Source: Bacteroidota bacterium (GTDB taxonomy: Bacteria; Bacteroidota; Ignavibacteria; Ignavibacteriales; Melioribacteraceae). From it: a DNA stretch of 64,000 nucleotides. Positions 1 to 64,000 of this stretch are shown here, piece by piece. The position numbers were made by a program, and so were the translations under genes. Under the pieces are notes generated by a model. The model was given only the letters and a program-made list of their open reading frames with translations, searched no databases and was not told where the DNA came from. The stretch spans positions 124,001 to 188,000 of the forward strand of contig JAHISP010000071.1 in NCBI GenBank assembly GCA_018818165.1, read 5' to 3'. How positions within the stretch are numbered: position 1 is the stretch's first letter; each line of letters opens with the position of its first letter.

Positions 1-1019
1 TTTCCAGCTTTATCCATAAGGAATGAAATATTTTTTGTGTGGTCGTCCTGATTGCGAGCAATTACATTAAAAACCATTCGGCGTAATAATTCTTCCATTT
101 GTGAATATGCCAATTTTAGCTGTCGCATAACCTGAAACGCTTGTTCGTAGGAATAAGCGTTTGAATAGCTATAATCGAAATGAGCAATTGCACAAAGAGT
201 TTGCATATGCAATTTGGTATTTCCAATTCTATCAAAACGTTTGGTCATAAAGTGAGTTCTATTATTTTCGGTTAAAATTTTGGAATCCATAATATTTATT
301 CCAGCATCTTTTGCCATTAAGTAATATGCAAACTCAATTTTGCCATATCCTTTTGGGTCGCCAAGTGCTTTGTTTGTAACTCCATCAAATTTGATTATCC
401 AATATTCGTAATTTTCAAGACCATCAATTTGCCCTGAGCGAACATCTCCAGTAATTGGATTATAAGCAATAATTGCCTTAGCTCTTGCACCACCAGCAGA
501 AGTTCCGACACTAATTATTTTTAATAAATCATCGCTAGTTTTGTGGATATTTCCTTCAAGAGTTTTTCTATCCGATAGAATTTCACCAGCTAATTTTACC
601 AATTCATCAATTTCTATTTTATTTGAAACGCTATCGGAAGGCGACAATATTGGCTCATATTCCAAAGCTCCCATTCCTCTTTTTCCCGTGTAGCAAAGAC
701 GTTCTATTGAATTAAAGCTGTTTGGGTCGCGACCTTGCTGTGCCAACCACGAGTCAATTATTTTGTTTCCAAAAGCATCTGGCAAACTATCTGCTAATAA
801 TCCAGGCAAACCTTTATAAGTCTCTTTATTTAGTGCTGGAAATGAAAAAAGATTTTTACTCCCAATTGCTTTTTCAAGTGGCATTGTGAGTGGAGCAATA
901 TTCAAACCAGATTTCAAAAATGATTTATCATATTCAAATGTTGCAGTTTCTGTATTTTCATTCCAAGCAATTGCACCAACTACATTGTTCCATATTTTTA
1001 CTTTTGCGACTTTTATCAT
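1..1019 (-). CDS. hipA: HipA-type serine/threonine kinase toxin, 3' end cut by window edge
   Basis: This is the first ~339 codons of a HipA-family kinase, the toxin half of a HipBA toxin-antitoxin pair. Known HipA proteins phosphorylate translation targets such as glutamyl-tRNA synthetase and cause growth arrest. Read on the minus strand from the ATG at 1019, it shows the HipA N-terminal subdomain with the motif GKRGMGALEYEP (residues 112-123), a glycine-rich loop VGTSAGGARAKA (171-182), and the catalytic segment RNQDDHTKN (322-330), whose first Asp (about 325) should be the catalytic base. The start overlaps the hipB stop in an ATGA, so the two are translationally coupled. The reading frame stays open to the window edge, so the truncation is an edge effect, not a broken gene. 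The exact target is unknown. Confidence 0.93.
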   Translation of the reverse strand, partial: MIKVAKVKIWNNVVGAIAWNENTETATFEYDKSFLKSGLNIAPLTMPLEKAIGSKNLFSFPALNKETYKGLPGLLADSLPDAFGNKIIDSWLAQQGRDPNSFNSIERLCYTGKRGMGALEYEPILSPSDSVSNKIEIDELVKLAGEILSDRKTLEGNIHKTSDDLLKIISVGTSAGGARAKAIIAYNPITGDVRSGQIDGLENYEYWIIKFDGVTNKALGDPKGYGKIEFAYYLMAKDAGINIMDSKILTENNRTHFMTKRFDRIGNTKLHMQTLCAIAHFDYSYSNAYSYEQAFQVMRQLKLAYSQMEELLRRMVFNVIARNQDDHTKNISFLMDKAG

Positions 1020-1348
1020 TTTACTTTCTTTTTAGGAGTAGCTCTTTTGCGATATTTCTCTTGAATTTCTAACAACTTCATTGGACTTATTTCAGGTTCT
1101 TCAAAAAACACGTTTAGTAAATCTAATTTATCTAGTGCTCTTAAAGCTTGTATTAATGTGAGGAGTGAAACCGAGCGACCTGCTTCCATTCGGCTAATTG
1201 TAACACGATTAAGACCAGAGCGAGTTGCAAGCTCATCTTGAGAAATATTTTGATTTAATCGCATTTGTTTAATTCCGCTACATATTTGTTGAACGAGTGC
1301 GGAATTGGACATTGAATATAAATTGCTACTGTAGCTTTTCTGATACAT
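1016..1348 (-). CDS. hipB: HipB-like HTH antitoxin/autorepressor
   Basis: This is a 110-residue XRE-type helix-turn-helix protein, expected to neutralise HipA and repress the hipBA operon. The HTH spans about residues 30-60 and includes SQDELATRSGLNR and the recognition segment VTISRMEAGRSV. The C-terminus is strongly basic (KKKVK). It lies directly before hipA with an ATGA overlap. Two starts are possible. The ATG at 1348 has an AAAGG purine stretch just upstream, but operator O1 (1330-1347) then covers its first codons. The ATG at 1312 gives 98 residues (MSNSALVQQ) and puts O1 fully upstream, but has no visible ribosome binding site. The family call is firm and the start is not. Confidence 0.9.
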   Translation of the reverse strand: MYQKSYSSNLYSMSNSALVQQICSGIKQMRLNQNISQDELATRSGLNRVTISRMEAGRSVSLLTLIQALRALDKLDLLNVFFEEPEISPMKLLEIQEKYRKRATPKKKVK

Positions 1349-1484
1349 TACCTGACCTTTTGCATGTTGTTGTATCTTTTCTGCTACAAATATAAGAAAT
1401 AATTTAAGAAAAGCAAATTGTTTTATGTAACAAAAATGTTACAATATCTTTGAAATGGCTATATAATGTATCACAAAAGCTACA
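1330..1484. promoter_or_regulatory. Array of four 18-bp operator-like sites TGTA-N10-TACA at hipBA
   Basis: Four sites share TGTA-N10-TACA: O1 1330-1347 (TGTAGCTTTTCTGATACA), O2 1371-1388 (TGTATCTTTTCTGCTACA), O3 1426-1443 (TGTAACAAAAATGTTACA, arms perfectly inverted) and O4 1467-1484 (TGTATCACAAAAGCTACA). Centre-to-centre spacing is 41, 55 and 41 bp, so the layout is symmetric. O1 and O4 are inverted copies with one mismatch over 21 bp. The sites flank and overlap the predicted hipBA promoter. E. coli hipBA is also known to have several HipB operators, so binding by this HipB is the natural inference. Confidence 0.8.
1387..1417 (-). promoter_or_regulatory. Bacteroidota-type promoter of hipBA
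   Basis: On the minus strand, TTTG (1417-1414) is followed after 19 bp by TATATTTG (1394-1387). This matches the Bacteroidota consensus TTTG-N19-21-TAnnTTTG exactly. The -7 element abuts operator O2, and O3 lies just upstream of the -33 element, so bound repressor would block polymerase. Confidence 0.7.
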
Positions 1485-1582
1485 TAATACTAATAATTAT
1501 AAAACACTGTTTTAAGTTAAATTAAAATTACCACTAACAATTTAGCAATAAAACAATCTCTCAATTTAGAAAAAATGAAAGT

Positions 1583-1596
1583 TTGATAACTATCAA
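1583..1596. promoter_or_regulatory. FNR/CRP-like palindrome TTGAT-N4-ATCAA
   Basis: The sequence TTGATAACTATCAA is a perfect 5-bp inverted repeat with a 4-bp spacer and equals the classical FNR box consensus. It lies between the yajQ stop and the hipBA promoter region, 15 bp beyond the yajQ stop codon. It is far from any start codon, so it may instead be a short hairpin at the yajQ 3' end. Function is unproven. Confidence 0.3.
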
Positions 1597-1610
1597 TCCA
1601 ACAAAATGAA

Positions 1611-2108
1611 TTATTTATAATTAGTAAACTGCGCCGAAAAATCGAAATCAGCATTTTTTATTGCAGCCATAACTGCTTGCAAATCATCAAGTTTTGCCCC
1701 TTGCACACGCACTCTTTCATCCATTATTTGAGCATTAACTTTTAGACCTAAATCTTTAATTAGCTTAGTAATTTTCTTACCATTTTCTTTTGAAATTCCG
1801 CTTTGAAGAGTTATTTTTTGGCGCAATCTTCCACCAGAAGCAGCTTCTACTTCTTCAGGATGCATAGATTTAAGCGAAAGTTGTCTTTTCAAAAATTTTG
1901 TTTGAATTATATCATACGAAGCCGCAAGTGAGTATTCATCTTTGGAATTTATCAAAATTACTTTATCCGTTTTGTTCAGCGAAACCTCTGTATTCGAAGC
2001 TTTTAAATCATAACGTTGCTGAATCTCTTTTATAGCTTGGTTAACAGCGTTATCAACTTCTTGAAAATCGATTTCAGATACAACATCAAATGAAGAACTC
2101 TTAGCCAT
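1611..2108 (-). CDS. yajQ: YajQ family cyclic-di-GMP/nucleotide-binding protein
   Basis: This 165-residue protein matches the full length of the YajQ (UPF0234) family. These are small cytoplasmic proteins with two ferredoxin-like domains; some members bind cyclic di-GMP or RNA. Recognisable family segments are the start SSFDVVSEIDFQEVDNA, the central QRYDLKASNTEV and ISKENGKKITKLIKD, and the C-terminal end DFDFSAQFTNYK. The start is well supported by AAGGAGG six bases before the ATG. It is transcribed alone, divergent from the polyphosphate kinase gene. No cyclic di-GMP enzyme is adjacent, so the ligand in this organism is open. Confidence 0.93.
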   Translation of the reverse strand: MAKSSSFDVVSEIDFQEVDNAVNQAIKEIQQRYDLKASNTEVSLNKTDKVILINSKDEYSLAASYDIIQTKFLKRQLSLKSMHPEEVEAASGGRLRQKITLQSGISKENGKKITKLIKDLGLKVNAQIMDERVRVQGAKLDDLQAVMAAIKNADFDFSAQFTNYK

Positions 2109-2286
2109 TTTTTCCTCCTTAAAGTTAGAATATTTATAAGTAAACTTAACAATTCTATTCTAAAAATGATTCAACAATATAAAGTGAGCTAAATTTTTGC
2201 AAAATAATTTAGTTCGGTTCAAATTTATAAAAAAGTTGAATAATTTAATTTTCATACCTATTTTGCTAAAAAAAAATGGAGTTATA

Positions 2287-3099
2287 ATGGATAAGCACAA
2301 ATCATCCAATTCAGAAAAAATTAGACTTAACAAAAAAGAATATGAACAAGAGTATGAAAGACTTCAAATAGAGTTAGTAAAATTACAAGAATGGATAAAA
2401 TTTAAGGGATTAAAAGTTGTTGTAATTTTTGAAGGTCGCGATGCAGCAGGGAAAGGTGGCACTATTAAAAGAATTTTGGATAAACTAAATCCCCGAGTAT
2501 GCCGTGTTGTTGCACTTGGCACTCCAACGGAAAAGGAGAAAACACAATGGTATTTTCAGCGCTACGTTCAACATCTGCCAGCAGCTGGAGAAATGGTATT
2601 GTTTGACAGAAGCTGGTACAACAGAGCTGGAGTAGAAAAGGTAATGAACTTTTGCACAGATGAAGAATACAACGAATTTATGCGCTCGTGTCCAGAATTT
2701 GAAAGGATGCTTGTCCGCTCGGGAATTATACTTATAAAATATTGGTTTTCAGTTAGTGATGAAGAGCAAGAAAAACGATTCCAAAAAAGAATAAATGATC
2801 CAATAAGAAGATGGAAACTGAGCCCTATGGATTTAGAGTCGCGAGCAAAATGGCTGGAATATTCAAAAGCTAAAGATGAAATGTTTAAATATACTGATAT
2901 TAAACAAGCTCCATGGTTTGTGGTTGAGGCTGATGACAAAAAATGCGCTCGGTTAAATACAATTCACCATTTGTTGAGTATGATTCCTTATCAGGATTTA
3001 ACACCAAATAAAATTGTGCTTCCTCCACGCGAAAAAGGGAAGGGGTATATTCGCCCACCATTTGAGGATCAAACATTTATTCCTCAAATTTATAAATAA
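2287..3099 (+). CDS. ppk2: Polyphosphate kinase 2 family protein
   Basis: PPK2 enzymes transfer phosphate between inorganic polyphosphate and nucleotides in the cytoplasm. The 270-residue protein has the Walker A motif GRDAAGKGGT (about 50-59) and the Walker B/lid segment DRSWYNRAGVE (107-117). The later parts, including DPIRRWKLSPMDLESR, are also typical. It has a single PPK2 domain of normal length, close to class I, which favours making nucleoside triphosphates from diphosphates; the class is inferred. The ATG at 2287 is chosen because GGAG lies just upstream and the family similarity starts there. An in-frame ATG 30 codons earlier would add a hydrophobic stretch unlike the family. Confidence 0.92.
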   Translation: MDKHKSSNSEKIRLNKKEYEQEYERLQIELVKLQEWIKFKGLKVVVIFEGRDAAGKGGTIKRILDKLNPRVCRVVALGTPTEKEKTQWYFQRYVQHLPAAGEMVLFDRSWYNRAGVEKVMNFCTDEEYNEFMRSCPEFERMLVRSGIILIKYWFSVSDEEQEKRFQKRINDPIRRWKLSPMDLESRAKWLEYSKAKDEMFKYTDIKQAPWFVVEADDKKCARLNTIHHLLSMIPYQDLTPNKIVLPPREKGKGYIRPPFEDQTFIPQIYK

Positions 3100-3136
3100 T
3101 TTTAACTTGAAATGATTGAGTATAAGTTTTAAATAC

Positions 3137-4120
3137 TTATATGATTTGGGATTTAAAATAATTTAAATCCTCATTCAAATTTAAATATGGATATTTGTTT
3201 TGGAGTTGTCCTATTTTTGTAATCATTACATGTAAAAATTTCTGATTCTCCACTGAGTTGATATTTCTAACCCTATGGTTTCTGGCAGCAACAATTTTTG
3301 AAATTTCACTAATTGTTTTCAAACACTCTTCACTACAAATAGAATTATATAACTTTTCCCAAATATAGTCGGTCGCAATTTTATTTGGATGAACTAAATC
3401 AGAATTATAAAAGCGGTAATCGCGCAAATCGTCCAACACAATTTCATATGATGGGAAATAGCAACAATTACTTTTGCTTTTAATAGCTTCATCAATTGCT
3501 AAAAGAAGATTTGCTTTACTAAGTTGATTGTTATGAGCACCATTTTTCCAATGTCTTACCGGACTTACAGTAAAAATGATTTTAATTTTAGGATTAAATA
3601 TTTCAACCATTTCAATAATGTCAATAATGGTTTTTGTAGTCTCGTCTAATGTTAGTCTAAAATATTCGAATTCTTTTTGAGGAATTTTATGGCAATTTGA
3701 AGCAATTATTCCATTTGCCAAATATTTATAAACATATGAAGTTCCAAATGTAATTATTAAAGTATCGGTCAATTTCAAAAATTGGTTGGTTTTTATTATT
3801 CCATCATTGATTTTTTTTAATATGATGTTTTTTTCATCGCTTGAAAAATCACTGTGATGGTAAAAACTGTGCCATTCACTTTGGTGAAAAACCAAATCTT
3901 TTTCTTCAAATTCAGCTTTTTCAACTGCAAATTTTAGTGAATTAAAAATTGAGATAGGATTGTATAAAACTCCAAAAGGATTTCCAAAAACATTAAAACG
4001 ATTTGCTTTGAAATATTCTGCAATGTTTTCGGCAAAACATGAACCAATGGTTAAAATATTGTCAAAATGGTTAATTGTAGACAACGATTTTTCAAGATTT
4101 ATTTCAGTTCTAAAATTCAT
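3137..4120 (-). CDS. GSCFA domain protein
   Basis: The 327-residue protein carries the eponymous motif GSCFAENIAEYF near residues 27-38, followed by NPFGVLYNPISI, both diagnostic of the GSCFA family. That family is placed among SGNH-hydrolase-like folds, and its biochemical role is not established. Further conserved-looking parts are ITFGTSYVY, TVSPVRHWK and the C-terminal DLVHPN segment, the last resembling the Asp-x-x-His end of SGNH enzymes. I see no signal peptide or membrane helix. It converges with ppk2 across 37 bp. No substrate is suggested by the neighbours. Confidence 0.82.
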   Translation of the reverse strand: MNFRTEINLEKSLSTINHFDNILTIGSCFAENIAEYFKANRFNVFGNPFGVLYNPISIFNSLKFAVEKAEFEEKDLVFHQSEWHSFYHHSDFSSDEKNIILKKINDGIIKTNQFLKLTDTLIITFGTSYVYKYLANGIIASNCHKIPQKEFEYFRLTLDETTKTIIDIIEMVEIFNPKIKIIFTVSPVRHWKNGAHNNQLSKANLLLAIDEAIKSKSNCCYFPSYEIVLDDLRDYRFYNSDLVHPNKIATDYIWEKLYNSICSEECLKTISEISKIVAARNHRVRNINSVENQKFLHVMITKIGQLQNKYPYLNLNEDLNYFKSQII

Positions 4121-4260
4121 AGAAAATCTATTTCTGGAGGTTTATTAACAAATATTAAATAACTCATATAAAAATAGTGAAAAAATATTCGATAATAATG
4201 CAAAGAATAAATATTTGAAATATTTCAATTTGCTAATAACTTAGCAAGGAGGATTAGAAA

Positions 4261-4533
4261 ATTACTGACGAAGAAAAAATAAAATGGTTTGATTTAGCAA
4301 CTCGTTTTCAAATTGAAGGAAAAATTCAGATTGTTATGAAAAAACGAGTTAAAGGTGAAGGTCACTGGGCAATTATAAATTTTGAAGATAATACAGTTAT
4401 GAACTCAAATATGGATTGGGAACCTGCAGATTTTAGTAAGAGAGATGAATCATTTTTGATTAGAACACTTTTTCCTTTAGATAGTGCAATGGCGCAGTGG
4501 GAACAATATAAAATGTTTGCTGGGGATTTGTGA
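4261..4533 (+). CDS. Small hypothetical protein, probable ATT start
   Basis: I do not recognise this gene. The frame is open from just after a TAG at 4255-4257 to the TGA at 4531-4533. The only ATG is at 4336 and would give 65 residues with no ribosome binding site. A perfect AAGGAGG (4246-4252) lies eight bases before an in-frame ATT at 4261, which would give a 90-residue protein beginning with TDEEKIKWFDLATRF after the initiator. ATT starts are rare and are known for infC. The protein is acidic and soluble in appearance, with Trp-rich parts (EGHWAIINF, NMDWEPADF). The gene is followed by a hairpin terminator. Confidence 0.6.
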   Translation: MTDEEKIKWFDLATRFQIEGKIQIVMKKRVKGEGHWAIINFEDNTVMNSNMDWEPADFSKRDESFLIRTLFPLDSAMAQWEQYKMFAGDL

Positions 4534-4559
4534 AATAGCTAAAATTCAAGCTATTGTTA

Positions 4560-4593
4560 AAAAGACAAATTATTATAGAATAATTTGTCTTTT
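4560..4593. terminator. Bidirectional hairpin terminator
   Basis: A perfect 15-bp stem (4560-4574 with 4579-4593) closes a four-base loop ATAG. The stem has A-rich and T-rich outer ends, so both strands give a hairpin followed by U residues. It sits between the converging small gene ending at 4533 and the cupin gene ending at 4605. Confidence 0.8.
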
Positions 4594-4604
4594 ATTAAGA
4601 AAAT

Positions 4605-5105
4605 TTAGCGAGTAAATTTTTTAATTATTTCTTTATATTCTGGATATTTATTAATCAAATCTTTTTTCTTCCCTAATTCAAAATCGTTAAAGTCAAAGCC
4701 TGGTGCCACTGTGCATCCAACAAGTGAAAAACTATCTTTATCTATTGGTTCAGCTGCAAACCAATGGTTCTTTGGAATAACAATTTGCGGAACTTCATTT
4801 TCTTCAAGGTTTATACCCAATTTTTTCACCACTAAGTTGCCATCTTCAGAGATGATATAAATTTTAATTGCTGAGCCGTCATAGAAGTGCCACAATTCAT
4901 CCGATTTAATTTTGTGGAATGCAGAGAATTGATTACCATCTAACAAAAAATATATTGAAGTTGAAATTGACCTGATGCCCAAATATCTTGTATCAAGAGA
5001 AGTATTGTTTATTATTTCATCAGAACGATAGACTTCCTTGAAGTAACCGCCTTCTGGATGTGGTTTTAAGTTAAGACTTGATATCCACTGCTTCGATTTT
5101 TTCAT
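4605..5105 (-). CDS. Cupin superfamily protein (DUF985 / Cupin_5)
   Basis: This 166-residue protein looks like a complete member of the DUF985 (Cupin_5) family of single-domain cupins. Diagnostic segments are LKPHPEGGYFKEVYRS near the N-terminus, SISTSIYFLLDGNQFSAFHK, DELWHFYDGSAI, and LVGCTVAPGFDFNDFEL near the C-terminus. The biochemical activity of the family is unknown; the cupin barrel suggests a small-molecule or metal-dependent role. The start lies inside the 3' end of the upstream TerB-like gene (35-bp overlap), so the two are probably co-transcribed and translationally coupled. Confidence 0.82.
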   Translation of the reverse strand: MKKSKQWISSLNLKPHPEGGYFKEVYRSDEIINNTSLDTRYLGIRSISTSIYFLLDGNQFSAFHKIKSDELWHFYDGSAIKIYIISEDGNLVVKKLGINLEENEVPQIVIPKNHWFAAEPIDKDSFSLVGCTVAPGFDFNDFELGKKKDLINKYPEYKEIIKKFTR

Positions 5106-5529
5106 CTTTTAAGTATTTAGTTACAAATAAAAATTCGCTAGTATTTAGGTCGTCGGAATGTTTAATATATTTGGCAATTAATAACATCAACCATTCGCGG
5201 TCTATTCCATTTTGAGAAGCTATTTTGGTCAAGTGCTCTAATTCTTCTGCAGAAAACTCATTATCCGCAAATGCAACTTTTAATCCATCTAGGATGAAAC
5301 TTTCAGCAATTGATCTATCAGAAAAACTTTGAATATAATCGGTGATAAATTCATTTTCCAATAATTCTTTTACTGCGCTTTCAATAAATGACTTATCAAA
5401 ACCGAGTGTCTGCCCAATTTTTGTCATTAACTTTTTTTCACCCTCTGTAATTTGATTATCTCTTTTAATTAAAAGTAATAATCCTTTAAAATATGCGCTT
5501 CTATCAAGTAAAGTAAGTTTCATTTCCAT
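5071..5529 (-). CDS. TerB-like helical domain protein
   Basis: This 152-residue, all-helical protein resembles the TerB family (tellurite-resistance/DjlA-like). It has the repeated pattern of a helix, an acidic loop and another helix: LLLLIKRDNQITEGEKKLM, then KVAFADNEFSAEELEHL around residues 80-100. The second matches the family's usual acidic segment (A-D-G/N-E-h-S-x-x-E). Such domains may bind metals or partner proteins, but many are not linked to tellurite. Two ATG codons (5529 and 5523) are possible starts. Its last 35 bases overlap the cupin gene in another frame. No ter genes are near, so no resistance role is claimed. Confidence 0.65.
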   Translation of the reverse strand: MEMKLTLLDRSAYFKGLLLLIKRDNQITEGEKKLMTKIGQTLGFDKSFIESAVKELLENEFITDYIQSFSDRSIAESFILDGLKVAFADNEFSAEELEHLTKIASQNGIDREWLMLLIAKYIKHSDDLNTSEFLFVTKYLKDEKIEAVDIKS

Positions 5530-5778
5530 CCCAAATTAGATTTTAATAATAATAAAAAAAACAACTAATTGAAAAACAATTCATATCAACTTTTGATTAT
5601 CTATTTAATAACATTATAAGCTGCAATTAGTTCCAATATATCAAAATGAGAAAAATCCCAAAATGATTCATGGATGTTTTTATTATAACCCTATTATCGT
5701 TTGGAATTGCGAAATATTTAATGGTACGGTTATTGTTAAAGAATAGCATCTAATAATAAATAAAAACAAAGGAAAAAG

Positions 5779-6225
5779 ATGGAACTTGTACCAATTATCT
5801 ATAGCTCGTTATTAGTCGTTTTTTCAATATTAAGTGTAGTAGTGATTATATCTTTAATATTTTCAAAAATTTTCAAAAGTGAAAAATCTAATACTAGAAG
5901 TAAATACAGAGCAAACGTACCTTCTCCTATTGTTACAGCAGAAAGACAATTAGAAAGAAAAAATTATAAAAATGAAGAAAAAGAACAAATAGTTTTTATG
6001 CCAAGTGCATCTAGAGGACAAATAGATAAAGAATTAGTTTACAAAAATAAAATTAGAGTTGTTAGTAAAACCGAAAACCAACTTAGAGAAAGAATGAAAA
6101 ACGATAACATCAGCCCCATTTCGAGATATTTAATCGTAAATTCTTTGTCAAATGAAAATGTATCTAAAAAACATATGTACTCAAAATTTTCAAAAATATC
6201 TGTTGAATATTCACAAGGTTATTAA
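5779..6225 (+). CDS. Small membrane-anchored hypothetical protein
   Basis: I do not recognise this 148-residue protein. The N-terminus has one strong transmembrane segment (about residues 5-30, IYSSLLVVFSILSVVVIISL) followed by a Lys/Arg-rich start of the cytoplasmic part, which predicts N-out/C-in orientation. The remainder is polar and Lys/Asn-rich with no visible motif. The start has AAAGGAAA just upstream. The next gene, a TPR protein, begins eight bases after the stop, so they form a likely two-gene unit. A joint role in a membrane-associated assembly is possible but not shown. Confidence 0.6.
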   Translation: MELVPIIYSSLLVVFSILSVVVIISLIFSKIFKSEKSNTRSKYRANVPSPIVTAERQLERKNYKNEEKEQIVFMPSASRGQIDKELVYKNKIRVVSKTENQLRERMKNDNISPISRYLIVNSLSNENVSKKHMYSKFSKISVEYSQGY

Positions 6226-6233
6226 AAATTACA

Positions 6234-6719
6234 ATGTTAGAAAACAAAAGTCATAAAATAGCAGGTAAATATTTTCAGCGAGCATTTAATTCTCAAATGA
6301 ACGGTGATTTTATATTAGCTCGACAAAATTATTTAACATCAATTGAAATACATCCAACTGTTGAAGCGCTTGTAAATTTGGGCTGGACTTACAGTAAAGA
6401 AAATAATTACGAAGAAGCTATTAAACAGTGTCATAAAGCACTAGTTCTTGACCAGAATTATGGAATGGCATATAGTGATATTGGCTATTATTTATTAAAA
6501 TCCAAAAAAATTGATGAAGCAATTATTTGGTTTGAAGAAGCAATAGCTCAAAATGATTTTGAAGGAAAGTTTTTTACATTTTACAATCTTGGAAGAGCTT
6601 ATGAACAAAAGGGAATGTGGCTAAAAGGAATTGAAATGTATGATAAATCTATTTCCATAAAACCAGGTTTCAAATTGGGAATGAAAAAGCTTATACTACT
6701 ATCCACGAAATTGAATTAA
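6234..6719 (+). CDS. TPR repeat protein
   Basis: This 161-residue protein is built of about four tetratricopeptide repeats: residues 10-40 (FQRAFNSQMNGDFILARQNY), 43-75 (NLGWTYSKENNYEEAIKQC), 77-108 (AYSDIGYYLLKSKKIDEAI) and 116-150 (FYNLGRAYEQKGMWLKGIEM). TPR arrays make protein-protein contacts. There is no signal peptide, so it should be cytoplasmic. It follows the membrane-anchored hypothetical gene at eight bases, which suggests that the two proteins act together. The binding partner is unknown. Confidence 0.8.
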   Translation: MLENKSHKIAGKYFQRAFNSQMNGDFILARQNYLTSIEIHPTVEALVNLGWTYSKENNYEEAIKQCHKALVLDQNYGMAYSDIGYYLLKSKKIDEAIIWFEEAIAQNDFEGKFFTFYNLGRAYEQKGMWLKGIEMYDKSISIKPGFKLGMKKLILLSTKLN

Positions 6720-6921
6720 ACATAATAAACTTCACTTATTAAGTTAATAGTATTTACACTATTAAAAAAATGTTTTCTGCTCACATATTATACATCTTAA
6801 TTACAAATCAATAATTCCAATACTTTTACTTTTTACAATTTCATAAACTCTTTTTATACTTTCATATTTGACTTTTCAGACAATAAAACATTATTATTGC
6901 TATACATTTTATGGAGTGATA

Positions 6922-7611
6922 GTGAACAATATTAGTAAAGGTTTTGAAAAGGATTTAGCATCTAATCAGGAAGATCTTTGGCGTGTTTTTAGAATAATGG
7001 CTGAGTTTGTTGAGGGTTTTGAAAAAATGAGTAGTATTAAGCCTAGTATTGCTGTTTTTGGGTCTGCCCGAACAAAACCAAATGATAAATGTTATAAAAT
7101 GACTGTTAAGGTAAGTAAAGAGCTAACTAAAAAAGGGTTTGGAATAATTACTGGTGGTGGTCCTGGAATAATGGAAGCTGCAAACAGAGGGGCAAAAGAA
7201 GTTAATGGTAGTTCAACTGGTATTAATATTGAACTTCCAAATGAGCAGGGGTCAAATCCATTTATTGATAAAGATAAATTATTATCATTTAGATATTTCT
7301 TTGTTAGAAAAGTGATGTTCTTTAAATATGCGCAAGGTTATGTTATTATGCCTGGTGGATTTGGTACAATTGATGAACTTTTTGAAGTGTTAACTCTAGT
7401 GCAAACAGGAAAAACCCAAAAAGTTCCTATTGTAGTTATGGGTGTTGAGTACTGGAAACCTTTAATGAAATGGATTGAAGATTATATGGCTAAGTTTAAA
7501 TATATTGAGGATTTTGATATGGATTTATTTAAACTTACCGATGACCCCAAAGAAGCTGCAGAAATAATTTACCAATTCCATAAGGGTAAAAAAATAATTC
7601 CAAATTTTTAA
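6922..7611 (+). CDS. LOG family protein (nucleotide 5'-monophosphate nucleosidase-like)
   Basis: This protein has the LOG-family (TIGR00730-type) Rossmann signature, with GGGPGIMEAANRGA in the first half and PGGFGTIDELFE in the second. LOG enzymes release the base from cytokinin or nucleoside monophosphates; bacterial members are often misnamed lysine decarboxylases. I choose the GTG at 6922 (229 residues), since GGAG lies five bases upstream and the family similarity follows it. An in-frame TTG at 6868 would add 18 unlike residues. The preceding 200 bp hold only a weak inverted repeat (6744-6765). A secreted peptidase gene follows 16 bp later and may be co-transcribed. Confidence 0.88.
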   Translation: MNNISKGFEKDLASNQEDLWRVFRIMAEFVEGFEKMSSIKPSIAVFGSARTKPNDKCYKMTVKVSKELTKKGFGIITGGGPGIMEAANRGAKEVNGSSTGINIELPNEQGSNPFIDKDKLLSFRYFFVRKVMFFKYAQGYVIMPGGFGTIDELFEVLTLVQTGKTQKVPIVVMGVEYWKPLMKWIEDYMAKFKYIEDFDMDLFKLTDDPKEAAEIIYQFHKGKKIIPNF

Positions 7612-7627
7612 TAAATATGAGTTTTAA

Positions 7628-9100
7628 ATGATTAGAATATTTTTTAAATATGCTACTATTTTAATAATAATTTTACAAGGTGAACTTTTGGCGCAAAATG
7701 ATTTATCTCAAAAACTGTATGATAAATATTCCGAATCTATTTTTCATTCAATTGAACATAAAAGGTTCTCACATTCTGACTTAATGAATGCACTTAATCA
7801 ATTTAGTAATTCCAAAATAATTGATATTTCAACTGCCGGTTACTCAGTGGAAGGGCGAGAAATAAAATTAATTAAAATTGGAAGTGGTAAAATTAATATA
7901 ATGGCTTGGTCACAAATGCATGGTGATGAATCAACAGCAACTATGGCTTTACTTGATTTATTAAATTTCTTTGAAAACGACAATGAGTTTTCTGCCTTGA
8001 AAAAGGAAATACTTGAAAAAGTAACTCTTTACATAATTCCCATGTTAAACCCAGATGGAACTGAGCGATTTAGACGTAGAAATGAGATGGATATTGATTT
8101 AAATCGCGATGCATTAAGGTTACAATTTCCAGAATCAAAAATACTTAAAAAGATTCAAGAGGAAACAAATCCAAAATTTGCTTTTAATTTACACGACCAA
8201 AGTACTCGCTATACGGTTGGAAATAGTTATAAAGTTGCAACAATTTCATTCTTAGCTCCAGCATATAATTATGAAAAAGATATAAATGAAGTTCGTAAGA
8301 ACTCAATGCAACTTATTTCCGAATTAACAACAAACTTAGAACAATTTATTCCAGGACATATTGCAAAATACAGCGACGAATTTGAACCACGGGCATTTGG
8401 CGACAATTTTGTAAAGTGGGGAAGTAGTTTAATTCTAATTGAATCAGGCGGTTGGAAAAATAATTATGAAAAGAGTTTTTTACGTAAAATGAATTTCATT
8501 GCAATAGTTTTAGGAATTGAATCTATTGCAAATAAAAATTATGAAAATGAATCTATTGAAATATATGATAATATTCCAGAAAACCAGAAGCTGCTTTTCG
8601 ATTTACTATTAAGAAATGTAACAATTGAAAAGAATAATCATAAATTTATAATTGATATTGGAATAAATCAAAATGAAGTTGGCACATCAGATAAACGGGA
8701 TTTCTACTTTATTGGTGAAATTGAAGATATTGGTGATTTATCTACTTTCTATGGCTTTGATGAACTTGATTGCACAGGGTTTACAATAGATACGGCAATG
8801 GTTTATCCCGAAAAATATGAAAATTTTGATGCAGTAAAAAATATTGACATTATTCCAATATTAATGAAGGGTTATTCTTACGTTCAAGTTGATTCGCTTA
8901 ATATAAAAGAAAAATTTTCAAAGATTCCAATAAACCTTATTGAAACTGAAAAAGCAAAGTCAACAAAAATTGAAATTGGTAGCAATGCTAATTTCCGACT
9001 TCTAAAAGATAACAAAGTTCAATTTGTTTGTGTAAACGGCTTCTTATTTGATGTTAGAAGTGGAAAAAACTCTATTCAAAATGGGTTAATTGTTAAATAG
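7628..9100 (+). CDS. Secreted M14 family zinc carboxypeptidase
   Basis: This 490-residue protein begins with a signal peptide (hydrophobic core YATILIIILQG, likely cleavage after LLA near residue 22), so it is exported. The M14 metallopeptidase domain follows. The zinc ligands are visible as HGDE (His98, Glu101) and the later FNLHDQ (His189). Substrate-binding NPDG (141-144) and DLNRD (157-161) are present, and IESGG supplies the catalytic Glu272. The C-terminal 200 residues have no motif I recognise and may be a beta-rich accessory domain. The family removes C-terminal amino acids or cleaves peptidoglycan-type peptides; the substrate cannot be told from sequence. Confidence 0.9.
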   Translation: MIRIFFKYATILIIILQGELLAQNDLSQKLYDKYSESIFHSIEHKRFSHSDLMNALNQFSNSKIIDISTAGYSVEGREIKLIKIGSGKINIMAWSQMHGDESTATMALLDLLNFFENDNEFSALKKEILEKVTLYIIPMLNPDGTERFRRRNEMDIDLNRDALRLQFPESKILKKIQEETNPKFAFNLHDQSTRYTVGNSYKVATISFLAPAYNYEKDINEVRKNSMQLISELTTNLEQFIPGHIAKYSDEFEPRAFGDNFVKWGSSLILIESGGWKNNYEKSFLRKMNFIAIVLGIESIANKNYENESIEIYDNIPENQKLLFDLLLRNVTIEKNNHKFIIDIGINQNEVGTSDKRDFYFIGEIEDIGDLSTFYGFDELDCTGFTIDTAMVYPEKYENFDAVKNIDIIPILMKGYSYVQVDSLNIKEKFSKIPINLIETEKAKSTKIEIGSNANFRLLKDNKVQFVCVNGFLFDVRSGKNSIQNGLIVK

Positions 9101-9219
9101 AAACACATAAAAACAAAAGATGTTTTAGGTAATTTAGTATTCAACCTATATAATTATTTACCTTATGATTATTATTTCTTATCATTACCATATAAATAAT
9201 AATATCAGAAGGTGTAGAT

Positions 9220-9972
9220 ATGAGAATATTAGGAGCTTATGAAAAAGCAAGAATCTATATTGAACAACACACTCAACTTTCTGATTTAGATAAACTAAAA
9301 ATGAGAAAGAGAAATCCTGGGCCGACCATAACAATATCAAGAGAAACAGGAATTGGAGCTGAGAGGATTTGCGAAGAATTAATAAAATATTTTGAATTTA
9401 CTTCAAAAGAAGATACTTATGATTGGGCTTATTTTGATAAAGATTTGATAGCAAAAGTAATTGAACAGCACGATTTACCAAATCGATTGAGCAAATTCAT
9501 GACCAATGAACAAAATTCCACAATGAATTTGATGTTGAATGAGCTGTTAGGACTTCAGCCCTCAAGACTAAAATTAATTCACAAAACAGCAGAAACTATT
9601 TATCAATTAGCCGAGCTTGGAAATGCAATTATTGTTGGACGTGCAAGTAATTTAATTACAGCAAAATTAAAAAACACTTTCCATGTCCGCCTGGTTGCGC
9701 CCCTAAACGATAGAATTAAAAATGCTCAACTTCTTTATCATAAAGATAAAAAAGAGATTACTGAATTTATCAAAATGGAAGATAGATTAAGAAGTGATTT
9801 TGTTCATAAATATTATCATAAAGATATTGCTAATCCGTTACTTTATCATTTAGTTATTAATACAAGTTTACTTTCGTTTGAGGATATTGCAGAAACAATT
9901 GCTTGTAATGTTGTAAAAAAATTTCCAAAAATGTTTGAACTTTCACACAATATTTTTAAGGTACAAGATTAA
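9220..9972 (+). CDS. Cytidylate kinase-like family protein
   Basis: This 250-residue protein resembles the cytidylate-kinase-like family (Cytidylate_kin2). The P-loop region is present in that family's relaxed form, TISRETGIGAERICEEL, where a canonical CMP kinase would have a G-x-x-G-x-G-K-S/T loop. Later family segments are AYFDKDLIAKV and the central IIVGRASNLITAKL with FHVRLVAPLNDRI. These proteins are presumed nucleotide kinases, but substrates are unproven. The gene has its own 119-bp upstream region, and an AGAAGGTG ribosome binding site precedes the ATG. It is not the housekeeping cmk. Confidence 0.8.
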   Translation: MRILGAYEKARIYIEQHTQLSDLDKLKMRKRNPGPTITISRETGIGAERICEELIKYFEFTSKEDTYDWAYFDKDLIAKVIEQHDLPNRLSKFMTNEQNSTMNLMLNELLGLQPSRLKLIHKTAETIYQLAELGNAIIVGRASNLITAKLKNTFHVRLVAPLNDRIKNAQLLYHKDKKEITEFIKMEDRLRSDFVHKYYHKDIANPLLYHLVINTSLLSFEDIAETIACNVVKKFPKMFELSHNIFKVQD

Positions 9973-10029
9973 ATTTGATAATATTTGATTACAAATTGCT
10001 AAAATTTAATCATTTTCTTTAAAATGAAA

Positions 10030-10062
10030 AAACCCTTGTAAAGTATTATTTTACAAGGGTTT
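10030..10062 (-). terminator. Rho-independent terminator of tRNA-Lys
   Basis: A perfect 13-bp stem (10030-10042 with 10050-10062) closes a seven-base loop. On the minus strand it begins six bases after the tRNA and is followed by TTTTCATTTT. It may also stop transcription coming from the kinase-like gene on the plus strand, although no T-tract follows on that side. Confidence 0.85.
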
Positions 10063-10068
10063 AAGTTG

Positions 10069-10140
10069 TGAGCGCACCTGGGCTCGAACCAGGGACCCTC
10101 TCCTTAAAAGGGAGATGCTCTACCACTGAGCTATGCGCCC
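10069..10140 (-). tRNA. tRNA-Lys (anticodon TTT)
   Basis: The minus strand folds into a full cloverleaf: acceptor GGGCGCA/TGCGCTC, D arm GCTC/GAGC, anticodon stem TCTCC/GGAGA with loop CTTTTAA (anticodon TTT), and T arm CCTGG/CCAGG with TTCGAGC. The discriminator base is A, and CCA is not encoded. A promoter and a terminator frame it as a single-gene unit. Confidence 0.97.
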
Positions 10141-10174
10141 AACATTATTTCATCATTTCAAAAAAATGCGAAAA

Positions 10175-10205
10175 CAAAACTAAGAATATTACATTTTAAC
10201 GTCAA
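10175..10205 (-). promoter_or_regulatory. Bacteroidota-type promoter of tRNA-Lys
   Basis: On the minus strand, TTG (10205-10203), extended as TTGACG, is followed after 20 bp by TAGTTTTG (10182-10175), which fits TTG-N19-21-TAnnTTTG. The predicted transcription start lies about 25-30 bases before the tRNA. Confidence 0.7.
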
Positions 10206-10278
10206 GCATAAAAAATATTTTTTTTGAAAAGTAAATTGATATAAGTAATTTTACTTTTTTCATTATAAAAATACTAAT

Positions 10279-11271
10279 TTGAAATTAATAAAAGTAAAAA
10301 GGATTTTAGTTATTCGTTTAAGCTCACTTGGTGATGTTCTATTAACGACGCCTTTGTTGCGGGTTCTAAAATTTAAATTTCCCTCATCACAAATAGACTA
10401 CCTTATTAAATCTGGTTTCTTAGATGCAATAAAACTGAATCCAAATTTAAGTAGAATTATTTCATGGCAATCCGATAAAGATTTTGAAGCCAAACTAATT
10501 GAATTGAAAAAAAACAATTATGATTTAATAATTGATTTGCAAAATAATCTTAGATCCAAAAAAATAGTATCAAAGCTTGGGAAAAATAGTTTCACTTTTA
10601 AAAAGCCAAATATTAAAAAATTTCTTTTAGTTAAATTTAAATTAAATTTACTGAAAGATGAAAAATCAATTCCCCAAAGATATGTTGAAGTATTGCCCGA
10701 TTTAAAAATGGACAATAAAGGACTTGAACTATTTCTTCCAGAAGAATTAATTTCAAAAATTTCTGATGAAAAAGAGGTAATTGGATTAGCACCTGGCGCA
10801 TTTCATTATACCAAAAGATGGCCATTAAAATATTATGCAGAAATTGGAAATATGCTTATTCGTGATGGATTTAGTGTAGCAATATTTGGTGGAAAATCGG
10901 ATAGAGAAATTTGTAATGAATTAAAAAGCAAGATAAATGGTTCAATTGATTTATCAAATGATGATGAATTATTAGAGACAGCAGTAAATATGAAAAAATG
11001 CATGCTAGTAGTTTGCAACGATTCTGGGTTAATGCATACAGCAACTGCTGTTGGAACTCCAGTCATCTCAGTTTTTGGTTCATCGGTTAAAGAGTTTGGA
11101 TTTGCTCCTTTTGGAGTAAAAAATTTGATAATTGAAAATAATAAATTAACTTGCAGACCTTGCAGTCACATTGGTAAATCTTCTTGCAAGAAAAAGCATT
11201 TTAAATGCATGAACGATTTAACACCAAATTTAGTCTATGAAAAAGTTAATCAATTTATGAGCAATTTATGA
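10279..11271 (+). CDS. Glycosyltransferase family 9 (ADP-heptose:LPS heptosyltransferase-like)
   Basis: This 330-residue protein has the GT9 N-terminal signature ILVIRLSSLGDVLLTTPLLR (residues 9-28) and the nucleotide-sugar segment CNDSGLMHTATAVGTPVISV in the C-terminal half. A late cysteine cluster (CRPC, then SCKKKHFKCM) is typical of heptosyltransferase relatives. These enzymes add heptose to the lipopolysaccharide core at the inner face of the inner membrane. The start is a TTG at 10279 with no clear ribosome binding site, so the exact start is uncertain. Its stop overlaps the waaA start in an ATGA, which links it to LPS core assembly. The acceptor and sugar are not certain. Confidence 0.87.
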   Translation: MKLIKVKRILVIRLSSLGDVLLTTPLLRVLKFKFPSSQIDYLIKSGFLDAIKLNPNLSRIISWQSDKDFEAKLIELKKNNYDLIIDLQNNLRSKKIVSKLGKNSFTFKKPNIKKFLLVKFKLNLLKDEKSIPQRYVEVLPDLKMDNKGLELFLPEELISKISDEKEVIGLAPGAFHYTKRWPLKYYAEIGNMLIRDGFSVAIFGGKSDREICNELKSKINGSIDLSNDDELLETAVNMKKCMLVVCNDSGLMHTATAVGTPVISVFGSSVKEFGFAPFGVKNLIIENNKLTCRPCSHIGKSSCKKKHFKCMNDLTPNLVYEKVNQFMSNL

Positions 11272-12545
11272 AGAAACTTTGGTGGATAGTATATAACATT
11301 TTTGTTTTACCAATTCTTTATCTTCTATTTAAAATTGCTCGATTATTTAATCGTAAAATTCGTAGTGGATTTGATAGAAGAAGGTTACAAAATAAGTTTC
11401 TAAAAGAAGAAATTAATTCGCTTGATAAATCGAAAAAAATGATTTGGTTCCATTCTGCATCGCTTGGCGAGTTTGAGCAAGCCAAACCAATTATTGAAAA
11501 GTTAAGAACTGAGCAAAATGTAAATATTTTGGTAACATTTTTTTCACCATCAGGCTACGATAATTCAAAAAAATATCCACATGCAGATGTGGTTGCTTAC
11601 ATTCCATTTGATTTTAATAAAGCAGTAAAAGAATTTCTTTCAATTGTTAAACCAGATGTTGTAATTTTTATGCGTTATGATATTTGGCCAAATTTATTGT
11701 GGCAGTTAGGCAAAAATAATATTCCAACTATGATAGTTGATGCAACAATGCTAAAAAATTCAAATAGAAAAATTCCTATAATAAAAGGATTTCACATTTC
11801 CATTTATAAATGTGTTAGTAATATACTTACCGTTTCGCCAAATGACGCAAAAAGTTTTCTAGATTTCAAAATTCCTTCTGAAAAAATTAAATCAGTTGGT
11901 GATACAAGATTTGATAGAGTTTACCAAAAAAGTCTAAAAGCCCAAAGTAAAAAGCTGTTCAAAGATAATTTATTCAATAATAAAAAAATTTTTGTTTTCG
12001 GAAGTTCGTGGGAAGAAGATGAAAATGTAATTTTTCCTGCATTTGAACAAATTGCACAGAATAATAAAGATATAATAATGATTGTTGCTCCACATGAACC
12101 AACAGAATTACATCTTGAAAAAATTGAAAATTATTTTACAAAAAAGCTTAAAACAATTAGATTTTCATCTAAAAACAATTATTCAGAGGAACGAATAATT
12201 ATAATTGACTCTATTGGAATTTTACTAACTTTATATTTTTACGCAAATGTGGCATACGTGGGTGGTAGTTTTAAGCAAGGTATTCATAACGTTTTAGAGC
12301 CAGCTGTTTATGGAATTCCAGTAATATTTGGTCCCAAAATAGAAGGCAGTATTGAAGCAAAAGAATTAATTAAAAGGGGAGCTTCCAAAATTATTAAAAA
12401 TATTGAAGAAGCCACCACAATTATGACTAAACTTTTTGATGATAATCAATATAGAAAAAAAATGGGTTTAATAGCATCAACATATGTAAATGAAAATATC
12501 GGTGCATCAAATAAAATTCTTAATGAAATTGAAAAATATTTGTAA
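11268..12545 (+). CDS. waaA: 3-deoxy-D-manno-octulosonic acid (Kdo) transferase
   Basis: WaaA (KdtA) transfers Kdo from CMP-Kdo to lipid A precursors at the inner membrane. The 425-residue length is normal. It starts with a membrane anchor (WWIVYNIFVLPILYLLFKIA). The GT30 segments follow: HSASLGEFEQAKPIIEKLR, FFSPSGYDNSKKYPHADV, FMRYDIWPNLLWQ, and near the C-terminus YVGGSFKQGIHNVLEPAVYG. The gene is translationally coupled to the preceding GT9 gene by a four-base overlap. It shows that this organism makes lipopolysaccharide and so has an outer membrane. Confidence 0.95.
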   Translation: MKKLWWIVYNIFVLPILYLLFKIARLFNRKIRSGFDRRRLQNKFLKEEINSLDKSKKMIWFHSASLGEFEQAKPIIEKLRTEQNVNILVTFFSPSGYDNSKKYPHADVVAYIPFDFNKAVKEFLSIVKPDVVIFMRYDIWPNLLWQLGKNNIPTMIVDATMLKNSNRKIPIIKGFHISIYKCVSNILTVSPNDAKSFLDFKIPSEKIKSVGDTRFDRVYQKSLKAQSKKLFKDNLFNNKKIFVFGSSWEEDENVIFPAFEQIAQNNKDIIMIVAPHEPTELHLEKIENYFTKKLKTIRFSSKNNYSEERIIIIDSIGILLTLYFYANVAYVGGSFKQGIHNVLEPAVYGIPVIFGPKIEGSIEAKELIKRGASKIIKNIEEATTIMTKLFDDNQYRKKMGLIASTYVNENIGASNKILNEIEKYL

Positions 12546-12632
12546 AAATACAAAAACAGCTAAATATCAAACATATTTAAGTTAAATGTAAACTTATTGA
12601 CCGAGAATCGGAAGTGAATATAATTATTTTAC

Positions 12633-12663
12633 TTGCATATTTTTAATATATCATATATTTTTG
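12633..12663 (+). promoter_or_regulatory. Bacteroidota-type promoter before the tRNA-Tyr/Gly/Thr cluster
   Basis: TTG at 12633-12635 is followed after 20 bp by TATTTTTG (12656-12663), which fits TTG-N19-21-TAnnTTTG. The tRNA-Tyr gene begins 30 bp downstream. Confidence 0.65.
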
Positions 12664-12693
12664 TAGCTCGTTTCTTTTACATTATGACAAAAT

Positions 12694-12776
12694 GGGCAGG
12701 CGCCAAAGCTGGAGAGTTGGGGCGGACTGTAAATCCGTTGGCTAAGCCTGAGGGGGTTCGATTCCCTCCCTGCCCA
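12694..12776 (+). tRNA. tRNA-Tyr (anticodon GTA)
   Basis: This is an 83-base class II tRNA with a long variable arm. Acceptor GGGCAGG pairs with CCTGCCC, the anticodon loop CTGTAAA gives GTA, and the T arm is GAGGG/CCCTC around TTCGATT. The discriminator is A and CCA is not encoded. It is the first gene of a Tyr-Gly-Thr tRNA cluster. Confidence 0.97.
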
Positions 12777-12867
12777 CAAAATGATATTTTTGAAGGAGAA
12801 TAAAAAGCCTATTTTTATTCCTACTTCGCTAAATATCTAATATGAATAACGTTTATATATATTATAA

Positions 12868-12940
12868 GCGGGGGTAACTCAACTGGTAGAGTCACAGCCT
12901 TCCAAGCTGTTGGTTGCGGGTTCGAGTCCCGTCTCCCGCT
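12868..12940 (+). tRNA. tRNA-Gly (anticodon TCC)
   Basis: Acceptor GCGGGGG pairs with CTCCCGC with one G-T pair, anticodon stem ACAGC/GCTGT encloses loop CTTCCAA (anticodon TCC), and the T arm GCGGG/CCCGT encloses TTCGAGT. The discriminator is T, as is usual for tRNA-Gly. It is 73 bases long without encoded CCA. Confidence 0.97.
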
Positions 12941-12987
12941 CAAGTTTTTCGAAAGAAAAACTATGTGCTATTTATATATTGAATATT

Positions 12988-13060
12988 GCTGACGTAGCTC
13001 AGTCGGTAGAGCACATCCTTGGTAAGGATGAGGTCACCGGTTCAATTCCGGTCGTCAGCT
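12988..13060 (+). tRNA. tRNA-Thr (anticodon GGT)
   Basis: Acceptor GCTGACG pairs with CGTCAGC, anticodon stem CATCC/GGATG encloses TTGGTAA (anticodon GGT), and the T arm ACCGG/CCGGT encloses TTCAATT. In many bacteria tufB follows the Tyr-Gly-Thr tRNA set, but here the next gene is rpmG. Confidence 0.97.
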
Positions 13061-13162
13061 CAGAAATTGTTGACGAAAATATGATTGTGAACAGATTTTT
13101 GAAAAGATAAAGCACAATGTAAAGTAGATTTAAATTTAATTAAGGTTTAGCGAGGAAATACA

Positions 13163-13330
13163 ATGGCAAAAGCTAAAAATGGTAGACAAACAATAATATT
13201 GGAAAGTACAGCAGATACAGGTTATCGTTATACTACAAAGAAAAATAAAAGAGAACATCCTGCACGAGTTGAATTCAAAAAATATGATCCAGTTGCTCGT
13301 AAACATGTAATTTTTAAAGAAACAAAATAA
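13163..13330 (+). CDS. rpmG: 50S ribosomal protein L33
   Basis: This short gene encodes 55 residues starting [16 protein letters not shown], with the L33 hallmarks [11 protein letters not shown] and the C-terminal [16 protein letters not shown]33 is a small protein of the large subunit near the E site. There is no cysteine, so this is the zinc-independent (C-minus) form, although I see no zinc-binding partner copy in the window. GAGGAAATACA precedes the ATG. It sits between tRNA-Thr and tRNA-Trp, the common rpmG-trnW-secE-nusG order, so the call is firm despite the small size. Confidence 0.96.
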
Positions 13331-13337
13331 TTTTTTT

Positions 13338-13410
<73 letters not shown>

Positions 13411-13434
13411 CTACTATAAATTAGGTAAGTTCTA

Positions 13435-13617
13435 ATGAAAGAAAAAATAGTTAATTTTTTTACAGACGTGGTCAAAGAAATGAAAAAAGTGACTTGGCCA
13501 ACAAAAGATGAATTAAAGGAATCAACAATAATTGTAATAGTTACTTGTTTGATACTTGCAGCATTTACATATCTAATTGATATGAGTATAACACAAATAT
13601 TTAAAGGACTTTTTTAA
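13435..13617 (+). CDS. secE: Preprotein translocase subunit SecE
   Basis: SecE is the small clamp subunit of the SecYEG channel in the inner membrane. The 60-residue protein is the minimal one-helix form: an amphipathic segment FFTDVVKEMKKVTWPTKDEL (the VTWP motif is diagnostic) followed by one transmembrane helix (TIIVIVTCLILAAFTYLI). It lies between tRNA-Trp and nusG, separated from nusG by two bases, the classical arrangement. The three-helix extension of enterobacterial SecE is absent, as in most bacteria. Confidence 0.97.
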   Translation: MKEKIVNFFTDVVKEMKKVTWPTKDELKESTIIVIVTCLILAAFTYLIDMSITQIFKGLF

Positions 13618-13619
13618 TT

Positions 13620-14168
13620 GTGGAAGAAGAAACACAAGCAAAATGGTATGTAGTAAGAACCTTTTCTGGGCACGAAAATAAGGTTAAAACTATTATTGAT
13701 TTGGAATTAAATGATAATGAAGCTTTACGTGCTCGTATTGTAGAAGTATTAGTTCCTACAGAAAAAGTATTTGAAATTAAAGATGGAAAAAAGAAAACTA
13801 AAACTCGTAATTTTTTTCCAGGGTATATCTTATTAAATGCTGATTTGGACAATAGGGTTATTGATTTTATTACTAATACTCCTTCAATTATGGGGTTTTT
13901 AGGTGATCAAAAGAAACCAGCTCCACTACCTCCTGCTGAGGTAAAAAGGATTATAGGTAGAATTACTCAGGATAAAGATACTGAGAAAACAGATACGATT
14001 TTTAGAAGTGGAGACTTAATAAAAATTATTGATGGTCCATTCAATAATTTTTCTGGTACTATTGAAGAAGTTAATGAAGAAAAAATGAAAATTAAAGTAA
14101 TGGTTTCAATTTTTGGAAGGAAAACTCCAGTTGAAATAGATTTTGAACAAGCAGAATTAGAAAAGTAA
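13620..14168 (+). CDS. nusG: Transcription termination/antitermination factor NusG
   Basis: NusG binds RNA polymerase and links it to Rho or to the ribosome. The 182-residue protein has the N-terminal NGN domain (KWYVVRTFSGHENKVKTII, residues 9-27; NFFPGYILLNADL near 63-75) and the C-terminal KOW domain (FRSGDLIKIIDGPFNNFSGT). The start is a GTG two bases after the secE stop, so translation is likely coupled. The length is normal, with no insertion between the domains. Confidence 0.97.
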   Translation: MEEETQAKWYVVRTFSGHENKVKTIIDLELNDNEALRARIVEVLVPTEKVFEIKDGKKKTKTRNFFPGYILLNADLDNRVIDFITNTPSIMGFLGDQKKPAPLPPAEVKRIIGRITQDKDTEKTDTIFRSGDLIKIIDGPFNNFSGTIEEVNEEKMKIKVMVSIFGRKTPVEIDFEQAELEK

Positions 14169-14189
14169 ATTATAATTAAAGGTTAAGTT

Positions 14190-14615
14190 ATGGCTAAGAA
14201 AATAACTGGTTACATTAAATTGCAAATTCCTGCTGGAAAAGCAAATCCATCCCCACCAGTAGGACCTGCGTTAGGTCAAAAAGGTGTAAACATTATGGAG
14301 TTTTGTAAGCAATTTAATGCTAAAACTTCAGATAAAGACGGGTTAATAATCCCAGTTGTAATAACAGTATTTGCTGATAAATCATTCACATTTATTACAA
14401 AAACACCTCCAGCAGCAGTATTGTTAAAAAAGAATTTAAATTTGAGTAAAGGTTCAACAGAACCAAATAAAATTAAAGTTGCTAAAGTAACTAAAGCTCA
14501 ATTGCAAGAAATTGCAGAAACTAAAATGGCTGATTTAAATGCAAATGATATTGACCACGCTATTAGTATGATTGCTGGCACAGCACGTAGCATGGGCATT
14601 ACAGTTGAAGGATAA
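14190..14615 (+). CDS. rplK: 50S ribosomal protein L11
   Basis: L11 forms the GTPase-associated centre with L10 and L7/L12 on 23S rRNA. The 141-residue protein has the typical N-terminal [20 protein letters not shown] and [18 protein letters not shown], and the C-terminal rRNA-binding end [13 protein letters not shown]. It follows nusG by 21 bases and precedes rplA, the conserved order. The length and ends are normal. Confidence 0.98.
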
Positions 14616-14645
14616 TTTAAAAGTTTATAAATTAGGTTGGAAAAA

Positions 14646-15332
14646 ATGAAAGAGTCAAAAAGAGTAAAATCCTTAAAAGAAAAACTTGACCTAGGAAAAG
14701 AGTATACCATTGAAGATGCAATTAATCTTCTTAAAGAAAATTCAAATGTTAAGTTTACTGAATCTTTAGACTGCGCAATCAGATTAGGTGTTGACCCAAG
14801 ACATGCAGATCAAATGATAAGAGGAACTGTTAGCTTACCACACGGAACAGGTAAAGAAGTTAGAGTTCTTGTTGTTGCTAGAGGTGCCAAAGCTGAAGAA
14901 GCTCTTGCAGCTGGAGCAGAATATGCTGGTTTTGAGGAGTATATTGCAAAAATCAAAGAAGGTTGGGCTGAAATTGATGTAATTATCGCATCTCCTGATA
15001 CAATGGGAGAACTTGGTAAACTTGGTAGAATTTTAGGACCACGTGGTTTAATGCCTAATCCTAAAAGCGGAACAGTAACAATGGATGTTGCAAATGCTGT
15101 TAAAGAAGTTAAAGCTGGTAAAATTGAATTCCGAGTTGATAAAACAGGTATTGTGCATACAACATTAGGAAAACTAAATTTTGAAACAAATCAGCTTATA
15201 GATAACACAAAAGCTTTTGTTGACAAAATTATTAGAATGCGACCATCTGCTGCAAAAGGAACTTATGTAAAAAGTTTATTTTTAACTAGCACTATGGGTC
15301 CTGGCGTTCATATTTCCAAAGATGAAATTTAA
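14646..15332 (+). CDS. rplA: 50S ribosomal protein L1
   Basis: L1 builds the mobile L1 stalk and, in many bacteria, represses translation of the L11-L1 mRNA. The protein shows FTESLDCAIRLGVDPRHADQ, the central SPDTMGELGKLGRILGPRGL with LMPNPKSGTV, and the C-terminal GTYVKSLFLTSTMGPGV. I start at the ATG at 14646 (228 residues). An in-frame TTG at 14637 would add three residues and cannot be excluded. The 22 bases after rplK carry no clear L1 operator mimic that I can identify by eye. Confidence 0.97.
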   Translation: MKESKRVKSLKEKLDLGKEYTIEDAINLLKENSNVKFTESLDCAIRLGVDPRHADQMIRGTVSLPHGTGKEVRVLVVARGAKAEEALAAGAEYAGFEEYIAKIKEGWAEIDVIIASPDTMGELGKLGRILGPRGLMPNPKSGTVTMDVANAVKEVKAGKIEFRVDKTGIVHTTLGKLNFETNQLIDNTKAFVDKIIRMRPSAAKGTYVKSLFLTSTMGPGVHISKDEI

Positions 15333-15401
15333 AATTACGAATACGCACTCATTATATATATAATGCTTCTATAAACAGTTTAAAACTGAATTAGGTAAAA
15401 G

Positions 15402-15923
15402 ATGAACAAGACAGAAAAAAGCGAAATGGTTTCTCTTATAAAAGAGAAATTTGAGAAATCTACTGCAATGTACTTGGTTGATTATACGGGAGTCACTGTT
15501 GAACAAATTAGTGGTTTACGAAGAGAATTCAACAAAGAAGGTGTTAGCTATAAAGTATTTAAAAATTCTTTAGTTAAAAGAGCTATTGCTGAATTAGGTG
15601 GATTTGAAGAAATCAACAAGCAACTTGTTGGTATGATTGGTATTGCATTTGCGGATGAAAACTATGTTGCTCCTGCCAAAATCATCAAAAACTTTAGTGA
15701 TAAGAGCAAAAAATTTAATTTCAAAGGTTGCTACATAGAATCTACATTCTATGGAGAAGATCAACTCAAAAACCTGGCTTCTATGCCTACAAAAGAAGAA
15801 GTTATGTCTAGCATTATTGGTAGCATAGCTGCTCCGGCATCAGGTATTGTTGGTTCAATCAATGCAGTTATTAGAGATCTTATTAGTGTTATTGATGAAG
15901 CGGGTAAAACAAAAGCCGCATAA
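15402..15923 (+). CDS. rplJ: 50S ribosomal protein L10
   Basis: L10 anchors the L7/L12 dimers to the ribosomal stalk. The 173-residue protein has the N-terminal rRNA-binding part ([40 protein letters not shown]) and a C-terminal helix that would bind L12. The 69-bp gap before the gene holds a short CAGTT/AACTG hairpin, which might be part of an autogenous L10 leader; that is inference. The length is normal. Confidence 0.97.
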
Positions 15924-15960
15924 ATTATTAAAAAAAAGATTAATTCAAAGGAGATATAAA

Positions 15961-16335
15961 ATGTCAGAGAAAATATCACAAATAGTAGAAATGATTAAAG
16001 TACTTACTTTAGTTGAAGCTTCTGAGTTAAAAACAGCTTTAGAAGAAGAATTTGGTGTATCAGCAGCAGCTCCAGTTGTTATGGGTGCAGCTACTGCAGT
16101 TGCAGCAGAAGCTGAAGAAGAAAAAACTGAATTTGATGTTATTCTTGCTGCTTTTGGTGACAAAAAAATTAATGTTATTAAAGTAGTTAGAGCTCACACT
16201 GGTTTAGGCTTAAAAGAAGCTAAAGACTTAGTTGATGGTGCTCCAAAAACAGTTAAAGAAGGTGTTAGCAAAGACGAAGCTGCAAAAATTAAAGCTGAAT
16301 TAGAAGAAGCTGGCGCAACAGTAGAAGTTAAATAA
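15961..16335 (+). CDS. rplL: 50S ribosomal protein L7/L12
   Basis: L7/L12 recruits translation GTPases to the ribosome. The 124-residue protein has the N-terminal dimerisation domain ([20 protein letters not shown]), an Ala/Glu-rich hinge (about residues 35-55) and the globular C-terminal domain with [20 protein letters not shown]. The ATG at 15961 has an AAGGAGAT ribosome binding site. The frame stays open upstream into the end of rplJ, but that part does not belong to the protein. Confidence 0.98.
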
Positions 16336-16372
16336 TTTAATTGATTAAATATTAATTTCTGAATTTTTTATT

Positions 16373-16402
16373 GTGGTAAGATGTATAAATACGTCTTACC
16401 AC
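16373..16402 (+). promoter_or_regulatory. rplL-rpoB intergenic hairpin (attenuator or processing site)
   Basis: A 13-bp stem (16373-16385 with 16390-16402, one T-G pair) closes the tetraloop TAAA. No clean T-tract follows (CTTTATACATTTT), so it would be a partial terminator or an RNase site. In E. coli the same interval holds both an attenuator and an RNase III site that lower rpoBC expression relative to rplJL. Confidence 0.7.
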
Positions 16403-16465
16403 TTTATACATTTTAAAAGAGAATTATGATTAGTAACAATAATTGCCAATTTAGGGAGGTCATGG

Positions 16466-19400
16466 TTGGATAAGTATAAAAAAAACAAAACGACAAACCG
16501 TATTACGTTTGAGTCCATTATTCCTGCCATTAAACAACCAGACTTGTTAAATATTCAAGTTGAATCGTTTGAAGAGTTTATTCAGAGAGATATTCCTCGG
16601 GACCAAAGAGAAAATAAAGGGTTGCAAGAAGTATTTAATACCAATTTTCCAATTTTTGATAACAAAGAATTTTATAGACTGGACTTTGTTGATTTTCATA
16701 TTGAGAAACCCAGGTTTTCTATTCCAGAGTGCCAGGAAAGGGGACTTACTTTTAGTTCACCTTTAAAAGCAAAGTTAAGATTATCCACTAGAGATGATGA
16801 AACAAACGAATATGTAAATTCTATTGAACAAGAAGTTTATCTTGGAAATCTTCCTTTTATGACTAATAAAGGAACATTTGTAATTAATGGTGCAGAACGT
16901 GTTGTTGTTAGTCAGCTTCATCGTTCTCCTGGTGTTGCATTTGACCAAACTAGACATCCAAATGGTACTCCTATTTATTCTGCTCGAATTATTCCTTTCC
17001 GTGGTTCATGGGTTGAATTTGCTACAGATATTAACCATGTAATGTATGTTTATATTGATAGACGTAAAAAATTTCCTGCTACAACTTTATTAAGAGCATT
17101 AAACTATACTACGGATGAAGAAATTCTTAATCTTTTTAACTTAGTTGATGAAATTGAAGTTAAGCATTTAAATCCATTAGACCATCATGGAAGAATTTCT
17201 GCCGAAGATGTTATTGATATTGAAACTGGTGAAATATTTGTTACTAAAGATGATGAATTAACTGAAGAAATTATTGAAAATATTAAAGCTTCTGATATTA
17301 AAAAAATTAAAATAATTTCTGGTGAAACTAATGCTGAGCAAGATTTAATTCTTAATACTTTGCGTAAAGATACTTCTATTTCTAAAGAAGAAGCTTTATT
17401 TGCAATCTATAGACAATTAAGAACAGGTGAAGCTCCAGATGTTGAAACTGCGGAAGCATTAATTGAAAAATTATTCTTTAACGAAAAACGTTACGATTTA
17501 GGTGAAGTTGGACGTTTTAGAATGAATGATAAATTAAATTTGGATATTCCTAAGAATGTACGTGTGCTTACAATTGAAGATATTGTAGCAATTATGAAGA
17601 GCATTATCCTTTTGAAAAATGGTAATGTTTCTGTTGATGATATTGATCACCTTGGTAATAGAAGAGTTAGAACTGTTGGTGAGCAATTACAACAACAATT
17701 TAATGTTGGTTTAGCTCGTATGTCTCGTACAATTAGAGAACGTATGAATATGCGTGATAACGAAAATATGCAACCACAAGATTTAGTTAACGCACGAACA
17801 ATAAGTTCTGTTATTAATGCATTTTTTGGTACAAACCAATTATCACAATTTATGGATCAAACTAATCCACTTTCAGAATTAACTCATAAAAGAAGAATTT
17901 CTGCTTTAGGACCTGGTGGATTAACGAGAGAAAGAGCTGGTTTTGAAGTACGTGACGTGCATCATTCACATTATGGTCGTTTGTGTCCAATAGAAACTCC
18001 TGAAGGTCCAAATATTGGTCTTATATCTTCTTTAACACTTTATTCAAGGGTTAATAATTTTGGATTTTTAGAAACACCTTATAGAAAAGTGAAAGATGGT
18101 AAAGTATCAAAAAGTGTTGACTATTTATCAGCCGATCAGGAAGATGAATTTGTAATTGCACAAGCAAATGCTCCTTTAAACGAGCAAGGCAAATTTATAC
18201 TTGAGAGAGTAAAATGTCGTAAACGTGGTGAATTTCCAGTTGTTACACCAGAAAACGTTCATTATATGGATGTTGCTCCTTCTCAGCTTGTAAGTGCTGG
18301 TGCATCGCTGATTCCATTTTTGGAACATGATGATGCTAACCGTGCGTTGATGGGTTCAAACATGCAACGTCAAGCAGTTCCATTATTAGTTCCAGAATCT
18401 CCTATTGTTGGTACTGGAATGGAATATAAAATTGCCGTGGATTCTAAATCAGTTATTGTTGCTGAAGATAAAGGTGAAGTTGAATATATAGATGCAGAAA
18501 ATATTGTTGTTAAATATTTCTCTGATCCAGAAAGTTATCAAGCTTTAACTACTTTTGATGACGAAAGAAGAGTTGAATATAAACTAATTAAATTTAATGG
18601 AACTAACCAAGAAACTTGTTTTAATCAGCGCTCTAGAGTAACACTTGGACAAAAAGTTAAAAAAGGAGATATCCTTGCTGATGGTCCATCTATTGACAAA
18701 GGTGAATTAGCTCTTGGTAAAAATGTACTTGTAGGATTCATGCCTTGGAGAGGTTATAACTTTGAGGATGCTATTATTATAAGTGAAAGATTAGTTTCAG
18801 ATGATGAATTTACATCACTTCATATTGAAGAATTTGAACTTCAAGTTAGAGAAACAAAACGTGGTGATGAAGAATTAACAAGAGATATCCCTAATGTTAG
18901 TGAAGAAGCTACTAAAGATCTTGACGAACGTGGAATTATTCGTGAAGGTGCAGAAGTTCACGAAGGCGATATCTTAATTGGTAAAATTACTCCTAAAGGT
19001 GAAACAGATCCTACTCCTGAAGAAAAGTTACTTAAAGCAATATTTGGTGATAAGGCTGGTGATGTTAAAGATGCATCATTAAAAGCACATCCAGGATTAA
19101 AAGGAACCGTAATTAAAACTCGATTATTCAGTCGAAAACGAAGAGATGGTGAAGCTAAGAAACAAGAGAAAAAAGATATTGAGACAATAGAACATAATCT
19201 TAGTATGAAAAGAAGCGAACATTATGCTTTGTTAGTAAAAAAATTACAAGTTATTTCGCATGGAAAGAAGACTATCGGAATTAGTGATTTGGATGGTTCA
19301 ATTATACTTAAGAAAAATACTGCTATTTCTGACACAACTTTTAGTGAAATTGAGGATGTTACTAAACTTAATTATACTCAAGAATGGTTCATTGAAGAAG

Positions 19401-20245
19401 AAACTAATAAAATGATTAAAACACTTTTTAGTAATTACTTTAAGTTACTTTCTGATTACGAAGAGGATTTTAAAAGATTAAAATTAAATATTCAAAGTGG
19501 CGATGAGCTATCTCCTGGCGTTGTTCAACTAGCAAAAGTTTATGTAGCTAAAAAACGTAAACTGCAAGTTGGTGATAAAATGGCTGGAAGGCACGGTAAC
19601 AAAGGTGTTGTAGCTAAAGTTGTTCCAAAAGAAGATATGCCATATCTTGAAGATGGAACTCCAGTTGATATTATTTTAAATCCACTTGGTGTGCCTTCTC
19701 GTATGAACCTAGGACAGTTGTATGAAACTGCACTTGGTTGGGTTGGCAGTAAGTTAGGTGTTAAATTTGAAACTCCAATTTTTGATGGTGCAAAATTTGA
19801 AGATGTTGAAAACTTAATTTCTGAAGCTGGTTTGCCTGTTGGTAGTAAAACTACCATGTATGATGGTCGTACCGGCGAAAAATTCCACCAAAAAATTACT
19901 TGTGGATATATTTATATGCTCAAGTTAGGACACATGATTGATGATAAGCTTCATGCTCGTTCAATAGGACCATATTCATTAATTACTCAACAACCACTTG
20001 GAGGTAAAGCTCAATTTGGTGGTCAGCGTTTTGGAGAAATGGAAGTTTGGGCTCTTGAAGGTTATGGTGCTTCTAATGTACTGCAAGAAGTGCTTACCGT
20101 TAAGAGTGATGATGTTGAAGGACGTGCCAAAACATACGAAGCAATTGTGAAAGGCGAAAATCTTACTCGTCCATCAATTCCAGAGGCATTTAACGTATTA
20201 ATTAAAGAGTTACAAGGTTTAGGTTTAGAGATAAAGATTAACTAG
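16466..20245 (+). CDS. rpoB: DNA-directed RNA polymerase subunit beta
   Basis: This 1259-residue protein is the beta subunit of RNA polymerase. Diagnostic parts are GTFVINGAERVVVSQLHRSP in the N-terminal lobe, the rifampicin region (FFGTNQLSQFMDQTNPLSEL, HKRRISALGPGG, RERAGFEVRDVH), and the C-terminal GDKMAGRHGNKGVV, GGQRFGEMEVWALEGYG and AYTLQE-like ASNVLQEVLTVKSDD. In the rifampicin region the residues that carry classical resistance changes look wild type. Translation starts at TTG (16466) with GGGAGG six bases upstream. It follows the rplL hairpin and precedes rpoC by 36 bases. Confidence 0.98.
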   Translation: MDKYKKNKTTNRITFESIIPAIKQPDLLNIQVESFEEFIQRDIPRDQRENKGLQEVFNTNFPIFDNKEFYRLDFVDFHIEKPRFSIPECQERGLTFSSPLKAKLRLSTRDDETNEYVNSIEQEVYLGNLPFMTNKGTFVINGAERVVVSQLHRSPGVAFDQTRHPNGTPIYSARIIPFRGSWVEFATDINHVMYVYIDRRKKFPATTLLRALNYTTDEEILNLFNLVDEIEVKHLNPLDHHGRISAEDVIDIETGEIFVTKDDELTEEIIENIKASDIKKIKIISGETNAEQDLILNTLRKDTSISKEEALFAIYRQLRTGEAPDVETAEALIEKLFFNEKRYDLGEVGRFRMNDKLNLDIPKNVRVLTIEDIVAIMKSIILLKNGNVSVDDIDHLGNRRVRTVGEQLQQQFNVGLARMSRTIRERMNMRDNENMQPQDLVNARTISSVINAFFGTNQLSQFMDQTNPLSELTHKRRISALGPGGLTRERAGFEVRDVHHSHYGRLCPIETPEGPNIGLISSLTLYSRVNNFGFLETPYRKVKDGKVSKSVDYLSADQEDEFVIAQANAPLNEQGKFILERVKCRKRGEFPVVTPENVHYMDVAPSQLVSAGASLIPFLEHDDANRALMGSNMQRQAVPLLVPESPIVGTGMEYKIAVDSKSVIVAEDKGEVEYIDAENIVVKYFSDPESYQALTTFDDERRVEYKLIKFNGTNQETCFNQRSRVTLGQKVKKGDILADGPSIDKGELALGKNVLVGFMPWRGYNFEDAIIISERLVSDDEFTSLHIEEFELQVRETKRGDEELTRDIPNVSEEATKDLDERGIIREGAEVHEGDILIGKITPKGETDPTPEEKLLKAIFGDKAGDVKDASLKAHPGLKGTVIKTRLFSRKRRDGEAKKQEKKDIETIEHNLSMKRSEHYALLVKKLQVISHGKKTIGISDLDGSIILKKNTAISDTTFSEIEDVTKLNYTQEWFIEEETNKMIKTLFSNYFKLLSDYEEDFKRLKLNIQSGDELSPGVVQLAKVYVAKKRKLQVGDKMAGRHGNKGVVAKVVPKEDMPYLEDGTPVDIILNPLGVPSRMNLGQLYETALGWVGSKLGVKFETPIFDGAKFEDVENLISEAGLPVGSKTTMYDGRTGEKFHQKITCGYIYMLKLGHMIDDKLHARSIGPYSLITQQPLGGKAQFGGQRFGEMEVWALEGYGASNVLQEVLTVKSDDVEGRAKTYEAIVKGENLTRPSIPEAFNVLIKELQGLGLEIKIN

Positions 20246-20281
20246 TCAAACTAAATCAATAAAGTTTTAAGGAGAAAATTT

Positions 20282-23200
20282 ATGAGATTCAAACCACAAG
20301 AATCGAAATTAAAAAATATTACCAAACTAACAGTTAGTTTGGCTAGTCCTGATATTGTACTTTCTAGATCTCATGGTGAAGCTACAAAACCTGAAACCAT
20401 AAATTATAGATCTTTCAGACCAGAAAAGGATGGTTTGTTCTGTGAAAAGATTTTTGGACCTGTAAAAGATTGGGAATGTGCTTGCGGAAAATATAAAGGT
20501 ATTAGATATAAAGGAATTGTTTGTGACAGATGTGGTGTAGAAGTTACACAGAAAAAAGTACGCCGTGAAAGAATGGGACACATTACATTAGCTGTTCCAG
20601 TTGTTCATATTTGGTTCTTTAAAGCACTTCCATCAAAAATTGGTAACATTATTGGCATGAAGACTAAAGAGCTTGAAAGAGTAATATATTATGAATCATA
20701 TGTTGTTATTAACCCTGGGACTACTGGTTTGCAGTTCAAAGATTTAATTTCAGAAGATCAGTATTATGAAATTGCATATTCTTTAGAACATAATAATGAT
20801 TCTTTAGAAGATGATGATCCTAAAAAATTTATTGCTAAAATTGGTGGAGATGCTGTAAAAGAGTTATTAAAATCAATTGACGTTGAATCAACATTTAGAG
20901 AATTAAAAGCACAGTTAAAAACAGAAACGTCACAACAAAAACGTGGCGATTTGCTAAAACGTCTTCGAGTTTTGGAAGCATTTAGAGAGCATGAAGATAA
21001 AGTGCCAAACAAACCAGAATGGATGGTTGTTAGTATTTTACCTATTATTCCTCCAGAATTACGTCCATTAGTTCCTCTTGAAGGTGGCAGATTTGCAACT
21101 AGTGATTTAAATGATCTATATAGAAGAGTAATAATTAGAAATAATAGATTAAAAAGATTAATTGATATTAAAGCTCCTGAAGTAATTTTAAGAAATGAAA
21201 AAAGAATGCTTCAAGAAGCAGTAGATGCATTATTTGATAATTCACGTCGTGGCAGTGCAGTTAGAAGCGATGGAAATAGACCTCTTAAATCTTTAAGTGA
21301 TATGCTTAAAGGTAAACAAGGTCGTTTTCGCCAAAACTTGCTTGGAAAACGTGTTGATTATTCAGGTCGTTCTGTAATTGTTGTTGGACCAGAGTTAAAA
21401 TTGCACCAATGCGGTTTGCCTAAAAATATGGCAATTGAATTATTCAAACCATTTGTTATACGAAAATTAATTGAACGAGGATTTTACAAAACAGTAAAAA
21501 GCGCTCGAAAAGCTGTTGATAGAAAAGAGCCTGTTATTTGGGATATTCTTGAAAAATTGATTGACGGACATCCAGTATTGCTAAACCGTGCTCCTACGCT
21601 TCACAGATTAGGAATTCAAGCTTTTCAGCCAATTTTGATTGATGGAAAAGCTATACAATTGCACCCAATGGTATGTACAGCATTTAATGCGGATTTTGAT
21701 GGTGACCAGATGGCTGTTCACGTACCACTATCTTATGAAGCCCAGCTAGAAGCTTCAACATTAATGCTATCAAGCCATAACATACTTTCTCCACAAAATG
21801 GTAGCCCAGTTGTTGTTCCAACTCAGGATATAGTTCTTGGTTGCTATTACTTAACTAAAGTAAAAGCTGGTGCTAAAGGTGAAGGCATGCTCTTCTCTAA
21901 TAGTCAAGAAGTTCAAATAGCATATGATTATGATGCAGTTGAATTGCATGCAAAAATAAAAGTAAAAATTGATGGCGAATTTATAGAAACTACAGTTGGT
22001 AGAGTAATTTTTAACGAAATAGTTCCTAAGGAAATGGGTTTTTGGAATGAACTGTTAATCAAAAAAGTATTTAGCAATTTTATTTATAAAATGTTCGTTA
22101 AACTTGGAAACGAAGTTACAGCAAATTTCCTTGATGACTTAAAAGAATTGGGTTTCAAATACTCTACACTTGCCGGAATTTCAATTAGCTTTAGTGACAT
22201 GATTGTTCCTGAAGAAAAGAAAGCAATGATTACAGATTCAAACAAAAAAGTTGCTGCAATTTTAGATGAACATGATCAAGGCTTTATTACTGATGCTGAA
22301 CGATATAATAAAATAATAGACGTTTGGACTCACACAACAAATAACGTTGCAAAATCACTTATGGATAGAATTAGAACAGATCAACACGGTTTTAATTCAT
22401 TGCATATGATGGTTGATTCTGGAGCTAGAGGTTCTCAAGAGCAGGTTCGTCAGTTAGCTGGTATGCGTGGTTTGATGATGAAACCACAAAAATCACTTTC
22501 AGGTGCATCTGGTGAAATTATTGAAAACCCAATTGTTGCTAACTTTAAAGAAGGTCTTTCTGTACTTGAGTACTTTATTTCAACTCACGGTGCTCGTAAA
22601 GGTCTTGCTGATACTGCTTTAAAAACTGCAGATGCGGGTTATTTAACTCGAAGATTAACTGATGTTGCTCAAGATGTAATTGTTACGCAAATTGATTGCG
22701 GTACAATTAGAGGTGTTGATGTTTCAGCTATTAAGGATATTGAATTAGAACGTGAACCACTTGCAGAACGTATAACTGGACGTGTTTCGCAAGAAGATAT
22801 TTATGATCCACGAACAGATGAACTTATTGTAGAATCAGGAAATACAATTGATGAAGAGATTGCTGAAAAAATTGATGATGCGTCTATTGATTCAGTATTT
22901 ATTAGAACTGTTTTAACATGTGAGTCAGAACGTGGTATTTGTGCAAAATGTTACGGTAGAAATTTAACTACTGGTAAACTAGTAGAAATTGGTGAAGCAG
23001 TAGGAATTATTGCAGCTCAATCTATTGGTGAACCTGGTACACAGTTAACACTTAGAACTTTCCACCTAGGTGGAACATCTTCTCGTATTGCAAGTCAATC
23101 GCAAGTAGATGCTAGTGTTGAAGGTATGACTAAGTTTGATAAAATTAATTATGTAGAAAGAGAAGATTTCTTAGGAAAAGTTAAAGTTGTTACTGGTCGT

Positions 23201-24526
23201 CGTGGTTCAATGGGTATTTTTGATGAAGACGGCAGACAAATTAAAAAATATGATATACCTTATGGGGCAGAATTACGTGTTGAAAATAATCAAAATGTAA
23301 AGAAAGGCCAACCTCTATACAATCACGATCCTTATAATGCTGTTATTTTAACAGATATTAAAGGGTTGGTACGATTTGTCGACTTAGTTGATAACTCAAC
23401 AATTCAACAAGTTGCTGATGAACAAACTGGACACGTTGCAAAAGTTGTTATTGAGTCAAAAGATAAAACTTTAACACCAAGTATGGTTATTACAGATTCA
23501 GCAGGGGAGGAAAAAACTTTCAACTTACCAACAGGTGCATATTTATCAGTTGAGGATAATTCAACAGTATTACCCGGTACAATTTTAGCTAAAATATCAA
23601 AATCAGATTCAAAAAGTAGAGATATTACAGGTGGTCTTCCAAGAGTTACAGAATTATTTGAAGCTCGTAGTCCTCACGAACCTGCTATTGTTTCTGAAAT
23701 TGAAGGTATTGTTAAATTTGGAGCTAGAAAAAAAGGTTCGAGAGAAATTATTATTGAATCAATGGATGGAATGGACGAGAAAAAATATAATGTTGCTTAT
23801 GGTAAGCATATTCTTGTTCAAGAAGGTGATGAAATACCTGCAGGTGAAAAAATAACCGATGGACCTATTGACCCACATGATATTTTGAAAATTAGTGGTA
23901 CAAATGCTGTTCAGGAATATCTTGTTAATGAAATACAAGACGTTTATCGCCTACAAGGTGTAAAACTTAATGATAAACATATTGAAGTTATAGTTAGACA
24001 AATGCTACGTAAATTAAAAGTAATTTCTTCTGGTGATACTTCATTTATTGAAGAAGATTTGGTAAATAGAATTGTTATGGCCCAAGAAAATAGAGTAATG
24101 TTGGAATCAGTTTTTGTTGAAAACCCAGGAGGTTCTAAACTAGAAAAGGGTGATATTATTACCAAAACTAAAATGAGAGAAATTAATTCTGAACTCGAAA
24201 GAAAAGAGAAAGAATTACTTGACAGTAGAGATGCTGAACCAGCTACATTTGATAACATTCTGTTAGGAATTACTCAGTCAGCTTTATCTACAGAAAGTTT
24301 TATTTCTGCTGCATCTTTCCAAGAAACAACTAAAGTATTAACAAATGCAGCAATAGCAGCAAAAGTTGATAATTTAATTGGATTAAAGGAAAATGTTGTT
24401 ATGGGAGGAAGAATTCCTGCTGGAACTGGTTTAAAAAAATACTCAAATATTATTCTAACTTCTGAGGAAAATGTTCCTGAAGAAAAAATAGAAATTATTG
24501 AGGAAAAAAACGAAAAAGAAGTATAA
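20282..24526 (+). CDS. rpoC: DNA-directed RNA polymerase subunit beta'
   Basis: This 1414-residue protein is the beta' subunit. The N-terminal zinc finger is visible as [20 protein letters not shown] (residues 60-79). The catalytic Mg-binding motif [12 protein letters not shown] lies near residue 470, and the second zinc site [13 protein letters not shown] near 880-895, followed by [17 protein letters not shown] of the trigger loop region. The C-terminus is Glu/Lys-rich. An AAGGAG ribosome binding site precedes the ATG. It ends the rplKAJL-rpoBC block, and a promoter for the str genes follows. Confidence 0.98.
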
Positions 24527-24553
24527 AAGGTAAAAAATTATTGTTTCACGTGC

Positions 24554-24582
24554 TTGACTTAATAAGATATTAACGGTATATT
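24554..24582 (+). promoter_or_regulatory. Promoter of the rpsL-rpsG-fusA-tuf block
   Basis: TTGACT (24554-24559) and TATATT (24577-24582) are separated by 17 bp, close to the classical sigma-70 consensus. The same bases read as TTG-N20-TATATTGA, a near match to the Bacteroidota-type pattern. It lies 48 bp before rpsL in the only sizeable gap (103 bp) after rpoC. A GTGCTT/AAGCAC inverted pair (24550-24555, 24599-24604) encloses it. Confidence 0.65.
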
Positions 24583-24629
24583 GAGAGTCTGAATTTTTAA
24601 GCACTTTAAATTATTATGGAGGTAAATAA

Positions 24630-25004
24630 GTGCCTACAATAAACCAATTGGTTAGAAAAGGTCGTAAGATTGTTAAAGCTAAAAACAAGGCACCAGCTTT
24701 GGAAGCTTGCCCTCAAAGAAGGGGAGTGTGTACTCGTGTATATACAACAACACCTAAAAAACCTAACTCAGCATTAAGAAAAGTTGCGAGAGTAAGATTA
24801 ACAAATGGTATTGAAGTTACAGCTTATATTCCAGGTGAAGGTCATAATTTACAAGAGCACTCTATTGTATTGATTAGAGGCGGAAGAATAAAAGATATTC
24901 CTGGTGTGCGTTATCACATTGTACGTGGTTCACTAGACACTAGTGGAGTGGATGAAAGAAAGAAAAGTAGATCTAAGTACGGCACTAAAAAACCTAAAAA
25001 ATAA
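24630..25004 (+). CDS. rpsL: 30S ribosomal protein S12
   Basis: S12 sits at the decoding centre and is the classical streptomycin-resistance target. The 124-residue protein has the conserved [20 protein letters not shown] and [11 protein letters not shown], and ends in [13 protein letters not shown]-type basic residues. The two Lys positions where resistance changes usually occur (in KKPNS and in [13 protein letters not shown]) are Lys here. The start is a GTG preceded by GGAGGTAAATAA. It is the first gene of the str block. Confidence 0.98.
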
Positions 25005-25024
25005 TAGACTGATAATAGACTGAT

Positions 25025-25492
25025 ATGAGAAAGAGAAGAGCAGAAAAGCGATACATTAAACCAGATCCACAATTTAACGATATATTAGTTGCAAAATTTG
25101 TAAACTATATCATGATGGACGGTAAAAAATCAACATCGAGAAGTGTTGTATATGAATCATTTGATTTAATTGAAAAGAGAACAAAGAAACCAGCTATTGA
25201 AGTATTTAAAAAAGCTGTTAGTAACGTTCAACCAATGGTTGAGGTTAGAAGTAGAAGAGTTGGTGGCGCAACCTACCAAGTACCTATGGAAGTAAGACCA
25301 GAAAGAAGAATGTCGTTAGCTTTACGTTGGATTAAAAAATACGCAACTGATAGAAAAGATAAAACAATGGCAGAGAAATTGTCCGCAGAGTTAATTGCTG
25401 CATCAAATGGTGAAGGTTCTGCTGTAAAGAAAAAAGATGAAGTGCATAGAATGGCAGAAGCTAATAAAGCATTTGCTCATTTCAAATGGTAA
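25025..25492 (+). CDS. rpsG: 30S ribosomal protein S7
   Basis: S7 nucleates assembly of the 30S head and, in E. coli, regulates the str operon. The 155-residue protein begins MRKRRAEKRYIKPDPQFND and shows YQVPMEVRPERRMSLALRWI and the C-terminal KKDEVHRMAEANKAFAHFKW. A short direct repeat, TGATAATAGACTGATA, lies just before the start, where a clear Shine-Dalgarno sequence is missing. It lies 20 bases after rpsL, so coupling to rpsL translation is likely. Confidence 0.98.
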   Translation: MRKRRAEKRYIKPDPQFNDILVAKFVNYIMMDGKKSTSRSVVYESFDLIEKRTKKPAIEVFKKAVSNVQPMVEVRSRRVGGATYQVPMEVRPERRMSLALRWIKKYATDRKDKTMAEKLSAELIAASNGEGSAVKKKDEVHRMAEANKAFAHFKW

Positions 25493-25517
25493 GATTGATT
25501 TAATAGGATTAGATTAG

Positions 25518-27605
25518 ATGGCTACTAAAAGAGTAGAATTAAATAAAGTTAGAAATATCGGTATAATGGCCCATATTGATGCTGGTAAAACCACAACTAC
25601 GGAGAGAATTCTGTATTATACAGGAAAAACCCATAGAATTGGTGAAGTGCATGATGGCGGTGCCACTATGGACTGGATGGAGCAAGAAAAAGAACGTGGT
25701 ATTACTATAACAAGTGCTGCTACTACTGCTTATTGGAATGGTCATCAAATTAATATTATTGATACTCCCGGCCACGTTGATTTTACAGTTGAAGTTGAAA
25801 GATCTCTTAGAGTTTTAGATGGTGCGGTTGCGTTGTTTTGTGCTGTTGGTGGTGTTGAACCACAATCAGAAACTGTATGGCGTCAAGCAGACAAATATAA
25901 AGTTCCTCGTATTGCATTCGTAAATAAAATGGATCGTATTGGTGCTGATTTCTTTCATGCTGTTGAAATGATGAAGTTACGTCTAGGAGCTAACGCTATT
26001 CCTATAACTTTACCAATTGGTGAAGGGGATATGTTTACGGGTGTTATAGATTTAGTTACAATGAAAGCAAGAATGTATCATGAAGATACTCTTGGAGCTA
26101 CTTTTGAAGATAAAGAAATACCAGCTGTATTACTGCCACAAGCACAAAAGTACAGAACAGTTATGTTAGAAGCTGTGTCTGATGTTGATGATACTCTTTT
26201 AGAAAAATATCTTGATGGACAAGAAATATCAATTGAAGAAATTTCAAGAGTATTACGAGAAGCAACAAGACAACTAAAAATTACGCCTGTTTTATGTGGT
26301 TCTTCTTTTAAAAATAAAGGAGTTCAAAAACTTCTTGATTCAGTTGTAGATTATCTGCCTTCACCACTTGATGCTGAAGAGTTAAGTGTACATCACATTT
26401 ATCAGGATGATAAAGTTGTTAGAGCTGTTACTACTAAAGAAAAATTTACTGCATTAGCATTTAAAATTATGACAGACCCTTATGTTGGAAAATTAACATA
26501 CATTAGAGTTTATAGTGGTAAATTAAATGCTGGTTCATATATATATAATTCGGTTTCTGATAAAAAAGAAAGAGTTGGTAGAATTCTTTTGATGCATGCT
26601 GATAAAAGAGAAGATTTAGATGAAATTAGAGCTGGAGATATTGCCGCTATTGTTGGATTAAAAAACACAAAAACTGGTGATACTCTTTGTACCGAAGATG
26701 ATAAAGTTTTATTAGAGAAAATGGTATTTCCTGAACCAGTTATTCAGATAGCAATTGAACCTAAAACCAAAGCTGATCAAGATAAATTAGCTGAAGCGCT
26801 TGCAAAATTATCTGAAGAAGATCCAACATTTAAAGTTAAATCTGATGAAGAAACAGGTCAAACTTTAATATCTGGTATGGGAGAGCTTCACCTTGAAATT
26901 CTTGTTGATAGAATGAAAAGAGAATTTAAAGTAGAAGCTAATGTTGGAAAACCACAAGTTGCTTATCGTGAAACAATTACTGAAACTGTTCAAGCAGAAG
27001 GTAAATTTGTTAAGCAAAGTGGTGGACGTGGTAAATATGGTCATGTTTGGCTTGAAGTTGGACCAAATGAGCCTGGAAAAGGATTTGAATTTGTTAATGC
27101 TATTGTTGGTGGAGTTGTTCCAAAAGAATATATCACTCCAGTTTCACGTGGTGTTGAAGAAGCAATGAAAAATGGTGTTGTAGCTGGTTATCACATTGTT
27201 GACGTTAAAGTTAAACTTTATGATGGTTCTTATCACGATGTTGATTCAGATGAGATTTCATTTAAAGTTGCTGGATCAATGGCATTTAGAGAAGCGGCTA
27301 AAAAAGCAAAACCAGTTTTATTAGAACCATTAATGAGTATTGAAGTTACAACACCCGAAGAATATATGGGTGATGTAATGGGAGATTTAAGCTCTCGCAG
27401 AGGTAAAGTTGAAGGCTTTGATGCAAGAAGAGATGCACAAGTTATTAAAGCTAAAGCACCATTATCTGAAATGTTTGGATATTCAACCATTTTAAGATCA
27501 ATGACTCAAGGTAGAGCAATTTATTCTATGCAATTTTCACATTATGCAGAAGTGCCAAAGTCTATTGCAGAAGAAATATCTGAAAAAGCAAGTATAAAAA
27601 AATAA
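25518..27605 (+). CDS. fusA: Elongation factor G
   Basis: EF-G is the GTPase that drives translocation. The 695-residue protein has the P-loop [15 protein letters not shown] (residues 17-31), the switch region [20 protein letters not shown], the guanine-specificity motif NKMD, and domain IV with [20 protein letters not shown]. The end is typical ([20 protein letters not shown]). The length and the position between rpsG and tuf point to the housekeeping EF-G rather than a paralogue. Confidence 0.98.
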
Positions 27606-27646
27606 TTAAGTAATTTAACAAGTATAAAAAGAACAAGGAGTTTTCT

Positions 27647-28855
27647 ATGGCAAAGGAAAAATTTGATAGGAGTAAACCTCACGTAAATATCGGTACTATT
27701 GGTCACGTGGACCATGGTAAGACTACATTAACTGCTGCAATTACAATGAGTCTTGCAAAAAAAGGTTTATCTATTAAGAGAACTTTCGATAGTATTGATA
27801 ATGCACCTGAAGAAAGAGAAAGAGGTATTACAATTGCTACAGCACACGTTGAATATTCAACAGCAAATAGACATTATGCTCATGTTGACTGTCCTGGTCA
27901 CGCGGATTATGTAAAAAACATGATTACTGGTGCTGCACAAATGGACGGAGCAATTCTAGTAGTTGCTGCAACAGATGGTCCAATGCCTCAAACAAGAGAA
28001 CATATTCTACTTGCTCGTCAGGTTGGTGTTCCTAAAATGGTTGTATTTATGAACAAGGTTGATCTTGTTGATGATGAAGAATTAGTTGAATTAGTTGAAA
28101 TGGAATTAAGAGAACTTCTTACAGAATATGAATTCCCTGGTGATGAAATTCCAATAATTAAAGGTTCTGCCTTACAAGCACTTGAAGCGTCTTCAAATGA
28201 TGATGCTCCAAAAGAAGATCCTAGAATGAATTGTATTTGGGAACTTATGGATGCAGTTGATGCTTATATTCCTATTCCTGCACGTGAATCTGATAAACCT
28301 TTCTTAATGCCTGTTGAAGATGTATTTTCAATTACTGGTCGTGGTACTGTAGCTACTGGTAGAGTTGAAAGAGGTCAGGTTAAATTAAGTGAAGAAGTTG
28401 TTCTTATTGGTCTTGGAATGAACAAGAAAACAGTTGTTACTGGTATTGAAATGTTCAGAAAAGAACTTGACTCAGCAATAGCTGGTGACAACGCTGGTAT
28501 TCTTATGAGAGGCGTTAGTAAAGATGAAATTCAAAGAGGAATGGTATTGGCAAAACCTGGTTCAATTACACCTCATACAAATTTTGAAAGTGAAGTTTAT
28601 ATTCTTTCTAAAGATGAAGGTGGACGCCATACACCATTTTTTAATGGTTACAGACCACAGTTTTACTTTAGAACTACAGACGTTACAGGAATAGCTACAT
28701 TACCAGAAGGTACTGAAATGGTTATGCCAGGTGACAATGTTAAAATGACAATTGAATTGATTTCAGAAATTGCAATGGAAGAAGGATTACGTTTTGCTAT
28801 CCGTGAAGGTGGTAGAACAGTAGGTGCCGGTGTTGTTGCAAAGATTATTAAATAA
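27647..28855 (+). CDS. tuf: Elongation factor Tu
   Basis: EF-Tu carries aminoacyl-tRNA to the ribosome. The 402-residue protein has [10 protein letters not shown] (P-loop), [18 protein letters not shown] (switch I), [20 protein letters not shown] (switch II) and NKVD. Domains 2 and 3 end in [24 protein letters not shown] precedes the ATG. It is the only tuf gene in the window: the site downstream of tRNA-Thr where a second copy often lies is empty. Confidence 0.98.
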
Positions 28856-28868
28856 GTAAGTTATTTTA

Positions 28869-28897
28869 TTGCCAGATTAAAATACTTAATCTGGCAA
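28869..28897 (+). promoter_or_regulatory. tuf-rpsJ intergenic hairpin
   Basis: A perfect 12-bp stem (28869-28880 with 28886-28897, TTGCCAGATTAA and its complement) closes a five-base loop. No T-tract follows, and the rpsJ ribosome binding site begins six bases after it. It could be a leaky terminator, a processing site or a translational control element between the str and S10 gene sets. Confidence 0.65.
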
Positions 28898-28918
28898 ACA
28901 TTTAAGGAGAGAAATATT

Positions 28919-29227
28919 TTGGCAGGTCAAAAAATTAGAATTAAATTAAAATCTTATGATCATATTTTGATTGACAAATCGACTGAAAAAATTATTAAAA
29001 CTGTTAAAAGTTCTGGAGCTGTAGTTTCAGGTCCTATTCCTTTGCCAACAAGAAGATCCGTATATACAGTTTTACGCTCTCCACACGTGGATAAAAAATC
29101 ACGTGAGCAATTTGAAATAAGAGCACATAAAAGAATTATTGATATACATAACTCTAACAACAAAACCGTAGATTCTCTAAGTAAATTAGAAATTCCAGCG
29201 GGTGTTGATATTGAGATTAAGTTATAA
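28919..29227 (+). CDS. rpsJ: 30S ribosomal protein S10 (NusE)
   Basis: S10 is part of the 30S head and also acts with NusB in antitermination. The 102-residue protein has the conserved [40 protein letters not shown] and [14 protein letters not shown]. The start is a TTG (28919) with AAGGAGAG upstream; no ATG occurs at the conserved N-terminus. It leads the S10 gene set after the tuf hairpin. Confidence 0.97.
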
Positions 29228-29237
29228 GGATTATGAG

Positions 29238-29855
29238 ATGCCAGCACTGTTAGGTAAAAAAATAGGAATGACTAATTATTACGCAGAAGATGGAAAAGTT
29301 TCTCCAGTTACTGTACTTGAGGTTGGTCCATGCACTGTTATTTCTATTAAAACGAAAAAAAATGATGGATACGAAGCGCTTCAGTTAGGTTTTGGTGAGA
29401 AAAAAGAAAAACATCTCAATAAACCACAAATTGAAAACTACAAGAAAAATAATTTGAAACCAGCTTCTGTTTTGAAAGAATTTAGAAATTTTAATATTTC
29501 AGAATACAAAATTGGTGATGAATTAAATTCAGAAATGTTTAAAATTGGTGATTTAGTTAAAGTTTCTGGAAAAAGCAAAGGTAAAGGTTTTCAAGGTGTT
29601 ATGAAACGCCATAATTTTGCTGGTGGACAAAGAACTCACGGTCAAGGTGATAGAGAAAGAGCACCTGGTTCAGTAGGACAAAGTTCTTATCCTTCAAGAG
29701 TTTTGAAAGGTATGAAAATGGGTGGAAGAATGGGTTATAAAAGAATAACTACTTCTGGCTTAAAAGTAATTAAAGTTTTTGCTGATAAGAATATTATACT
29801 CGTAAGAGGCGCTGTTCCTGGAGCAATTAATTCAATAGTTGAAATTAAAAAGTAA
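29238..29855 (+). CDS. rplC: 50S ribosomal protein L3
   Basis: L3 is an early-assembly protein close to the peptidyl transferase centre. The 205-residue protein starts PALLGKKIGMTNYYAEDGKV and has the conserved long-loop region GFQGVMKRHNFAGGQRTHGQ and GSVGQSSYPSRVLKGMKMGG. I start at the ATG at 29238, with AAGGATT upstream. The open frame extends 12 codons further back into the end of rpsJ, which is not family sequence. Confidence 0.97.
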   Translation: MPALLGKKIGMTNYYAEDGKVSPVTVLEVGPCTVISIKTKKNDGYEALQLGFGEKKEKHLNKPQIENYKKNNLKPASVLKEFRNFNISEYKIGDELNSEMFKIGDLVKVSGKSKGKGFQGVMKRHNFAGGQRTHGQGDRERAPGSVGQSSYPSRVLKGMKMGGRMGYKRITTSGLKVIKVFADKNIILVRGAVPGAINSIVEIKK

Positions 29856-29863
29856 TTGGTTGA

Positions 29864-30493
29864 ATGATGAAGTTAGATGTTTATAAAATTGACGGTACTC
29901 AAGAAGGGTCTTCTGTAGAATTATCAGAGGATATATTTGGAATTGAACCTAATGACCATGTTATTTATCTTGCTGTAAAGGCTTATTTAGCAAATCAGCG
30001 TCAAGGTACTCATAAAACCAAAGAGCGTAATGAAGTTAGCGGTGGTGGCCGTAAACCATGGAAACAAAAAGGTAGAGGTACTGCAAGAGCTGGTTCTACA
30101 CGTTCTCCTATATGGATTGGTGGTGGTACCATATTTGGACCAAAACCAAGAAATTATAGACAAAAATTGAATAAAAAAGTTAGCAGACTTGCTCGTAAAT
30201 CAGCTTTATCTTATAAAGCAAGTGCAGAACAAATTATTATTGTTGAAGATTTTAATTATGAAAATCCTAAAACAAATGAATTTATTAAAATGCTAGATTC
30301 CTTAAAGATTGCTGGTAAAAAAACTCTTCTTCTTACAGGCGAGCATCAAGAAAATATTTATAAATCTGGTAGAAATATAGATAAAGTTTCAATTTTAGAA
30401 GCGCAAAAAGCATCCACTTATGATTTATTAAATCATCAAGTTTTGTTATTACAAAAAAGTGCTGTTGAAAAATTAGTTAGTGTATTCAATTAA
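29864..30493 (+). CDS. rplD: 50S ribosomal protein L4
   Basis: L4 lines the exit tunnel and in proteobacteria represses the S10 operon. The 209-residue protein has AYLANQRQGTHKTKERNEVS, GGGRKPWKQKGRGTARAGST and the extended-loop segment RSPIWIGGGTIFGPKPRNY. Two adjacent ATG codons (29864 and 29867) could both start translation. There is no S10-leader-like long untranslated region before rpsJ, so L4-mediated control of the E. coli type is not supported. Confidence 0.97.
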   Translation: MMKLDVYKIDGTQEGSSVELSEDIFGIEPNDHVIYLAVKAYLANQRQGTHKTKERNEVSGGGRKPWKQKGRGTARAGSTRSPIWIGGGTIFGPKPRNYRQKLNKKVSRLARKSALSYKASAEQIIIVEDFNYENPKTNEFIKMLDSLKIAGKKTLLLTGEHQENIYKSGRNIDKVSILEAQKASTYDLLNHQVLLLQKSAVEKLVSVFN

Positions 30494-30513
30494 AAGGTTA
30501 ATTGGTATTTAAG

Positions 30514-30807
30514 ATGAATAATATTTTGATAAAGCCCTTAGTTACTGAAAAGATTACAGCACTTATGGAAAAAGAAAACAAGTATGGTTTTATTGTTAAT
30601 CATAAGTCAAATAAGATCGAAATAGCTAAGGCAGTAGAAAAAAGATTTGAGGTAAATGTTGTTGCAATAAATACAATTAAGTATAAAGGCAAAACTAAAA
30701 CACAGTTTACCAAAAAAGGTAGATTTGCTGGAAAAACACCTCAGTTTAAGAAAGCAATTATTACGTTAAAGGAAGGTCAAAAACTTGATCTTTTTGAAGA
30801 AGTGTAG
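30514..30807 (+). CDS. rplW: 50S ribosomal protein L23
   Basis: L23 lies at the tunnel exit and docks trigger factor and SRP. The 97-residue protein starts MNNILIKPLVTEKITALMEK and has YGFIVNHKSNKIEIAKAVEK and RFEVNVVAINTIKYKGK, as in the family. The ATG at 30514 fits the family start. An upstream in-frame TTG (30502) would add four residues. It is separated by only 20 bases from rplD. Confidence 0.96.
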   Translation: MNNILIKPLVTEKITALMEKENKYGFIVNHKSNKIEIAKAVEKRFEVNVVAINTIKYKGKTKTQFTKKGRFAGKTPQFKKAIITLKEGQKLDLFEEV

Positions 30808-30832
30808 AGATTAGGAATTGGAGCTTTATTAA

Positions 30833-31660
30833 ATGGGAATTAGAAAATTAAAACCGAATACTCCTGGAACTAGATATCAGTCTATTTCAACTTTTGATGA
30901 AATTACTAGGTCAACTCCAGAAAAGTCTTTAACTGTTGCACTAAAAAAATCTGGTGGTAGAAATAATCTTGGTAGATTAACTAGTCGTCATATTGGTGGT
31001 GGACATAAAAGAAGATACAGAATTATTGATTTCAAACGTAACAAATTTGATGTGCCAGCAAAAGTATTTTCAATTGAATATGATCCTAATAGATCATGTA
31101 GAATTGCATTACTTCATTATCTTGATGGTGAAAAAAGATACATTCTTGCTCCTGATGGTATTAAAGTAGGTGATATGTTGAAATCAGGTGAAGGTGTTGA
31201 AATTAAAATTGGTAATGCAATGAAGTTGAAAAGTATTCCATTAGGTAGTTTAATTCATAATGTTGAATTAAAGCCTGGAAAAGGTGGGCAATTAGCTCGC
31301 TCTGCTGGAATGTCAATTCAATTAGCTGCAAAAGATGGAAGTTATGCACAATTGAAATTGCCTTCAGGTGAAGTAAGACTAGTTTCTTTAGAGTGTATGG
31401 CTACTTATGGAACTGTTGGAAATTCTGAATTTGAAAATATTAGTCTTGGTAAGGCTGGTAGAAATAGATGGTTAGGAAGAAGACCAAAAGTTCGTGGTGT
31501 TGTTATGAATCCTGTTGACCATCCTATGGGTGGTGGTGAAGGAAGAACTTCTGGTGGTGGTCATCCTGTTTCTCCTTGGGGTCAACCTGCTAAAGGTTTT
31601 AAAACAAGAAAGAAAAAGAACGAATCAAATAAATTTATTGTTAAACGAAGAAAGAAATAA
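30833..31660 (+). CDS. rplB: 50S ribosomal protein L2
   Basis: L2 is needed for subunit joining and peptidyl transfer. The 275-residue protein has [33 protein letters not shown] and the C-terminal [20 protein letters not shown] with [20 protein letters not shown]. The conserved His in DHPMGGG is present. The length is normal and the gene ends 13 bases before rpsS. Confidence 0.98.
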
Positions 31661-31673
31661 TTAGAGATTAAGT

Positions 31674-31964
31674 ATGCCAAGATCAGTTAAGAAAGGCCCA
31701 TTTATTGATGCAAAGTTGGAAAAAAAAGTACAACAATTAAACGATACTAATCAAAAGAAGATTATTAAAACGTGGTCACGTTCTACTACTATTTCTCCTG
31801 ATTTTGTAGGACACACAATTGCAGTTCATAATGGTAACAAGATGATTCCTGTTTATATTTCAGAAAACATGGTTGGACATAAACTTGGAGAGTTTTCTCC
31901 TACAAGAATATTTAGAGGACATCCAATGTCTAAGGCTGAAAAAGCATCTAAAATGAGAAAATAA
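31674..31964 (+). CDS. rpsS: 30S ribosomal protein S19
   Basis: S19 is in the 30S head near the A-site tRNA. The 96-residue protein begins [19 protein letters not shown] and has [20 protein letters not shown] and [19 protein letters not shown], which match the family along its length. It lies in the standard place between rplB and rplV, with short spacers on both sides (13 and 21 bases). Confidence 0.98.
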
Positions 31965-31985
31965 TTTTAATAAGGTATTTGATAA

Positions 31986-32330
31986 ATGGAAGCAAGAGCA
32001 ACTCATAAACATATTGGCTCATCTCCAAGAAAGATGAGATTAGTAGTTGACCTCATTAGAGGTATTGGAGTAGAAAAAGCTATAGAAATTTTACACTTCA
32101 GTCCTAAACATCCTGCAAAAGATGCAGAGAAAGTTTTAAGATCAGCTATTTCTAATCTGTTAAATAAAGATCAAGAATCTAATTTAGAACCTTCAGATTT
32201 ATTTGTTAAAGAAGCATTTGTAAATCAAGGTCCTTCGTTAAAAAGAATGCTACCTGCACCAATGGGTAGAGCTTTTAGAATGAGAAAAAGATCTAATCAC
32301 TTAACCATAGTAGTAGCTAGCAAAAGTTAG
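31986..32330 (+). CDS. rplV: 50S ribosomal protein L22
   Basis: L22 spans the exit tunnel and contacts all 23S domains. The 114-residue protein has HIGSSPRKMRLVVDLIRGIG near the start, PAKDAEKVLRSAISNLLNKD in the middle and the tunnel loop GPSLKRMLPAPMGRAFRMRK. The loop shows no deletion of the kind linked to macrolide resistance. It precedes rpsC by 12 bases. Confidence 0.97.
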   Translation: MEARATHKHIGSSPRKMRLVVDLIRGIGVEKAIEILHFSPKHPAKDAEKVLRSAISNLLNKDQESNLEPSDLFVKEAFVNQGPSLKRMLPAPMGRAFRMRKRSNHLTIVVASKS

Positions 32331-32342
32331 TAGGAGGAATAT

Positions 32343-32987
32343 TTGGGTCAGAAAGTTAATCCAATAGGTTTTAGAGTTGGTATTATTCGTGGTTGGGAAT
32401 CCAACTGGTATGAAAATGGTAGTTATGCTACTAAGTTAAATGAAGATAAAAAATTAAGATTGTATATTAGAAATCGCTTAAAAAAAGCTGGTATTTCTAG
32501 AATTATTATTGACCGTACATCTAAAAATATTGTTATCACTATACATACTTCTCGTCCTGGTGTTGTAATTGGTAAAAGCGGTAAAGAGATTGCTCAAATT
32601 GAACAAGAATTAAAGAGCATAACTGATGATAAAGAAGTTAAAGTTCAAATTACTGAAATTAAAAGACCAGAATTAGATGCATTTTTAGTGGCTGAAAACA
32701 TTGGTGTTCAACTTAAAGGTAGAATATCTTTTAGACGTGCAATGAAATCGGCTATTACTTCTGCAAGAAGAATGGGTGCGGAAGGTATTAGAGTTAAATG
32801 TGGTGGTCGTTTAGGTGGTGCTGAAATGGCAAGATCAGAACAGTATAAAGAAGGAAAAATACCTTTACATACTTTGCGAGCTGATATTGATTATGGTACG
32901 TTTACGGCGCAAACTATTTATGGTTCAATTGGTATAAAAGTTTGGATCTATAAAGGTGAAGTTTTAGGAAAAAGATTATCTGACTAA
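32343..32987 (+). CDS. rpsC: 30S ribosomal protein S3
   Basis: S3 forms part of the mRNA entry channel. The 214-residue protein starts [20 protein letters not shown] after the initiator and has the KH domain segment [20 protein letters not shown] and the C-terminal [20 protein letters not shown]. The start is TTG at 32343 with AGGAGG at the usual spacing. No other start codon fits the conserved N-terminus. Confidence 0.97.
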
Positions 32988-33007
32988 GAGTTTGAGGAGT
33001 TGTTCTG

Positions 33008-33430
33008 ATGTTAATGCCCAAAAGAGTAAAATTTAGAAAATCACATAGAGGTAGAAGAAAAGGCAAAGCCTTTCGTGGAAGCACGATTAATTTTGGCGAT
33101 TTTGCTATTAAAGCTACTGAAGCAGGTTGGATTACAAGCCGACAAATTGAAGCGTGTCGTGTTGCTATCACTCGAACTATGAAACGTGATGGTAAAGTTT
33201 GGATTCGTATATTCCCTGATAAACCAGTATCAAAAAAACCATTGGAAACAAGAATGGGTAAAGGTAAAGGTAATCCTGAGTTTTGGGTTGCTGTGGTTAA
33301 ACCTGGAAGAATTCTTTTTGAAGTTACAGGCGTTTCAAAGGAACTAGCTATGAAAGCATTTACCTTAGCTGGTCATAAATTGCCAATTAAAACAACTACT
33401 TCAGTTAGACCTGACTTCGAAGAAAATTAA
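33008..33430 (+). CDS. rplP: 50S ribosomal protein L16
   Basis: L16 positions A-site tRNA in the large subunit. The 140-residue protein starts [20 protein letters not shown] and has [20 protein letters not shown] and the central [19 protein letters not shown]. The start at 33008 fits the family pattern ML-x-P-K-R; a second ATG at 33014 is less likely. It is followed at 15 bases by rpmC. Confidence 0.97.
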
Positions 33431-33445
33431 ATTAAGGATTGTAAG

Positions 33446-33658
33446 ATGAAGATCTACGAAATTCGTGAAATGAGCGATGAAGAAATATTGAAGAGAATAG
33501 AAGATAACGGTAATAACTTAATTGATCTTCGTTTTTCACATGAACTAAAAAACTTAACTAATACTGCAAAATTAAATATATTGAAAAAAGATATTGCAAA
33601 AATGAAAACTGTGCTAAAAGAACGTGAACTTAATGCACCAGTGGCTGATAAAGATTAA
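33446..33658 (+). CDS. rpmC: 50S ribosomal protein L29
   Basis: L29 lies next to L23 at the tunnel exit. The 70-residue, two-helix protein starts MKIYEIREMSDEEILKRIED and has the conserved LIDLRFSHELKNLTNTAKL, followed by IAKMKTVLKERE. It is slightly longer than the usual 60-67 residues because of a short polar C-terminal tail. The position between rplP and rpsQ confirms it. Confidence 0.96.
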   Translation: MKIYEIREMSDEEILKRIEDNGNNLIDLRFSHELKNLTNTAKLNILKKDIAKMKTVLKERELNAPVADKD

Positions 33659-33678
33659 TTTAGGAAATTGGAATAAGA

Positions 33679-33936
33679 ATGGAAACTAGAGCTTTAAGAA
33701 AAACTAGAATTGGTGTTGTTATTAAAAATGGCATGGAAAAAAGTATTACTATTGCGATTGAAAGAAAGGTAGCACATCCTATCTATAAAAAGTATTTCAA
33801 AAAAACAACTAAGCTCATTGTTCACGATGAAAAAAATGAATGTAATGTAGGCGATGTTGTGAAAATAATGGAAACGCGTCCAATTAGTAAAAATAAAAAT
33901 TGGCGATTAGTTGAAATAGTTGAAAAAGCTAAGTAA
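33679..33936 (+). CDS. rpsQ: 30S ribosomal protein S17
   Basis: S17 is an early 30S assembly protein with an OB fold. The 85-residue protein has [39 protein letters not shown] and [20 protein letters not shown], followed by [13 protein letters not shown]. All are family hallmarks. It sits between rpmC and rplN with spacers of 20 and 26 bases. Confidence 0.97.
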
Positions 33937-33962
33937 TAGCCAGCAATTAGGAGAGTTTTGAA

Positions 33963-34331
33963 ATGATTCAAGCAGAAACAAGATTAGCAGTTGCAGATAA
34001 TTCTGGCGCTAAAAAAATTATGTGTATAAAAGTACTTGGTGGCAGTGGTAGAAAATACGCCAGCGTTGGTGATGTAATAGTTGTTACAGTAAAATCAGCT
34101 ATTCCTCATGGTGGTGTTAAAAAAGGTGAAGTTTCAAAAGCTGTGGTTGTAAGAACTGCTAAAGAAGTTAGACGTAATGATGGTTCATACATCAGATTTG
34201 ACGAAAATGCGGCTGTTTTATTAAATGCACAAAATGAGCCACGTGGTACTCGTATTTTTGGACCTGTTGCAAGAGAACTTCGTGACAAGAAATTTATGAA
34301 AATTATTTCACTTGCACCTGAAGTATTATAA
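33963..34331 (+). CDS. rplN: 50S ribosomal protein L14
   Basis: L14 forms an intersubunit bridge and binds the silencing factor RsfS. The 122-residue protein starts [20 protein letters not shown] and has [20 protein letters not shown] and [20 protein letters not shown], ending ISLAPEVL, a textbook L14 end. AGGAGAG precedes the ATG. It follows rpsQ in the standard order. Confidence 0.98.
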
Positions 34332-34343
34332 AATAAGGATTTT

Positions 34344-34673
34344 GTGAAAATGAAAATTAGAAAAAATGATAATGTAATTATAATAGCTGGTAACTCAAAA
34401 GGCAGTACAGGTAAAGTTCTTAAAGTATTTCCAAAAGACAATAGAGTTATTGTTGAAGGTGTGAGTCTTAGAAAAAGACATACTAAACCAAATCAAGCTA
34501 ATCCACAAGGTGGAATTATTGAAATGGAAGCACCTATAAATGTTTCAAACGTTATGTTAGTTGATCCTAAATCAGGTAAACCTACTAAAATTGGCTCAAA
34601 AGTTATTATTGATGATAAAACAAACAAAAAGAAAATAGTTAGAGTTAGTAAGAAAAGTGGCGAAATGCTTTAA
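34344..34673 (+). CDS. rplX: 50S ribosomal protein L24
   Basis: L24 is an assembly initiator protein with a KOW motif. The 109-residue protein has [40 protein letters not shown] and [20 protein letters not shown]. Two starts are possible: GTG at 34344, four bases after AAGGAT, or ATG at 34350, which gives 107 residues at a wider spacing. The family call does not depend on this. Confidence 0.96.
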
Positions 34674-34698
34674 TTGAATTTAAGGATTAAGACAAAAA

Positions 34699-35304
34699 AT
34701 GGCAAAGAAAGAAAAAAGTGAAGATGTGGTTAAAGAAATTGGTAATGTAAAAGTTCCTTTATTTCTATTAGAAAAATATAAATCTGAAATAGTTGCGCTA
34801 ATGATGGAAAAATTTTCATATAGTAATATTATGGAAGTTCCTAAGTTAGAAAAAATAGTTGTTAATATGGGTGTTGGTGAAGCAGTTAATGATTCTAAAA
34901 TACTCGATGCTGCTGTTAAGGATTTAGAAACAATCACTGGACAGAAGGCTCAAATTAGATTAGCTAAAACATCTATCTCTAATTTTAAACTTCGTGAAGG
35001 AATGAAAATTGGTGCCAAAGTTACTCTTCGTGACAGAAAAATGTATGAATTTCTAAATAGATTAATTTCTATTGCATTACCTCGTGTTCGTGATTTTAGA
35101 GGTATTCCAGATAAATCCTTTGATGGAAGAGGTAATTATACTCTTGGTATTAAAGAGCAAATTATTTTTCCAGAAATTGACGTTGAAAAAATTAATAAAG
35201 TTGTAGGAATGGATGTTACATTTGTTACAACTGCTAAAACTGATAATGAAGCTTATGAATTATTATTAGCTTTTGGCGTTCCTTTTAAGAAAAAACAAGC
35301 TTAG
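34699..35304 (+). CDS. rplE: 50S ribosomal protein L5
   Basis: L5 binds 5S rRNA and touches P-site tRNA. The 201-residue protein has the conserved [60 protein letters not shown] and [20 protein letters not shown]. It has about 20 extra polar N-terminal residues ([16 protein letters not shown]) compared with the typical ~180-residue length. The start follows AAGGATT; an internal ATG at residue 36 would be too short. Confidence 0.96.
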
Positions 35305-35317
35305 GTGGTATATTTAG

Positions 35318-35587
35318 ATGGCAAGAAAATCAATAATAGCTAGAGAAGCTAAGAGAAGAAAAGTTGTTGAACAGTATGCAGCTATTAGAAAAGAATTAAA
35401 AGAAAATAACGATTATGAAGCATTACAAAAACTACCTAAAAATGCTTCTCCTGTTAGGTTAAAAAATAGATGTACTATGACAGGAAGATCAAGAGGTTAT
35501 TATAGAAAATTTGGAATTTCGAGACTTGTTTTTAGAGAAATGGCTCTTAAAGGGGAAATTCCTGGAATAAAAAAAGCCAGTTGGTAA
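35318..35587 (+). CDS. rpsN: 30S ribosomal protein S14 (zinc-independent form)
   Basis: S14 completes the 30S head. At 89 residues this is the long form, with [20 protein letters not shown] and [20 protein letters not shown] as the conserved C-terminal half. The zinc-ribbon cysteines of the short form are missing (only one Cys, in NRCTMTG), so it is the C-minus type. It lies between rplE and rpsH in the spc order. Confidence 0.97.
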
Positions 35588-35606
35588 AATATTAGGAGAT
35601 TATAAT

Positions 35607-36002
35607 ATGCCAGTTACTGATCCAGTTGCTGATTTTTTGACTAGAATTAGAAATGCAATAAGTGCAAAAAAAAGATTTGTAGATATACCATCTTCTAATA
35701 TGAAAGTTGGTTTAGCAGAGATATTGAAAAATTCAAAATTCATTGTTGATTACAATGTAACAGAAGATAATAAACAAAACGTTATCAGAATATTCCTTAA
35801 ATATATTAATGGTGAATCTTCTATCAGCGGATTGAAAAGAATAAGCACTCCTGGTCTTCGTAATTATGTCGATTTTGAGAATATTCCTAGAGTATTAAAT
35901 GGATTAGGAATTGCTATTATTTCAACTTCAAAAGGTTTGTTAACTGATAAAGAAGCAAAAAGAGCCGCTATTGGTGGCGAAGTGATTTGTCACATTTGGT
36001 AA
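35607..36002 (+). CDS. rpsH: 30S ribosomal protein S8
   Basis: S8 is a primary 16S-binding protein and, in E. coli, the spc operon repressor. The 131-residue protein starts [20 protein letters not shown] and ends with the diagnostic [20 protein letters not shown] and [11 protein letters not shown]. An AGGAGAT ribosome binding site precedes the ATG. The normal length and order leave no doubt. Confidence 0.98.
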
Positions 36003-36024
36003 ATATTTGAACGGAGAAGATTAA

Positions 36025-36558
36025 GTGTCAAGAATAGGTAAAAATCCAGTTAATATTAAAGATGTTACTTTTACTAAGGATGGTCAAAATATAAAAGTAA
36101 AAGGTAAATTAGGTGAATTAGAAATGACAGTTCATCCAAATATTAATGTTGAGGTAGATGGCGATCAAGTTTTAGTTAAACGTGAAAACGATCAAAAAGA
36201 AAATAGAGCATTACATGGTTTAACAAGAGCTTTAATTCAAAATATGGTTACTGGTGTTTCAGAAGGTTATGGTAAAACTTTAGATATAGTTGGTGTTGGT
36301 TATAAAGCTGAATTAAAGGAAAATAGTTTATTCTTAAATATTGGTTATTCACATCCAATATATTTTATGCCTCCTAAAGAAATTTCTTTGGAAGTTCCTG
36401 TACCAACACAAATTAAAATTAGTGGTATAGATAAAGAATTAGTTGGTCTAGTTGCTGCTAAAATTAGATCAATTAGAAAACCAGAACCATACAAAGGTAA
36501 AGGTATTAAGTATAGTAACGAAGTAATTGTTAAGAAAGCTGGTAAAACCGCTAAATAA
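36025..36558 (+). CDS. rplF: 50S ribosomal protein L6
   Basis: L6 sits near the factor-binding centre. The 177-residue protein starts SRIGKNPVNIKDVTFTKDG and has RALHGLTRALIQNMVTGVSE, LDIVGVGYKAELKENSLFLN and the C-terminal KIRSIRKPEPYKGKGIKYSN. The start is a GTG preceded by CGGAGAAGATTAA. It is followed by rplR at 30 bases. Confidence 0.98.
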   Translation: MSRIGKNPVNIKDVTFTKDGQNIKVKGKLGELEMTVHPNINVEVDGDQVLVKRENDQKENRALHGLTRALIQNMVTGVSEGYGKTLDIVGVGYKAELKENSLFLNIGYSHPIYFMPPKEISLEVPVPTQIKISGIDKELVGLVAAKIRSIRKPEPYKGKGIKYSNEVIVKKAGKTAK

Positions 36559-36588
36559 TTTTATTAAGGTAAGAGATTAGAGTTAAAT

Positions 36589-36954
36589 ATGTTAAAAAGA
36601 ATTAAACAACGTAAAGAAAGAAAAATCAAAAGAGTTAGAAAGAATCTATTTGGTACCCCAGAAAGACCACGTTTAACAGTATTTAAAAGTTTGAATCATA
36701 TTTATGCTCAAATTATTGATGATACTCAAGGTAAAACTTTAGCTGCTGCTTCTACTTTATCTAAAGAAATTGTTGATGAATTGGCAAATGCTAAAACAAA
36801 TATTGAAAAAAGTAAAATTGTTGGTAATCTTTGTGCAAAAGTTGCGTTAGAAAATAAAATTGAAAAAGTTGTTTTTGATAGAGGAATTAATAAATATCAT
36901 GGACGAGTTAAAGCTATTGCAGATGGTGCACGCGAAGGTGGATTAAAGTTTTAA
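36589..36954 (+). CDS. rplR: 50S ribosomal protein L18
   Basis: L18 binds 5S rRNA. The 121-residue protein has [39 protein letters not shown] and the C-terminal [20 protein letters not shown] with AREGGLKF. The N-terminus is very basic, as usual. Its stop lies only five bases before a tRNA-Gln gene, so the transcript must be cut there if read through to rpsE. Confidence 0.97.
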
Positions 36955-36959
36955 ATATT

Positions 36960-37030
36960 AGTCCCATGGTGTAATGGTAGCACATCAGTTTTTGGAGCTG
37001 AGAGTTTTGGTTCAAATCCAGGTGGGACTG
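36960..37030 (+). tRNA. tRNA-Gln (anticodon TTG) inside the spc gene set
   Basis: Acceptor AGTCCCA pairs perfectly with TGGGACT, D arm GTGT/GCAC, anticodon stem TCAGT/GCTGA with loop TTTTGGA (anticodon TTG), and T arm TTTGG/CCAGG around TTCAAAT. The discriminator is G. At 71 bases it is complete, without encoded CCA. It lies between rplR (five bases upstream) and rpsE (31 bases downstream), on the same strand as the operon. Confidence 0.95.
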
Positions 37031-37061
37031 CAAAGAAAATATGTAATTATTGGAGATAAAA

Positions 37062-37568
37062 TTGAAGCCAAAAAAAGTACAAAACACAGATGGATTAAAA
37101 GAAAAAGTTGTACACATTAACCGTGTTGCAAAAGTGGTTAAAGGTGGTAGAAGATTTAGTTTTAATGCCATTGTTGTTGTTGGTGACGGTAAAGGTACTG
37201 TTGGTGTTGGGCTCGGTAAAGCTAATGAAGTTACTGATGCAATATCAAAAGGAATAGATGATGCTAAGAAAAATGTTAAAACTGTTACTTTAGTTAAAGG
37301 AACAATACCTCATAAAATTATAGGTAGATATGGTGCTGGTAAAGTTTTATTAAAACCTGCTTCTCCTGGTACTGGTGTTATTGCTGGTGGTGGAGTTAGA
37401 GCTGTGTTAGAATCTGCTGGTGTTGAAAATATTTTAACAAAATCTCTAGGTTCAAGTAACCCACATAATCAAGTTAAAGCTACTTTAAACGGATTATTAG
37501 ATTTAATTGATGCAAATAAAATGGCTGCAAAACGTGGTATGGCAGTTGAAGAATTGTTTAACGCCTAA
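37062..37568 (+). CDS. rpsE: 30S ribosomal protein S5
   Basis: S5 helps form the mRNA entry site and affects decoding accuracy. The 168-residue protein has [40 protein letters not shown], and the C-terminal [20 protein letters not shown] and [21 protein letters not shown] start at TTG 37062, six bases after GGAG. A TTG four codons earlier overlaps that ribosome binding site and is less likely. It is separated from rplR by the tRNA-Gln gene. Confidence 0.96.
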
Positions 37569-37580
37569 TTGAGGAATGGA

Positions 37581-37769
37581 ATGGCTAAGAAATTAAACAT
37601 TACACAAACGAAAAGTGTTATTGATAGACCAAAAACTCAAAAATTAACAATTGAGTCTTTGGGTTTAGGAAGACCTAATTATAATATAATTCATAACGAT
37701 ACACCTCAAATTAGAGGAATGATAAATAAAGTATCGCATTTATTAAAAGTTGAAGAAATTGAAGAGTAG
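37581..37769 (+). CDS. rpmD: 50S ribosomal protein L30
   Basis: L30 is a small 50S protein. The 62-residue product has the family pattern: basic start [20 protein letters not shown], the turn [20 protein letters not shown], and [16 protein letters not shown] at the end. The ATG at 37581 is chosen over an in-frame TTG (37569) because GAGGAATGG precedes it and the family starts there. It lies between rpsE and rplO. Confidence 0.95.
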
Positions 37770-37777
37770 GCAATTGA

Positions 37778-38242
37778 ATGGATATTCTAAGTAATCTTAA
37801 AGCCGCTGAAGGCGCAACAAAAAATAGAAAACGAATTGCTCGTGGTGAGGGATCTGGACGTGGTGGTACAGCTACAAAAGGTTCTAACGGACAAAAGTCA
37901 AGATCTGGGTATAAATATCGTGCATGGTTTGAAGGTGGTCAAATGCCTTTACAACGCCGAGTGCCAAAAAGAGGATTTACAAGTCCTTTCAAGATATATT
38001 ACCAAGTTGTTAATGTAAGTGATATACAAAAGCTTATAGACGATAAAAAAGTTATTGATGGTATAATTAATGATGTAGTGCTTTATAAAAATGGTGTTAT
38101 CTCAAAAGGTGCAGCTCCTTTCAAAGTTCTTGGAATGGGAGATTTAACTGCAAAAGTTGAGGTTACAGCTCATCGTTTTAGTAATTCTGCAAAAGAAAAA
38201 ATTGAAGCTGCTGGCGGAACAATTAAAGAGATTAAAGGCTAA
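37778..38242 (+). CDS. rplO: 50S ribosomal protein L15
   Basis: L15 is a late-assembly 50S protein. The 154-residue product has the Gly/Arg-rich N-terminal part (RIARGEGSGRGGTATKGSNG, QKSRSGYKYRAWFEGGQMPL, QRRVPKRGF) and the C-terminal KVEVTAHRFSNSAKEKIEAAG. Its stop codon shares one base with the secY start (TAATG), a common rplO-secY coupling. Confidence 0.97.
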   Translation: MDILSNLKAAEGATKNRKRIARGEGSGRGGTATKGSNGQKSRSGYKYRAWFEGGQMPLQRRVPKRGFTSPFKIYYQVVNVSDIQKLIDDKKVIDGIINDVVLYKNGVISKGAAPFKVLGMGDLTAKVEVTAHRFSNSAKEKIEAAGGTIKEIKG

Positions 38243-39591
38243 TGGGAAAATTACAAGATACTTTTAGAAATATTTTCAAAATTCATGAGTTAAGACAGAG
38301 AATTCTTTATACTTTAGCTTTGCTAATTGTTGTAAGAGTTGGTGCTCATATTACTTTACCAGGTATTGATTCTTATTTATTATCTGAAGCTATGGCAAAT
38401 AAAACTTCAGATAGTTTATTAGGATTATATGATTTATTTGCTGGTGGTGCTTTTAGCAACGCAGCAATTTTTGCTCTTGGTATTATGCCATATATTAGTG
38501 CTTCCATTATAATTCAGCTTGGTGGTGCTATTATTCCTTATTTCCAAAAATTGCAACGAGAAGGTGAGGAAGGTAGAAAGAAAATTACTCAACTTACAAG
38601 ATATGGTACAGTATTTATTTCATTGTTCCAATCAATTGGTGTAGTTACTGGTGTTATAATGAATTTATCATATAATGGTGTATCTGTTGTGCCAGTTGAA
38701 GTTCAGGGATTTGGTTTTATATTTACATCTGTAATTATTCTTGTTGCTGGTACTGTTTTTATGATGTGGATAGGTGAGCAAATTACAGATAAAGGTATTG
38801 GAAATGGTATTTCACTTATAATTTTTATAAATATTATAAATAGATTACCATTTGCGTTACTTGATGAATATCGTTTAATTTCATCAGGTACTCGTAATAT
38901 AGTTATTGAAATTGTTATTTTAGCTGCTATGGTTTTAATTATTGCTGGAATTGTATTGGTAACGCAAGGTACTCGTAGAATACCTGTTCAATATGCTAAA
39001 CGTGTTGTTGGTAGAAAAGTTTATGGTGGTGTTACACAATATATTCCATTAAAAGTTAATACTGCAGGAGTTATGCCAATTATTTTTGCGCAAGCAATTA
39101 TGTTTATTCCTAGCACAGTGTTATCTTTTTTCCCAGATAATGAATTTGTAACGAGTGTTGCTGGATTTTTTGATTATACTTCATTTACGTATTCGTTTAT
39201 ATATGGATTAATGATTGTATTTTTTACATATTTCTATACTGCAATAGCATTTAATCCACAAGATGTAGCTGAAAATATGAAGAAACAAGGTGGATTTGTT
39301 CCAGGCATTAGACCTGGTAAACATACTTCAGAGTTTATTGATAATATATTAACAAAAATTACTTTACCTGGTTCAATATTTTTAGCAATTATTGCGATAC
39401 TTCCTGCTTTTATTACACGTTTAGGTGTTTCAGGTAGTTTTGCTCAATTTTTTGGTGGCACTAGTTTGTTAATTATGGTTGGTGTTGCTCTTGATACATT
39501 ACAGCAAATAGAATCACATTTATTGATGAGACATTATGACGGATTTATGAAATCTGGAAAAATGAAAGGCCGTAAAGGCGGTGGTATATAA
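38242..39591 (+). CDS. secY: Preprotein translocase subunit SecY
   Basis: SecY is the channel of the Sec translocon. The 449-residue protein has ten predicted transmembrane helices and the family motifs YDLFAGGAFSNAAIFALGIM with PYISASIIIQL (TM2) and IGEQITDKGIGNGISLIIF. Downstream are QGTRRIPVQYAKR (cytosolic loop 4) and GGFVPGIRPGKHT (loop 5). Its start overlaps the rplO stop by one base. map follows with no gap. secE, encoded 25 kb upstream, supplies the partner subunit. Confidence 0.98.
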   Translation: MGKLQDTFRNIFKIHELRQRILYTLALLIVVRVGAHITLPGIDSYLLSEAMANKTSDSLLGLYDLFAGGAFSNAAIFALGIMPYISASIIIQLGGAIIPYFQKLQREGEEGRKKITQLTRYGTVFISLFQSIGVVTGVIMNLSYNGVSVVPVEVQGFGFIFTSVIILVAGTVFMMWIGEQITDKGIGNGISLIIFINIINRLPFALLDEYRLISSGTRNIVIEIVILAAMVLIIAGIVLVTQGTRRIPVQYAKRVVGRKVYGGVTQYIPLKVNTAGVMPIIFAQAIMFIPSTVLSFFPDNEFVTSVAGFFDYTSFTYSFIYGLMIVFFTYFYTAIAFNPQDVAENMKKQGGFVPGIRPGKHTSEFIDNILTKITLPGSIFLAIIAILPAFITRLGVSGSFAQFFGGTSLLIMVGVALDTLQQIESHLLMRHYDGFMKSGKMKGRKGGGI

Positions 39592-40353
39592 TTGATTTTA
39601 ATAAAATCAAAAAAAGAAATTGATTTTATTCGTGAAAGTAATAGAATTGTTGCTGAAACTTTACAGCTAGTTAGGCATCATACCAAGCCAGGTATTAGTA
39701 CTATAGAGCTTGATAAAATTGCTGAAGATTGGATTAGAAGTAATGGTGGTGTTCCTGCGTTTAAAGGTTATAAACAATATGGAACAATAGATTTTCCTGG
39801 AACAATTTGTGCTTCAATTGATGAAGAAGTTGTTCATGGTATTCCTGGAGATAGAATCCTTAAAGAAGGAGAAATATTTTCAGTTGATATAGGTGTTCTT
39901 AAAAATAATTATTATGGCGATGCTGCAATATCAATTGCTGTTGGTCAAATTTCTGAAGAGAAACAATTATTAATCAAAGTTACAGAAGAATCTCTTTATA
40001 AAGGAATTGAAGCTGCAGTTGCTAATAATAGAATTGGTGATATTGGTGCAGCAGTGCAACAATATGTAGAAAGTTTTGGTTTTTCAGTAGTAAGAGATTT
40101 ATGTGGTCATGGAGTTGGAAGAAAACTTCATGAAGATCCACAAATTCCTAATTATGGTAAGAAAGGTACTGGAGCTTTAATTAAAAATGGAATGACAATA
40201 GCAATTGAACCAATGATTAATATTGGCACTTATAAAGTTAATGTTGCAGATGATGGATGGACTGTTTACACATCCGATAGAAAACCATCAGCACATTTTG
40301 AACACTCAATTGCAATTATAAATGGTAAACCAGAAATATTATCGGTTAGTTAA
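39592..40353 (+). CDS. map: Methionine aminopeptidase, type I
   Basis: MetAP removes the initiator Met from new proteins in the cytoplasm. The 253-residue protein carries the five metal ligands in their usual settings: SVDIGV and YYGDAA (two Asp), [13 protein letters not shown] (His), AIEPMIN (Glu) and FEHSIAI (Glu). The start is a TTG immediately after the secY stop codon, so it depends on secY translation. adk, which often lies between secY and map, is not here. Confidence 0.96.
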
Positions 40354-40358
40354 AAAAT

Positions 40359-40577
40359 ATGGCAAAACAAGGTCCAATAAAGATTGATGGTGTAGTTACA
40401 GAAACACTACCTAATGCAAATTTTAAGGTAAAATTTGATAATGGGCATGAAATATTAGCGCATATTTCTGGAAAGATGAGAATGCATTTTATTAAGATTT
40501 TAGTGGGTGATAAAGTAGCAATTGAATTGTCACCTTATGATTTGAATAAAGGTAGAATTACCTACCGATATAAATAG
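40359..40577 (+). CDS. infA: Translation initiation factor IF-1
   Basis: IF-1 binds the 30S A site during initiation. The 72-residue OB-fold protein has [40 protein letters not shown] and [20 protein letters not shown], a full-length match to the family. The start lies only five bases after the map stop and has no separate Shine-Dalgarno sequence, so coupling to map is likely. Confidence 0.97.
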
Positions 40578-40589
40578 TTGGAGATAGAG

Positions 40590-40703
40590 ATGAAAGTCAG
40601 TGCATCTGTTAAGAAAATATGTGAACATTGTAAAATAATTAAACGCCATGGAGTTGTTCGTGTGATTTGTAAAAATCCAAAACACAAACAACGTCAAGGT
40701 TAA
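40590..40703 (+). CDS. rpmJ: 50S ribosomal protein L36 (zinc-binding form)
   Basis: This 37-residue gene encodes L36, the smallest 50S protein. It reads [20 protein letters not shown] and then [17 protein letters not shown]. The zinc ligands Cys11, Cys14, Cys27 and His32 are all present (C-plus form). GGAGATAGAG precedes the ATG. The position between infA and rpsM is the classical one, so the call is secure despite the size. Confidence 0.97.
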
Positions 40704-40720
40704 TTTAGGAGGTAATTAGT

Positions 40721-41098
40721 TTGGCTCGTATCGCAGGAATCGATTTACCAAAACAAAAAAAAGTATATATTGGTTTAACATATATATACGGAATTGGTCA
40801 GTTTACCGCTAGAGAAATTCTTAAATCAGCAAATGTTGATGCAGAAAAGAAAATATCTGAATTAACTGAAGAAGAAGTTGCAGCAATTCGTTCTATTATG
40901 ACTTCTGAATATAAAGTAGAAGGTGCATTAAGAAGTGAAATTCAGCAAAATATTAAACGTCTTATGGATATTGGTGCATATCGAGGCTTAAGACATCGTA
41001 GAGGTTTGCCAGTTAGAGGTCAAAGAACTAAAACTAATGCGCGAACAAGAAAAGGTAAGAAAAATACTGTTGCAGGTAAAAAGAAAGTCACCAAATAA
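40721..41098 (+). CDS. rpsM: 30S ribosomal protein S13
   Basis: S13 makes bridges to the 50S subunit and touches P-site tRNA. The 125-residue protein starts [20 protein letters not shown] and has [12 protein letters not shown] and the C-terminal [20 protein letters not shown] with [15 protein letters not shown]. The start is TTG with AGGAGGTAATTAGT before it. It opens the alpha gene set. Confidence 0.97.
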
Positions 41099-41129
41099 TT
41101 ATTATTAGGTAATTAAAGGAGTAAAAGTT

Positions 41130-41516
41130 TTGGCTAAAGTTGTTAGGAAAACTAAAAAGAAAGTTCATATTGATGCTATTGGTGTAGCTCATATTAAAGC
41201 ATCTTTTAACAATATTATTGTTACTTTAACTGATGTATATGGAAATGCTATCTCATGGTCTTCGGCTGGTAAAAATGGATTTAAAGGATCAAGAAAAAAC
41301 ACACCATTTGCTGCTCAAGTTTCAGCTGAAAATGCTGCAAAAGAGGCGTATGCTTTAGGATTACGTAGAGTAGATGTTTTTGTTAAAGGACCAGGTTCTG
41401 GTAGAGAAGCTGCTGTAAGAGCTTTAAATACTGCAGGTCTACAAATATTATCTATTAAAGATATTACACCTATACCTCATAATGGTTGTAGGCCACCGAA
41501 ACGAAGAAGAGTATAA
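41130..41516 (+). CDS. rpsK: 30S ribosomal protein S11
   Basis: S11 lies on the 30S platform. The 128-residue protein has [60 protein letters not shown] and the C-terminal [18 protein letters not shown], all diagnostic. The start is a TTG eight bases after AAAGGAG. It is followed by rpsD at 15 bases. Confidence 0.98.
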
Positions 41517-41531
41517 ACGGGAGAGAATTAG

Positions 41532-42158
41532 ATGGCTAGATATACAGGCCCAAGTTGCAAGTTATGCAGACGAGAGAAACAAAAATTATTTTTGAAAGGA
41601 TCAAAATGTCTTTCACAAAGTTGTCCATTAGAAACTAAGAATTATATACCTGGTCAACACGGTTTAAATCGTAGAGTTAAATTTTCTGAATATGGTGTTC
41701 AATTAAGAGAAAAACAAAAAGTAAAAAGAATGTACGGTTTGTTAGAATCTCAATTTCACTCATATTTTGTTACTGCTAATAAACAGAAAGGCGTAACTGG
41801 TGAAAATTTAATTAAATTATTGGAATCAAGATTAGATAACGTTATATATAGATTTGGATTTGCTCCTTCACGTAAATCTGCAAGACAACTACTTTTGCAC
41901 CGTCATTTTTTAATAAATGGTAAAGTTGTAAATATTCCATCATATTTATTAAAACCAGGTGATGTTGTTTCTGTTAGAGAAAAAAGCAAAAAATTAGATA
42001 TTATTCATAACACTTTAAGAAGAACAAAAGATTCTGTTTACGAGTGGTTGATTGTTGACAAAGCTACATTAACTGGAACTTTTAATCAAATTCCTAACAG
42101 AGATGAAGTACCATTAGTGGCTAACGAGCAACTTATTGTTGAGTTATACTCTAAATAA
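41532..42158 (+). CDS. rpsD: 30S ribosomal protein S4 (zinc-binding form)
   Basis: S4 starts 30S assembly and affects decoding accuracy. The 208-residue protein has an N-terminal zinc knuckle with Cys9, Cys12, Cys26 and Cys31 (SCKLCRREKQ, then KCLSQSCPLE), and the S4 RNA-binding domain LDNVIYRFGFAPSRKSARQL with LHRHFLINGKVVNIPSYLL. It lies between rpsK and rpoA, where S4 often also acts as operon repressor. Confidence 0.98.
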   Translation: MARYTGPSCKLCRREKQKLFLKGSKCLSQSCPLETKNYIPGQHGLNRRVKFSEYGVQLREKQKVKRMYGLLESQFHSYFVTANKQKGVTGENLIKLLESRLDNVIYRFGFAPSRKSARQLLLHRHFLINGKVVNIPSYLLKPGDVVSVREKSKKLDIIHNTLRRTKDSVYEWLIVDKATLTGTFNQIPNRDEVPLVANEQLIVELYSK

Positions 42159-42182
42159 AATTAAATTAAGAAGAGGAATTAG

Positions 42183-43178
42183 ATGAGTTATCCGTTCATT
42201 AAAATGCCGGAAAATGTAATACTAGAAGAATCATCATCAACAGCTAGCTCTGGTAAATTTGTTGTTCAACCTTTGGAAAGAGGTTTTGGAGTTACACTTG
42301 GCAATGCATTTAGAAGAATATTATTGTCTTCTATTGCAGGTGCAGCTATTACGGCTATTAAGATTGATGGAGTTCTACACGAATTTTCTAGTGTTCCAGG
42401 AGTTTCGGAAGATGTTACAGAAATTATTCTTAACTTAAAAAAAGTAAGAATTAAAATTCTAAATAGCAAAACTACTAAATTGGAAGTGACGCTTAGTGGA
42501 GCTCAAGAATTTACAGCTAAAAATTTGCAAGATCAATGTCCTGATATTGAAGTACTTAACCCTGATCTACATATCGCTACTTTAAATGAAACTGCAAAAT
42601 TAAATATGGAAGTTAGATTTGGTTTTGGAAAAGGATATGTAGCTTCTGTTGATCAAAATATTTCTGATAAAACTATTGGATTAATTGCTATAGATTCTAT
42701 TTATACTCCACTTACAAAAGTTACATATGATATTAAAAATGTAAGAATTGGTGAAAGTAATGATTACGAGCAGTTAAGTTTAGAAATACATACCGATGGT
42801 TCTATTACTCCAGAGGATGCACTTTCTAATGCTGGACAAATATTAAGAGATCATATAAATTTATTCATCAATTTTGATCTCGAACAAGAAGAGCAATCTG
42901 TTGAACCAGAAATTGATCATGAAACAGAAAGAATTAGAAAAATACTAATTACTAGTGTTGACGATTTAGAATTGAGTGTTAGATCTCATAATTGTTTAAA
43001 AGGTGCTGATATTAAAACTTTAGGTGATTTGGTAAGAAAAGATGAAACCGAAATGCTTAAATTTAGAAATTTTGGTAGAAAATCACTTTCAGAATTAACT
43101 GAAATTGTTGAGAATTACGGTCTTGACTTTGGGATGGACGTTGATAAATATATAAATTACGGTAAAGAAAATACTTAA
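42183..43178 (+). CDS. rpoA: DNA-directed RNA polymerase subunit alpha
   Basis: The alpha subunit nucleates RNA polymerase assembly. The 331-residue protein has the N-terminal dimerisation domain (FVVQPLERGFGVTLGNAFRR, ILLSSIAGAAITAIKIDGVL, HEFSSVPGVSEDVTEIILNL). A linker follows, and then the C-terminal DNA- and activator-binding domain (VDDLELSVRSHNCLKGADIK, MLKFRNFGRKSLSELTEI). Its presence among ribosomal genes is the usual alpha operon order. Confidence 0.98.
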   Translation: MSYPFIKMPENVILEESSSTASSGKFVVQPLERGFGVTLGNAFRRILLSSIAGAAITAIKIDGVLHEFSSVPGVSEDVTEIILNLKKVRIKILNSKTTKLEVTLSGAQEFTAKNLQDQCPDIEVLNPDLHIATLNETAKLNMEVRFGFGKGYVASVDQNISDKTIGLIAIDSIYTPLTKVTYDIKNVRIGESNDYEQLSLEIHTDGSITPEDALSNAGQILRDHINLFINFDLEQEEQSVEPEIDHETERIRKILITSVDDLELSVRSHNCLKGADIKTLGDLVRKDETEMLKFRNFGRKSLSELTEIVENYGLDFGMDVDKYINYGKENT

Positions 43179-43199
43179 AATATTTGAAAAGGTTGTATC

Positions 43200-43760
43200 A
43201 TGAGACACAGAGTACGAGGACGTAAATTAAATAGAACTGCATCGCATCGCTTAGCTACTTTTAGAGCACTTGCTACTGCTTTATTTAGAGAAAAGAAAAT
43301 AAGAACTACAATTTCTAAAGCTAAAGAATTAAGAGGGTTTGCAGAACCATTAATTTCGAGAGCTAAAGAAGATACTGTTGCTAACAGAAGACAAGTTGCT
43401 AAACATATTCAAGATAAAGATGTACTTAAAGAATTATTTAGTGAAATAATTCCTAAAGTTGGCAATAGACCTGGTGGTTATACAAGAATAGTTAAATTAG
43501 GTCAACGACGTGGTGATGCTGCTGAAATGGCTATAATTGAATTAGTTGATTATAATGATGTTAATGCAAAAGAAAATGCTCCTAAAATTAAAGTGAAAAA
43601 AGAAGATATTCAAGATGCTAATGTTGTTGAAGAAACGGTAAGCACAGAAGTTGTTACATCAGAAGATACAGAGTCTGTAAAAACAGATGTTGAAAATGTT
43701 GCAGAAGAAGAAGTTAAAGCTGAAGAAACTATAACTGAAGTTAAAACCGAAGATAAATAA
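43200..43760 (+). CDS. rplQ: 50S ribosomal protein L17 with acidic C-terminal extension
   Basis: The first ~120 residues are a normal L17: MRHRVRGRKLNRTASHRLAT, FRALATALFREKKIRTTISK, AKELRGFAEPLISRAKEDTV and NRPGGYTRIVKLGQRRGDAA. Residues ~125-186 form an extra tail, first Lys-rich (KIKVKKEDIQ), then rich in Glu, Val and Thr (TEVVTSEDTESVKTDVENVA). This tail has no motif I know and is probably disordered. It is the last gene of the supercluster and is followed by a strong terminator. Confidence 0.96.
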   Translation: MRHRVRGRKLNRTASHRLATFRALATALFREKKIRTTISKAKELRGFAEPLISRAKEDTVANRRQVAKHIQDKDVLKELFSEIIPKVGNRPGGYTRIVKLGQRRGDAAEMAIIELVDYNDVNAKENAPKIKVKKEDIQDANVVEETVSTEVVTSEDTESVKTDVENVAEEEVKAEETITEVKTEDK

Positions 43761-43780
43761 TTTTATTTTCTGAAAAATTT

Positions 43781-43819
43781 AAAAGAGTAATCGAGGTTTC
43801 GATTACTCTTTTTTTTTTT
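43781..43819 (+). terminator. Strong Rho-independent terminator ending the ribosomal supercluster
   Basis: A perfect 14-bp stem (43781-43794 with 43799-43812) closes a GGTT loop and runs directly into a T-tract that ends at 43819. It is the only clear intrinsic terminator on the plus strand between 12694 and 43820. Confidence 0.93.
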
Positions 43820-43856
43820 ACCTACACAATAAAAATGCATTCCAAAGTTGTCAATT

Positions 43857-44438
43857 ATGAAAAATATTGAATTTGTAAAATCTGTTTCTGTTTTAAACCA
43901 ATTACCAGTAACAGAATTAAAGGAAATTGTTTTAGCTGGAAGGTCAAATGTAGGAAAATCTACTTTTATCAATTCTCTTTTCAAAAAAAAGGGACTTGCT
44001 AAAACAAGTTCAACTCCTGGGAAAACAAGAACAATAAATTATTATTTAGTTGATTCAAAATATTATATTGTTGATTTACCAGGTTTTGGATATGCAAAAG
44101 TGGCAAAAAAGGAGAGGGATTATTGGGAAAGACTATTAATAACATATTTTTCAGAAAACAAAAATATATCTCGTGTTATACATTTTATTGATAGTAGGCA
44201 TAAACCGACCCAATTAGATGTTTTATTAAATGATTATCTAAAGGAATTAAATCTTCCATATATTGTCATTTTAAATAAAATTGATAAATTGAAGCAATCA
44301 GAGGTTGTTCAATGTAAAAAAGATGTATTAAAACAATTTCCTGAACTGAGTTTGGGAGATAATCTTTTTTTGAATTCTAGTATTAAAGAAATTAGCAACA
44401 AAGATATTTATTCATTATTGAATAATACAATGATTTAA
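43857..44438 (+). CDS. engB: Ribosome biogenesis GTP-binding protein EngB/YsxC
   Basis: EngB is an essential GTPase for 50S maturation. The 193-residue protein has the P-loop AGRSNVGKSTFINSLF (about residues 28-43), the G2/G3 parts TSSTPGKTRTINYY and DLPGFGYAKV, and the base-specificity motif LNKIDKLKQ. The ATG at 43857 fits the family start FVKSVSVLNQLP. An in-frame TTG three codons before it is less likely. It is a monocistronic gene after the supercluster terminator. Confidence 0.96.
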   Translation: MKNIEFVKSVSVLNQLPVTELKEIVLAGRSNVGKSTFINSLFKKKGLAKTSSTPGKTRTINYYLVDSKYYIVDLPGFGYAKVAKKERDYWERLLITYFSENKNISRVIHFIDSRHKPTQLDVLLNDYLKELNLPYIVILNKIDKLKQSEVVQCKKDVLKQFPELSLGDNLFLNSSIKEISNKDIYSLLNNTMI

Positions 44439-44576
44439 GTTGTTTTATGATAATTGTTTATACTTAAATTTAATAAAAACAAATTAAAACATAATAATAT
44501 TAAGAGAACAAACAAGAAAGTTTCATAAAGATTTATTATTTTCCCATATTCGTTTTTTAATTATTTGGTTTTATAA

Positions 44577-46457
44577 ATGGATAGTGCAAGTAGAAATAGA
44601 AAAAGGATTTTAATATTTTCCATTATCCCAATACTTGCAGTTGTACCTTTCTTCACTGAAGATTTTATCCTTCGTTTAATATCATCTGTGATGTTAATTA
44701 TATATTCCGCATTTATTATTTTTCTTAGAGATTCTTCACGCACTGATGCCCATTTTGATGAAGCATTTTCTAATGAATCTAACAACTATGATAAAACTGA
44801 TTATAATTCCAGAAAAATGGAAGCTGATGAAGGAGAGGAATTTAAGATTATTTCACCAAATAAAACTATCGAAGTTAGAAAATCTTCAGAATTTATTGGT
44901 GGCATTACACCTCAATCATCTGGACGTAACTTTTTTAAATCACCTGAATTGAAAATTGAATTTGACAAAATAGCAACGGAAAAAATTCCAGATGATATAA
45001 GTGATGATCAGCTTTTTGGATTTGCTCTTGATAAAATTCTTCTTGTTGTAAAAGATGCATTTAATGCGCATAGTGCTATTTTCTTTTGGTACAACCCCAA
45101 ATCAAAAAAAATTGCACTTGAAAAATATGCTTCTTCAACTAAAGATATTATTAAACAAAAGTTTGACGTAGAAGATGATGTATTAAGCAAAATAGTGGTA
45201 AAAAAAGAACCCGAGATAATTTCAGATTTGGCATTAAATGCTGAAAAAGATAATATTCGTTATTACACTTCACCTCAAGGAATAAAAAGTTTTGTTGGCG
45301 TTCCTCTTTATTATGGCAAATCTCTTGCTGGTATTTTAACAATGGATTCAAAAGAAAATGATACTTTTGGAATTGAGACTATTTATTCGCTTGGAAGGTT
45401 TGTTCGAGTTATTTCTCTTCTAATTTCACTTTTTGAAGAAAAACATGCAGACTCTCAAGCGGATAAAAGATTAAAATCATTACTTGAAATCCTTGCCATA
45501 GATAAGAAATTTGATGACGAAAATGAACTATTTTCTACAATTGAAAGTTCTGTTAAAAAGTTAATTTCTTGGGATATTTTTACGTTTGTTTATTATGAGC
45601 CTAATGAAAAACAGTTTAAGATATCAAAAATAATTAATAATACTTCTCTTAAATATATAGGCGGAAATAAAAATATTGATTTAGCCAATACTTTAGTGGG
45701 AAGGGCAATAGTCAATGGAAGTCCTATAAAAATTGATGATACAAATATCGAGAAAATACCCAGATTTGCTAAAGATGAAGATATTTCTTTTGGGGGTGCG
45801 TTTTTAGCTATACCACTTTCATATGATGGACAGATTTATGGTGTATTTTGCTTTGATTCCTTGAAAGCTGATGTTTATAGTAATGCAGATTTATCTTTCA
45901 TAAAAAAAGCTATCAAAATATTTTCATATATTGTTTATACTTTTACGAGTCAAAAAATATTAAAAAATTTGCTTTCAGTAGATGTTGAAACACGATTGCT
46001 GAATGGCAAAAATTTTCTAAAATTGTCAAATTCAGATTTAATAAAAGCAAAGGCAGCATCGCTTTCTAGTACTCTTGCAATTATTAAAATTGATAAATTT
46101 ATTGACGATGAATCACTATTTGAAGGTAATCCATTTCCAAAAGTATTAAAATTGATTACTACTATTATTGTTGAAGCAACTTCTGAGCAAAATATAGTTG
46201 GACGAATAAGCAGAGATGTTTTTGGAGTATATTTCTTTAATACAGATTCAAAGGATGTTTTTTTATGGGCAGAAAAATTACGGATTAAAATTGCACGCAC
46301 TCCAGTTTTAGTATCTACAAAGCAAACTACATATACTGTGTCTATTGGTATAGCTGCAGCTCATGAAAAGATGGACATTAATGCGCTAGTGGAGAATGCT
46401 GAACTTGCTTTAAATAAAGCAATTGAAAAGGGCGGAAATTCCGTTAAGAATATTTAA
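44577..46457 (+). CDS. Membrane protein with two GAF-like domains and a degenerate GGDEF-like domain
   Basis: The 626-residue protein starts with two hydrophobic helices (RILIFSIIPILAVVPFF, then RLISSVMLIIYSAFIIF), followed by an acidic linker. Two GAF-like sensor domains follow (about residues 150-290, with GIKSFVGVPLYYGKSLAGIL; and 310-465, with AFLAIPLSYDGQIYGVFCFD). The C-terminal ~155 residues resemble a GGDEF domain (SVDVETRLLNGKNFLKLSNS, YTVSIGIAAAHEKMDINALV). At the active-site position it reads RISRDVFGVYF (SRDVF, residues 545-549) instead of GGDEF, so diguanylate cyclase activity is unlikely. It may bind cyclic di-GMP or GTP, or act as a partner. The deoB gene follows without a gap. 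The ligand of the GAF domains is unknown. Confidence 0.72.
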   Translation: MDSASRNRKRILIFSIIPILAVVPFFTEDFILRLISSVMLIIYSAFIIFLRDSSRTDAHFDEAFSNESNNYDKTDYNSRKMEADEGEEFKIISPNKTIEVRKSSEFIGGITPQSSGRNFFKSPELKIEFDKIATEKIPDDISDDQLFGFALDKILLVVKDAFNAHSAIFFWYNPKSKKIALEKYASSTKDIIKQKFDVEDDVLSKIVVKKEPEIISDLALNAEKDNIRYYTSPQGIKSFVGVPLYYGKSLAGILTMDSKENDTFGIETIYSLGRFVRVISLLISLFEEKHADSQADKRLKSLLEILAIDKKFDDENELFSTIESSVKKLISWDIFTFVYYEPNEKQFKISKIINNTSLKYIGGNKNIDLANTLVGRAIVNGSPIKIDDTNIEKIPRFAKDEDISFGGAFLAIPLSYDGQIYGVFCFDSLKADVYSNADLSFIKKAIKIFSYIVYTFTSQKILKNLLSVDVETRLLNGKNFLKLSNSDLIKAKAASLSSTLAIIKIDKFIDDESLFEGNPFPKVLKLITTIIVEATSEQNIVGRISRDVFGVYFFNTDSKDVFLWAEKLRIKIARTPVLVSTKQTTYTVSIGIAAAHEKMDINALVENAELALNKAIEKGGNSVKNI

Positions 46458-47618
46458 ATGAAAAACTTTGTTATAATTTTACTTGATGGCGTTGGCGTTG
46501 GTGAGCTGCCTGATGCTGCAAATTATGGTGATGTTGGAAGTAATACGTTAGCAAATATTGCAAAAGCATTAAATGGACTTTCACTCCCAAATCTGCAAAA
46601 ACTAGGTCTTGGTAATATTACTGATATTGTTGGAATTCCAAAAATAGAATATCCGCTTGCTTCATATGGAAAAATGAATGAAAAATCACAAGGGAAAGAC
46701 TCCGTTTCTGGGCATTGGGAAATCTCTGGATTAGAACTCGATTTTGATTTCCCATATTATCCAAATGGTTTTCCAAATGAGATAATAGAAAAATTTCTTA
46801 AACTCACCGGGTTTAATGGAATTCTTGGAAATATTGCTGCGTCTGGAACTGAAATTATAATGAAACTTGGGGACGAGCATGTTAAGACGGGTTTCCCAAT
46901 TGTATATACCTCCGCTGATTCTGTTTTTCAAATAGCTGCGCATGAACAAGTTATTCCATTAAAACGTCTGTATGAAATATGTGAAATCTCAAGAGAAAAA
47001 ATATTTATAAATGACAATAATATTGGAAGAATTATTGCTCGTCCATTTGTTGGCACTACTGGAAATTATAATAGAACCACAAACAGAAAAGATTATGCAA
47101 TATCGCCACCCGATGAAACTATTTTGGATTTATTAAAAAAAAATAGTTTTGAAACAATAGCTATTGGAAAAATAAATGATTTATTTAATCATCGTGGAAT
47201 TACTCAACCAGTTAAAACAAAATCAAATAAAGAAGGAATTGATAAAATAATCAATTCACTTAAGGATAATAGTAACTCATTTATTTTTGCAAATCTAGTA
47301 GATTTTGATGTTTACTTCGGGCATCGGAATGATGTAAAGGGGTTTGCTGATGCACTAAAAATGTTTGACGATAAACTTCCAGAGATATTAAGTGTAATAG
47401 ATGATTCGGACGTCCTAGTTATTACAGCAGATCATGGTAATGATCCTACAACTCCAAGCACTGATCACAGTAGAGAATTTATTCCATTACTGTATTATCA
47501 AAAGGGTAAGTCTGGAATTAATTTGGGTATTAGAAATACTTTTGCAGATATTGGTAAAACGGCAGCAGATTATTTTGCAATTGAAAATAATCTTAAAGGA
47601 ACAACTTTCTTACAATAG
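46458..47618 (+). CDS. deoB: Phosphopentomutase
   Basis: DeoB interconverts (deoxy)ribose 1-phosphate and 5-phosphate in nucleoside salvage. The 386-residue protein belongs to the alkaline-phosphatase-like superfamily. The metal ligands appear in LLDGVGVGELPDA (residues 8-20), DVYFGHRNDVKG, VLVITADHGNDPTTPSTDH and SREFIPLLYY. SVSGHWEISG, near residue 85, is the phosphoserine/threonine region. It begins on the base after the preceding stop codon, which implies coupling with the GAF protein. No other deo genes are in the window. Confidence 0.95.
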   Translation: MKNFVIILLDGVGVGELPDAANYGDVGSNTLANIAKALNGLSLPNLQKLGLGNITDIVGIPKIEYPLASYGKMNEKSQGKDSVSGHWEISGLELDFDFPYYPNGFPNEIIEKFLKLTGFNGILGNIAASGTEIIMKLGDEHVKTGFPIVYTSADSVFQIAAHEQVIPLKRLYEICEISREKIFINDNNIGRIIARPFVGTTGNYNRTTNRKDYAISPPDETILDLLKKNSFETIAIGKINDLFNHRGITQPVKTKSNKEGIDKIINSLKDNSNSFIFANLVDFDVYFGHRNDVKGFADALKMFDDKLPEILSVIDDSDVLVITADHGNDPTTPSTDHSREFIPLLYYQKGKSGINLGIRNTFADIGKTAADYFAIENNLKGTTFLQ

Positions 47619-47650
47619 AGTATTTTTAAATAAAATATTATTCTCTTCCA

Positions 47651-47683
47651 TTTGAAAGTAATCAAACTTATTTATTATATTGT
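47651..47683 (+). promoter_or_regulatory. Candidate promoter of the sigma factor gene
   Basis: TTTG (47651-47654) is followed after 21 bp by TATATTGT (47676-47683), one base off the TAnnTTTG pattern. It would give a leader of about 105 bases before the sigma factor start. Confidence 0.4.
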
Positions 47684-47728
47684 AAAAAGGACAAAAATTA
47701 TTTATTTGTAATGTATGAAGTTTATATA

Positions 47729-47742
47729 ATAACTTAAGTTAT
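47729..47742. repeat. 14-bp perfect palindrome in the sigma factor leader
   Basis: ATAACTTAAGTTAT is a perfect palindrome 54 bp before the start codon of the sigma factor gene. It may be an operator or a short RNA hairpin; nothing in the sequence decides between them. Confidence 0.45.
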
Positions 47743-47796
47743 ATAATATATTTCTTTTATTATTTATAGCATGTGTGAATTTTTTCGGAGGTTCTC

Positions 47797-48651
47797 TTGA
47801 AGATTTCAAAACAATATACAAGCCATGATAGTAAAGCCCTTGACAGGTATCTACTTGAAATAAGTAAAGTAGATCTAATTTCACAGGACGAAGAAATTAA
47901 ACTAGCAAAAGAAATTAAAAATGGTGATGAAAAAGCGTTTGAAAGACTTGTAAATTCTAATCTACGCTTTGTTGTTACGGTTGCTAAACAATATCAAAAC
48001 CAAGGTCTTTCATTAGGAGATTTAATTAATGAAGGTAATATTGGATTAATAAAAGCTGCTAGACGGTTTGATGAGACGCGAGGATTCAAATTTATCTCAT
48101 ATGCTGTTTGGTGGATTAGACAATCGGTTTTACAGGCATTAGGAGAGAATGGAAGAATAGTTCGCCTTCCTCTTAATAGAATTGGAATTCTTAGTAAAAT
48201 AAAATATTTTAATACTGAATTTGAGCAAGAAAATGGTAGAGAACCTTCTTCGTCAGAAATAGCAGATAAATTAAAAGTTGATGCTAATGAAATATTAGAA
48301 GCACTTCAAATATCTTCAAGAAATGTTTCACTTGATGCACCGGTTACTGAAGGAGAAGAAAATAATTTATTAGGTGTATTATCTAATACAATTAACTCTG
48401 AGCCTGATGAAAATTTAATTGTTGATTCCCTTAAACAAGAAATAGAAAGCTCACTCAAATCATTATCAGAAAGAGAAGCAGATGTTTTGAAACTTTATTT
48501 TGGATTAGGTTTAGACTATCCACTTACTCTTGAGGATATTGGGGACAAATTTAACTTAACTCGTGAAAGAGTTAGGCAAATTAAGGAAAAGGCAATAAGA
48601 AGATTGCGCCATAAAAAACGATCAAATACTTTAAGAAAATATTTAGGTTAA
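47797..48651 (+). CDS. rpoD: Primary sigma factor (RpoD/SigA, short Bacteroidota-type)
   Basis: This 284-residue protein is a group 1 sigma factor without region 1.1 and without the non-conserved insert, the compact form found in Bacteroidota and Chlorobiota. Region 1.2 (ALDRYLLEISKVDLISQDEE), region 2 (NSNLRFVVTVAKQYQNQGLS, RFDETRGFKFISYAVWWIRQ), region 3 and region 4 (LTLEDIGDKFNLTRERVRQI, KEKAIRRLRH) are complete. The start is TTG preceded by CGGAGG. It would read the TTG-N19-21-TAnnTTTG promoters seen in this window. A sigma of the stress group is less likely given the region 1.2 match. Confidence 0.93.
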   Translation: MKISKQYTSHDSKALDRYLLEISKVDLISQDEEIKLAKEIKNGDEKAFERLVNSNLRFVVTVAKQYQNQGLSLGDLINEGNIGLIKAARRFDETRGFKFISYAVWWIRQSVLQALGENGRIVRLPLNRIGILSKIKYFNTEFEQENGREPSSSEIADKLKVDANEILEALQISSRNVSLDAPVTEGEENNLLGVLSNTINSEPDENLIVDSLKQEIESSLKSLSEREADVLKLYFGLGLDYPLTLEDIGDKFNLTRERVRQIKEKAIRRLRHKKRSNTLRKYLG

Positions 48652-48658
48652 AATTAGT

Positions 48659-49303
48659 ATGTTTTTCTTAAAATATTTAATTATTTCAGTAGCTTCATTA
48701 TTGCTGTTTTCTTGCACCTCTACAAGTATTGAGCAAAGATATAACAAACAAACAGCAAAACTTGATACTTTAAATACTACCCCAAGATTTTCATCTGATA
48801 ATGATGAATTACTTTTGAAAAATGAATTTGATATTGAACCTATTGAAGACAATCCAGTTGATGTAAACAAATTTCTTGAAAAAAGTACTAATCAATATAG
48901 TACATCAATGGAGCTTTCAGAAAGGGATAAAGTAATGATTGAAATTGTTAAGTATTTAAATACTCCGTACCATTATGGAGGAAGTGACAATTTTGGAATT
49001 GATTGTTCAGCCTTCACCAAAAATGTTTTTTTAGAATCCCTTAATTACAACTTGCCGAGAACTGCAAATCAACAATTTAATGAGGGTGAAAAAATATTAA
49101 ATAAAAATTCTCTAAAATTTGGAGATTTAGTGTTTTTTAATACAACCAAAAGTAGTTATCCTGGTCATGTTGGAATTTATATTGGAGAAGATTTATTTGC
49201 CCATGCAAGTTTTTCTCAAGGAGTTACCGTTTCATCGATGGAAAGTGATTATTTTAAGAAAAGATATATTGGTGCAACGCGAAATGTTCAAATAATGGAA
49301 TAA
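48659..49303 (+). CDS. NlpC/P60 family lipoprotein (cell-wall peptidase)
   Basis: The 214-residue protein starts with a lipoprotein signal (SVASLLLFSC, lipidated Cys19), so it sits at the periplasmic side of a membrane. After a ~70-residue linker comes the NlpC/P60 domain with the catalytic Cys116 (GIDCSAFT), His170 (YPGHVGIYIG) and a third polar residue, His182 (FAHASFSQG). Such enzymes cut peptide bonds in peptidoglycan, typically D-Glu-diaminopimelate. It begins seven bases after the sigma factor stop, so it may be read from the same transcript. Confidence 0.9.
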   Translation: MFFLKYLIISVASLLLFSCTSTSIEQRYNKQTAKLDTLNTTPRFSSDNDELLLKNEFDIEPIEDNPVDVNKFLEKSTNQYSTSMELSERDKVMIEIVKYLNTPYHYGGSDNFGIDCSAFTKNVFLESLNYNLPRTANQQFNEGEKILNKNSLKFGDLVFFNTTKSSYPGHVGIYIGEDLFAHASFSQGVTVSSMESDYFKKRYIGATRNVQIME

Positions 49304-49326
49304 TAAATAATAGTCTGTAAAGATTT

Positions 49327-49968
49327 TTGGGAATAGTGATTAAAAAATATATTGACATAAATAATTGGAAAAGAAAAGAGCATTATGAATTTTTTTCAAA
49401 ATATGATGAGCCATTTTGGGGAGTAGTTTCAGAAATTGACTGCACAGAAGCGTATGAAAAATCAAAGGAAAATGTTTTTTCATTCTTTTTATATTATTTA
49501 CATAAATCCATACTTGCACTAAATGAAATTGAGGAATTTAAATACAGAATTAGGGATGGTAAAATTATTGTGTTTGATAAAATTAACGTAGCAACAACTA
49601 TTGGAAGACCTGACGAGACATTTGGCTACTCATTTATTGAATATGAAAAGGATTTCAATAAATTTTTAATTTTAGCAAATAATGAGATATTGAGGATTAA
49701 TAATTCTACAGGGCTTAGCTTAACTGAAAATTCTAAAAGATTAGATGTAATTCATTATTCTTCATTGCCATGGACAAAATTTACAGGATTATCACATGCA
49801 AGAGATTTTAAAAATCTTGATTCAATTCCAAAAGTTGTTTTTGGAAAATTCATGATTGTAAACGGTAGGAAAATTATGAATGTGTCTTTGAATGCTCATC
49901 ATGGTTTAGCTGATGGAATACATGCAGCTAAATTTTTTGAATTGTTCCAAAAACTTATGAATGAATAA
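49327..49968 (+). CDS. Chloramphenicol acetyltransferase-like protein (CAT fold)
   Basis: The 213-residue protein has the type A CAT architecture, with the active-site motif HHGLADG (residues 191-197; family pattern HHxxxDG) near the C-terminus. Earlier CAT-like segments are FWGVVSEIDCTEAYEKSKE, FSFFLYYLHKSILALNEIEE and FKYRIRDGKIIVFDKI. Chromosomal members are usually acyltransferases of unknown substrate, so chloramphenicol resistance should not be assumed. The start is uncertain: TTG at 49327 or GTG at 49336. It lies between the NlpC/P60 and carbonic anhydrase genes, with short gaps. Confidence 0.85.
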   Translation: MGIVIKKYIDINNWKRKEHYEFFSKYDEPFWGVVSEIDCTEAYEKSKENVFSFFLYYLHKSILALNEIEEFKYRIRDGKIIVFDKINVATTIGRPDETFGYSFIEYEKDFNKFLILANNEILRINNSTGLSLTENSKRLDVIHYSSLPWTKFTGLSHARDFKNLDSIPKVVFGKFMIVNGRKIMNVSLNAHHGLADGIHAAKFFELFQKLMNE

Positions 49969-49997
49969 AATATTTAATAAACAATAAAGGAGATATA

Positions 49998-50822
49998 ATG
50001 AAAAAATTTTTAATAAAAAGTTTATTTGTATTTGCTTTAACACTATTAGTGTTTTCATGTGACAATTCAAAAATTGAAGATAAATCTATGTCATCTGATA
50101 AACATGAGGGTACACATGTTAAAAAACAAGATTGCAATGATGTTCATTGGTCACACCATGAGGGAGAAGAAGGACCTGCACATTGGAAGGATTTATGTGA
50201 TGCTTTTGCAGCATGCGGTGGACAAGCACAATCACCAATTAATATCGTAACAAATGAAACTAGTGTTGGAACTAATTTGAATCAAATACAAATTCATTAT
50301 GATTCAACCCCTGTTGATATTATTAATAATGGTCATACTGTGCAATTTAATGTTTCTGGAAATAATACAATTACTCTTGGCGAAAAAGAATACAAACTAT
50401 TACAATTTCATTATCATGCTGCAAGTGAACACACAATTAATGGAAATCACTATCCAATAGAAGTTCATTTTGTAAATCAATATTCTGATTCAGATTATTC
50501 GGTTGTTGGTGCCATGTTTGAGGAAGGAACCGCTAATGAATTATTCACCGAATATTTAGCAGAATTTCCTGAAAGCAAAGGTGAGTATACTTCTGAAAAT
50601 ACAATAGATTTGGAAAAGCTTTTACCATCCAATCTGGATTATTACTATTATATCGGTTCTTTAACAACTCCACCGTGTTCTGAAATTGTAAATTGGTATG
50701 TGTTAAAAACTCCTATCAAAGCATCAAAAGAACAAATAGAGAAATTTGCTGGGATATTGCACCATAATTATAGACCAGTAATGCCTTTGAATGATAGGAA
50801 AGTTTTAAGTTACAATAAATAG
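49998..50822 (+). CDS. Alpha-class carbonic anhydrase, lipoprotein
   Basis: This enzyme hydrates CO2 to bicarbonate. The 274-residue protein has a lipoprotein signal ending VFSC (Cys21), so it is periplasmic or surface-exposed. The alpha-CA domain shows QSPINI (78-83), the zinc ligands His138 and His140 (QFHYHAASEH) and His157 (EVHFV), and the C-terminal LTTPPCSEIVNWYVL. A His-rich linker (residues ~36-62) lies between the anchor and the domain. AAGGAGATATA precedes the ATG. The length is normal for bacterial alpha enzymes with a spacer. Confidence 0.95.
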   Translation: MKKFLIKSLFVFALTLLVFSCDNSKIEDKSMSSDKHEGTHVKKQDCNDVHWSHHEGEEGPAHWKDLCDAFAACGGQAQSPINIVTNETSVGTNLNQIQIHYDSTPVDIINNGHTVQFNVSGNNTITLGEKEYKLLQFHYHAASEHTINGNHYPIEVHFVNQYSDSDYSVVGAMFEEGTANELFTEYLAEFPESKGEYTSENTIDLEKLLPSNLDYYYYIGSLTTPPCSEIVNWYVLKTPIKASKEQIEKFAGILHHNYRPVMPLNDRKVLSYNK

Positions 50823-50864
50823 AAATAAATTATTGTTGAATAGATTTATTTTTTCAAATATAAT

Positions 50865-50890
50865 TTGGGTGGAATTTAGCTTCCACCCAA
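50865..50890. terminator. Hairpin terminator between converging genes
   Basis: A perfect 10-bp stem (TTGGGTGGAA with its complement, 50865-50874 and 50881-50890) closes the six-base loop TTTAGC. It lies between the carbonic anhydrase and lysJ stops. Neither side has a long T-tract, so efficiency is uncertain. Confidence 0.6.
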
Positions 50891-50893
50891 TAA

Positions 50894-52048
50894 TTACTTT
50901 AGAATTCTATTTAATACTTCAGCAACTTTATCTAATTGTTCATAAGTAATAACAGCGGGAGGAAGCATACGTAATACAATTTTACCTGCTGGCATTGCTA
51001 AAATATTTTCTTCCATTAATTGTTGTAAAATTGGTTGAACTTTTTCTTTTAGTTCAATTCCAATCATTAAACCTTTATGTCTAACTTCCCTAACTTTTGA
51101 AAGTTCATCTACATTTAATTTACTAACAAAGTAATCACCTTTTTCTTTAGCTTGTTTTGCTAGGTTGGTTTCTTGCATAAATGTAATGGCAGCTAAACCA
51201 GCAGCAGACGCAAGTGGATTTCCACCAAAAGTTGTTCCATGCTGACCAAATCCTATTTTAACTTTATCTGAACAAATAGCAGCACCAACAGGAAATCCAC
51301 CAGCGATACCTTTGGCAACTGTTAAAATATCGGCATCAATTCCAAAATGTTCAATTGCAAACATTTTTCCTGTTCTGCAAAATCCAGATTGAATTTCATC
51401 AATAATCAATAATATGTTATTTTTATAACAAAGAGAGCGAACTCCTTCAAGATATGCTTGCGATGCAATATTAATTCCACCTTCTCCTTGAATTACCTCC
51501 AAAATTATTCCAGCAGTTTTTTCGGTAATGGCTTCTTCCATTTTTTCAAGATTATTAAATGGAACAAATGAAAAACCGGGCACAAGTGGCTCAAATGGTG
51601 TTCGGTATTCTTCTTTGTGTGTTCCGCTCAAAGCTCCCATTGTTCGTCCATGAAATCCTTTCATGGTTGTTATAAAATCAGTTTTACCAGTTGAAACTCG
51701 TGTAAACTTTATTGCCGCTTCCATTGCTTCCGTTCCAGAATTTGTAAGAAACGAACGTTTTAAATTTGCTGGAGTAATTTCATTTAATTTTTCTAGGAAC
51801 AATGCTCGAGTATCATTATAAAAAACACAAGCATTTGTGATAAGTGTTTCAGCTTGTTTTGTTATTGCTTTAACTACGTCTGGATTTGAGTGACCGATTG
51901 TAGCAACACCAATACCAGCTGCACAATCTATAAATTCATTACCTTTTTCATCCCAGACTGTTGCATCTTTACCTTTTACAATAACTAAATCTCGTTTTGG
52001 ATAAACTGCAACTTCATAATTGTCAATTAATTCTCTAAAATTTCTCAT
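50894..52048 (-). CDS. lysJ: [LysW]-aminoadipate semialdehyde/glutamate semialdehyde transaminase
   Basis: This class III PLP aminotransferase (384 residues) resembles ArgD/acetylornithine aminotransferase. It has [56 protein letters not shown], and the PLP lysine in [13 protein letters not shown]. Because it is the last gene of a LysW operon and overlaps lysZ by four bases (ATGA), its likely role is LysJ, which transaminates LysW-bound aminoadipate semialdehyde to LysW-lysine. It may also serve the arginine route (ArgD). Sequence alone cannot separate the two. Confidence 0.88.
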
Positions 52049-52836
52049 TGGATTATGGTTCCTTCACCATTTATTGCATTTGTAATTGGATTATTTTTTC
52101 GACCATCACAAATGTAAACAGAAGTTTTACCGCTTTCAAATAGTTTAGTAAGCGCTTTCATTTTTCTTTTCATTCTTCCATCAACTTGTGTTTCCCGTTG
52201 TTTTACTTCTTCTTTTGAAATTACTTTTACAACAGAATTTGGATTATTTACGTCATCTAAAAATCCAGGAGCTTCTATCAATTGGAAAATTCTATCTGCA
52301 TCCAAAGATTCTTTTAACAAAGCAACAATGTCATCATTCTCAGAACTTATAGCAAAATTATTTTCATCAATTATTGGAACAGTAATAACAGGCACATATC
52401 CATTGCTAATTAGCAACTGTAGTAATGCTATATTAATGGTTTTGGGCTTTCCAGAAAAATCTCTTACTATTTTAAGTTTCCCATCTTCCTTTATTTTTAT
52501 TCCTTTATTTCTTTGTCCTTCAATTAATTTTCCATCAACGCCAGTTAAACCAATTGCATTTATTCCAACTTGCTGGCACATTTCTACAATTCGTTTGTTT
52601 CTCAGCCCTGCGTAAGACATCATCATAATATCCAAAGCTTCGCTATCGCTATACACGGATGAATATCCGGAAGCTGAAAGTAGAACCTTTTTTTCGTAGT
52701 GTAATTTATTTGCTATTTCATCGCGCAAAGCATTTGCACCATGAACTATTATAAATTCATCTTCCAAGTTTACCAAGTCTTCAATAATAGCTTCCAAATT
52801 AATTTGTTCACCACCACCAATTTTAATAATTGTCAT
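52045..52836 (-). CDS. lysZ: [LysW]-aminoadipate kinase
   Basis: The 263-residue protein belongs to the amino acid kinase family (ArgB-like). It has the N-terminal TIIKIGGGEQI, the substrate loop FIIVHGANALRDEI, ASGYSSVYSDSEALDIMMMS and the central GINAIGLTGVDGKLIEG. LysZ phosphorylates the side-chain carboxylate of LysW-bound aminoadipate. The assignment rests on the operon with lysW, lysX and lysY. It overlaps the amidotransferase upstream (ATGA) and lysJ downstream (ATGA), so the three are translationally coupled. An ArgB role on LysW-glutamate is the alternative. Confidence 0.88.
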   Translation of the reverse strand: MTIIKIGGGEQINLEAIIEDLVNLEDEFIIVHGANALRDEIANKLHYEKKVLLSASGYSSVYSDSEALDIMMMSYAGLRNKRIVEMCQQVGINAIGLTGVDGKLIEGQRNKGIKIKEDGKLKIVRDFSGKPKTINIALLQLLISNGYVPVITVPIIDENNFAISSENDDIVALLKESLDADRIFQLIEAPGFLDDVNNPNSVVKVISKEEVKQRETQVDGRMKRKMKALTKLFESGKTSVYICDGRKNNPITNAINGEGTIIQ

Positions 52837-53471
52837 TTAAATACTCCACTTGAGTTATTGTCTATTTTATTCCAACCTGTTTCATTAGGATAAACTTGAG
52901 AGCATATTACTAGTTCTGTCCCGTTTTGCTTATAATGCATTTGAAAATAATCTTCGTCTTCATTGAAGAGGGAAGAATAATATACTTTTTCTTTATCCGT
53001 TATTATTATGTTCATAGCTCTTATATAACTGGATTTTTTATTAATTATCTCAATTGCTTTTGGAAGTGCAGCTTTCATACCGATAGAATCAAATCGCTTA
53101 ACGAAATTAAAAATTTTTTCAGCTCCAATTCTTCCATCAGCTTTAATTTTAACTCCTCGAAGTTCGCCATTAAAAATAAAAACATACTTGTCATCAAAAA
53201 ATGGCATATTATTTTCAACGATTATATCTTTATCCTCAAAAGCACTACGAGCATGGACGATTAATCTATTTGTTTTTCCAAACTGATTTATATCATCATC
53301 CCATATTGGCTTTATGTTTTTATAATGAATCCAATTATTATTATCTAAATAACTACATCCCCAACCATGACCTTGAAATTCCTTGCTATTCTTGGCAATT
53401 ATGGAAAACTTATTTAAATGCCCTTCAATAATAAATTCATTTTCTGATTTTACAAATAGTAATCGGCACAC
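52833..53471 (-). CDS. Class II glutamine amidotransferase-like protein within the lysine operon
   Basis: The 212-residue protein has the Ntn-type class II amidotransferase fold (GATase_4/YafJ-like). It begins MCRLLFVKSE, so Cys2 becomes the N-terminal nucleophile after Met removal. It also has EFQGHGWGCSYLD, LIVHARSAFED and FIFNGELRGV, the usual glutamine-binding parts. Such enzymes hydrolyse gamma-glutamyl amides. It stands alone, without a synthase domain. It lies 15 bp after lysY and overlaps lysZ by four bases, so it belongs to the LysW operon. No known step of LysW-dependent lysine synthesis needs it, and its substrate is unknown. Confidence 0.82.
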   Translation of the reverse strand: MCRLLFVKSENEFIIEGHLNKFSIIAKNSKEFQGHGWGCSYLDNNNWIHYKNIKPIWDDDINQFGKTNRLIVHARSAFEDKDIIVENNMPFFDDKYVFIFNGELRGVKIKADGRIGAEKIFNFVKRFDSIGMKAALPKAIEIINKKSSYIRAMNIIITDKEKVYYSSLFNEDEDYFQMHYKQNGTELVICSQVYPNETGWNKIDNNSSGVFK

Positions 53472-53486
53472 AATAATTCCTTAAAA

Positions 53487-54533
53487 TTAAATTGGATAAA
53501 GTCCAGTAAACTCAAGCCCTAGAGTTTCATCAAAACCAAACATTATATTAAAAGCTTGAAGAGCTTGTCCAGCAGCACCTTTCATCAAATTGTCAATTGC
53601 ACTTATAACAACAAGGCGATTTGAATATGGATCTCTTTCAAAGCCAATGTCACAGTAATTTGTTCCAATGCAAAGCTTTGGATCTGGGTAACGATAATTT
53701 CCTTCTTTCTCCTTAATAATTCGGATAAAAGGCTCATCTCCATAAGCTTGTCTATAGATTTGCCAAATATCTTTTTCAGTCAAATCTTCCTTTAAGAAAA
53801 CGTGACTTGTTGCCAGTGTTCCTCTAACCATATCTGTAGAAGTTGCAGAAAAGTGAATTTGAATTTTTTCATTAAAAGAAAGTTCTTGAATAATTTCAGC
53901 TGCATGTCTGTGTCCAGTTGGTTTGTATGAACGCAGCGAACCAGTTCTTTCAGGATGGTGAGTTGCAAAGGATGATTTTTTACCGCCTTCACTTGTTCCA
54001 ACTTTTACTTCAACAACTGTCCTATCAATTTCCACTAATCCATTTTTATATAAAGGATAAAGTCCAAGAATAGTAGTTGTTGCGTTACAGCCAGCACTTG
54101 AAATATATTTAGCATCTTTCATTTTATCCCGATGTAATTCGGGAATTCCATAAACGAATTTGTTTAGCAACTCTGGATTTACGTGTGTCTGTTTATACCA
54201 TTTCTCAAATTCTTTAACATCATTTAATCTAAAATCACCACTGAGATCAATAATTTTATCGGCAATATTTATAAATTCATTCATCTTTTTCATCGATTCA
54301 CCATGCGGCGTGCAAAGAAAAAGTAAATCAGTTTTTTCTAATTCATCCACAGCACAAAATTTGAGGTTTGTTGCTTTTCGTAAGTTTGGATGAGCTTTGT
54401 GAGCAAATTTTCCGTAGTAAGAACTTGATGTAATTTGCTGAATATTAATATTTGGATGCGAAATTAACAACCTCAATAATTCACCACCAGTATAACCTGA
54501 TGCTCCAATAATTGAAACATTTATTTTTCCCAT
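53487..54533 (-). CDS. lysY: [LysW]-aminoadipate 6-phosphate/glutamyl-phosphate reductase
   Basis: LysY reduces the LysW-bound acyl phosphate to the semialdehyde with NADPH. The 348-residue protein is ArgC-like: NVSIIGASGYTGGELLRLLI (NADP-binding, residues 4-23), the catalytic Cys in KYISSAGCNATTTILGLYPL, and EVKVGTSEGGKKSSFATHHP. The ATG at 54533 lies two bases after the end of lysX and fits the family start. An in-frame TTG six codons earlier would overlap lysX. The neighbours lysX and lysW make a LysY role more likely than plain ArgC. Confidence 0.9.
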   Translation of the reverse strand: MGKINVSIIGASGYTGGELLRLLISHPNINIQQITSSSYYGKFAHKAHPNLRKATNLKFCAVDELEKTDLLFLCTPHGESMKKMNEFINIADKIIDLSGDFRLNDVKEFEKWYKQTHVNPELLNKFVYGIPELHRDKMKDAKYISSAGCNATTTILGLYPLYKNGLVEIDRTVVEVKVGTSEGGKKSSFATHHPERTGSLRSYKPTGHRHAAEIIQELSFNEKIQIHFSATSTDMVRGTLATSHVFLKEDLTEKDIWQIYRQAYGDEPFIRIIKEKEGNYRYPDPKLCIGTNYCDIGFERDPYSNRLVVISAIDNLMKGAAGQALQAFNIMFGFDETLGLEFTGLYPI

Positions 54534-54534
54534 T

Positions 54535-55386
54535 TTAATTCTCTCTGCCAACTTTTAACACATAATCAACAATTAGTTTAGGAATATCCACTCCGGTTGT
54601 TGTGATGCTGTTTTTAAATTCCATTGTATAATTAACTTCGTTTACCATAAGTTCATTATTCTTTGTTTCAAAAAGATCAATAGCAACAATACCGCCACCA
54701 ACTGCTTTTGCTGCTGCAACAGAAAGATTTGCAATTTCTTCCGTAACCTCACATTTAGTAGCAGTTGCACCTTTTGCTGTATTTGTTATCCAGTGTTCAG
54801 AACCACGATAAATAGCAGCAATGCATGTATCACCGATAACAAAACTTCTAATATCACGTCCTTCTTTTTTATCCACATATTTTTGAATATAAAATATTGA
54901 ATGATGATATGTTCCTAAAACTGTTTTGTGTTCAAGAATGGATTCTGCAGCATCACGGTCATTAATTTTTGAAAGCAATCTTCCCCAAGAACCAACGGCT
55001 GGTTTTAGCACAACTGGATATCCCATTTCTTCAATTGCCTCTAAAGCAGAAGTTTCTGTAAATGCAATTTTTATTTCTGGTTGTGGTATGTTATTATCAC
55101 GTAACGCAGAAGATGTTAACAGTTTATCTCCGCAAATGGTTGCAACCTTAAATGAATTAACACATTTAACCCCAGCACTTTCAAATAGTTTAATTGAATG
55201 AAGTGCTCTTGAGTGATTGATTGAACGTTCAATTAAAACATCAAGATCTGATTCATTTTTATTTAAATCGAAAATTAAATTCCTATCATCAATCATTATC
55301 AATTCAACATCTTCGCGTTTATTAAATTCTTCAATTAAAAATTTTTCCTCTTTTCTTATAAGTGAATGTAAAAATCCAACTCTCAT
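54535..55386 (-). CDS. lysX: [LysW]-aminoadipate/glutamate ligase (LysX/ArgX family)
   Basis: This 283-residue ATP-grasp protein (RimK-like) is the ligase that attaches the alpha-amino group of aminoadipate, or glutamate, to the C-terminal Glu of LysW. Visible parts are [20 protein letters not shown], the ATP-binding [23 protein letters not shown]-like [18 protein letters not shown], and the metal-binding end [20 protein letters not shown] followed by NYTMEFKN. The start ATG at 55386 has AAGGAGAAAACC upstream. Whether it prefers aminoadipate or glutamate, or uses both, cannot be read reliably here. Confidence 0.9.
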
Positions 55387-55459
55387 GGTTTTCTCCTTGA
55401 TTTAGTCTTTCTTGTTTGAATGTTAAAAAATGTAGATATAAGAAAAGCACTAAATAAAA

Positions 55460-56626
55460 TTACTTAGACTTCTGCTTATGTTTGTAGTTTTGTTTTATAA
55501 AGTGAACAATATGTGGAAGTTCAGTTAATTCAACTACTTTTCCTTTTTGTCCAATGTTTTTTACTTGAGCTAAAACTTCTAATTGAAGTTCTGGAGATAA
55601 TTTTGTTTCACCAATAAAAGATAGTGCATATTTAATTGAAGCAATTCCAGACATATGATCGAGTGAAAATGTCCTTTCTTTGCCAAGAAGTTGTGGGTCT
55701 AAGCTTTCGTAATGTGTGGGATTTATTGCCGCCGCATGTGTGTGAACTCCAGCGCAGTGAGTGAAAGCATGTTTTCCAATAATTGGATAATTGCCGGGAA
55801 TGGGAACTCCAGAGTGTGAACTTACAAATTGATAAAGTTCGTCCAGCTTGTCCAATTTCCAATTGTTTAAACCAAAATCTGCTGTAAGTACCATCATTAT
55901 TTGGGCTAAATCAACAATTCCGGCTCGTTCGCCTAAACCAAGAACTGATGCATCAATAATTTCAGCTCCAGCGCGATATGCATCCAAGGCATTTGCAAGA
56001 GCAAAACCACGATCGTTGTGGCAATGAACTGCAATTTTAGGATTTAATCCTCTTGAGTTTAATTCATATTTTAATTTGGATATATAATCGAACATACTTC
56101 TGTCTGTTCCGGGAATCATATATCCAGTTGTATCGGCAACACTAATAATATCAGCACCTGCTTCAACAGCAGCAATGGAAACAGCAACAACATTGCTAAA
56201 CTCTGAGCGAACAGTATCTTCTGGTGTATATCTGATAATTATATCTGGGTTTTGACTTTTTGCAAATTTAATTACATCAGTAATTTGTATAATAGCCTCA
56301 GCTAAATCCTTTTTGAAAACAGTATTTAGTCTGTCGTCAGAAACACAATAGAAAATACCAATGAAATCAACTCCACAATTTAATGCAAGTTGAACATCAT
56401 CTTTTAATGAGCGAGCGTGAGCTCCAACAATTGCTTTAAAATTATTATGAGCAATTATTTGCACAGAATCATGAATTTCTTGTGTCACTGAAGGATGACC
56501 AGTTTCAATTATATCAACACCTATGTCATCAAGCATTTTTGCAATAGCAAGCTTTATATGCTTATCAAAATATACACCTGGAGTTTGTTCACCTTCACGT
56601 AATGTTGAGTCAAGTATTTGAAGCAA
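55460..56626 (-). CDS. lysS: Homocitrate synthase
   Basis: This DRE-TIM enzyme condenses 2-oxoglutarate and acetyl-CoA to homocitrate, the first step of alpha-aminoadipate lysine synthesis. The 388-residue protein starts LQILDSTLREGEQTPGVYFD, followed by ETGHPSVTQEIHDSVQ, and has the metal site IAVHCHNDRGFALANALDAY. The HxH and Arg residues of the active site are present. GHPSV is typical of homocitrate rather than isopropylmalate synthases. The start is TTG (56626), one base after the lysW stop codon. NifV is the alternative name, but no nif genes are present and the LysW context favours lysine synthesis. Confidence 0.88.
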   Translation of the reverse strand: MLQILDSTLREGEQTPGVYFDKHIKLAIAKMLDDIGVDIIETGHPSVTQEIHDSVQIIAHNNFKAIVGAHARSLKDDVQLALNCGVDFIGIFYCVSDDRLNTVFKKDLAEAIIQITDVIKFAKSQNPDIIIRYTPEDTVRSEFSNVVAVSIAAVEAGADIISVADTTGYMIPGTDRSMFDYISKLKYELNSRGLNPKIAVHCHNDRGFALANALDAYRAGAEIIDASVLGLGERAGIVDLAQIMMVLTADFGLNNWKLDKLDELYQFVSSHSGVPIPGNYPIIGKHAFTHCAGVHTHAAAINPTHYESLDPQLLGKERTFSLDHMSGIASIKYALSFIGETKLSPELQLEVLAQVKNIGQKGKVVELTELPHIVHFIKQNYKHKQKSK

Positions 56627-56627
56627 A

Positions 56628-56792
56628 CTATTCGCCCCAATCTTCTTCTTCCTGAGGTGCCTCAGAAACTTTAAATGGGTTTAGTTTTATCACTTCCAAT
56701 TCGATACCACAATCTGGGCATTCAAATAATTCGCCAACTACCATGCCTGGTTCTTTTTGAACATCAGATCCACATAGAGGACATTCAGCCAT
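56628..56792 (-). CDS. lysW: LysW amino-group carrier protein
   Basis: This 54-residue gene encodes the carrier of the LysW lysine/arginine pathway. It starts MAECPLCGSDV, continues GELFECPDCGIELEVIKLNP, and ends in the diagnostic EDWGE. The zinc site is Cys4, Cys7, Cys26 and Cys29. The C-terminal Glu is the attachment point for aminoadipate through an isopeptide-like bond formed by LysX. AAAAGGA lies six bases before the ATG at 56792; a second ATG directly before it (56795) is also possible. It is the first gene of the operon, with its own promoter. Confidence 0.96.
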   Translation of the reverse strand: MAECPLCGSDVQKEPGMVVGELFECPDCGIELEVIKLNPFKVSEAPQEEEDWGE

Positions 56793-56829
56793 CATTAATC
56801 CTTTTAATTAGTTTGTAAAATATTAGACG

Positions 56830-56861
56830 CAAAAATATAACAATCAAAAACAAGACGCAAA
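56830..56861 (-). promoter_or_regulatory. Bacteroidota-type promoter of the lysine operon
   Basis: On the minus strand, TTTG (56861-56858) is followed after 20 bp by TATTTTTG (56837-56830), a full match to TTTG-N19-21-TAnnTTTG. Transcription would start about 30 bases before lysW, in keeping with its place as the first gene. Confidence 0.7.
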
Positions 56862-56899
56862 TTAAAATATTTAAAATAAGATAGATACAAATTAGCATA

Positions 56900-56918
56900 T
56901 GTTACACTATCTGTAACA
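56900..56918. promoter_or_regulatory. Inverted repeat upstream of the lysine operon promoter
   Basis: TGTTACA and its complement TGTAACA flank a five-base spacer. The repeat lies 39 bp upstream of the -33 element of the lysW promoter and 213 bp before fumC. Its arms equal those of hipBA site O3 but in the opposite order. A regulator of the CRP/FNR or LysR type could bind here; this is inference. Confidence 0.45.
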
Positions 56919-57131
56919 ATTAAATAACTATACAAAGAAATTACATATAACAACAAATTGCATAAAATGTATATAAGTAACCAAATATTATTGCATCAAT
57001 TAATGAAATCTACCAAATATTAACAATATTTTGCAATAAATTATAGTTGAAAATATGGATACAATTTTGGAATTTGGAAACATTTCATGTAATTTTTAAA
57101 ATGTAAATATAATTTATCAATAGGAGTTAAT

Positions 57132-58523
57132 ATGGACTACAGAATTGAAACAGACTCAATGGGTGAAATAAAAGTTCCATCAAATATGTATTATGGTGCT
57201 CAAACCGCCCGATCATTAATGAATTTTAAAATTGGTGGCGAAAGATTTCCACGTGAATTAATTAGAGCTTTGGGAATATTAAAAAAAGCTGCAGCTTTAA
57301 CAAATGCGGATTTAAAAATGATTTCCCAAGAAAAAGTTGAGCTTATTGTTAAAGCAGCTGATGAGGTGATTGAAGGTAAACTTGATGATCATTTTCCATT
57401 AGTTGTCTGGCAAACTGGCAGTGGAACACAAACAAATATGAACTCAAATGAAGTTATTTCAAATCGTGCAATTGAAATAGCTGGTGGTGAAATGGGAAGT
57501 AAAAAGCCAATTCATCCGAACGATGACGTGAACAAAGCTCAATCATCAAACGATACTTTCCCAACAGCAATGCATATAGCTGCCGTTGAAGAAGTAAACC
57601 GAAGATTAATTCCAATGGTAACAAAACTCCGTGATGCCCTTGCTGCAAAATCTGAAGAATATAAAAACATTATTAAAATTGGAAGAACACATTTAATGGA
57701 TGCAACTCCATTGACTTTGGGACAAGAGTTTTCGGGATATGTTCAACAGCTTACGAATGGTTTAGCAAGAATTAATGGTTCATTACCAAGACTTTCAGAA
57801 TTAGCTTTAGGTGGCACGGCAGTAGGTACAGGCTTAAATACACATAAAGATTTTGCAGTTCTATCAGCAAAGAAAATATCAGAAATTACAGGACTTAATT
57901 TTACAACGGCACCAAATAAATTTGAAGCATTAGCAGCTCATGATGCAATTGTGGAATTTAGTGGAGTGTTAAAAACTATATCGGCATCACTTCATAAAAT
58001 AGCAAATGATATTCGTTGGATGGGTTCGGGTCCTAGAAGTGGACTTGGTGAATTAGCACTTCCAGCAAACGAACCTGGTAGCTCAATTATGCCAGGAAAA
58101 GTGAATCCAACTCAAGCTGAAGCTATTACAATGGTTTGCGCACAAGTTTTTGGAAATGATGCTGCAATCGGCTTTGCTGGAGCAAGTGGAAACTTTGAAC
58201 TTAACGTTTATAAACCCGTAATGATATTTAATTTGCTTCAATCAATTAGGTTAATTGCTGATTCTTGCGAAAGTTTCACTGATAATATGGTTGTTGGAAT
58301 TGAGCCAAATAGAAATAAAATTGATGAATTGCTTCGTCAATCTTTAATGTTAGTTACAGCATTAAATCCACATATTGGATATGATAATGCTGCAAAAGTT
58401 GCTAAAAAGGCATTTCATGATAATTCAACATTAAGGGAAGCTGTTGTTGCCTTGGGATTTATGACTGCTGAAGAATTTGATTCAAAAGTTAAACCAGAAG
58501 AAATGATTGGACCAAAATCATAA
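57132..58523 (+). CDS. fumC: Fumarate hydratase class II
   Basis: FumC interconverts fumarate and malate in the TCA cycle without an iron-sulfur cluster. The 463-residue protein has [60 protein letters not shown], and the superfamily signature [20 protein letters not shown]. It starts with the typical [20 protein letters not shown]. Length and motifs separate it from aspartase, though both share the fold. TAGGAG precedes the ATG, and a terminator follows, so it is monocistronic. Confidence 0.96.
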
Positions 58524-58536
58524 AATTATTTTTAAT

Positions 58537-58566
58537 AAAAAGAGATTCTATTTGGAATCTCTTTTT
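58537..58566 (+). terminator. Rho-independent terminator of fumC
   Basis: A 12-bp stem (58537-58548 with 58555-58566) closes a six-base loop and has an A-rich left and T-rich right end, so a run of U follows the stem top. It begins 13 bases after the fumC stop. Confidence 0.85.
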
Positions 58567-58634
58567 GTTAAAACTTGTAAGTCAATTCCTAATAATTTTT
58601 GTAAATTTACTTTTTGAAAATTAACTGAATGTAA

Positions 58635-59312
58635 ATGGAAAACCTACCGGGAATTATTTCTCTTTTAATCGCTTGTATAGAAATAGTATTATTAATTAAT
58701 CTTGTAATTTTTGCTAAAAAAAATAGTGAAAATAAAATAATAATTGGATTATTAACCTTACTATTTGGATATCAATTTATGGAATTTTATATGTGTTATA
58801 CACATAGTTATTCTAATTTACTGATTTATATTTCCTTTTTGATTATTTCCTTTCTTCCCCCCCTGTTATTATACTTAGTTTTAGAAATTAAAAAAGTGGA
58901 AAGTAAATTTAAATATTTAGTATTTCTACCAATAATTTTACTTTTGATTTATTATCTTTTTGCTATTAACGGGTTTGAAATAACAACATGCACAATTCTT
59001 TTTGTTGCATACGAAATGCCACTTGGCGATTTGTATGGAGTTATATATTACACTCCAGTTTTATTGGCAATAATATTGTTATTTATGATGGTTAGAAATC
59101 CAATTTATCAAGATAAGAAACTCAATTTACAAATTGTACTAAGTGGAATAGTATTAACTTTTGTGCCAGTGGCTTTAATAATTATCGCTTTCCCATTTCT
59201 GATTGATTATGTTGAAAGCTTCTTCTGCAAAGCAGCATCTTTAATTGCTTTAACTTTAACTATTTATGCAATGCGGAATAATAATAAAATAAATGAAAAT
59301 AATAATGAATGA
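58635..59312 (+). CDS. Hypothetical multi-pass membrane protein
   Basis: I do not recognise this 225-residue protein. It has about seven hydrophobic segments (roughly residues 5-25, 36-52, 57-80, 90-108, 112-125, 135-152 and 170-205), so it is an inner membrane protein. The pattern recalls the 7TM N-terminal part of some AraC-type or histidine-kinase sensors, but here no output domain follows; that likeness is weak. The polar C-terminus is Asn-rich (NNNKINENNNE). The next gene starts inside its last codons, which suggests co-expression. Confidence 0.6.
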   Translation: MENLPGIISLLIACIEIVLLINLVIFAKKNSENKIIIGLLTLLFGYQFMEFYMCYTHSYSNLLIYISFLIISFLPPLLLYLVLEIKKVESKFKYLVFLPIILLLIYYLFAINGFEITTCTILFVAYEMPLGDLYGVIYYTPVLLAIILLFMMVRNPIYQDKKLNLQIVLSGIVLTFVPVALIIIAFPFLIDYVESFFCKAASLIALTLTIYAMRNNNKINENNNE

Positions 59313-59637
59313 AACAATATTAAATATATTTCTAGAAATAGAAAATGGATTTGTAGTTGGATTTAAAGCAATATCATATTTAAGTGATGACGGTGACCAA
59401 CAAAAAATAAAATATTTGAAAGAGAAAGCTAATACTGATTTTCCTAAAGCTTTCCGTTTTGATGCTCCTCAAGATAAACATGGGAATTTTATGAAATACA
59501 AAAGCTTCTCAAAACTTGAAAGTCGTGGAATACATTTTCAATTATTTGAAGAAATATTTTCAAGTTTTAATGTGCCAGAAAATCCGTTGGTTTGTGTAAC
59601 TCCAGTAGTGGATGGAAAATTATTAATAAATGAATAA
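59293..59637 (+). CDS. Hypothetical protein
   Basis: I do not recognise this 114-residue protein. It is soluble and acidic, without signal peptide or cysteine motifs. Visible parts are the start NETILNIFLEIENGFVVGFK, a central FPKAFRFDAPQDKHGNFMKY and the end PLVCVTPVVDGKLLINE. Two ATG starts are possible (59293 and 59305). It overlaps the membrane protein gene upstream by 20 bases. The transketolase start lies 19 bases after its stop, so it may share a transcript with tkt. Confidence 0.55.
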   Translation: MKIIMNETILNIFLEIENGFVVGFKAISYLSDDGDQQKIKYLKEKANTDFPKAFRFDAPQDKHGNFMKYKSFSKLESRGIHFQLFEEIFSSFNVPENPLVCVTPVVDGKLLINE

Positions 59638-59656
59638 AATTATGAATGAGGTAATT

Positions 59657-61663
59657 ATGAACATTAGTACAATTGAAGCAAAATCTATTAACACAATAAG
59701 GTTGTTATCGGTAGATGCAATTCAAAAAGCAAATACTGGACACCCAGGAATGCCAATGGGAATGGCGCCAGTAGCGTATTTGCTATATAAAAATATTATG
59801 AACCACAATCCACAAAACTCCAAATGGTTAAACAGAGATAGGTTTGTGATGTCTGGTGGGCATGGTAGTATGCTTCTATATTCCGTATTGCATTTATCGG
59901 GTTATGATGTTTCTTTGGATGATCTTAAAAATTTTAGACAGTGGGGAAGTAAAACTCCAGGACATCCTGAGTTTGGACATACTGATGGGGTTGAAACAAC
60001 AACTGGTCCGCTTGGACAAGGTTTGGCTAATGCTATTGGTATGTCAGTTGCTCAAAAACACCTTGCAGCTATTTTCAATAAAGATGGTTTCAAAATTCTA
60101 GATCATTTTATTTATGCTGAAGCTGGCGATGGTGATTTAATGGAGGGATTATCACACGAAGCTTCTTCCTTTGCTGGGCATAATAAACTTGGCAATTTAA
60201 TACTTTTTTATGATAGTAATAAAATTACAATTGATGGAAATATTTCGCTTTCCAACTCTGATGATGCAGCAAAAAGGTTTGAATCATATAATTGGCATGT
60301 TCAGACAGTTGAAGATGCAAATGATCTTGATGCTCTAAAAAACGCTGTAGAAAGTGCTAAAAATGTTACAGATAAGCCTTCAATTATAATTACAAAATCA
60401 ATTATTGGATTTGGAAGCCCAAACAAGCAAGGTACTTCTTCATCGCATGGATCTCCACTTGGTGATGACGAAATAGTTTTAGTGAAAAGAAATTTTGGAT
60501 TCCCTGAAGATGAAAAATTCTATGTGCCTACTGAAGTAACTGAACATTTTGCAGAGTTAATAAATAAAGGTGCTGAGTTAGAAAATAAATGGAACGACTT
60601 ATTTGCAAAATATTCAGAAAAATATCCAGAAGAAGCAAAATTATTTATAAAAGCTATGAATAACGATTTTGGAGATGATTGGAAAAATTTAGTGCCAAAA
60701 TTCGAAAATTATGGTGAAGGAATGGCGACAAGAAATTCTTCGCAATCAGTTTTGAATGCAATTGCACCGGCATTACCATTGCTATTTGGTGGTTCGGCTG
60801 ATTTAACACCCTCAAATAATACTGATATTAAAGGTTGGAAAAATTTCACTCCAGAAACTCCAGAGGGTGGATATATTCGCTATGGAATTAGAGAATTTGC
60901 AATGGCAGCAATTATGAACGGAATGGCAATCTATGGTGGGTGTATTCCATATGGCGGTACTTTTTTAGTGTTTTCTGACTACTTACGACCAGCGCTAAGA
61001 ATTGCTTCATTATCCAAAATTAAAATGATATATGTTTTTACACACGATAGCATTGGAGTTGGAGAAGACGGTCCAACTCATCAACCAGTTGAACACTTTG
61101 CTGCATTAAGATCTATTCCAGGAGTTGTATTCTTGCGCCCTGCAGATGCTAATGAGACTTCTGAAGCCTGGAGTTATGCAATTGAGCATAAAGACGGTCC
61201 AGTAGCTATTGCACTAACTAGACAGAAATTAACGATTCTTGACAGAACTATATATGCGCCAGCCAATGGTTTGCAAAAAGGTGCATATGTAATAAAAGAT
61301 GTTGACGGAACTCCAGATTTAATTATTATGGCTAGTGGTTCTGAACTTGCAATATCTATAAAAGCAGCTGAAGAACTTGATATTGCTGGCATTAAATCGC
61401 GCGTTGTATCTTTCCCAAGTTTTGAGATTTTTGACAATCAGTCAGATGAATATAAAGATTCTGTTTTGCCAAAAACAGTACGAGCTCGTATCTCTGTTGA
61501 AGCTGCAGTGAAATTTGGTTGGGAAAAATATGTAGGATTAGATGGAATCTCTATAAGTCTGGAAAGATTTGGTGCTTCTGGACCAGAGGCAATACTTTTT
61601 GAAAAATTTGGATTTACTGTTGCTAACATTGTGGCAGAAGGGAAAAAATTGTTAGGAAAATAA
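59657..61663 (+). CDS. tkt: Transketolase
   Basis: Transketolase moves two-carbon units in the pentose phosphate pathway using thiamine diphosphate. The 668-residue protein has AIQKANTGHPGMPMGMAPVA near the start, the cofactor motif EAGDGDLMEGLSHEASSFAG, and in the middle domain REFAMAAIMNGMAIYGGCIP and THDSIGVGEDGPTHQPVEHF. It is a single-chain, full-length enzyme. I choose the ATG at 59657 because GAGGT lies five bases upstream. An upstream ATG (59630) would overlap the preceding gene. Confidence 0.95.
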   Translation: MNISTIEAKSINTIRLLSVDAIQKANTGHPGMPMGMAPVAYLLYKNIMNHNPQNSKWLNRDRFVMSGGHGSMLLYSVLHLSGYDVSLDDLKNFRQWGSKTPGHPEFGHTDGVETTTGPLGQGLANAIGMSVAQKHLAAIFNKDGFKILDHFIYAEAGDGDLMEGLSHEASSFAGHNKLGNLILFYDSNKITIDGNISLSNSDDAAKRFESYNWHVQTVEDANDLDALKNAVESAKNVTDKPSIIITKSIIGFGSPNKQGTSSSHGSPLGDDEIVLVKRNFGFPEDEKFYVPTEVTEHFAELINKGAELENKWNDLFAKYSEKYPEEAKLFIKAMNNDFGDDWKNLVPKFENYGEGMATRNSSQSVLNAIAPALPLLFGGSADLTPSNNTDIKGWKNFTPETPEGGYIRYGIREFAMAAIMNGMAIYGGCIPYGGTFLVFSDYLRPALRIASLSKIKMIYVFTHDSIGVGEDGPTHQPVEHFAALRSIPGVVFLRPADANETSEAWSYAIEHKDGPVAIALTRQKLTILDRTIYAPANGLQKGAYVIKDVDGTPDLIIMASGSELAISIKAAEELDIAGIKSRVVSFPSFEIFDNQSDEYKDSVLPKTVRARISVEAAVKFGWEKYVGLDGISISLERFGASGPEAILFEKFGFTVANIVAEGKKLLGK

Positions 61664-61680
61664 TTCCAAAATTATATAAT

Positions 61681-61740
61681 GTGAGATGTTAATGGAAAAT
61701 GAATTATTTTATCTTCTGTTTCATCTCACTTTTCTTTTTT
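61681..61740 (+). terminator. Probable terminator of tkt
   Basis: GTGAGATG (61681-61688) pairs with CATCTCAC (61722-61729), followed directly by TTTTCTTTTTT. The long loop contains a further AAAAT/ATTTT pairing. It overlaps the last two bases of the converging glnE gene. Confidence 0.5.
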
Positions 61741-64000
61741 AAATTGAAAGAGTTTTAATTAAAGTCATATAGTTATCTTTTGCCATTTTCATTATTGCTT
61801 GTGTAAATGCGGAAGTATTTTCATAACCAAGTGATTTAACAAGATTATCTTTATCCTCTATGTTTTGTTTTAATTTGTAACCGGAGCTATTTGAATAATT
61901 CTGAATATGAAATAAAATTTTCTTCAATCTACTATAATTCTGCTTTATCAATTCTGTATCAATGTCTAAGTTAATTTCCAATTTAAAAATATTTAGTTTT
62001 TCAATGTAATTTTTCCCAATGAGTTTTTCTGCCAAATCAATTTTTTTATGCAGCAATGCATGAAGAATATAGTCAATAGTTAAAAATCCACCATTACTTT
62101 TTTTAAGATCGAATGTAAAAATTGGTGACGGTCTGTATATTAAAGTTGATTTATCATGCATTTCTCTAATTTTAAGCAGAGGAATTTTTGAATATCGTTC
62201 AATAAATAATGAGAGAATTATTTGTCTAAATTCAGTAAAGAGACTATCATTTCCATTTACAAAACTGATTTTCATTAATGTTTGAAATTCCCAAAAATCG
62301 GCTCTATCTACTAAATAGTTTTTATAATTATTTATATCCCATACAAGCAAAGAGGATTTGCCTTCTGGTCTTAACCGAAAATCTATTTCAACATTTGGAA
62401 ACTTTATTCGTGCTTCTTTGAGAAAATTTTGGAAATCAGTTTCCATTATTTTACGATTTGTAATATTTTCGACTACAACAATTAAATCAACATCGGAGAA
62501 AAAATTCATTTCTTTTATTCCAAAACTCCCTAATCCGGCAATAAAAAAATTGTATTTTATGTTTAAGCTTTTGGCAGCATTAGCTAAATGGAAGTTAAAG
62601 TAATTTGCAAACAATTCTGAAATTTGTTTTTCACTAATTAAATTAAGAGAAAATTGAACTGCTAGAATAAATCGTAGTTGTGAATATTCAAGACTATTTA
62701 CGTCATATTTTGCAATATCAATAAATGCTTTTCTAGATATAATCATATCAATTAACGATTTATCAAAGCTTAGCAAATCGATTGATATTTGAGAGTACTC
62801 ACAAATTGTTAACACTCTTTCAAAAAAAATAGCATTCTTTAATTCCAAATATAATGTTGTGCGGAAAGGGTAGGCTAAAACTAATTTTACAAAATTTTCC
62901 AACACATGATCGGGGTTTGATGAATTCATCAAATAGCTAATTAATGTTAATTCAATCTGATTAAAAACCGTAATTGTTTTTGAATCGAATGTTTTATTTG
63001 CTGATAAGCCACTTCCAACTCTTAAATATTCAATATTCTTAAAAGCTCTATTTTTATTGAAAAAACTAATTTTTTCAAATGTGTCTGCAATTTCTTTTTC
63101 ATCAATTTCAAAAATTGAATTGAATATTTCTCTTGTTTTGTTTCTGCTTTTGTTCAGATTATTTCTAAATTCATCAACATTCTTAAAACCTAAGTAAGTT
63201 GCAACTTTTGTTAATATTTCAAAATTTTCTGGAATTGAATGAGTTTGCGAATTATTCATTAGTTGCAAAAAATGCTCAATTTTGCGAAAGAGTGTATAAG
63301 AATCAGTAAAAACAGAATACTCATTTTCAGTAATAATATTATTAAATTTTAAGTGATGTAAAGCGTCAAGAGTATTTGGAGTTCGGAGTTCGGGAATATT
63401 TTTCCCGTTTAATAATTGCAAAGCTTGAACGGAAAATTCTATGTCTCTTATTCCACCCCAAAATGTTTTAATATTTGTGTTATCGTTGTCACGTTTTTCA
63501 ATTTCGTATTTCATTTCCTTTATTTGGGAAATAGGTGAATCAGAAAATGACTTATTAAAAGTGAAATAATTTCTGAATTTTATAAACTTATCATAAATCC
63601 CAATATTTCCAGAAAGGAAAGAGGATTTAATTAACATTTGTTTTTCCCAAAGCTCGCCGCGTGATTCGTAATAATTAATTGAATCATTTAGTGTGCGGGC
63701 TAAAGGTGCAAAATTTCCATCTGGTCTTAACCTAAAATCAACTCGATAAAGAAATCCTCCATTTGTAACTTGAGATGTTAATTGAGTAAAAATTTGAATT
63801 GCAGAATTTAGAATTTCGAAGTAATCTTTGTTACCATTGATCTTTTCATTTTTATCAAAAAATACAATTAGATCTATGTCGGAACTATAGTTCAATTCAT
63901 TTCCACCCATTTTGCCTAGTGCAATTATCATATGCTTATTGAGGATTGGCAAAGTATCAATTTTATTGAAAGCATTTACGAGAGAAATTTCAAAAATAGA
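61739..64000 (-). CDS. glnE: Glutamine synthetase adenylyltransferase, 5' end cut by window edge
   Basis: GlnE adds and removes AMP on glutamine synthetase to match nitrogen supply. About 753 residues are visible, and the frame is open to the right edge, so ~140-200 N-terminal residues are missing. Two nucleotidyltransferase domains are seen. The first has ALGKMGGNELNYSSDIDLIV with YRVDFRLRPDGNFAPLARTL. The second has IAGLGSFGIKEMNFFSDVDL and EIDFRLRPEGKSSLLVWDIN. The second motif is more divergent (GSFGIKEM where GKLGGxEL is usual) but keeps the two Asp residues. Normally the first domain removes and the second adds AMP. No glnA or glnB is in the window. Confidence 0.9.
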   Translation of the reverse strand, partial: SIFEISLVNAFNKIDTLPILNKHMIIALGKMGGNELNYSSDIDLIVFFDKNEKINGNKDYFEILNSAIQIFTQLTSQVTNGGFLYRVDFRLRPDGNFAPLARTLNDSINYYESRGELWEKQMLIKSSFLSGNIGIYDKFIKFRNYFTFNKSFSDSPISQIKEMKYEIEKRDNDNTNIKTFWGGIRDIEFSVQALQLLNGKNIPELRTPNTLDALHHLKFNNIITENEYSVFTDSYTLFRKIEHFLQLMNNSQTHSIPENFEILTKVATYLGFKNVDEFRNNLNKSRNKTREIFNSIFEIDEKEIADTFEKISFFNKNRAFKNIEYLRVGSGLSANKTFDSKTITVFNQIELTLISYLMNSSNPDHVLENFVKLVLAYPFRTTLYLELKNAIFFERVLTICEYSQISIDLLSFDKSLIDMIISRKAFIDIAKYDVNSLEYSQLRFILAVQFSLNLISEKQISELFANYFNFHLANAAKSLNIKYNFFIAGLGSFGIKEMNFFSDVDLIVVVENITNRKIMETDFQNFLKEARIKFPNVEIDFRLRPEGKSSLLVWDINNYKNYLVDRADFWEFQTLMKISFVNGNDSLFTEFRQIILSLFIERYSKIPLLKIREMHDKSTLIYRPSPIFTFDLKKSNGGFLTIDYILHALLHKKIDLAEKLIGKNYIEKLNIFKLEINLDIDTELIKQNYSRLKKILFHIQNYSNSSGYKLKQNIEDKDNLVKSLGYENTSAFTQAIMKMAKDNYMTLIKTLSI

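Follow-up and report, generated by a model that had tools for sequence, protein, structure and literature searches.

A class II amidotransferase-like protein of LysW lysine operons probably acts as a γ-amidase of the carrier's C terminus in place of LysK

We found that a LysW operon of a Bacteroidota bacterium carries, between lysY and lysZ, an amidotransferase-like gene (here GAT for short) whose product is probably a γ-amidase of the LysW C terminus, which would replace LysK and would also deamidate LysW proteins ending in Gln. In the LysW route, LysX joins the amino group of aminoadipate to the γ-carboxylate of the C-terminal Glu of LysW, and LysZ, LysY, and LysJ convert LysW-γ-aminoadipate to LysW-γ-lysine. 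In many bacteria and some archaea that use this route without LysK, GAT very probably does the cutting that sets lysine free, judging from the comparisons below. It may also mend carriers with a wrong last amino acid.

The gene lies in a 64-kb stretch of DNA (the window) as part of the order lysW-lysS-lysX-lysY-GAT-lysZ-lysJ, all on the minus strand (Table 1), so that lysW, lysX, lysY, lysZ, and lysJ of the LysW lysine pathway are found together. GAT starts with GTG and its N terminus reads M-C-R-L-L, with Cys at position 2. A gap of 15 bases separates it from lysY, and its stop codon overlaps the lysZ start in an ATGA (52836-52833). The position between lysY and lysZ and this overlap had been proposed in a first-pass annotation and are confirmed here, together with the strand, which it had left unstated. 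The plus-strand frame over 52833-53471 is interrupted by several stops. A chance ORF is excluded, because the AF2 model of the protein reaches a pLDDT of 92.6 (15-row alignment) and homologues occur at the same place in several phyla. The window's genome holds a single GAT copy.

Table 1 Features of the LysW operon and of the GAT gene in the window.
Feature	Position	Strand	Basis or remark
lysW, carrier protein, 55 aa	56628..56795	minus	TIGR01206 64.5 bits, cut-off 53.2
LysW Glu55 codon	56633-56631	minus	last residue of the C terminus EEDWGE
lysS-like synthase	55460..56626	minus	NF002085 (2-isopropylmalate synthase) 348.1, cut-off 517; TIGR02146 (homocitrate synthase) 347.2, cut-off 413.55
lysX, aminoadipate-LysW ligase	54535..55386	minus	TIGR02144 348.8 bits, cut-off 275.6
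lysY, argC-type reductase	53487..54551	minus	TIGR01850 412.5 bits, cut-off 233.6; start codon uncertain
GAT gene	52833..53471	minus	212-aa ORF; class II (Ntn-Cys) amidotransferase fold; proposed LysW C-terminal γ-amidase
GAT Cys2 codon	53468-53466	minus	arithmetic from start
GAT Arg75 codon	53249-53247	minus	arithmetic from start
GAT Asn101-Gly102 codons	53171-53166	minus	arithmetic from start
GAT Gly116 codon	53126-53124	minus	Asp in relatives; arithmetic from start
lysZ, [LysW]-aminoadipate kinase	52045..52836	minus	NF010659 237.3 bits, cut-off 223
lysJ, class III aminotransferase	50894..52048	minus	NF042418 (LysJ) 441.4, cut-off 700; TIGR00707 426.6, cut-off 410.05

Two of the operon's assignments call for comment. 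The lysS-like synthase is tied between the 2-isopropylmalate synthase and the homocitrate synthase models, below both cut-offs, and has a C-terminal Pfam domain of the homocitrate-synthase type (HCS_D2, 50.9, cut-off 27); from its operon context we take it as a homocitrate synthase. LysJ scores over the cut-off of the general argD family and under that of the LysJ model. No homoaconitase-type genes were found in the window. The genome carries lysA (467.8 bits, G000:C94:5434-6642) and may thus have a second lysine route (DAP) besides LysW. Among 36 genomes searched, 21 had lysA over the cut-off; in the window's class, 7 of 23 genomes with LysX were without a lysA match at E 1e-10, and these probably rely on the LysW route. 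A Pfam CAT (chloramphenicol acetyltransferase) protein with a TTG start and another ORF adjoin the operon (49327-49968 and 49998-50822); judged by eye, the latter ORF resembles an alpha-type carbonic anhydrase and has a lipoprotein-like signal.

GAT matched no Pfam family at E 0.001, and its sole NCBIfam match was EgtC (TIGR03442), where it scored 35 bits (cut-off 218.65); the GAT of the archaeon GW2011_AR15 (AR15) reached 55 bits, also under this cut-off. By sequence, the window's protein is therefore assigned neither to EgtC nor to the M20-type LysK family (TIGR01902). The nearest fold to the AF2 model is that of EgtC (Foldseek TM 0.79; VIA Z 24.9, rmsd 2.0 over 199 residues), with 14-16% identity in the structure alignments, followed by the glutaminase domains of GlmS (Z 21.1) and PurF, which places GAT among the Ntn folds. 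As to a glutamine-synthetase-like fold of the Dop/PafA kind, the model matched Ntn folds and no Pfam family, among the families listed.

The active site was compared in an alignment of 77 GAT members, made up of the window and 76 of the 80 loci described below (L114, L122, L149, and L152 were left out). C2, R75, N101, and G102 are invariant in all 77, the Cys always directly follows the initiator residue, and R75, N101, and G102 align with their equivalents in GlmS, YafJ, and EgtC. Asn-Gly is the oxyanion pair of class II glutamine amidotransferases, and in GlmS and PurF structures glutamine is bound through its α-carboxylate by the Arg and through its free α-amino group by an Asp. At position 116, which we take to be the site of GlmS Asp123 for the glutamine α-amino group, GAT has Gly in 77 of 77 members (I-G-A-E), where GlmS, YafJ, EgtC, and nine paralogues have Asp (T-D-S-E, T-D-T-E, V-D-S-A). 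This placement was obtained by profile alignment to the nine paralogues and YafJ (98.5% probability) and also by direct alignment with two paralogues, GlmS, YafJ, and EgtC. GAT thus lacks the Asp of class II amidotransferases that use free glutamine, and because of this replacement throughout the family we would file it by its fold and not as a glutamine-using enzyme. A LysW-bound Glu has a free α-carboxylate and no free amino group; an active site that has kept the Arg and lost the Asp would fit a C-terminal carrier residue as the substrate. EgtC (PDB 4zfj/4zfk/4zfl) shares with GAT the fold, the N-terminal Cys, the Arg, and the Asn-Gly pair and cuts a γ-glutamyl amide, but differs in its Asp (V-D-S-A). 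It is described in PMC9103826, in the part that concerns it, as a γ-glutamyl amidohydrolase that takes the glutamyl residue off its intermediate.

In 296 genomes of the phylum, we found 15 strong matches to the GAT protein (40-100% identity), all of which adjoin lysZ; lysY is visible on the other side in 14 and lies on a second contig in the 15th. Nine further weak matches resemble by eye EgtC/YafJ-type paralogues and have no lys genes adjoining. We additionally sampled the window's class by LysX instead of GAT. Of its 245 genomes, 23 were over the LysX cut-off (the LysX-like matches of G109 and G421 fall below it and outside the class counts), and GAT was present in 22 of these, 21 times as lysY-GAT-lysZ and once with GAT-lysZ-lysJ on another contig; in the 23rd genome (G438) the contig ends inside lysX. 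The same sampling gave LysX in 5 of 193 genomes of the AR15 clade, in 13 of 40 of a Calditrichia-MAG clade (12 over the cut-off), and in 5 of 369 of a Thioglobus-MAG clade, with GAT in 5/5, 13/13, and 5/5. In all 23 genomes of these three clades GAT is downstream of lysY; eleven had already been found through the GAT scan and twelve were new. In the archaeal genome G621, whose LysW ends in Gln and in which M20 gave no match, GAT is separated from lysY by several kb (L192 10510-16175). Taken together, GAT was found in 45 of 46 LysX genomes of the four clades, the 46th being the contig that ends too early. One lineage of LysW operons has GAT as a constant member.

A scan of contigs yielded 244 stretches that encode GAT relatives, of which the best 80 were analyzed as loci. 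By record title, these 80 come from bacteria of the Ignavibacteria/Melioribacter, Calditrichota, KSB1, 'Deltaproteobacteria', Desulfobacterales, Binatia, SAR324, and Gammaproteobacteria (for example Thioglobus, Granulosicoccaceae), and from archaea of the Woesearchaeota/GW2011_AR15. Where the contig has room, lysY lies upstream of GAT in 71 of 75 loci (exceptions L081, L086, L117, L126) and lysZ downstream in 70 of 72 (exceptions L086 and L152). GAT still precedes lysZ in L081, L117, and L126 and precedes lysJ in L086; at L152, no lysZ was found at the locus. Among loci with room, these same five have no lysX near GAT, as far as the locus itself goes. When ORFs of at least 80 aa were grouped over the 80 loci, the commonest family besides the lys genes and GAT occurred in only 19. 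Distance correlations over 48 loci were 0.75-0.84 between GAT and the other genes and 0.79-0.91 among the others, which shows joint inheritance only.

In the archaeon AR15, a single run holds lysW, a gene similar to lysS, the large and the small subunit of a homoaconitase-type enzyme, a dehydrogenase of the homoisocitrate type, lysX, lysY, GAT, lysZ, and lysJ; this run contains no lysN (aminoadipate aminotransferase). The archaeal loci L084, L092, L124, and L191 contain the same three genes (T-like, U-like, dehydrogenase). The S, T, U, and dehydrogenase models applied to AR15 also cover enzymes of leucine synthesis. By these assignments, release is the sole LysW-bound step in AR15 that is left without an assigned enzyme. 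No lysS was found near the gammaproteobacterial GAT operons, and the product of proteobacterial operons without lysS is less certain. The window's LysX holds a ten-residue stretch that is nearly the same in the LysX of these operons as in the rest; an Asn-Thr signature is given for the aminoadipate-type LysX of Sulfolobus in the part of PMC10433800 that covers it.

The pattern is different for LysW operons of the M20 type. LysK is an M20 metallopeptidase, and a LysW-lysine hydrolase is listed for Deinococcus-Thermus in the relevant part of PMC3356886. Nine plasmid lysW loci each contain an M20 gene and no GAT, and on a Deinococcus plasmid the order is S-T-U-W-X-Y-Z-J-K, where Z follows Y with no other gene annotated in between and GAT is absent. 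A GAT profile run over 10 plasmid loci (1222 six-frame segments) gave no match, nor did a tblastn search with GAT give a match in a collection of 72,556 plasmid records; the LysX-bearing plasmid records are thus without GAT, unlike the LysX genomes of the four sampled clades. The expectation that GAT would be conserved in LysW operons therefore held for the lineage described here and did not extend to M20-type operons.

The distribution of LysK is the reverse. The LysK model TIGR01902 (NCBIfam NF003367 / TIGR01902, cut-off 163.1 bits) separates LysK well; a Deinococcus LysK scores 329 bits and the M20 protein from a Streptomyces cluster 264. In the window's genome, the best match reaches 92.1 bits. 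No LysK over the cut-off was found in the 23 LysX genomes of the class, in 50 genomes of the contig scan (50 of 80, with 30 left out), or in the 12 further LysX genomes, that is in 0 of 85, where the best listed score was 115.9 bits; G438, in which GAT was not seen, is among the 85. Among the controls, LysX and LysK were over their cut-offs in the same four genomes (Thermus composti, Deinobacterium chartae, Haloferax volcanii, Sulfolobus acidocaldarius). LysK and GAT were never seen together in the 85 genomes and the nine M20-type plasmid loci. The first-pass annotation had asked whether the gene tracks with the absence of lysK; in the genomes compared it does, and the annotation's idea that the enzyme releases amino acids from LysW and replaces LysK gains support from this pattern and from the operon linkage.

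A hidden LysK was also sought beside the GAT operons with Deinococcus and Streptomyces LysK/M20 queries (loci L054-L153 and L190 on). Aside from the M20-type controls and the M20 locus L204, only weak matches were obtained, in L126 (27% identity, partial) and L111 (E 0.001). Peptidase_M20 (PF01546) had no match in five of seven archaeal GAT genomes (G475, G477, G478, G496, and G621, completeness not given), one of which, G477, is the AR15 record titled chromosome; G535 and G567 had two and four listed matches, and all 14 control genomes had one. In bacterial GAT genomes there are further M20 peptidases that score under the LysK cut-off, at most the 115.9 bits mentioned above, and one of these could act on LysW.

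An observation that goes beyond the first-pass annotation concerns the last residue of LysW. Over 99 lysW loci, including duplicates and three M20-type controls, 77 end in EDWGE and 22 in EDWGQ; the Gln codons are CAA and CAG and precede TAA, TAG, or TGA stops. Among 77 distinct operons, defined by distinct lysY with lysW, lysX, and lysY in one locus, LysW ends in Glu in 60 and in Gln in 17. By record title or sample, Gln-ended LysW was found in Ignavibacteria, Calditrichota, KSB1, Desulfosarcina, Gammaproteobacteria, and archaea. The state changed at least 11 times on the lysY tree and 12 times on the lysX tree, which are approximate numbers from quick trees with weak inner branches; 200 shuffles on the lysY tree gave a mean of 15.6 changes and a minimum of 11. 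None of 12 M20-type LysWs ends in Gln: the three PDB entries and the nine plasmid proteins, two of them nearly identical, all end in Glu (eight EDWGE and one ESWGE on plasmids). The contrast of 17/77 with 0/12 is suggestive, given a small sample and sets of which neither is independent. The EDWGE motif is stated for LysW of Thermus, Sulfolobus, Thermococcus, and Natrinema in the corresponding part of the haloarchaeal study PMC10433800.

A Gln at this position should be unusable as it stands, because LysX joins aminoadipate to the γ-carboxylate of that residue. The simplest reading would be that a γ-amide hydrolase for the LysW C terminus is present and that a Gln hence costs little. C2, R75, N101, G102, and G116 are the same in Glu-type and Gln-type operons (36 and 10 compared). 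Together with Gly116 in place of Asp, the Gln-ended carriers point to the LysW C terminus as the likely substrate of GAT.

From these data and from the chemistry of the Ntn amidotransferase family, we infer the following course. Cys2, exposed after removal of Met, would attack the γ-carbonyl of the C-terminal residue of LysW. With LysW-γ-lysine, lysine would leave, and water would resolve the LysW-thioester to LysW-Glu; with LysW-Gln, the same reaction would release ammonia and give usable LysW-Glu. One acyl-enzyme would thus serve both leaving groups, lysine or ammonia. Since GAT would act on LysW-Gln too, the last residue could drift between Glu and Gln in these lineages.

The main alternative to hydrolysis by GAT is transacylation, which we consider unlikely. 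In the sister pathway, the Ntn enzyme ArgJ (ornithine acetyltransferase), which has a Thr nucleophile set free by self-cleavage and transfers acetyl, takes the place of ArgE, an M20 deacylase, and thereby recycles the blocking group. If GAT followed this precedent, the LysW thioester on Cys2 would be captured by aminoadipate and not by water, so that LysW-γ-lysine and aminoadipate would give lysine and LysW-γ-aminoadipate without ATP. In such an improbable self-recycling route, LysW would pass from lysine straight to aminoadipate, and LysX would only start or top up the cycle, like N-acetylglutamate synthase beside ArgJ. For Gln-ended lineages, it would imply, just as doubtfully, that LysW-Gln is charged directly with aminoadipate under loss of ammonia and that carrier loading costs no ATP. 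Sequence cannot tell hydrolysis from transfer, and an Ntn-fold protein is indeed found where LysK is not. However, the closest fold is that of the hydrolase EgtC, all 22 loci whose LysW ends in Gln contain lysX, and no aminoadipate site could be identified.

Two further readings were rejected as the main role. The Gln-ended LysW of 17 distinct operons would suit a GAT that only matures or edits the carrier, by deamidating its Gln or clearing wrongly charged LysW, and leaves lysine release to another hydrolase. We regard this as very unlikely: GAT is also kept in the 60 of 77 rows with Glu-ended LysW, the five archaeal genomes named above show no M20 peptidase for the release, and no other family is widely shared in the 80 loci. 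The class II amidotransferase fold itself had suggested an ordinary glutaminase that feeds ammonia to an operon partner, an option that the first-pass annotation had also raised and that is weakened by our results. The known LysW route has no ammonia-using step, the Asp that holds the glutamine α-amino group in relatives is Gly in all GAT members, and ammonia supply accounts neither for the absence of LysK nor for Gln-ended LysW, which makes it hardly credible.

As a γ-amidase, GAT would share with LysK the proposed step, the release of lysine from LysW-γ-lysine, and the location with LysW genes, but would differ in chemistry and fold, with metal catalysis in LysK and an Ntn cysteine in GAT. 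In its logic only, the proposal resembles Dop and Pup, with a small carrier that ends in Glu or Gln, an ATP-dependent ligase, and a γ-amide. Dop deamidates Gln-ended Pup and cuts the conjugate, is kept even where Pup ends in Glu, is related to carboxylate-amine ligases and glutamine synthetases, and works on lysine side chains of proteins, according to the sections of PMC3511204 concerned with it. GAT is likewise kept in operons whose LysW has a C-terminal Glu. We take the resemblance as convergent. In the open-access literature, we found no paper that joins LysW or amino group carrier protein with a (glutamine) amidotransferase, none that joins lysine biosynthesis, aminoadipate, and class II glutamine amidotransferase, and none with EDWGQ; papers on LysW and LysK did not name an amidotransferase in the title or the start of the abstract.

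If GAT acts as proposed, it would fill the last-step gap of the LysW route in Ignavibacteria, Calditrichota, KSB1, several proteobacterial groups, and Woesearchaeota-type archaea, and genomes without lysK but with GAT could be read as completing the lysine route. A metallopeptidase would then have given way to a non-homologous Ntn cysteine amidase, the reactive last residue of a carrier would alternate between Glu and Gln, and primary metabolism would hold a convergent counterpart of Pup/Dop.

Several loci show additional genes. Some operons have two lysX-like genes (L100 8063-9022; L191 8705, 9601; L192 8632, 9560), in the KSB1 locus L100 with the second one between lysY and GAT; such a gene could encode an added carrier ligase for another substrate. 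In L070 (14326-18535, genome G051), a second argC/argB/argD-like set directly follows the lysW-GAT operon, with 35%, 24%, and 39% identity to LysY, LysZ, and LysJ. Upstream of lysW in L107, L121, and L136, there are by eye lookalikes of a branched-chain amino acid ABC transporter and an acyl-CoA ligase, which perhaps serve aminoadipate uptake. Bacillota plasmids carry clusters of a small LysW, a RimK-type ligase, an aminotransferase, argC, and an M20 gene, such as L231 4995-10162 on the Staphylococcus epidermidis plasmid NZ_CP043848.1 and L230 of Pseudalkalibacillus.
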